From Myxococcales bacterium (lineage in GTDB: Bacteria; Myxococcota; Bradymonadia; UBA7976; UBA1532), in the NCBI GenBank assembly GCA_020430675.1, contig JAGQJJ010000156.1, positions 1-7,945 on the forward strand: 7,945 nt of DNA, in the 5' to 3' direction. The notes beneath the pieces were generated by a model, which searched no databases, was not told the DNA's origin, and saw nothing but the letters and a program-made list of their open reading frames with translations. Below are positions 1 to 7,945 of the stretch, in pieces. The position numbers were made by a program, and so were the translations under genes. Each line of letters starts with the position of its first letter. Within the stretch, counting starts at the first letter, position 1.

Positions 1-424
1 AGACGCGCGGCCCATCGACGACGCCGGCGCCGGCCCACCGCCGGGTCCGCCGCTCGACCCGCTGCTCGCGGCGCGCCCCGGCTATACGCTGCTCAACCTG
101 CGCACCGCGTTTGCCAAGCTGCAGAGCACGCCGGCGCCGCCGCAGGGCCTGATCTTTGCGCCCGACCGGCCCATCGCTTTTGTGCTGCTCTCGGACCCCG
201 CCGCGCGCGTCGCCGAGGTGCAGCGCATCGACCTGGCCGGCTTTGCGGTGCGCACCTTCGAGCTGGGCACGCCGCCCGAGGCCGACGGGCTGCTGCCGGC
301 CGTCGAGCGCGCCTTCGTGACCCAGACGCACCCCGAGGGCCGCATCAGCTTCATCCCGCTCGATGAGGCCGATGGGCGCGTCGAGACGGTGAGCGGCTTT
401 GCCCTCAACGGGAGGATCGAATGA
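1..424 (+). CDS. C-terminal part of a beta-propeller-type envelope protein (5' end outside the window)
   Basis: The reading frame is open from base 2 to the TGA at 422-424, so about 140 C-terminal residues are visible and no start lies in the window. The visible part begins with an Ala/Asp/Pro-rich stretch, then a propeller-like blade (LIFAPDRPIAFVLL) and a conserved tail ending in NGRIE. It aligns end to end with the C-terminus of the next gene (421-2121), with about three quarters identical residues by hand count and 25 consecutive identical residues near the end. The two are therefore tandem paralogues, and the missing part is probably also a lipoprotein of about 560 residues; that is inference. 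The stop overlaps the next start as ATGA. An internal ATG at about 182 would give only 80 residues and would cut through the conserved blade, so it is not a real start. The molecular function is unknown. Confidence 0.85.
   Translation, partial: DARPIDDAGAGPPPGPPLDPLLAARPGYTLLNLRTAFAKLQSTPAPPQGLIFAPDRPIAFVLLSDPAARVAEVQRIDLAGFAVRTFELGTPPEADGLLPAVERAFVTQTHPEGRISFIPLDEADGRVETVSGFALNGRIE
290..424 (+). repeat. Copy 1 of a near-identical 3'-end duplication
   Basis: These 135 bases encode the C-terminal tail of the partial first gene, including the embedded Shine-Dalgarno and the ATGA junction. They match 1990-2121 with only two substitutions, both synonymous, over the first roughly 76 bases. A 3-base indel and scattered changes follow. 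The regions upstream of it in the two genes are clearly more diverged. Confidence 0.85.
410..415 (+). promoter_or_regulatory. Shine-Dalgarno GGGAGG embedded in the end of the upstream gene
   Basis: GGGAGG lies 5 nt before the ATG at 421. In the upstream frame it is read as part of the Asn-Gly-Arg codons of the terminal NGRIE. This fixes the start of the next gene at 421 and indicates translational coupling through the ATGA overlap. Confidence 0.8.
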
Positions 425-2121
425 CGCTGCGCGCACAGCTTGGCCTGCTCGCGCTGGGCTTCGCGCTCGCCGCCTGCGGCGCTGCGGCCGAAGACGCGGG
501 CGCGGCCGGCGCCGATGAGGAGCCGTCGAACTTCCGCGACGGGGGCGCGGGCGAGGGTCCGCAGGAACCCGGTGCCCGCGCTGAAGCCTGCGCCTTCGAC
601 GATGACTGCGCCGACGGCTATGTGTGCTTCGGCGGCCAGTGCATCTTCCAGGGCACCGACGCCCTGCCGCCGCCCGATGGCGCCGACGCCGGCCCGCGCG
701 AAGAAGAGGTCGACTTCGTGCAATACGGCCGCCCCGCCGCCGGCCGGGCCCAGGTCTTTGTCGCCAGCCCGCAGACCGACAGCGTGGTGCGCATTCACGC
801 CGAGACCCTGGCCATCGGCGTCATCGAGGTCGGCGACGAGCCCACCGAGCTGTACGCCGTGCCCGGCGAAGACACGGTCGTCGTGCTCAACCACACCAGC
901 GACGAGCTGGCCATCGTCACCGCCGAAGACACCGGCGACAGCGTTCGCCTCATCGCGCTGCCCTACCACTTCAACGCGCTCACGCTCGACCCCGCCGGCC
1001 GCTTTGCCTTCTGCTGGTTCGACCTGAGCCGCGCGCTGCCCGGCGAGGACGGCTCGGCGGTGCAGGACGTGGCCGTCGTCGATCTGGCCGGCGGCGCGGT
1101 CTCGCCCGTCGCCGTCGGCTTCCGCCCGCGCCGCGTGGGCTTCACCGCCGATGGCCGCATCGCGCTGGTGGTCACCGAAGACGGCGTCTCGGTCATCGAT
1201 CCCGCCGCGCTCGACGGACCGACGGCCGCGCGCACCGTGCCGGTGGCGCCCGATGTGTTCCGGCAGGCCGATCGCGAGGTCATCCTCAGCCCCGACGGCG
1301 CCTTCGCCGCCAGCCGCGGCCCGGGCGAGCCGGGCGTGACGCTGGTTGAACTGGCCGAAGGCGTGCCGCGCTTCGTGCCGCTCGGCGCGGTGCCCACCGA
1401 CCTCGATCTGCTGCCCGATGGCCGCACCGCGCTGGCGGTGCTGCGCTCGATCGGCCAGCTCGCGTTGGTGCCGATGGACACCGCGGCCGCCGATCCCGAG
1501 ACGATCCGCTTCGTCGACCTCGCCGGCCGGCAGGTCGGCGCCGCGGTGGCCGACGCCGCTGGAGAGGTGGCGGTGCTCTACACCACCGTCGCCGGCGCGC
1601 CGCCGCGGCTGACGCTGCTCGACCTGACCACCGAGGCGCTGGTCGACCTGCCGTTGCGCAAAGGCGTGCGCGGCGTGGCGCTCGATCCATCGGGCGGCGT
1701 GGCGTTTGTGCTGCACGACAAGGCCGAGGGCGATCCGGCGGCGGCGCCCACCGAAGCGGACCTGATCGCGCGCAGCGACGGCTACTCGCTGGTCGACCTG
1801 CGCACCGGCTTCGTCAAGTTGCAGACCACGCCCGCCGAGCCCTTCGGCCTCGTCTTTGCGCCCGATCGCCCGCTGGCGATGGTTTTGCTGGCCGACCCGG
1901 CGCGCCGCGTGGCCTCGGTGCAGCGCATCGACCTGGCCGCCTTCGACGTGCGCGACCGCCCGCTCGGCTCGACGCCCGAGGCCGCCGGCCTGCTGCCGGC
2001 CGTCGAGCGCGCCTTTGTGACCCAGACGCACCCCGAGGGGCGCATCAGCTTCATCCCGCTCGATGGCGAGGGGCGGGTCGAGACGGTGAGCGGCTACACG
2101 CTCAACGGGAGGATTGAATGA
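421..2121 (+). CDS. YVTN-like beta-propeller lipoprotein with N-terminal Cys cluster (566 aa)
   Basis: The N-terminus is a lipoprotein signal: Arg4, a hydrophobic stretch, and lipobox L16-A-A-C19. Gly at +2 suggests export to the outer membrane by the usual Lol rule. A low-complexity Ala/Gly/Asp/Glu linker follows, then a small cluster C57-x5-C63-x5-C69-x4-C74 (pattern CxxDxDCxxGxxCxxGxC) that may form two disulphides. From about residue 105 there are repeated blade motifs of the form hydrophobic-x-P-[DAS]-G near residues 148, 191, 243, 291, 332, 379, 423 and 481, spaced about 40-60. This fits a seven- or eight-bladed propeller of the YVTN/WD40-like type. Such domains usually bind proteins or ligands without catalysis. 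It is a tandem paralogue of the gene ending at 424, and ATGA overlaps occur on both sides. The start is supported by GGGAGG 5 nt upstream. The ligand and exact function are not recognisable. Confidence 0.85.
   Translation: MTLRAQLGLLALGFALAACGAAAEDAGAAGADEEPSNFRDGGAGEGPQEPGARAEACAFDDDCADGYVCFGGQCIFQGTDALPPPDGADAGPREEEVDFVQYGRPAAGRAQVFVASPQTDSVVRIHAETLAIGVIEVGDEPTELYAVPGEDTVVVLNHTSDELAIVTAEDTGDSVRLIALPYHFNALTLDPAGRFAFCWFDLSRALPGEDGSAVQDVAVVDLAGGAVSPVAVGFRPRRVGFTADGRIALVVTEDGVSVIDPAALDGPTAARTVPVAPDVFRQADREVILSPDGAFAASRGPGEPGVTLVELAEGVPRFVPLGAVPTDLDLLPDGRTALAVLRSIGQLALVPMDTAAADPETIRFVDLAGRQVGAAVADAAGEVAVLYTTVAGAPPRLTLLDLTTEALVDLPLRKGVRGVALDPSGGVAFVLHDKAEGDPAAAPTEADLIARSDGYSLVDLRTGFVKLQTTPAEPFGLVFAPDRPLAMVLLADPARRVASVQRIDLAAFDVRDRPLGSTPEAAGLLPAVERAFVTQTHPEGRISFIPLDGEGRVETVSGYTLNGRIE
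1990..2121 (+). repeat. Copy 2 of a near-identical 3'-end duplication
   Basis: This is the partner of 290-424. The two copies are about 1.7 kb apart, one gene length, as expected from duplication of a whole gene together with its translational junction. Both copies end in the same GGGAGG-N5-ATGA arrangement. Confidence 0.85.
2107..2112 (+). promoter_or_regulatory. Shine-Dalgarno GGGAGG embedded in the end of the upstream gene
   Basis: GGGAGG lies 5 nt before the ATG at 2118 and is again encoded by the NGRIE tail of the preceding gene. It repeats the arrangement at 410-415 and fixes the start of the next lipoprotein gene. Confidence 0.8.
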
Positions 2122-3632
2122 GACCGGCACCGATCCTGGCCTGGGTTCTGACCCTCGCCGTCACATCGGCCTGCGACCGCTCGGCGACGTTCGAGCGCCC
2201 GCTCGACCCATCGGCGGGCTACGCGCTGGCCCATCACGCCGCCTGGCTGCTGCGCGGGCAGCACGCGCTGGCCACCTTGCAGCCGGCGACGATGGTGCAG
2301 TCGCGCCTCGCCCTGCCCGCCGAGCCGGTGCAGGCGTTTGTCTCGCCAGCGGGCGATGGCCTGCTCATCATCGACGACGGCCCCGGCGCGCAATGGGTGC
2401 GGTTTGAGGCCAACCGCGTCGAGCTGGGACCGCGCTTTGCGCTGACCGGCACCTACGGCGAGGCGTGGTTTGCGCCCGAGGGCGACCGCGTCGTGCTGTC
2501 GCTGGGCGCGGGCGGCGCGCTGAGCGCGCCGATCGCCAACCCGAACCAGATCGCGCTGCTCGATCTGGACCGCGGCACGCATGTCGAGCGCACCTTGCGG
2601 TCGTTCGGCGACCGGCCGCGGGCCATCGTCGTCGGTCCGCGCGCCTCGGTGGCCGGCGCCGAGCGGCAACTGGTCTGGGCCCTGGCCGACCGCTATATGG
2701 CCGTCTTCGACCTGCTCGCCCCCGAGGCCCGCGAGGTGGTCGTGCACCTGACGCTGGCCACCGACACGCGCACCGTGCAGCCGCGACAGGTGGTCGTCGG
2801 CGAGGTCGACGGGGCCTATACCGCCTTCGTGCGCGCCGACGCCGCCGACGACATCTTCGCGCTGAGCTTCCCCGAGGCGTCACCGGCCGATGAGGTGCCG
2901 AAGCCCTATCTCAACCAATTGCCCGGCGGGCAGCGCCCCTCGGATGAGGTCGCGGTCGCGCTCGCCGAAGGCACCCGGGTCTTTGCCGTCGAGCCCTCAC
3001 TGCCCGGCCTGTCGATCATCGATCCCGTCACCGGCGCGCGGCTCGCGGTCAGCGCCGAGCTGCCGGTGCAGCACATTCTGGCTTTTGAAGCGCCGCGGCC
3101 CGACGACGAAGCGGCCATCGGCCACTTCGCGCTGCTCTGGCGCACCGGCAGCGCGGGCGTGGTCTTCGCCGACCTCGACCGCATCGAAGAGCGCCGGGGC
3201 CGCGCGCTGACGCCGCTGGTGCTCGGCGGCGCGATCGCCGCGCTCGACCCGCTGCCCGGCCGCCGCATGGCGCTGGCCCGCACCAGCAACCAGCAGCTCA
3301 CGGTGCTCGACTTCGACGCCCGCACCGCCACGCCCCTCGACCTGAGCGCCGACCTGCTCGACGTGCTCATCGACCCGACCGGCGCGCGCATCTACCTGCG
3401 GCTGGCCGACGCCGCGGTCATCTCGCTCGACGCCGACACGCTGACGGCGACCTCGACCGAGGTGCTCGTCGGCTACGAATCGCGGCTGCTGCTGGTGCCC
3501 GAGGCCGGGCGGCTGGTGCTGAGCGAGCCGGGCGACACGATCGACGTGGCCGTCCTGCCGGTGACCGATCTCGACGAGGCCACGCCCATCGTGCGGCACG
3601 GCCTGTTGCTCGAAGGAGTGCTCGACCGATGA
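2118..3632 (+). CDS. Divergent beta-propeller-type lipoprotein (504 aa)
   Basis: The signal sequence has Arg2, a hydrophobic core and Cys at residue 19 within T-S-A-C. This is a weaker lipobox than in the preceding gene because Thr replaces Leu at -3. The residue after Cys is Asp; in E. coli Asp at +2 retains lipoproteins at the inner membrane, but the rule may not hold in this lineage. The rest consists of short beta-rich repeats with turn motifs such as SPAGD (76-80), APEGD (119-123), PLPGR (378-382), DPTG (419-422) and PEAG (461-464), consistent with a propeller. It lacks the Cys cluster of the preceding protein and the NGRIE tail, so it is a distant relative at most. Its start overlaps the upstream stop (ATGA) and its stop overlaps the next start (ATGA), implying coupled translation with the other envelope proteins. 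No catalytic motif was recognised. Confidence 0.8.
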   Translation: MRPAPILAWVLTLAVTSACDRSATFERPLDPSAGYALAHHAAWLLRGQHALATLQPATMVQSRLALPAEPVQAFVSPAGDGLLIIDDGPGAQWVRFEANRVELGPRFALTGTYGEAWFAPEGDRVVLSLGAGGALSAPIANPNQIALLDLDRGTHVERTLRSFGDRPRAIVVGPRASVAGAERQLVWALADRYMAVFDLLAPEAREVVVHLTLATDTRTVQPRQVVVGEVDGAYTAFVRADAADDIFALSFPEASPADEVPKPYLNQLPGGQRPSDEVAVALAEGTRVFAVEPSLPGLSIIDPVTGARLAVSAELPVQHILAFEAPRPDDEAAIGHFALLWRTGSAGVVFADLDRIEERRGRALTPLVLGGAIAALDPLPGRRMALARTSNQQLTVLDFDARTATPLDLSADLLDVLIDPTGARIYLRLADAAVISLDADTLTATSTEVLVGYESRLLLVPEAGRLVLSEPGDTIDVAVLPVTDLDEATPIVRHGLLLEGVLDR

Positions 3633-4474
3633 GCCGCGCCCTCACCTTGCTGGCCACCTTGCTCTTGCCGGCGCTGGCCGCCGCCGAGCTGCCCGATCCG
3701 CCCGCCGAAGCGGCTGCGCCCGCCGAAGCGGCTGCGCCCGCCGAAGCGGCTGCGCCCGCCGACACGCCGGCCGCGGTCGAGACGCCTGCGCCCGCGCCGG
3801 TTGAAGCGCCGGCCGTGGTCGAAGAACCTGCGCCCGCTCCGGTTGAAGCGCCAGCGACGCCCGAGGCCCCGGCCGCCGCCGAGGCCCCAAGACCCCGCGG
3901 CGACACGCCCGCCCGCTGGCGCATCTCGGCCCGCGGCGGCATGCACTTCTTCATCGACGACAGCTACGACGCCATCGCCGACGGCCGCTACCGCGCGGCG
4001 ACCGAGATCGGCCTCGACTTCGCCCTGCTGCCCTGGCTCTCGATCGGCGCCTCGGTGCAGGGCGGCGGCGACAACAGCACCGTCTACGACAACATCTCGA
4101 CCCGCTTTCAAGACACCTCGGTCGGCCTCCACACCGTCGGCCGCGCCAGGTTGCTGCCCTACCTTCAGGCGTTCGGCCGCCTCGGCCCGACGCTGCATTG
4201 GTACTCGATGCGCTTCGAGGGCCAATCCGGCTCGCCCGAGGTCGACGACTGGCAGTTCGGCGCGCGCGCCGGCGCCGGCCTCGAGTTCTTCCCGCTGCAC
4301 GCCTCGCTGCTGGAAGGGCTCGCCGAGCTGGGCGATGACTTCGGCATCGGCTTCTCGCTCGAAGCCTTCTACGACCAGGCCTTCTTCAGCGAGTGGCGCG
4401 ACGGCGGCATCAACCTCGGCGCGTTCGACCCCTCGGGCGCGGGCTGGCTGATGGGCGCCGTGGTGCAGTTCTGA
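3629..4474 (+). CDS. Outer-membrane beta-barrel protein with Pro/Ala-rich linker (281 aa)
   Basis: A Sec signal peptide covers residues 1-19 (hydrophobic core, probable cleavage ALAAA|E). Residues 20 to about 92 are a low-complexity linker of Pro, Ala, Glu and Val made of repeated PAEAAA and PAPAPVEAPA units, probably extended in the periplasm. From about R96 the sequence alternates hydrophobic and polar residues in strand-like segments (RISARGGMHFFI, ATEIGLDFALL, WLSIGASVQGG, DWQFGARAGAGLEFF) and ends in Phe281, the usual C-terminal signal for outer-membrane barrels. About 185 residues would suit a small barrel of roughly eight strands. AAGGAG at 3613-3618 lies 10 nt before the ATG, and the ATGA overlap couples it to the preceding lipoprotein gene. 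It is the last gene of this operon and may anchor the propeller lipoproteins to the outer membrane; that is inference. Confidence 0.82.
   Translation: MSRALTLLATLLLPALAAAELPDPPAEAAAPAEAAAPAEAAAPADTPAAVETPAPAPVEAPAVVEEPAPAPVEAPATPEAPAAAEAPRPRGDTPARWRISARGGMHFFIDDSYDAIADGRYRAATEIGLDFALLPWLSIGASVQGGGDNSTVYDNISTRFQDTSVGLHTVGRARLLPYLQAFGRLGPTLHWYSMRFEGQSGSPEVDDWQFGARAGAGLEFFPLHASLLEGLAELGDDFGIGFSLEAFYDQAFFSEWRDGGINLGAFDPSGAGWLMGAVVQF
3701..3762 (+). repeat. Three perfect 18-bp direct repeats encoding PAEAAA, plus a partial fourth
   Basis: The unit CCCGCCGAAGCGGCTGCG occurs at 3701-3718, 3719-3736 and 3737-3754, followed by the first 8 bases of a fourth copy. The copies are identical even at synonymous positions, so they expanded recently, probably by slippage. 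The unit is in frame, so copy number would change only the linker length. Confidence 0.93.
3785..3855 (+). repeat. Second in-frame repeat pair in the linker (PAPAPVEAPA)
   Basis: Copies at 3785-3813 and 3827-3855 are 29 bases each, with a 42-base period and two mismatches. They encode PAPAPVEAPA twice. Together with the 18-bp array this makes most of the periplasmic linker repeat-derived. Confidence 0.85.
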
Positions 4475-4551
4475 TGCGACGCCTGCGATGCAAGATTTTC
4501 GGGGGTCATGCGCATAGGGGGGCAGAGGCGTCGCTGCGGCGACCCGGCCCC

Positions 4552-4556
4552 GGAGG
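4552..4556 (+). promoter_or_regulatory. Shine-Dalgarno GGAGG supporting a GTG start at 4562
   Basis: GGAGG followed by 5 nt and GTG is a textbook arrangement and places the start of the zinc-ribbon gene at 4562. The in-frame ATG at 4508 has only a G-run 2 nt upstream, too close to be a good site. The 87 bases from 4475 to 4561 otherwise show a short AT-rich patch (4491-4500) and no convincing terminator. Confidence 0.65.
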
Positions 4557-4561
4557 ATCCT

Positions 4562-4816
4562 GTGCTGCGCTGCCCCCGCTGTCGATCATCGCGCGTCGAG
4601 CTGATCATCGAGCGGTTCATCCGCCTGCGCGCCGCGGCCGATGGCGCGCCCCTGCCCTCACCCGGGCCGCCCGAACGCGGTGTGCGCGTGATCGGCGCCT
4701 TGTGTCGACGCTGCGCCCACGAGTGGCGACCGCGCTTTCACCGACAAAAAGGTTGTCACCATTCAGCCGCTCGGCTAAACAGTGAATCGAATGATCGGGA
4801 GGGCGATGATGGCTGA
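4562..4816 (+). CDS. Small zinc-ribbon protein (84 aa)
   Basis: With the GTG start the protein opens directly with a zinc knuckle, C4-P-R-C7, and has a second one, C48-R-R-C51, followed by HEW. Two CxxC pairs about 40 residues apart are the pattern of a zinc-ribbon fold. Between them lie a charged, helix- or strand-forming stretch (VELIIERFIRLR) and a Pro-rich loop. The tail is Asn/Ser/Asp/Glu-rich, contains C65-H66-H67, and looks unstructured; its codons coincide with the likely promoter of the next gene. An alternative ATG at 4508 would add 18 residues with no recognisable content. The stop overlaps the XRE start by 8 bp. A regulatory or nucleic-acid-binding role is plausible from fold and neighbours only; no specific family was recognised. 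Confidence 0.6.
   Translation: MLRCPRCRSSRVELIIERFIRLRAAADGAPLPSPGPPERGVRVIGALCRRCAHEWRPRFHRQKGCHHSAARLNSESNDREGDDG
4743..4757. promoter_or_regulatory. Candidate repressor operator, GACAA-N5-TTGTC
   Basis: A perfect dyad with 5-base arms and a 5-base spacer lies in an AT-richer patch 52-66 bp before the XRE start. Its right arm is part of the proposed -35 element (TTGTCA). Half-sites of this size and spacing suit a dimeric XRE/Cro-type repressor. No binding data exist, and 5-bp arms can arise by chance. Confidence 0.4.
4753..4781 (+). promoter_or_regulatory. Possible sigma-70-type promoter for the XRE-ImmA-sigma genes
   Basis: TTGTCA (4753-4758, five of six matches to the -35 consensus) and TAAACA (4776-4781, three of six matches to the -10) are separated by exactly 17 bp. 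Transcription would begin near 4788, leaving a leader of about 20 nt with GGGAGG before the XRE start. The -10 lacks the final T, so this is a weak call, strengthened mainly by position and local AT content. Confidence 0.4.
4765..4776. promoter_or_regulatory. Second dyad, AGCCG-N2-CGGCT, inside the promoter spacer
   Basis: Perfect 5-base arms around a 2-base centre fall between the proposed -35 and -10 elements and touch the -10. A protein bound here would block RNA polymerase. It differs in sequence from the GACAA/TTGTC dyad, so at most one of the two is likely to be the XRE site, and GC-rich DNA makes such dyads fairly common. Confidence 0.3.
4798..4802 (+). promoter_or_regulatory. Shine-Dalgarno (GGAGG) deciding the XRE start
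   Basis: GGAGG lies 3 nt before ATG 4806 and 6 nt before ATG 4809, favouring 4809. A longer in-frame GTG at 4782 has no Shine-Dalgarno before it and would put this site inside the gene. Confidence 0.65.
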
Positions 4817-5168
4817 GCGGTTCGGCGAACGACTCCGCGCCCTGCGCACCGAACGCGGCGCGACGATGGGCGCGCTGGCGCGGCACCTCGGGGTGTCGGT
4901 GCCCTACATCTCCGACGTCGAGCGCAGCCTGCGCGCGCCGCTGACGACCGACAAGATCCGCGCCGCTGCCGAGTACCTCGGGTCCGACCCCGAGCCGCTC
5001 TTTGCCTTGGCGGCGGCCGAGCGCGGCGCCTTCGAGCTGGCCGCTCGGCCCGGCGATCCGCTGCGCTCCGAGGTGGGCGCGGCGCTGATGCGCGGCTGGG
5101 GCGACCTGTCGGAGCGCGACCTGCGCACCATCCTGCACATCGTGCGCGGCGACGAGCGCGGCCGATGA
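4809..5168 (+). CDS. XRE-family helix-turn-helix transcriptional repressor (119 aa)
   Basis: Residues 3-58 form a typical Cro/cI-type HTH: F5-G-E-R-L-R-A-L-R helix 1, an HTH at about 20-38 (MGALARHLGVSVPYISDVE) with the usual A-x-x-L-G-V-S-x-x-Y-I-S-x-x-E pattern, then helices covering the K49-I-x-x-A-A-E-Y-L region. The C-terminal part (60-119) is a short helical extension, much too short for a cI-type protease domain. The start at 4809 is chosen from the GGAGG spacing. The stop overlaps the start of the ImmA-like peptidase gene by 4 bp. XRE repressors paired this way (ImmR/ImmA of ICEBs1, DdrO/IrrE of Deinococcus) are inactivated when the peptidase cleaves them. Cleavage and derepression here are inferred from that family knowledge. 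It probably represses its own promoter through a nearby dyad. Confidence 0.9.
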   Translation: MAERFGERLRALRTERGATMGALARHLGVSVPYISDVERSLRAPLTTDKIRAAAEYLGSDPEPLFALAAAERGAFELAARPGDPLRSEVGAALMRGWGDLSERDLRTILHIVRGDERGR

Positions 5169-5845
5169 GGGTCGCCGAGCCTTTGCCCCACGCCGCGCCG
5201 CGGGCACGCCGCCGCCCCGGCCTGCCCGCCGATCGCGGGCGCAGCTACGCCGAATTGGAGCGCAACGCCGCTGTCATGCGCGCCCGCTGGTCGCAAGGCG
5301 CGCACTGCGCCTTCCCGGCGCTGGCCATCTTCGAGCGCCTCGACGCCCTCACCGCGCGCTGGCCGGTGCCGGTGGAACCTGCGGTGAACCCGCTGCCGCC
5401 GGGCATCGAAGCGGTGACGCTGTTCAGCCCCGACGCCGGGCGACTGGTCGTCGCGCTCGACCCGTCGACCTATTCGGCCCTGGAGCGCGAGGCGCCCCGA
5501 GCGCGCTTCTCGCTTTGCCACGAACTGGGCCACGCGCTGCTGCATCTGCCGGTGCTGCGCCGCCTGGCCCGCCTGCCGCTGCGCCAGATGATGGCCGGCC
5601 GCGAGGCCGCGCGGCATGGCATCTGGTGCGACGCCGAGTGGCAGGCCGACGTCTTCGCCGGCGCGCTGCTGATGCCGGCGCCCGGGCTCGACGCCACGCT
5701 GGCCTTCGATCCGACCTATATGTCGGTGCTGAGCCGCTTCGGGGTGTCATTCGAAGCGGCGCATACCCGCATCCGCTATTTCCGCCGACGCCGCGGCGAG
5801 CTGCTGCGCGCCGCCAGCCGCGGAGGCCTGCCATGCGGCCGCTGA
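5165..5845 (+). CDS. ImmA/IrrE-family zinc metallopeptidase (COG2856, M78; 226 aa)
   Basis: The zinc-binding motif H119-E-L-G-H123 is intact, preceded by F-S-L-C and followed by ALLHLP. The third ligand is probably E158 in E158-W-Q-A-D-V-F-A-G-A-L-L-M-P171, matching the family signature E-x-x-A-x-x-F-A-x-x-L-L-M-P. A C-terminal segment (MSVLSRFGVSFEAAHTRIRYF) matches the usual 'SxxAxxxRL' helix after the catalytic part. Residues 1-25 are Arg/Pro-rich and have no match. No signal peptide or membrane segment is seen, so it is cytoplasmic. Known members cleave a cognate XRE repressor on a signal; the gene directly upstream is such a repressor, joined by an ATGA overlap without its own strong Shine-Dalgarno, which suggests coupled synthesis. 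No GAF sensor domain like that of IrrE is present, so the activating signal is unknown. Confidence 0.92.
   Translation: MRVAEPLPHAAPRARRRPGLPADRGRSYAELERNAAVMRARWSQGAHCAFPALAIFERLDALTARWPVPVEPAVNPLPPGIEAVTLFSPDAGRLVVALDPSTYSALEREAPRARFSLCHELGHALLHLPVLRRLARLPLRQMMAGREAARHGIWCDAEWQADVFAGALLMPAPGLDATLAFDPTYMSVLSRFGVSFEAAHTRIRYFRRRRGELLRAASRGGLPCGR
5822..5826 (+). promoter_or_regulatory. Shine-Dalgarno GGAGG deciding the sigma-factor start
   Basis: GGAGG with a 6-nt spacer precedes ATG 5833. It lies inside the 3' end of the peptidase gene. Extending the frame upstream to other ATGs (as far as 5515) would add Arg/Pro-rich sequence that is only the peptidase gene read in another frame. Confidence 0.75.
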
Positions 5846-6417
5846 GCGGAACGGGCCTCTTGCTGCGCGCGCTGTCGCCCTGGTTCGAGGTCGATCTGGT
5901 GCTCTTGCAGGTCAACCACCCGATCCTGGGCCCGCAGCACTTCGTCCGGCGGCATCGAGCGGGCCTGACCCGCGGTGTGGCGGCGGTCTGCCGGCGCTAC
6001 GGCGTCTCGGCGGCCGAGGTCGATGACATCGTGCACGAGACGCTGCGCCGCTTGATGGAGCCCGGCCACCGCCCGCATCTGGCCGACCGGGGCACCCCCG
6101 AGGCCTATCTGCTCGGCGTGCTGCTCAACGTGATGAACATGGCCCGGCGGCGACGCGAGGCCCGGCGCCGCGCGCCCGAGACCCCGTCGCTGCCCGCGCC
6201 GCGGGTCGACCCGGATCGTCGGGTGCTGGCCCATGAACTGCTGGCCGACGCGCCGCCCGAGACCCGGGCGCTGGTGCGCTTGCTGATCTGGGAGGGCGCC
6301 TCGCAGAGAGAGGCCGCCGCTGCGCTGGGGGTCGACGCCTCGACCATCTCGCGGCGCTGGTCAGCCTTCTGCCGGCAGGCCCGCGCCCGAGTGGCCGCCG
6401 AGGAAAAAACTCGCTGA
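5833..6417 (+). CDS. ECF-type RNA polymerase sigma factor (194 aa)
   Basis: The region 2 equivalent runs from about residue 37 to 110: FVRRHRAGL, a DDIVHETLRRL helix (D64-L74) matching the family 'DLVQETFLRL' core-binding segment, then G-T-P-E-A-Y-L-L-G-V-L-L-N-V with an Arg-rich end (about 88-113). A Pro-rich linker leads to region 4 (about 140-185): PPETRALVRLLIWEGAS, then an HTH with S157-Q-R-E-A-A-A-A-L-G-V-D-A-S-T-I-S-R-R. No extra C-terminal domain and no membrane segment are visible. Length is normal for the family. It overlaps the peptidase gene by 13 bp, so it belongs to the same unit as the XRE/ImmA pair. No anti-sigma gene (ZAS-type zinc-binding or membrane-spanning) lies next to it in the window. 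The ECF subgroup was not determined. Confidence 0.85.
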   Translation: MRPLSGTGLLLRALSPWFEVDLVLLQVNHPILGPQHFVRRHRAGLTRGVAAVCRRYGVSAAEVDDIVHETLRRLMEPGHRPHLADRGTPEAYLLGVLLNVMNMARRRREARRRAPETPSLPAPRVDPDRRVLAHELLADAPPETRALVRLLIWEGASQREAAAALGVDASTISRRWSAFCRQARARVAAEEKTR

Positions 6418-6424
6418 TCGAAGG

Positions 6425-6440
6425 GGCGCCAGACGGCGCC
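6425..6440 (+). other. GC hairpin abutting the Shine-Dalgarno of the next gene
   Basis: GGCGCC-AGAC-GGCGCC gives a 6-bp all-GC stem with a 4-nt loop. It ends directly at the AGGAGGT site. No T-run follows, so it is not a convincing intrinsic terminator. It could stabilise the mRNA 5' of a processed end or tune translation. Confidence 0.5.
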
Positions 6441-6447
6441 AGGAGGT
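6441..6447 (+). promoter_or_regulatory. Strong Shine-Dalgarno AGGAGGT
   Basis: This is a full consensus site 5 nt before ATG 6453, the strongest in the window, suggesting that the following secreted protein is made in quantity relative to its neighbours. Confidence 0.8.
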
Positions 6448-6452
6448 GCGCG

Positions 6453-7436
6453 ATGCGCCCGATCATTGTCTGCACGATGCTCACCGCGCTCTGCGCCACA
6501 CCGGCGCTTGCCGGCGATGCGTGGACGGTGCTGCCGATGCCATCCCGCGGGGTCGAAGCCGACGTGGGCGAGACTTTCCGCGAGCTGCTGACGACCGAGC
6601 TGTCAGCTCGCAACGGGGCCACCTTCGTCTCGTCGGGCGCCGTCTGCGACGACACGCCCTGCGCGCGCAAGGCCGGACAGCAGGCCGGCGCCGCGGTTGC
6701 CGTCTTCGGCCGCATGGCGCGCCTCGGCGACAAGCTGATCGTCAGCCTCAGCGCGGTTGACGTGACCCATGGCAGCATGCTGAGCAACCAGCGCATGAGC
6801 GTCGACCGCATCGAAGACCTCGAAGCGGTGGCCACGCGCATGGCCGAGGCCATCGTCGAGGGGCGATCGGTCGAAGACACCGCCGCGCTCGGCACGATCA
6901 CCGCCGCCGAGGTCGCGCCCGACCGCCGCCGCGAGGGCCATAGCGGCCCGAGCCTGCGCGTGGGCGGCATGGTGCCCTTCGGCGACAGCCTGCACGCCGG
7001 CTTCGGGGTGCTCTTCGACCTGGGCTACTGGTACGAAGCGCGCGACTTTGCCATCGAACCGCGCGTGGCCTTCCGCATGAGCACCGACGTCGACGGCGAG
7101 GAGTACTACCGCGTCGGCCACCTCGACGTGGCCGCGCATTACATCCTCACCCGCACCGACTTTGCGCCGTTCATCGGCCTCGGCGGCGGCCTGCGCTTCG
7201 CCGACGAGGTGCGCAACCGGCAGGTCTCGATCGGCAAGGCGGTGCGGCTGGTCGGCACCGAGCAGGTCGAAAAGAGCGCCTGGGGCCCCGGCGCCTACGC
7301 CCGCCTCGGCGTGCTCTTGTTCCGCACCTATACGCTGCGCGTGGCGTTCACCGTCGACTACGACGTGACCTTCGTCGAGCTGCATGACGACAAGGTGCCG
7401 CAGTCGATCCAGGCCGGCGTGGGGGTCATGTTCTGA
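6453..7436 (+). CDS. Secreted protein: N-terminal TolB/CsgG-like domain plus C-terminal outer-membrane barrel (327 aa)
   Basis: A Sec signal peptide covers residues 1-20 (probable cleavage ALA|GD). Residues 22 to about 140 resemble the alpha/beta domain of TolB-N/CsgG/LpoB-like proteins common in myxobacteria: a first strand W-T-V-L-P-M, a helix F-R-E-L-L-T-T-E-L, the motif C65-x4-C70-A-R-K-A-G-Q-Q-A-G-A followed by a strand AVAVFGRM, and LIVSLSAVDVTHGSML, which parallels the 'l.l.dv.tg.v' strand of that fold. C65 and C70 may form a disulphide. From about 165 to 327 there are alternating-hydrophobic barrel strands with many aromatic residues, ending in Phe327. It follows the sigma gene by 35 bp with a strong Shine-Dalgarno, so it may be co-transcribed with the regulators. 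The role is unknown; assembly or sensing at the outer membrane is a guess from the domains. The N-terminal domain assignment is by pattern only. Confidence 0.78.
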   Translation: MRPIIVCTMLTALCATPALAGDAWTVLPMPSRGVEADVGETFRELLTTELSARNGATFVSSGAVCDDTPCARKAGQQAGAAVAVFGRMARLGDKLIVSLSAVDVTHGSMLSNQRMSVDRIEDLEAVATRMAEAIVEGRSVEDTAALGTITAAEVAPDRRREGHSGPSLRVGGMVPFGDSLHAGFGVLFDLGYWYEARDFAIEPRVAFRMSTDVDGEEYYRVGHLDVAAHYILTRTDFAPFIGLGGGLRFADEVRNRQVSIGKAVRLVGTEQVEKSAWGPGAYARLGVLLFRTYTLRVAFTVDYDVTFVELHDDKVPQSIQAGVGVMF

Positions 7437-7439
7437 GCC

Positions 7440-7945
7440 ATGAAAGCGCAAAACCTGCTCTGCTTTGGCCTCATCGCTCTGCTCGGCTGCGAATGGGTGC
7501 CCGACGACGAAGACGATGACGCGGGCTATCGCCGGGTCGACGCCGCGGTCGATGACGCCAACGTCGCTGGCGTCTGGCGCATCAGCGGCCACGGGCGGCT
7601 GTATGACTGCGAGGACGAGCGCTTCAACCTGAGCGACTTCGACCTGGAGAGCGCCCGGTTCCGCGTGGTACAGGGCCACGGCGCCGAGGGCGAGCCGGGC
7701 CAGCACCCGAACTGCGGCGTCGAAGGCGGCGGCGCCTGCCTCGCGGCGCCCGATCCACCGCTGATCGCCGGCGGCGAGTTCCACTTCGAACAAGGGCGCA
7801 TCCTGGGCCTCATCGCCGAGTTCCAGACGCGCGAAGTGACCGGCGTGGGCACGATTCTGCTGCGCTACCGGGGCCGGCTGAATCCGATCGGGCAGATCGA
7901 AGGCACGTTTGAGGGCAACGGACCCTCCACCTGCAAGAGCGACGG
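7440..7945 (+). CDS. Lipoprotein of unknown function, 5' part (3' end outside the window)
   Basis: The frame is open from ATG 7440 to the end of the window (168 codons) with no stop. The N-terminus is a lipoprotein signal: Lys2, hydrophobic core, lipobox L14-L15-G16-C17, then an acidic stretch (DDEDDD) typical of a flexible tether. The body begins GVWRISGHGRLYDC and is beta-rich with repeated Gly turns (GGEFHFEQGRILG, GRLNPIGQIEGTFEGNG). Cysteines at 57, 92, 100 and 165 could pair in the oxidising periplasm. The shape is like a small lipocalin-type or jelly-roll-like lipoprotein, but no family is claimed. The start is 3 bp after the stop of the barrel gene and has only a distant G-run (7421-7426) before it, so it is probably translated by reinitiation in the same operon. 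Confidence 0.75.
   Translation, partial: MKAQNLLCFGLIALLGCEWVPDDEDDDAGYRRVDAAVDDANVAGVWRISGHGRLYDCEDERFNLSDFDLESARFRVVQGHGAEGEPGQHPNCGVEGGGACLAAPDPPLIAGGEFHFEQGRILGLIAEFQTREVTGVGTILLRYRGRLNPIGQIEGTFEGNGPSTCKSD

Follow-up and report, generated by a model that had tools for sequence, protein, structure and literature searches.

A putative self-repressed operon joining a CapH/CapP-like repressor-protease pair to an ECF sigma factor gene in a Myxococcales bacterium

Three overlapping genes were identified on the plus strand of the 7,945-nt stretch of DNA analysed here (the window), encoding an XRE/CapH-like repressor of 119 aa (4809..5168), an M78 (ImmA/IrrE/CapP-like) zinc metalloprotease of 226 aa (5165..5845) and an ECF sigma factor of 194 aa (5833..6417). 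The overlaps, read from the sequence, are 4 nt between repressor and protease (5165-5168) and 13 nt between protease and sigma factor (5833-5845). GC3 of the three genes was 0.89-0.92, and for each of them the own frame outscored the other five frames under a codon model, a result that is partly circular because the model was trained on window genes including these three. The flanks consist of neighbouring copies of a beta-propeller-like protein (1-424, 421-2121 and 2118-3632) on one side, and of an outer-membrane-type gene (6453-7436) and a small lipoprotein-like ORF truncated at the end of the contig (7440-7943) on the other. The 87 matches to the beta-propeller gene at 421-2121 carry 11 organism names, six of them from Myxococcales, Polyangiales, Polyangia or Polyangiaceae, two from Deltaproteobacteria, one from Pseudomonadota and two given as 'bacterium', which points to a probable kinship of the host with myxobacteria. 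Folding of the gap behind the sigma gene (6418-6452) gave a hairpin, GGCGCC-AGAC-GGCGCC (6425..6440), with a perfect 6-bp stem and without a T run.

The first protein was assigned by a Pfam match to HTH_31 (E 2.1e-13), in agreement with the XRE helix-turn-helix repressor of the original prediction, and by the PADLOC capH model (E 2.1e-9). It could be aligned with 17 relatives at 31-45% identity, the closest being that of locus L002 (45%). The start codon, previously placed at 4782, was corrected to the ATG at 4809, which matches the start of the relatives.

The second protein matched PF06114 (E 8.3e-11) and contains both HELGH and EWQAD, the active-site residues of an M78 protease, so that the ImmA/IrrE-type protease proposed earlier was confirmed. 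Its nearest solved structure, both by profile and by fold, was CapP, and residues 30-208 of the predicted model, which has a CapP-like fold, aligned to CapP 7-182 of 278, the C-terminal (GAF-like) part of CapP being missing. The GAF-like domain of PprI is needed for ssDNA binding and activation (PMC10904395, accessible part). Since the window protease stops roughly at the point from which CapP continues into its C-terminal part, it may lack a PprI-type ssDNA switch. In three relatives (P0013-P0015), HTH and M78 are fused as a single chain. A single-sequence search with the M78 protein gave no match in plasmids and phages and none in genome contigs, and searches with an alignment yielded 24 loci in viral contigs and 44 in genome contigs. 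At E 1e-12, few whole genomes contained the family (4/195, 7/235, 4/294 and 7/173, the set of 173 overlapping that of 235). The M78 frame of L002 (10001-10621, a Planctomycetota record with a copy in L124) is interrupted by one stop.

For the third protein, Sigma70_r2 passed its cut-off (27.1 bits against 24) and TIGR02937 stayed under its own (38.1 against 42.9). The AF2 model (pLDDT 81.4, pTM 0.50) had Foldseek matches including SigL, CnrH and sigmaE, and the protein has regions 2 and 4 only, in an ECF fold; the prediction of an ECF sigma factor thus held. A cognate anti-sigma gene adjoining the ECF sigma gene is usual, not universal. No anti-sigma family was found in the proteins neighbouring sigma at E 1 (Pfam and NCBIfam), and control of this sigma factor would therefore be transcriptional. 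A homologue search at E 1e-3 among 6767 candidates, which requires shared 5-residue words, returned only the protein itself, and the sigma factor may accordingly be decaying or fast-evolving. On inspection by eye of four Myxococcota loci (L045, L058, L061 and L062), genes related to the window sigma stand before a protein that begins like a CxxC zinc finger, behind which comes a caspase-like protein.

Ahead of the repressor gene lies promoter-like sequence on the plus strand, in which a -35-like hexamer TTGTCA (4753..4758) is separated by 17 nt from a -10-like hexamer TAAACA (4776..4781). The operator-like palindrome TCAGCCGCTCGGCTAA (4763..4778) falls inside this arrangement and overlaps the -10-like hexamer. 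Upstream of the XRE gene, TTAGCTnATnAGCTAA was common to many of the 18 nearest loci, and the 19 relatives L001-L018 and L093, with the window left out, served to train a motif, the sites of L004, L006, L007 and L014, identical or one base apart, weighing on it. Its top site in the whole window was 4763-4778 at 9.4 bits, followed by one of 3.8 bits at 4814-4829. This score was reached by 13 of 300 simulated whole windows, by 42 of 20000 simulated 110-mers of local composition and 12 of 20000 of window composition, and by none of 20000 when TTGWC was required 10 nt upstream. In leave-one-out scoring, the sites of 13 of the 19 relatives outscored the window site, L001, L009, L015 and L018 scored 6.4-8.5, and no operator site was seen in L002 (-3.8) or L011 (0.4). 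As in the window, the operator of 6/19 relatives (L003-L007 and L009) is preceded at a distance of 10 nt by a -35-like element, there TTGAC, and TAAACT occupies the -10 place in L003, L005 and L007. A generic promoter scan called no promoter here; what it reported at the operator position was a minus-strand hairpin resembling a terminator. An inverted-repeat search at its settings found nothing. Taken as sequence evidence, a repressor operator within the promoter of its own operon is fairly well supported.

The position of this promoter bears on a fourth gene, which the original prediction had placed at the head of the unit. A zinc-ribbon-like ORF (4562..4816, plus strand) carries the motifs CPRC and CRRC, overlaps the XRE gene by 8 nt (4809-4816) and shows a weak coding signal at about 4574-4700, where there may be a short gene; all three points would speak for a four-gene system with the zinc ribbon as partner or sensor. 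However, the ORF matched no Pfam or NCBIfam model at cut-off, its last 69 nt appear non-coding (GC3 0.39, coding score -1.23) and overlap both promoter and operator, and the first 116 loci held no match to the zinc ribbon with an E value under 0.03. Because its 3' end is non-coding and holds the promoter, the ORF most likely lies upstream of the regulated unit, not inside it; the zinc ribbon was rejected as fourth member, and the four-gene system is considered very improbable. From the single unit of overlapping genes proposed earlier, XRE, M78 and sigma behind one promoter with a conserved operator were thus retained, and the zinc-ribbon ORF was dropped.

Several known systems resemble the remaining pair. 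ImmR and ImmA of ICEBs1 are likewise an adjacent repressor-protease pair, although no integrase, conjugation or phage family was detected in the nine window proteins scanned on this short contig (7.9 kb). CapH and CapP are reportedly described as controllers by Lau et al. 2022. The two control CBASS and Bub operons, and cleavage of the repressor CapH is carried out by CapP, for which ssDNA is the activator (PMC13373217, accessible part). As in this system, the HTH repressor gene stands directly upstream of the M78 gene in the window and in 18/18 nearest loci (L001-L018, 17 found by the counting rule and L014 read separately), whose records come from Myxococcus, Planctomycetota, Caldilineaceae, Chloroflexi, Actinomycetes, Acidimicrobiia, a gemmatimonad, acidobacterial and delta-proteobacterial sources and Desulfovibrio. 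In contrast to CapH/CapP, the window protease is without the CapP C-terminal part, and an ECF sigma gene stands where CapH/CapP is followed by an immune operon; no such operon was found downstream, the sigma, outer-membrane-type and lipoprotein-like frames being there instead. The GAF-like domain that is absent from the window protease also sets it apart from the PprI/IrrE of Deinococcus, whose partner DdrO controls a set of DNA-damage genes directly (PMC10904395, accessible part), whereas the window sigma would be a relay. The proposed kinship with the ImmR/ImmA and DdrO/IrrE pairs was upheld and includes the CapH/CapP type. The XRE-M78 pair itself is well supported, and it is taken to be a CapH/CapP-like, putatively self-repressed controller. 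No description of an XRE-M78-ECF unit was found among titles and abstract starts of the open-licence PMC literature.

What follows the pair differs among its relatives. Downstream ORFs were scanned with Pfam in 12 of the 18 nearest loci (L001-L007, L009, L012, L014, L015 and L018), and ubiquitin-like conjugation (Bub-like) genes were found behind M78 in six of them (L003-L007 and L014): Multi_ubiq in L004-L007 and L014 (weak in L005, E 3e-4), and ThiF and JAB, weakly, in L003. This agrees with the occurrence of CapW or CapH+CapP beside 219/544 Bub operons (PMC13373217, accessible part). Helicases were present in L009 and L018, only weak matches below cut-offs in L002, and no Pfam family in the downstream ORFs of L001, L012 and L015. 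The loci L001-L171 gave 48 XRE-M78 pairs after exclusion of the copies L053, L117 and L124, L014 having escaped the counting rule. Some of the 48 look like copies of each other, e.g. L102/L103 and L021/L108. With two ECF models, an ECF gene adjoined 0/48 pairs and lay within 5 kb of one (L030, 2.2 kb away behind another ORF), counts that are limited by downstream sequence, less than 1 kb in 5/48 pairs and about 1.5 kb in many others. A divergent sigma could be missed, since the first ECF model alone missed four of ten loci of another ECF-M78 cassette (L023, L027, L028 and L034). The order XRE-M78-sigma was found on this contig only, in a comparison that covered loci other than those of the nearest proteins, P0002-P0009. 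Conservation next to the pair, by which the original prediction was to be judged, was thus seen neither for the sigma gene nor, at E 0.03 in 116 loci, for the zinc ribbon.

The flanks were also compared. No match to XRE, M78 or sigma was obtained in 20 Myxococcota stretches around beta-propeller relatives, which are 31-37% identical and several of which lie on contigs of only 6-9 kb. Relatives of the outer-membrane-type gene, from the downstream flank, lie in 5 further stretches, and there was no match to XRE or M78 in these; a sigma match occurred in two of them on the other strand (L187, 3.4 kb away; L191, 2.8 kb away). A tie between the module and its flanking genes is thus not supported by these 20 + 5 stretches, which hold the less close flank relatives, others being up to 62% identical.

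These neighbourhoods suit an explanation in which XRE and M78 form a CapH/CapP-like controller of the ordinary sort, next to which the sigma gene, under its own control, came to lie by accident after a rearrangement: ECF genes do not adjoin the other pairs, related pairs precede other cargo, and relatives of both flanks occur without the module. However, the M78 and sigma genes overlap by 13 nt on one strand, and the cargo of CapH/CapP-type controllers varies (PMC13373217, accessible part), so that a unique cargo would also be expected from a change of cargo. An accidental neighbour is therefore regarded as rather unlikely. The reading preferred here, which is considered somewhat probable, is that 4753-6417 forms one self-repressed operon, in which cleavage of XRE by M78 releases sigma as output. 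It is supported by an operator-like site that is kept in relatives, is the best of the window and lies in the right place, by the constant XRE-M78 order of the nearest loci, by the relatives in which HTH and M78 are fused, by the likeness of the protease to CapP and the published action of CapP on CapH, by the overlapping frames, by related pairs preceding other cargo (Multi_ubiq and, weakly, ThiF/JAB), and by the partnership of ECF sigma and M78 in the 14-locus cassette described below. Against it count the sigma adjacency, seen once and repeated in 0/48 pairs, a window site that is weaker than those of most relatives and has no counterpart in two, the shortened C-terminus of the protease, the outcome of the generic promoter scan and the absence of sigma homologues in the search above.

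Under the operon reading, an XRE dimer would sit on the palindrome 4763-4778, where it would cover some of the promoter spacer together with the first bases of the -10 hexamer, and would keep xre-m78-sigma expression low. A signal would activate the M78 protease, which would cut the XRE protein; repression would then lift and the operon be transcribed, and newly made ECF sigma would redirect RNA polymerase to other genes. Binding of XRE to DNA and its cleavage by M78 would be expected from their families. Repressor cleavage leading to a burst of sigma, as originally proposed, is considered the most likely mechanism. That sigma is the output of the controller is likely, judging from gene order and the overlap in this single contig. 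Repressor-protease pairs guard toxic or immune genes; the pair here is of a known kind, but for such a pair to have a sigma factor as output seems unusual. If the pair does guard sigma, a local cleavage event would be relayed to a broader set of transcripts, and a module of this type could stand before any output. As the operator-like site is shared, the mechanism can be tested by comparing the window with its relatives.

A separate combination of the same two families was found in 10 of the 44 loci from the M78 alignment search (L023 at 8602-10639, L024 at 8751-10669, L025-L029, L034, L039 and L042), where an ECF sigma gene is followed on one strand by the gene for a small protein (105-135 aa) and then by an M78 gene. 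A search with the small protein, which has a C-terminal AAR.G...M..D region, in 294 genomes centred on Planctomycetota gave four loci (L168-L171), all four with the same gene order, and ECF sigma and M78 thus occur together in 14 cassette loci. The records belong to Phycisphaerae, Planctomycetota, Pirellulales, Bacteroidota, Prosthecobacter, Pimelobacter and Ca. Multivorans, and no description of the cassette was found among titles and abstract starts of the open-licence PMC literature. Like the window, the cassette unites an ECF sigma and an M78 gene in one unit on one strand; it differs in that sigma comes first, there is no XRE, the middle protein is a different one, and the M78 protein belongs to a different subfamily, whose C-terminal part is longer. 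Although separate and rare (4/294), the cassette demonstrates a conserved pairing of M78 with ECF sigma.

This pairing could point to a more direct route in the window, with XRE inhibiting the sigma protein or M78 acting on sigma itself, and DNA binding by XRE being secondary. However, neither the cassette small protein nor the cassette-type sigma matched any window frame at E 10, the window gene order is the reverse of that of the cassette, and XRE has a conserved operator-like site; direct action on sigma is thus thought quite improbable. Starting again from the self-repressed operon, it may be suggested tentatively that cytoplasmic M78 metalloproteases are a general, undescribed switch for ECF sigma factors, to which at least two routes have led. 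In the window, the protease would destroy the XRE repressor by which the sigma gene is silenced; in the cassette, it would destroy the small protein, acting there as a soluble sigma inhibitor. The cassette offers a second, conserved system for testing protease control of ECF sigma factors.

Some minor observations concern the module ends and the flanks. No direct repeats of 7-14 nt were common to both module flanks. The outer-membrane-type gene and the small lipoprotein-like gene are paired without the module in L187 and L188, and propeller-like genes stand side by side also in L149 and L152.
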